Positions 1 to 8,855 of a stretch of DNA of 8,855 bases are shown here, piece by piece. The notes beneath the pieces were generated by a model. The model saw only the letters and a list, made by a program, of their open reading frames with translations, was not told the DNA's origin and did not search any database. Source of the stretch: an uncultured Alphaproteobacteria bacterium. GTDB lineage: Bacteria > Pseudomonadota > Alphaproteobacteria > Caulobacterales > Hyphomonadaceae. A program made the translations under genes and the position numbers. Location of the stretch: NCBI GenBank assembly GCA_903831485.1, contig CAIKXW010000217.1:1-8855 (forward strand). The letters run 5' to 3'. Each line of letters begins with the position of its first letter. Positions within the stretch are counted from its first letter, which is position 1.

Positions 1-338
1 CGCTGTTCATGATCATTGTTCCGGCTCCCATGAATGGCTGGGAAGGGCAGCTGACATTCTTCGGGGTCGTCGCGATCGCGTTCGTCCTTTCGGGGCGAAC
101 ATTGTTCAAGGGGCTGCGCAACCGGTCAACATCGCATCCAAATCTCAACGACCGCTTCGCCAGCATGGTCGGACAGCGTGGCGAGGCGGCAACGAATTTC
201 GATCAGGGCCGTGGCAAGGCGAAGCTTGGCGACACGGTGTGGCTGGTTATGCAATCGGACGACAAGGTGATTGTCGAAGGCGATGCGATCGTCGTCACCG
301 GGTCCGAGCGGGGCATGCTGAAGGTCAGGCTCGCCTAG
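1..338 (+). CDS. NfeD-like membrane protein, C-terminal part (5' end outside window)
   Basis: The reading frame is open to the left edge (first full codon at base 3), so the ATG at base 9 is probably internal. About 110 residues are visible. Counting from that Met, residues 13-33 form a hydrophobic segment ending in basic residues (R30, K34, R37, R39), as expected for the last membrane helix. A short polar linker with an LNDR motif leads to a small beta-rich domain from about residue 53, beginning MVGQRGEA and holding the G-R-G...L-G-D-T-V-W pattern. This is the usual plan of short NfeD/YbbK-type proteins: membrane helices followed by a soluble OB-fold. In the family, such proteins are thought to work with SPFH/stomatin-type membrane proteins, often encoded next door; that neighbour would lie outside the window. 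The stop overlaps the stop of the opposing gene. The family call rests on pattern recognition only. Confidence 0.7.
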   Translation, partial: LFMIIVPAPMNGWEGQLTFFGVVAIAFVLSGRTLFKGLRNRSTSHPNLNDRFASMVGQRGEAATNFDQGRGKAKLGDTVWLVMQSDDKVIVEGDAIVVTGSERGMLKVRLA

Positions 339-1177
339 GCCTTCGCGCCGAGCTTCAGGCCGCGCGTGACGATGATCTTCGCGAGGTTCACGCCGGGGAT
401 GAACATGCCGGCTGCTTCTATGCCGGCATCGAGCAGGAAGTCGCGATCGACAAGCTTGCCGACATAGGTCTCGAACGTGGTCCCGCCAGTCTGCGTTTCA
501 CCCGTCACGGCGTCGACCTCGACCACGGCTTCCTTCTGCTGCCATCTGTATCGCAGGGCGTAGACGGGGCGGTAGAAGAGGTCGATTGCATCGAGGCGCA
601 TTGTCTCCTCGATGATGCGGTCGGCCTCGATCTTGCGAATCGAGCGCGAGATCACCTCGCGCACCAGCATTGACGCCTTGGCCTGCGGCGGCACGACAAT
701 GTCGCCAGCCCGGGCGCGCGCATTGAGGTCCTCCGTGGTGACCGGTTCCGCGGAGAAGGCGAGATAAGGCTTGAGGCCGAGATCGCCCTTCTTGCTGATG
801 CCGTCATAGAGCCAGTCTTTCCGGCTGCTCTCGTTGCAGCATTCGGTGACCGTGATCGTAGCTTCCTTGTCGGTGGCCGCAAACGCCTGCCCGCCGATTG
901 CAACCGACTGGACCTCGCCTGACACCTTCAGCCTGTGTTCGCGCTGGCGTTCGTAGACATAGGTCGTCGCGGCGCTGAGGCGCCAGAAGGGCTGCAGGCG
1001 CAGCTCGCGGTAGACGATCTCGAAATCCTCGTCCTTCGGCTTCTGCAGAAGGCCGCCGAGTTTCGCGAAGGCGCCGAAGGCATCCGTGCGCTTCGACCAT
1101 GCGCGCGCTTCGGCCTGCGCGGCGCCGAGCACGTCTGGCAGCAGGAGAATGCGTTCTTCGGCGAGTTCGACGTTCAT
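335..1177 (-). CDS. uncharacterised 280-aa protein with PepSY-like C-terminal strand region
   Basis: I do not recognise a named family. The protein is 280 aa with no signal peptide and no clear membrane helix, so it is probably cytoplasmic. Residues 1-60 are charged and partly helical. A Cys-Cys pair lies at 113-114 within ITVTECCNES. Residues 198-228 (from IDLFYRPVYALRY to VEVDAVTGE) look like the Y-P-x-Y...V-x-V-D-x-x-T-G-E strand pattern of PepSY-like domains; that is an inference from shape. Residues 249-275 are hydrophobic and glycine-containing, perhaps a hydrophobic helix or amphipathic tail. The start at 1177 is the first Met and has a weak G-rich stretch (GGGACGG) just upstream. The gene faces the NfeD-like gene and the two stops overlap on CTAG at 335-338. 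It is followed by no co-oriented gene in the window, so it is likely the last gene of its transcript. Confidence 0.8.
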   Translation of the reverse strand: MNVELAEERILLLPDVLGAAQAEARAWSKRTDAFGAFAKLGGLLQKPKDEDFEIVYRELRLQPFWRLSAATTYVYERQREHRLKVSGEVQSVAIGGQAFAATDKEATITVTECCNESSRKDWLYDGISKKGDLGLKPYLAFSAEPVTTEDLNARARAGDIVVPPQAKASMLVREVISRSIRKIEADRIIEETMRLDAIDLFYRPVYALRYRWQQKEAVVEVDAVTGETQTGGTTFETYVGKLVDRDFLLDAGIEAAGMFIPGVNLAKIIVTRGLKLGAKA

Positions 1178-1199
1178 TGTCCGTCCCGGCTTTGACGGC

Positions 1200-1228
1200 A
1201 GGCTACACCAGCGTCATGAGTCCTGCAA
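1200..1228 (-). promoter_or_regulatory. possible promoter of the 280-aa gene
   Basis: On the minus strand TTGCAG (1228-1223) is followed after 17 nt by TAGCCT (1205-1200). The spacing is ideal but both hexamers match the sigma70-type consensus only partly. The start codon lies 22 nt further on. A GANTC site (GAGTC, 1218-1222) sits in the spacer. Confidence 0.25.
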
Positions 1229-1285
1229 AAGGGACGGGCCTCTGCGAAAGGATGGGGAGCGCAGCTGCAGCGCGCAAGACCGCGC

Positions 1286-1747
1286 CTATCGACGCGGACG
1301 GTTTTCCTCGCAGCCGAGTCTGGCGAGGGCGTCGGCGCGGTCGTTTTCCTTGTGACCCGAATGACCCTTCACCCAGCGCCAGTCGACCTTGTGAGAGGCG
1401 GCGGCGGCATCGAGGCGCATCCAGAGGTCCTGGTTCTTGACCGGCTTCTTGTCGGCGGTCTTCCAGCCATTGCGCTTCCAGCCGATGATCCATTTGGTCA
1501 GGCCGTCCTTCACATAGGTGGAATCCGTGTGGAGGATGATTCTCGCGCCCGCGGGATACGCCTCGAGGGCCGAGATGGCGGCCATGAGTTCCATGCGGTT
1601 GTTGGTCGTGCTCGGCTCGCCCCCGTGGAGTTCCGTCTCGACGCCGTCGATGCGCATCAGCGCGCCCCAGCCGCCGGGTCCCGGATTCCCCGAGCACGCA
1701 CCATCCGTCCAGATTTCGACTTTGTCTGCAGTGTTTGGGTCAGCCAT
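1286..1747 (-). CDS. rnhA: ribonuclease HI
   Basis: This 153-aa protein is a full-length RNase HI, which cuts the RNA strand of RNA-DNA hybrids (R-loops, primer remnants) in the cytoplasm using two metal ions. All catalytic residues can be placed: D15 in [16 protein letters not shown]53 in NNRMELMA, D75 in HTDSTYV, H129 in KGHSGH and D139 in RADALA. Their spacing equals that of E. coli D10, E48, D70, H124 and D134 with a constant offset of five. The basic, Trp-rich handle ([11 protein letters not shown], about 86-96) used for hybrid binding is present. The start at 1747 (MADPNTADK) is preferred although the frame stays open upstream to 1996, because a longer start would overlap the divergent gene at 1804 and add non-homologous sequence. 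No strong Shine-Dalgarno is seen. In many alphaproteobacteria rnhA directly follows thrB; here an opposing gene separates them. Confidence 0.97.
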
Positions 1748-1803
1748 GCCGATCAGGTCGGGGCGTTCGCTTCCCGCGTCAAGACTCGTGCTAGATTCCC
1801 GGC
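1748..1803. promoter_or_regulatory. 56-bp divergent promoter region with two GANTC sites
   Basis: This is the only space between the starts of rnhA (minus) and the 203-aa gene (plus), so promoters of both should lie here or overlap the coding ends. It holds GACTC (1783-1787) and GATTC (1794-1798), both matching GANTC, the methylation target of CcrM in alphaproteobacteria. TAGATT at 1792-1797 could be a -10 hexamer for the plus gene, which would put its transcription start at or next to the ATG. No purine-rich Shine-Dalgarno precedes that ATG, so a leaderless mRNA is possible. Confidence 0.4.
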
Positions 1804-2415
1804 ATGGGCCACAGCGTTCAACTGATCGTCGGACAGGGCGCCGCCATCGCCAGCTTCCTGCGCGAATGGCCGGTTGCGCGCGTGGTGGAGCTGCGCGGCG
1901 GGTGGCAGGCAATTCCTGTGGACGAAGCGCTGTATGCGGCCATCGAGGCCCGGCATCCGGGCGCCACCCGGCCTTCGGGTCTGGATGTTTCTCCACTCGG
2001 GCTGTCGGAGGCCATCGCCGCGTCGACCGTTGGCGACGGCGGGCTTGCCTATGTCGAGACGGAGTATTTTGGCGGGACGGGCGCCCAATCGTCGATCGCT
2101 TTTGTAGATGGGTGCGAAGTGGTCGCGCCGCAATCGGGTCGCGCCGCGGGGCCGATCAACCATGCGCTGCGTAGGATCGGTGTTGCGCGCACACTCGCTG
2201 AAGATGAGTTCGATGCCATCGGGCTTGGTGAGCGGCGATCGATGGCGGACTACGAGCCAGAGGGGCCGATGCGACTACGGGGGCAGGCTTCGCCGGTTGC
2301 GGCCGCGCCGCAGGCGGCAAGCGACAAAGAATTCGTGCCGCTCTGGAAGATCGCGTTGTTCATTGTCGCCTTCATCGCTGTCGGCGTGTTCGTCGCGATC
2401 GCTAGCCAATCCTAG
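1804..2415 (+). CDS. uncharacterised 203-aa protein with C-terminal membrane anchor
   Basis: This protein has a soluble N-terminal region of about 130 residues, a variable Ala/Pro-rich linker (about 150-175) and one hydrophobic helix at about 180-200 next to the C-terminus, with no N-terminal signal. That plan suggests a tail-anchored protein with the N-terminal domain in the cytoplasm. The soluble part has a conserved-looking core, [17 protein letters not shown] (79-95), followed by a short acidic turn and strand. I associate this core with small uncharacterised bacterial proteins, but I cannot assign a function. The start at 1804 is the first Met, fits the divergent rnhA start, and lacks a Shine-Dalgarno. 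The gene converges on thrB with only 4 nt between the stops. It interrupts what in many alphaproteobacteria is a thrB-rnhA gene pair. Confidence 0.85.
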
Positions 2416-2428
2416 GGGCTCACGCCCC
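2415..2428. terminator. small GC hairpin between convergent stops
   Basis: GGGGC (2415-2419) and GCCCC (2424-2428) form a perfect 5-bp stem with a TCAC loop. It spans the few bases between the stop of the 203-aa gene and the stop of thrB and would form on either transcript. There is no T-tract, so termination strength is doubtful. Confidence 0.3.
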
Positions 2429-3379
2429 ATAATCCTCCGGCGACTTGGCCTGGCGATGGAAGCCGAGGCGTTCGGCGTAGTCGAGGGGGTTGTGCGGTTT
2501 GACGAGGGCGTCTTTCGGAGTTGCTGCGAGATCGACGAGGCGCGTCAGGAAGAAGCGCATGGCGGCGCCGCGGGCGAGGATGGGGAGGGCTGCGCGTTCG
2601 CGGGGTTCGAGGCGGCGGACGGTTTCGTAGCTGGAGATCAGCGCGCGGCCCTTGGTGAGGTTGAACTCGCCGCGCCGTTCGAAGCACCAGGCGTTGAGGC
2701 AGACGGCGATGTCGTACGCAAGAAAGTCGGAGCAGGCGAAGTAGAAGTCGATGACGCCCGAGAGCTTGCCATCGAGGAAGAAGGTGTTGTCGGGAAACAG
2801 GTCGGCGTGGATGGCGCCGCCGGGCAGGGTCTTCGGCCAGTTCGCTTTCAGGAAGGCCATGTCGCCATCGATCTGGGACGACAGCCCGGGCGAGAGTGCG
2901 TCGGCTTCGGGGCCGCGGCTTTCCCACAAGGTTGGCCAGGCGCCGATGGACAGGTCGTTCGGGCGGCGGAGGCGGAAGTCGCCGAGGGCGGCGTGGAAGC
3001 GGCCGAGGGCCTGGCCGAGGGCGCGGCACTGGTCAGCGTCGGGGCGGCGGGGGCTCATGCCCTGCAGGAATGTGCAGATGACCGCCGGCTTGCCCTGCAC
3101 GGTGCGGAGAGGGTTTCCGTCCTTTGCGGGCACGGGCAGAGGGGCCGGGAAGCCTTTTGCGGAAAGATGGCCCATCATCCCCATGAAGAAGGGAAGGTCC
3201 TCCCGCTTCGCGCGCTTCTCGAACACGGTGAGGATGAAGCGGCCCTTGGGCGTCTCAAGCAGGAAGTTGGAATTCTCGACGCCTTCGGCAATGCCCTTGA
3301 ACGCCAGAGGCGGCCCGAGATCGTACTCGTCGAGCAGGGCGGACAGCGTGATGTCGTCGATGTCGGTGTAGACGGCCAT
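2420..3379 (-). CDS. thrB: homoserine kinase, APH-like (ThrB type)
   Basis: This 319-aa protein phosphorylates L-homoserine with ATP to O-phosphohomoserine, the step before threonine synthase in threonine synthesis, in the cytoplasm. It belongs to the aminoglycoside-phosphotransferase-like kinase fold, not the GHMP ThrB of E. coli. The sequence shows the N-terminal nucleotide-binding loop GIAEGVENSNFLLET (29-43), the RFILTVFEKR strand (48-57), the Brenner-type catalytic loop AIHADLFPDNTFF with H191, D193 and N198, and the metal-binding IDF motif at D211. The length of about 320 aa is usual. The start at 3379 (MAVYTDIDD) matches the family N-terminus; no clear Shine-Dalgarno precedes it. It lies 47 nt downstream of the sulfatase on the same strand, so the two may be co-transcribed. 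In related bacteria ispH commonly lies upstream of thrB; here a sulfatase occupies that place. Confidence 0.95.
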   Translation of the reverse strand: MAVYTDIDDITLSALLDEYDLGPPLAFKGIAEGVENSNFLLETPKGRFILTVFEKRAKREDLPFFMGMMGHLSAKGFPAPLPVPAKDGNPLRTVQGKPAVICTFLQGMSPRRPDADQCRALGQALGRFHAALGDFRLRRPNDLSIGAWPTLWESRGPEADALSPGLSSQIDGDMAFLKANWPKTLPGGAIHADLFPDNTFFLDGKLSGVIDFYFACSDFLAYDIAVCLNAWCFERRGEFNLTKGRALISSYETVRRLEPRERAALPILARGAAMRFFLTRLVDLAATPKDALVKPHNPLDYAERLGFHRQAKSPEDYGA

Positions 3380-3426
3380 GGGGGCTGGTTACGGGCGGAG
3401 CGCGCAACGCGCAAGCGTGTGTGCGT

Positions 3427-4758
3427 TTAGCCGGGCTTCGGTGTTCGCATCGGGTCGAACTTCGCCCGCGCGCGCTCCAGCCGCGCCGTGAGATCAGCCA
3501 GCACGTCCGGGTGGCGCGAGGAGACGTCGTAGGATTCGGCCGGGTCGTTCGCGATGTCGACGAGGACCGGCCAGTCGGTGCGGCCGGCCAGGTCGAGCTG
3601 GGCGTCGAGCGAGCGGTAGTGCGAGCGGACGACGTATTTGTAGCGCTGGGTGCGGATGGCGGCGATGTCCTCGTTGAGGAAGAGCAGCAGCTCGTCGTGC
3701 GGCGAGGCGGCGTTGCGCGTGGTGAGCAGGGCGGCGATGTCCTTGCCGTCGAGTTCGGCGGCGACGAGAGGCGCGCCGCACCAGGCGGTGAGCGTGGGCA
3801 GCAGGTCGGTGTTCATTGCCATTGCGTCGTTGACGATGCCCGACGGGATGCGGCCGGGCTGGCGGGCGATGAAGGGCACGCGATAGCCGCCTTCCCAGCC
3901 AGCGCCGCCCTTGCGATCGCGCAGGCCGCCGGCGGAGCCTTCCCACCAGGGGCCGTTGTCGGAGGTGAGGATGACCAGCGTGTCGTCGTCGATGCCGTGC
4001 TGCTTCAGGCGTGCGATGAGGCGGCCGATGTTTGCGTCGATCTCCTCGACCACGTCGCCGTATTCGGCAGCTTGGCTCTTGCCGTCATGGTCGGGGTGCG
4101 GATCGAGGGGGATGTGGGGGGCGGTGAGCGTCAGCAGAAGGAAGAAGGGCTTGTCCTTGTTGGCGTCGACGAACTCCAGGCCGCGGGCGAAGAACTTCTC
4201 GGTGAGGCGATCCATCGCCATCGGCTCTTCGGTGAGTTCGACGCCGGCGCTCGTGGAGTAGTAGGCGATCGGCTTCATGTCGTGGCTGTAGGGCAGGCCG
4301 GAGAACAGGTCGAAGCCGTGCCGTGTCGGCGGCCAGAACGGCGCGACGTGGCCGAGATGCCATTTGCCGACGAGGGCGGTGGCGTAGTCGGGCTTCAGGG
4401 CTTCGGCGATGGTGATCTCGGCGAGGGGCAGGCCGTGCGTGTCGGTCTGGCGGATCACGTCGCGCGCGAGGCCGGTGCGGATCGGGTAGCGGCCGGTGAG
4501 CAGGCCGGCGCGGCTGGGCGTGCAGACGTTGGCGGAGGCGTAGAAGGTGGTGAGGCGCGCGCCCTCTGCAGCCATACGATCGATGTTCGGTGTGCGGATG
4601 ACGCCGTTGCCGAAGACGCCTAGATCGCCATAGCCCAGGTCGTCGGCGAGGATGAGGATGATGTTGGGTTTGCGGGTGGCGTTGGCCTGGGGCGGCGAGG
4701 CGCAAGCCGCGAGGGCGGCGGTGGCGACGGACGTGGCGAGGAAATGGCGGCGGTTCAT
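3427..4758 (-). CDS. formylglycine-dependent sulfatase, Tat-type lipoprotein
   Basis: This 443-aa protein is an arylsulfatase A-like type I sulfatase that hydrolyses sulfate esters; the substrate cannot be read from sequence. The N-terminus has a twin-arginine motif (RRHFLA, 3-8), a short hydrophobic stretch and a lipobox LAAC with C19, so it is probably Tat-exported and lipidated at the cell envelope. The active-site signature is CTPSRAGLLTGR: C79 would be converted to formylglycine and R83 stabilises it. Other expected residues are D39-D40 (ILADD), K132 and H134 (GKWHLG), H215 (APHIP), D267-N268 (TSDNGP) and K283. Tat export fits C79 being modified in the cytoplasm by an FGE-type enzyme, which is not encoded here. 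The start at 4758 is chosen because it begins the signal peptide, although the frame is open to 5022. thrB follows after 47 nt. Confidence 0.93.
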   Translation of the reverse strand: MNRRHFLATSVATAALAACASPPQANATRKPNIILILADDLGYGDLGVFGNGVIRTPNIDRMAAEGARLTTFYASANVCTPSRAGLLTGRYPIRTGLARDVIRQTDTHGLPLAEITIAEALKPDYATALVGKWHLGHVAPFWPPTRHGFDLFSGLPYSHDMKPIAYYSTSAGVELTEEPMAMDRLTEKFFARGLEFVDANKDKPFFLLLTLTAPHIPLDPHPDHDGKSQAAEYGDVVEEIDANIGRLIARLKQHGIDDDTLVILTSDNGPWWEGSAGGLRDRKGGAGWEGGYRVPFIARQPGRIPSGIVNDAMAMNTDLLPTLTAWCGAPLVAAELDGKDIAALLTTRNAASPHDELLLFLNEDIAAIRTQRYKYVVRSHYRSLDAQLDLAGRTDWPVLVDIANDPAESYDVSSRHPDVLADLTARLERARAKFDPMRTPKPG

Positions 4759-5022
4759 CGGGGCATGGTGTCCAGATTTAAGGGCGCGTCTAGGGGGCGG
4801 GCTAACCGGCAGGGATGCCTTCGCGATCCCGCAGGTGGCTGCGGGTTTGGCGGTTACCGCTGAATTCCGGCTATCCGGGGTCCTGAGGGCGGCTGGATCG
4901 TAGTCGTCGGAGCGCTGGCGCTGCCGTTCGAGTGCGGCGAGACGTGCCTGTTCCGCCTCGCGGGCTTCGCGCCCCGCAATGCGCGGGTCGATGCGGGGCT
5001 GGTGGGCGGCGATGGTCATCAT
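4759..5022 (-). other. coding-like 88-codon in-frame extension upstream of the sulfatase
   Basis: From the ATG-ATG pair at 5022-5017 an open frame runs without a stop into the sulfatase. Its first 50 or so codons after the paired Met look coding: by my count about 40 of 50 third positions are G or C, and the protein is charged and helix-prone (AGREAREAEQARLAALERQR). The last 35 codons look non-coding and cover the hairpins at 4808-4860. A translated extension would bury the Tat signal, so I do not make it part of the sulfatase. It could be a small protein whose stop was lost or frame-shifted, or chance. No strong Shine-Dalgarno is seen. Confidence 0.25.
4803..4860. repeat. cluster of nested inverted repeats in the sulfatase leader
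   Basis: Several stems occur in 58 nt: GGCA/TGCC (4808-4819), CCCGCAG-GTGG-CTGCGGG (4828-4845, 7-bp stem) and GCGG-TTA-CCGC (4850-4860), with outer arms TAACCG (4803-4808) and CGGTTA (4851-4856). GGGAT (4812-4816) can also pair with ATCCC (4826-4830), which competes with the 7-bp stem. On the plus strand the 7-bp stem is followed by TTT, weakly terminator-like. On the minus strand the cluster lies 43-100 nt before the sulfatase start. No named riboswitch was recognised. Confidence 0.5.
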
Positions 5023-5294
5023 CGCAGCCTGGATGCGGTTGGGCCGAGTGGTTTCAGCGGATCACGGATGCGATTGCGTTCGAGCGGAAGCTCAAAGGGG
5101 TGGTCGCGCACCAAGAAGGAAGCGTTTCTTTCGGCGCGAGTAGGATCGCTTGCGTGAGCTGGCGAAGCGGCGTGGGACGTTTGTGAAAGCGCCACTGGGA
5201 AGCACGTCCTCGTCCTTCGAGACGGACGCTGCGCGCGCTCCTCAGGATTAGGACTACTCTGGCGGTATGGATGGTGAGCGACGGGCGGCCGAGG
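5023..5294. other. intergenic region between response regulator 3' end and sulfatase leader
   Basis: Apart from the palindromic repeat at 5206-5254 I see no feature that I can support in these 272 nt. A plus-strand open frame at 4932-5186 has no recognisable protein and no Shine-Dalgarno. The sulfatase promoter presumably lies here or at 4759-5022, but no convincing -35/-10 pair was found. Confidence 0.5.
5206..5254. repeat. 49-bp palindromic intergenic repeat (REP-like)
   Basis: The outer arms GTCCTCGTCC (5206-5215) and GGATTAGGAC (5245-5254) are complementary at 8 of 10 positions. Inside, CGTCC (5211-5215) and GGACG (5223-5227) form a second stem around CTTCGAGAC-like sequence, and CTCCTCAGGAT follows. 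The blocks TCCTTCGAGACG and GCTCCTCAGGAT, joined by a GC-rich centre, are familiar to me from dispersed palindromic repeats in alphaproteobacterial genomes. That recognition is from memory. It lies 41 nt past the response regulator stop and may act as its 3' hairpin. Confidence 0.7.
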
Positions 5295-6227
5295 CTACGC
5301 CACGTCGCTCTTCTTTTCGTGCGCCGAGTGGATCTTCTTGGTGACCAGGCGGTCGAGTTCGTTGGCGACGGAGATGCGGTGGATGAAGGCTTCCTCGGGC
5401 ATGTCGAGGATGATGGTGATCGTCTGGAAGTGGTATTTCACCACTTCGATATCGTAGGTGGCCGTCATGCCGACGCCTTCGATGTAGCGCAGGGCGGACG
5501 TCCAGACGCGGTCGATCGTGTCGTCGCCGAGGCGGCTGACTTCGGCGGCGTTCTGCTGAAGCAGGCGGTACATGCCACGGATGCCGGCGCCGCGATCCTC
5601 GTTGGAGCGGTTGGCGTATTCGGTGAGGCTGTCGATGATGCCGCGCAGCTTGAAGGCGTTTTCCTTCGACTGCTCGGACTTGGCCTTCTGCGGCGGCTCG
5701 TCGGTGAGGCGGCGCCAGGGGCCGGCGTAGTTGGGATCTTCCTTGCGGCGCCGGCAGGGGCCGACATAGTTGCGGCTGTCTATGAACTTGCGCGGACGCA
5801 GGACGATCTCTTCGATCCGCGAGAGCACGCCGTGAGCGCTGACGGGCTTGAGCAGGAATTCGTTGATGCCGTTCTGGCGGGCGGACATCAGCTGGTCGTG
5901 ATCGATGACGCCGGCGAGCAGGATAATCGGCGTCTCGCGCGCGATGCCGGTCGTGTTGCGACGGATCTCGCGGGTGAATTCGAGACCGGACATGCGGCCG
6001 GCGTCCCAGTCCACGAAGATGAGGTCGGGCTTGAAGGTGCGGCCGACCGAGAACGCCTCGACGGCGTTGGCGGTGGCGTTGATGCTGGTGATGGTGAGAC
6101 GGCGCAGGCTGTCGGCGACGACGCCGCGCATGAACGCGTTCGGGTCCACGATGAGGACCTTCATGCGCTTGAGCAGGTCGGGGGAAATCGTACGCTCGTC
6201 TGACATCAGCTTGCCGTGACCACCCAT
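5295..6227 (-). CDS. response regulator: atypical receiver plus uncharacterised helical C-terminal domain
   Basis: The protein is 310 aa from the Met at 6227, or 303 aa from 6206; I chose 6227 because GGA lies 7 nt upstream. Numbering uses 6227. Residues 22-145 are a CheY-like receiver: VLIVDP with D28, phosphoacceptor D73 in IFVDWD, and K127 in EFLLKPVS. Two usual receiver residues differ: the second acidic residue is P29, and the switch Thr/Ser position, by spacing to the Lys, is A105. Residues 154-173 hold two Y-x-G-P-x-R-R motifs (YVGPCRR, YAGPWRR), a tail seen in other alphaproteobacterial CheY-like proteins. The domain from about 187 to 310 is helical and has no recognisable DNA-binding, GGDEF or kinase motif. 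No partner kinase is adjacent. The gene is probably monocistronic, being followed by a palindromic repeat. Whether it is phosphorylated is uncertain. Confidence 0.85.
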   Translation of the reverse strand: MGGHGKLMSDERTISPDLLKRMKVLIVDPNAFMRGVVADSLRRLTITSINATANAVEAFSVGRTFKPDLIFVDWDAGRMSGLEFTREIRRNTTGIARETPIILLAGVIDHDQLMSARQNGINEFLLKPVSAHGVLSRIEEIVLRPRKFIDSRNYVGPCRRRKEDPNYAGPWRRLTDEPPQKAKSEQSKENAFKLRGIIDSLTEYANRSNEDRGAGIRGMYRLLQQNAAEVSRLGDDTIDRVWTSALRYIEGVGMTATYDIEVVKYHFQTITIILDMPEEAFIHRISVANELDRLVTKKIHSAHEKKSDVA

Positions 6228-6240
6228 TCTGAGTTCCGGC

Positions 6241-6269
6241 CAAGGTAAACCGACAAGGTAATTTTACCG
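6241..6269 (-). promoter_or_regulatory. direct and inverted repeats with -10-like hexamer before the response regulator
   Basis: CAAGGTAA occurs twice (6241-6248 and 6254-6261) with starts 13 bp apart, and GGTAA/TTACC (6258-6269) forms an inverted repeat around TT. On the minus strand TAAAAT (6266-6261) could be a -10 hexamer giving a leader of about 27 nt to the start at 6227. No clear -35 was found. The repeats look like a regulator binding site. Confidence 0.35.
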
Positions 6270-6391
6270 TTGAGACGACGCGGATTTGACGGGGCGGTTG
6301 GTTAACGGCTGGGAAAGAGGTGCGACAGGGCAAAACTGCTTGCAGGTGAGGGCGTTGGCTTCAGGTGTGTAACTTGCTAGGGATGGCTCCC

Positions 6392-6407
6392 GAACAGGAG
6401 ACTGTTC
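6392..6407 (+). promoter_or_regulatory. hairpin/operator-like inverted repeat before the RHH-PII gene
   Basis: GAACAG (6392-6397) and CTGTTC (6402-6407) form a perfect 6-bp inverted repeat with a GAGA spacer, which as RNA would be a GNRA-type tetraloop. It ends 3 nt before the Shine-Dalgarno GAGGAG (6411-6416). A competing stem, AGACT (6399-6403) with AGTCT (6415-6419), would partly cover that Shine-Dalgarno. It may be an operator or a translation-control element. Confidence 0.4.
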
Positions 6408-6410
6408 CTT

Positions 6411-6428
6411 GAGGAGTCTGGCGTTTTG
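6411..6428 (+). promoter_or_regulatory. Shine-Dalgarno and TTG start of the RHH-PII gene
   Basis: GAGGAG (6411-6416) stands 9 nt before TTG (6426-6428). The frame closes at TAG (6378-6380) and has no in-frame ATG or GTG between that stop and the TTG. This supports TTG as the start of the long form. A GANTC site (GAGTC, 6414-6418) overlaps the element. Confidence 0.6.
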
Positions 6429-6932
6429 AGTGACGAGGAAAAGCTCGACCAGCGCATCCAGCTCGTCGCTTCGGCCAGTTTCGGCCGGGACGTCGATGAC
6501 TGGCGGCGCGGACAGCAGGACCTGCCCAGCCGGTCCGAGGCGATCCGCAGGCTGGTCTATCTGGGGCTGCAGCACGAACAGGAACATCCGATGCGCATGA
6601 TCACGGCGATCGTCCGGCCGCACCGCTATGAGGCCGTGCGCGAGGCGCTGACGCAGCTTGGCGTGTCTGGGGTGACAGCGACGCAGGTGCAGGGTTTCGG
6701 CCGGCAGCGGGGGCAGACCGAGTTCTATCGCGGTAATGAGTATGCGGTGGCCGAGGTGCCGAAGATCCGTATCGATGTGGCGGTACAGTCGGGCATGGCG
6801 GAGGCCGTGATCGAGGCGATCCAGAAGGCTGCGGGATCGGGCAAGATCGGGGACGGGAAGATTTTCGTCTCGGGGCTTACCGAGGTGGTGCGGATACGCA
6901 CGGGTGAGCGGGACGAGAAGGCGCTGGACTAG
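6426..6932 (+). CDS. PII signalling protein with N-terminal ribbon-helix-helix-like extension
   Basis: The protein is 168 aa from the TTG start. Residues 56-168 are a complete PII (GlnB/GlnK) protein, a trimeric sensor of ATP/ADP and 2-oxoglutarate. By PII numbering it keeps Q39 in GFGRQRG, the T-loop with Y46 and uridylylation-site Y51 (TEFYRGNEY), K58, the SGKIGDGKIF loop with K90, and R101/R103 in VVRIRTGE. Residues 1-55 are extra. They contain a short strand-like QRIQLVAS (9-16), a helix around 19-29 and SRSEAIRRLVYLGL (35-48), which matches the second helix of ribbon-helix-helix (CopG/Arc-type) DNA-binding proteins. Usual PII proteins are about 112 aa. No amtB or glnA is adjacent, unlike many glnK/glnB loci. 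Internal ATGs at 6591 and 6597 could give normal-length PII. The PII part is certain; the RHH assignment is likely but divergent in its first half. Confidence 0.9.
   Translation: MSDEEKLDQRIQLVASASFGRDVDDWRRGQQDLPSRSEAIRRLVYLGLQHEQEHPMRMITAIVRPHRYEAVREALTQLGVSGVTATQVQGFGRQRGQTEFYRGNEYAVAEVPKIRIDVAVQSGMAEAVIEAIQKAAGSGKIGDGKIFVSGLTEVVRIRTGERDEKALD
6580..6599 (+). promoter_or_regulatory. possible internal ribosome binding site and start for free PII
   Basis: AGGA (6580-6583) stands 7 nt before an in-frame ATG at 6591, with a second ATG at 6597. The protein from 6591 begins MRMITAIVRP, the usual first residues of PII proteins. A 113-aa PII could therefore be made from the same message as the 168-aa form. 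Confidence 0.4.
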
Positions 6933-7723
6933 CGGGCCACGAACGACGCGTTCGTGGTCTTGTTCGCTTCCGCGGCCGAAGCGACGAAGATGCGTTGGTC
7001 GTAGCCGGGGAAAGCGGCCTGGATCGTCTTCGAATCCGGGAGCACATAGAAGACGCCGCCTTTTTCGAAGGTGGGCTTCACGACCCTGGCGTAGAAATCC
7101 TTCGAGACGTTGATGCAGCCGTGCGTGATGCGGTTGTCATCGGGGCCGGGCGAGGCGAGGCGTTCCTTGCGTTTTTCCTTCGGCGTGCCGTTGTCGGCGA
7201 GGGGATGAATCGAGACGGCGGTCTCGTAGTCGATCCATAGCACGCGCTGCTTGCCGGCGGCGGGGCCGTAGGCGGCGAGGAAGCGACCTGCAGGCGTGGT
7301 GCGGTCCTTCATCGGAATGTCCTTGAGCTCGCGGTCGCCGACGCCGGGGGCGCTGTCGTCGCCCACTGCAGAACCGATGAGCGCGGGGGCGAGGCCGCGG
7401 AGTTTTCCGTTGGCGCCGAAGATCAGGACTTGCGCGGCTCGCTTGTCGACGACGGCGAAGGGCAGGCCGCGATTGTCGCCAGCGGCGATGACCCAGGCGG
7501 CCAGATCGACAACCTGGTCGGCGATCGGCTGGGCGGGGTCGACCTCATCGATGGCTTGCAGGGCGGTCTGCGCGACAGCAGTCAGGCCGAGGGGAGCGGC
7601 GAGCGCGATGCCTGCCGATAGAGCGGCGGCGCGGAACAAGGTTGCGGACGCGGTACGAATGAAGGCGCTCCGTGGTTTGGTCGTCTGTGATCTGCGACCG
7701 GACATCGGAAGGGCCGGACGCAT
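6929..7723 (-). CDS. YkuD-type L,D-transpeptidase, exported
   Basis: The protein is 264 aa from 7723, or 258 from the Met at 7705 (MSGRRSQ); neither start has a good Shine-Dalgarno. Numbering uses 7723. Residues 25-52 give a signal peptide with a basic stretch, a hydrophobic AAALSAGIALAAPLGL core and an AVAQ cleavage-like site. The YkuD signature is complete: H173 in AVSIHPL, and T-H-G-C-I-N with H201, G202 and C203 as nucleophile. Such enzymes act in the periplasm, making 3-3 peptidoglycan crosslinks or attaching proteins to peptidoglycan. The segment WVIAAGDNRGLPFAVVDKR and the PGVGDRE...RTTPAGRF region place it, from memory, in a proteobacterial subgroup in which some members have altered active sites; this one keeps Cys. 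It lies 53 nt downstream of the alanine-zipper lipoprotein. Its stop overlaps the PII stop on CTAG. Confidence 0.92.
   Translation of the reverse strand: MRPALPMSGRRSQTTKPRSAFIRTASATLFRAAALSAGIALAAPLGLTAVAQTALQAIDEVDPAQPIADQVVDLAAWVIAAGDNRGLPFAVVDKRAAQVLIFGANGKLRGLAPALIGSAVGDDSAPGVGDRELKDIPMKDRTTPAGRFLAAYGPAAGKQRVLWIDYETAVSIHPLADNGTPKEKRKERLASPGPDDNRITHGCINVSKDFYARVVKPTFEKGGVFYVLPDSKTIQAAFPGYDQRIFVASAAEANKTTNASFVAR
6937..6957. terminator. 8-bp hairpin past the PII stop, inside the 3' end of the L,D-transpeptidase gene
   Basis: CCACGAAC (6937-6944) and GTTCGTGG (6950-6957) form a perfect 8-bp stem with a GACGC loop. On the plus strand TCTTGTT follows, so it could end the PII transcript. The same bases encode the last residues of the L,D-transpeptidase. 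The T-tract is weak and function is inferred. Confidence 0.45.
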
Positions 7724-7738
7724 TTTAACGCCCGGCCC
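7711..7738 (-). repeat. inverted repeat enclosing the upstream start codon of the L,D-transpeptidase
   Basis: GGGCCGGACG (7711-7720) and CGCCCGGCCC (7729-7738) pair at 9 of 10 positions around an 8-nt loop that contains the ATG at 7723. If transcription starts near 7736, this would be a 5'-terminal mRNA hairpin and translation from the Met at 7705 would be easier. Confidence 0.45.
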
Positions 7739-7742
7739 AATC

Positions 7743-7770
7743 CATATAGGTCACTGGTCATTCAGTGACA
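7743..7770 (-). promoter_or_regulatory. possible promoter of the L,D-transpeptidase with overlapping palindrome
   Basis: On the minus strand TGTCAC (7770-7765), a 16-nt spacer and TATATG (7748-7743) form a moderate promoter. A perfect inverted repeat, GTCACTG (7750-7756) and CAGTGAC (7763-7769) with a 6-bp spacer, fills the spacer and most of the -35 hexamer. That is where a repressor site would be expected. Confidence 0.4.
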
Positions 7771-7776
7771 GAGGGG

Positions 7777-8118
7777 TCAACCCCGCGGCGTGCGGGCCGG
7801 ACCGCGCTCCATGGTGTCAACACGGCCGCCGAGCTGGTCGACGCGCTGGTTGGCGGTGCGGGCGTCGGTGGCGGCGGCCTGCGCGGCGGTGTTGGCGGCG
7901 CGAGCGTCGTTGGCGGCGGCCTGTGCTGCGGAGTTCGCAGCTTCGGCGCGCTGTGCTGCCTGCTGGACGCGGGCGTCGGTCTGGTCGATGCGGGAGTTCA
8001 CCATGGCGATCTTCTCATCGACATACTGATTGGTGGCGCAGGCGCTGAGTGCCAGGCCGCCGAGAGCGATGACGGCGATGGCACGAGCACTGGCGGCATG
8101 ATTCTTCAGCCAAGACAT
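7777..8118 (-). CDS. small alanine-zipper outer-membrane lipoprotein (Lpp/OprI-like)
   Basis: This 113-aa protein has a signal peptide ending in the lipobox LSAC (24-27), so mature protein starts at lipidated C27; residue 28 is Ala, not Asp, which favours the outer membrane. The mature part is one long helix: YVDEKIAMVNSRIDQTDARV has hydrophobic residues in heptad positions. Two near-identical 14-residue units follow, A60-R73 and A74-R87 (AANSAAQAAANDAR and AANTAAQAAATDAR), then ANQRVDQL. This is the alanine-rich trimeric coiled coil of Lpp and OprI. The tail is GPARTPRG and has no terminal Lys, so the usual Lpp linkage to peptidoglycan is not possible. The start at 8118 has a good Shine-Dalgarno (AGAGGA, 8 nt away); the frame is open to 8238 but the signal peptide fixes the start. 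The L,D-transpeptidase follows after 53 nt. Confidence 0.88.
   Translation of the reverse strand: MSWLKNHAASARAIAVIALGGLALSACATNQYVDEKIAMVNSRIDQTDARVQQAAQRAEAANSAAQAAANDARAANTAAQAAATDARTANQRVDQLGGRVDTMERGPARTPRG
7858..7941 (-). repeat. two tandem 42-bp units inside the lipoprotein gene
   Basis: The units 7900-7941 and 7858-7899 each encode 14 residues (two heptads) that differ at only two positions. They probably arose by duplication and lengthen the coiled coil by about two turns each way of the zipper. Confidence 0.7.
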
Positions 8119-8326
8119 TTCGTGAATCCTCTTGAACTTGCTGACGTTCGCCCGGATGAGCGCCGTCACGTTGGGAAACGTAGACGTCCGGGCAGCAGGC
8201 AGGCTCGGAAGCGCGCATGCGGCTCGGGTGTCCTTCAACGTTTCAGGGGGTCGCGTTGTTCCGGATGCGGACGATCACTTCCGGCCGAAACGCGGGAGTT
8301 TTGCCTGAAAAAATGGTAAGGTGATG
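8119..8326 (-). promoter_or_regulatory. lipoprotein upstream region
   Basis: These 208 nt separate the lipoprotein start from the LuxR-type stop. They hold the Shine-Dalgarno AGAGGA on the minus strand, a GANTC site (GAATC, 8124-8128) beside it, a small inverted repeat ACGTT-GGGA-AACGT (8168-8181), and a run of six T on the minus strand (8314-8309) just after the LuxR-type stop. No convincing -35/-10 pair was found. Confidence 0.35.
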
Positions 8327-8855
8327 CTAGAGGTCCGTACCTGGATCGTCTGGCTTGCGCGGCGCGCCGGGGAGTCGGGCGAGCAGGCTGACGACGTCGC
8401 TCTGACGGCCTGCGCCAAGCTTGCGGAAAATGCTTTTCAGCTGACCGCGAACGGTGTCGACGGCGACGTTGCGGCGGCGTGCGATTTCCGACGGTTCGTG
8501 GCCCTGTGCGAGCAGCGAGGCGACGTGCGATTCAGCATCCGACAGATCGAACAGTTGTTCGAGCTTTTCGGCAGTCGCGGTGGTGTTCATGTCGAGGTCG
8601 GTGAGCATCACCAGGATGCGCGCGCCGGGCAGCGCATCCAGTCCCACGCCGCGCACCGGCACCGGTTGCACCAGAATCGGCTTGCGGCCATCGGGGCGAC
8701 GAATGACGATGTCCTGAGCGACGCCTTCGGTGAGGCCGCTACGCGCGCGTGATGCAAGCTGGCCGAGTGCTTCGTTCGCGCTGCTGTTCGACGCCCACAG
8801 GCTTCCCGAACGGATGTCGATCTCGGAGCCGAGCATTGACTCGGCGGATGGTGTC
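8327..8855 (-). CDS. LuxR-type HTH regulator, C-terminal part (5' end outside window)
   Basis: The frame is open to the right edge, so the Met at 8836 is probably internal. Counting from it, residues 93-155 are a LuxR/GerE helix-turn-helix: LFDLSDAESHVASLLAQG, then EIARRRNVAVDTVRGQLKSIFRKLG with the recognition helix at about 126-140, then RQSDVVSLLARL. The part before it (about 37-82, VAQDIVIRRPDGRKPILVQPVP...ARILVMLTDLD) has the strand pattern of a PAS-like sensor, typical of orphan LuxR regulators in alphaproteobacteria. No receiver domain is visible. The signal sensed is unknown. It is transcribed toward the lipoprotein but 208 nt separate them, so shared transcription is unlikely. Confidence 0.9.
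   Translation of the reverse strand, partial: TPSAESMLGSEIDIRSGSLWASNSSANEALGQLASRARSGLTEGVAQDIVIRRPDGRKPILVQPVPVRGVGLDALPGARILVMLTDLDMNTTATAEKLEQLFDLSDAESHVASLLAQGHEPSEIARRRNVAVDTVRGQLKSIFRKLGAGRQSDVVSLLARLPGAPRKPDDPGTDL

Follow-up and report, generated by a model that had tools for sequence, protein, structure and literature searches.

PII proteins rank among the most widespread signal proteins; to our knowledge, they have always been found acting on other proteins and never as DNA binders. In cyanobacteria, for instance, PII influences gene expression by way of PipX and NtcA. A ribbon-helix-helix (RHH) domain joined to an ACT-type ferredoxin-like nickel sensor is found in NikR, which forms tetramers, while PII proteins form trimers. 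The 8,855-nucleotide stretch of alphaproteobacterial DNA analysed here (the window) carries a gene in which an RHH-type domain precedes a PII domain in a single chain. Its product resembles NikR in having an N-terminal RHH domain, a short linker and a ferredoxin-like ligand domain, but its sensor is PII instead of the nickel-binding C-terminal domain of NikR; no NikR family is among the Pfam matches listed for the window protein, the C-terminal part of which matches PF00543. With canonical PII (GlnB, GlnK; PF00543) it has the full-length PII domain in common, effector and T-loop residues included, from which it differs by the N-terminal domain and by forming a clade of its own relative to the GlnB and GlnK of the same genomes. 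Unlike cyanobacterial nitrogen control, where PII acts via PipX and NtcA, the fusion has a DNA-binding-type domain in the same chain. Among the matches listed from full-text literature searches, judged by titles and abstract openings and with subscription papers mostly out of reach, none concerns an RHH-PII fusion.

A PII protein may act directly as a gene switch in a group of alphaproteobacteria. The fusion is probably an autoregulated one-component regulator of NikR-like layout, putatively sensing the nitrogen and energy state via PII, a reading based on the conservation of the fusion, purifying selection, conservation of a candidate operator, its covariation with the recognition strand and its joint occurrence with the fusion. 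This supports the proposal of the first-pass annotation, an RHH-PII fusion that could work as a transcription factor. If PII has its own DNA-binding domain, the nitrogen cascade would be shortened to one protein, and DNA affinity would, if this is true, give a direct assay of the effector signal passing through the PII trimer. A likely operator and a small putative regulon can also be named, which would link PII to the poorly understood DUF4278 proteins.

In the window, the fusion gene is an open frame of 168 amino acids at positions 6426 to 6932 of the forward strand, with a TTG start, a TAG stop and a Shine-Dalgarno AGGAG, read from the sequence, at 6412 to 6416, 9 nt before the TTG. The first-pass annotation had described a frame running without a stop from a TTG with a good Shine-Dalgarno through extra residues into a complete PII, and this description holds, residues 56-161 covering the full length of the Pfam P-II profile (positions 1-102 of 102; 93.7 bits against a cut-off of 25). 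The PII domain (residues 56-168, 6591 to 6929, forward strand) aligns gap-free to E. coli GlnK, to which it is 54% identical in a Foldseek alignment. The window protein keeps Q94, Y106, K113, G142, D143, G144, K145, R156 and R158, the usual effector-site and T-loop residues, Y106 corresponding to Y51 of GlnK, and equivalents of GlnK Q39, Y51, K58, K90, R101 and R103 are present. All the listed effector and T-loop residues but K145 are invariant or near-invariant in 58 sequences; this lysine of the GDGK motif is replaced by T or V at three loci (L022, L026 and L027). A divergent response-regulator-like gene (5295 to 6227, reverse strand; from the open reading frame list, its function named from a look at the sequence) shares the intergenic region with the fusion gene, and its cluster is seen again in 23 compared loci, the window counted. 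On the other side there is an L,D-transpeptidase-like gene, also named from a look at the sequence (6929 to 7723, reverse strand), within which the final four bases of the fusion gene lie.

A genome scan covering 84,980 species, each with a single genome, gave 69 loci, namely 47 fusions (L001-L047), two contig-edge fragments (L048 and L050) and 20 relatives without PII, which are mostly small free-standing RHH genes; near-duplicate loci, e.g., L029/L031, L030/L033 and L011/L012, were kept in the counts. The fusion hosts, many of which are metagenome assemblies, belong to Hyphomonadaceae (Ponticaulis, Henriciella, Hirschia and others), Parvibaculum, Filomicrobium, other Hyphomicrobiaceae and Neomegalonema. 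The window and 46 of the 47 fusion loci have one open frame of 163-168 residues, and a reading as two separate genes was rejected on this ground. The remaining fusion gene (L018, from Hyphomonas ih12, G007) stops early, at 146 amino acids, with a PII part covering 80 of 102 profile positions; its assembly is a single chromosome, and the early end would reflect either a sequencing error or decay. An even draw of 385 alphaproteobacterial genomes (G018 included) gave seven matches, six fusions and one free-standing gene, four of the six fusions sitting in genomes of 1.3-1.4 Mb, and within the family of G007 the fusion is found in 27 of 105 genomes. In a tree with 14 GlnB, 6 amtB-linked GlnK, 10 orphan GlnK and 4 GlnB of streamlined genomes, 30 fusion PII domains group as a single clade (99/97), separate from the other PII proteins. 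In addition to the fusion, all 20 fusion genomes examined have one or more PII genes (two to four PII matches, the fusion counted), which makes the fusion an extra paralogue.

The RHH-type domain (residues 1-55, 6426 to 6590, forward strand) is found in the window and in all 47 fusion loci. As sole query in a protein search, residues 1-60 retrieved 209 proteins at E ≤ 1e-3; among the 120 matches listed of these, 118 carry PF00543, most have 164-168 amino acids and the extension is 72-100% identical, a conservation of the 55 extra residues in relatives that supports the fusion first read from the window. With a Neomegalonema member as second query, 247 proteins overlapping with the first 209 were retrieved, and the 120 matches listed all carry PF00543. 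R10, Q12 and V14, which lie in the putative DNA-reading strand (residues 8-16, DQRIQLVAS; 6447 to 6473, forward strand), are invariant in 58 aligned members, and SRSEAIRRLV is invariant or nearly so. The likeness to RHH proteins claimed in the first-pass annotation is present but weak in profiles, a Pfam RHH_1 match at residues 34-44 reaching 12 bits, under the cut-off of 20.5; RHH identity was therefore not accepted from the profile search alone and the extension was examined by other means. Among six free-standing relatives, four score 15.2-18.0 bits and two have no match to RHH_1, so that the cut-off does not separate this group and RHH is used here as a structural description, with no claim to Pfam membership. 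A model of the domain alone has an extended stretch at residues 8-16 and helices at 17-28 and 36-53 (pLDDT 87), and RHH antitoxins are among its best structural matches in Foldseek, none better than E 1.4; in the full-length model the PII part is formed and residues 3-13 make a low-confidence helix.

Both halves of the fusion are under purifying selection as judged from codon comparisons that took in the truncated copy L018, the median dN/dS of the extension (0.146; 550 locus pairs) being lower than that of the PII part (0.211; 875 pairs). The value for the extension indicates that it is translated and selected, and with its conservation it led to rejection of the view that the gene is an ordinary PII with a misannotated start; given this dN/dS, translation from 6591 alone is also unlikely. 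Two products could still be made, a full-length RHH-PII and an ordinary PII from the internal ATG at residue 56 (6591 in the window). This ATG is found in 48 of 48 loci, and the anti-Shine-Dalgarno pairing upstream of it is slightly stronger than for synonymous codons (mean -5.2 vs -4.3 kcal/mol, mean z -0.42). Considering that the pairing excess is small, that the rows are related and that the methionine may be an inherited relic of a PII start, such a double output is unlikely.

Upstream of the fusion gene, the candidate operator core TGTGTAA stands at 6366 to 6372 of the forward strand as the sole copy in the window (0.10 expected). It falls inside the 17-nt spacer between a possible -35 element TTGGCT (6355 to 6360, forward strand; TTGGCT or TTGGCA also in L001-L009) and a possible -10 element TAGGGA (6378 to 6383, forward strand), which were read from the sequence and would make a weak promoter; a strict promoter scan reported none. 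TANNNT stands at the -10 place in six of nine close relatives (L004-L009) but not in the window or L001-L003. A sigma-54 promoter in the window, suggested by GG-N10-GC, which we take as the sigma-54 consensus, was rejected since relatives break this pattern yet retain TGTGTAA.

All 48 fusion genes, that of the window among them, have TGTGTAA on one strand or the other in the 210 nt upstream, whereas 300 Markov-resampled trials gave 1.3 such regions on average and never more than 5; the fusion loci hold only nine further copies in 670,614 bases. The fusion upstream regions are otherwise mostly unalike between lineages. Setting aside the window with its relatives and the Ponticaulis types, the loci have the word within an array with a 9-bp period and the consensus TGnGTAA-nn-TGTGTAA-nn-TTGTCAA. 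Thirteen more fusion promoters, all with TGTGTAA, come from contigs equal in length to those of genome-scan loci and were not counted as independent. In four streamlined genomes, the fusion gene is without a core closer than 300 nt, the nearest standing at -324, -711 and -582 in three of them, with none in the fourth. G069, G194, G290 and G367, streamlined genomes of 1.3-1.4 Mb without a proximal operator, have just two PII matches, one of which is the fusion.

The free-standing RHH proteins (L049-L069, L404-L417), several of them in prophage-like settings, have an RHH domain homologous to that of the fusion but no sensor domain, and those with an R-x-Q-x-V strand share with it the upstream word, as TGTGTAA or TTACACA. 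Among the 20 free-standing loci of the genome scan, TGTGTAA is upstream in 8 of 8 with this strand vs 0 of 12 others (p 8e-6). Across 17 viral contigs, the word accompanies the R-x-Q-x-V strand in 6 of 6 cases vs 1 of 11 without it, or 3 of 3 vs 1 of 10 once four already-counted loci are removed, one R-x-H-x-V gene of the viral set also carrying it. L404, L410, L412 and L420 duplicate DNA of genome-scan loci, and L405 has part of L053 in common; because of this overlap, a combined p-value for the two sets was set aside. This covariation suggests that TGTGTAA most likely belongs to the R-x-Q-x-V strand, which the fusion carries, i.e., that a recognition strand is most likely tied to a specific operator. 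It also bears on the view that the extension serves structure or oligomerisation and does not bind DNA, with which the weak Pfam RHH match would agree: as the strand residues are invariant and covary with the operator word, this view is highly improbable. Several free-standing copies adjoin antirepressor-, lysozyme- and tape-measure-like genes, recognised from a look at the sequence, and these phage-like neighbours suggest prophages. The same strand and word occur beside phage-like genes or in viral DNA at L049, L061 and L063 and in the viral contigs L404, L405, L408, L410, L412 and L414. The DNA-binding part of the fusion may derive from a prophage repressor.

A second gene type with the word is an orphan glnK, a 114-aa PII with a close relative in 100 of the 105 genomes of the family of G007, which is not beside amtB in the fusion genomes with coordinates compared. 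TGTGTAA lies within 300 nt upstream of it in 21 of 26 fusion genomes vs 1 of 74 fusion-free ones (Fisher 7e-16, calculated without regard to kinship); the exception, G493, is a close relative in which the fusion gene is either absent or merely unassembled. The glnK sites have the same 9-bp spacing as the arrays of fusion promoters, and the word varies in place, from -54 to -102 in forward and at -33/-34 in reverse orientation, which argues against a single inherited stretch. The site is missing at glnK in five fusion genomes, and Parvibaculum glnK has no promoter site, a copy lying right after the preceding amtB in two of four genomes. At 30 loci of PII matches (3.3 kb or shorter), all canonical by sequence but L088, for which no frame was read, six TGTGTAA copies occur in 98,514 bases, mostly near glnK-type genes, one of them 114 nt before the amtB-linked PII gene of G019.

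The third gene type is a divergent gene for a triple-YRG DUF4278-type protein, which adjoins the fusion gene at 23 of 48 loci, the word lying in the upstream region common to the two genes. None of the 23 loci formed by the window with its relatives and the Ponticaulis types is among them; 23 of the other 25 are. In Ponticaulis, the DUF4278-type gene is elsewhere in the genome and the site is kept. The PF14105 cut-off of 25.3 bits is passed by five of eight tested proteins, the other three scoring 22.0-24.9. A profile of triple-YRG proteins, run on 41 genomes, found eight genes in six of them, each a fusion genome of another lineage than the window's (two Ponticaulis-type, Henriciella, Hirschia, Parvibaculum and Filomicrobium), and none in 13 genomes of the window's clade, in G007 and G482, in 18 fusion-free genomes or in two streamlined genomes. 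All eight profile-found genes have TGTGTAA within about 100 nt upstream. The DUF4278-type gene of G480 has one canonical YRG only. In cyanobacteria, DUF4278 makes up the N-terminal portion of IF17, a glutamine synthetase inactivating factor, and is associated with glutamine riboswitches (PMC6316151). Given this nitrogen role, the position of the gene next to a PII regulator is in keeping with nitrogen control. The cyanobacterial PirA was considered as a further DUF4278 protein and dropped, the term being absent from the main text of PMC8092223.

Across whole genomes, the 20-bp pattern AANNTGTGTAASNNNNNNAA occurs at 33 sites, spread over 24 of the 27 fusion genomes of the family, vs 8 hits in 6 genomes for its reversed control; in the fusion-free genomes of the family it has 8 sites in 7 of 78, the reversed control having 40 hits in 35. 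Eight of the 33 sites are at the fusion gene, 13 at glnK, 7 at DUF4278-type genes and 2 elsewhere, with 3 left unsorted. In six of eight further fusion genomes the pattern occurs exactly once, at the fusion gene, and it is absent from two Neomegalonema-type fusion genomes. As a regulon pattern, TGTGTAASTTNG gave 13 hits vs 17 for its reversed control in 10 genomes and was given up in favour of the 20-bp pattern and RTGTGTAAS. In GC-rich genomes, RTGTGTAAS has fewer occurrences than its reversal, which probably results from codon usage and is not counted as a sign of function; AT-rich streamlined genomes show no such depletion, and no regulon emerges from RTGTGTAAS there.

It could be argued that TGTGTAA is a promoter element or the site of another regulator and is not read by the RHH domain of the fusion. 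The window core does lie inside a putative promoter spacer, and four fusion-free genomes (L364-L367) have a common AAGATGTGTAAGA-type site about 23 nt before an unrelated gene for a 492-aa lipoprotein-like protein, where another regulator may read a similar word. A general element would, however, be common, yet RTGTGTAAS has 5 copies in G007 and 9 in G001; moreover, the word stands before three gene types, at glnK almost only together with the fusion, and tracks the R-x-Q-x-V strand among free-standing genes. Taken with these observations, a site unrelated to the fusion is very unlikely.

From the sequence data we infer DNA binding, repression, a ligand switch and the oligomer of the fusion. 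In the PII trimer, each N-terminus would be joined to an RHH domain by a linker of some seven residues, and paired RHH domains would read TGTGTAA half-sites, two or three of which stand in tandem with 9-bp spacing in many promoters. The sites read would be those of its own promoter and, depending on the lineage, of the orphan glnK or the triple-YRG DUF4278 gene. Binding most likely represses its own promoter, because the window core falls between the putative -35 and -10 elements. The PII domain, in which the ATP and 2-oxoglutarate residues and the T-loop tyrosine are kept, most likely sets DNA affinity by the energy and nitrogen state, and a PII protein would thereby govern promoters of the PII pathway without an NtrC-type relay. 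Alternatively, the fusion might bind DNA without PII effectors being in control, the RHH domain parking an ordinary PII or a partner (AmtB, GlnD or the DUF4278 protein) removing the fusion. While the conserved T-loop tyrosine with its neighbours and the divergent DUF4278 genes beside the fusion speak for such an arrangement, partner binding alone would not need the effector-site residues that are kept in most members, and it is regarded as unlikely.

A more elaborate form of the one-component regulator can be envisaged, in which PII is itself a transcription factor: two PII trimers, linked by three RHH dimers, would sit on three tandem half-sites with 9-bp spacing and pass the ATP/ADP and 2-oxoglutarate state directly to transcription of PII-pathway genes, a triple-YRG protein would feed back on the trimer in some lineages, and the DNA-binding part would have come with its operator word from a prophage RHH repressor. 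In this full form the proposal is unlikely. The three YRG motifs of the DUF4278-type protein resemble the PII T-loop sequence YRGxEY, a similarity that may be due to chance.

With regard to amtB, it was rejected as a target, most loci examined being without a core close upstream. In Ponticaulis types (L173, L174 and L197), several clustered TGTGTAA copies lie 800-1270 nt upstream of one amtB, beside TTATCCACA, which, by our reading, resembles a DnaA box; such clusters are possibly a replication-origin region or the array of another regulator. The Ponticaulis-type fusions themselves (L011, L012, L015, L016, L017, L019 and L047) have PhoU-, PstA-, PstB- and PhoB-like genes a few kb away, these phosphate uptake and control genes being named from a look at the sequence, and two tandem response-regulator-like genes are nearby at the same loci.
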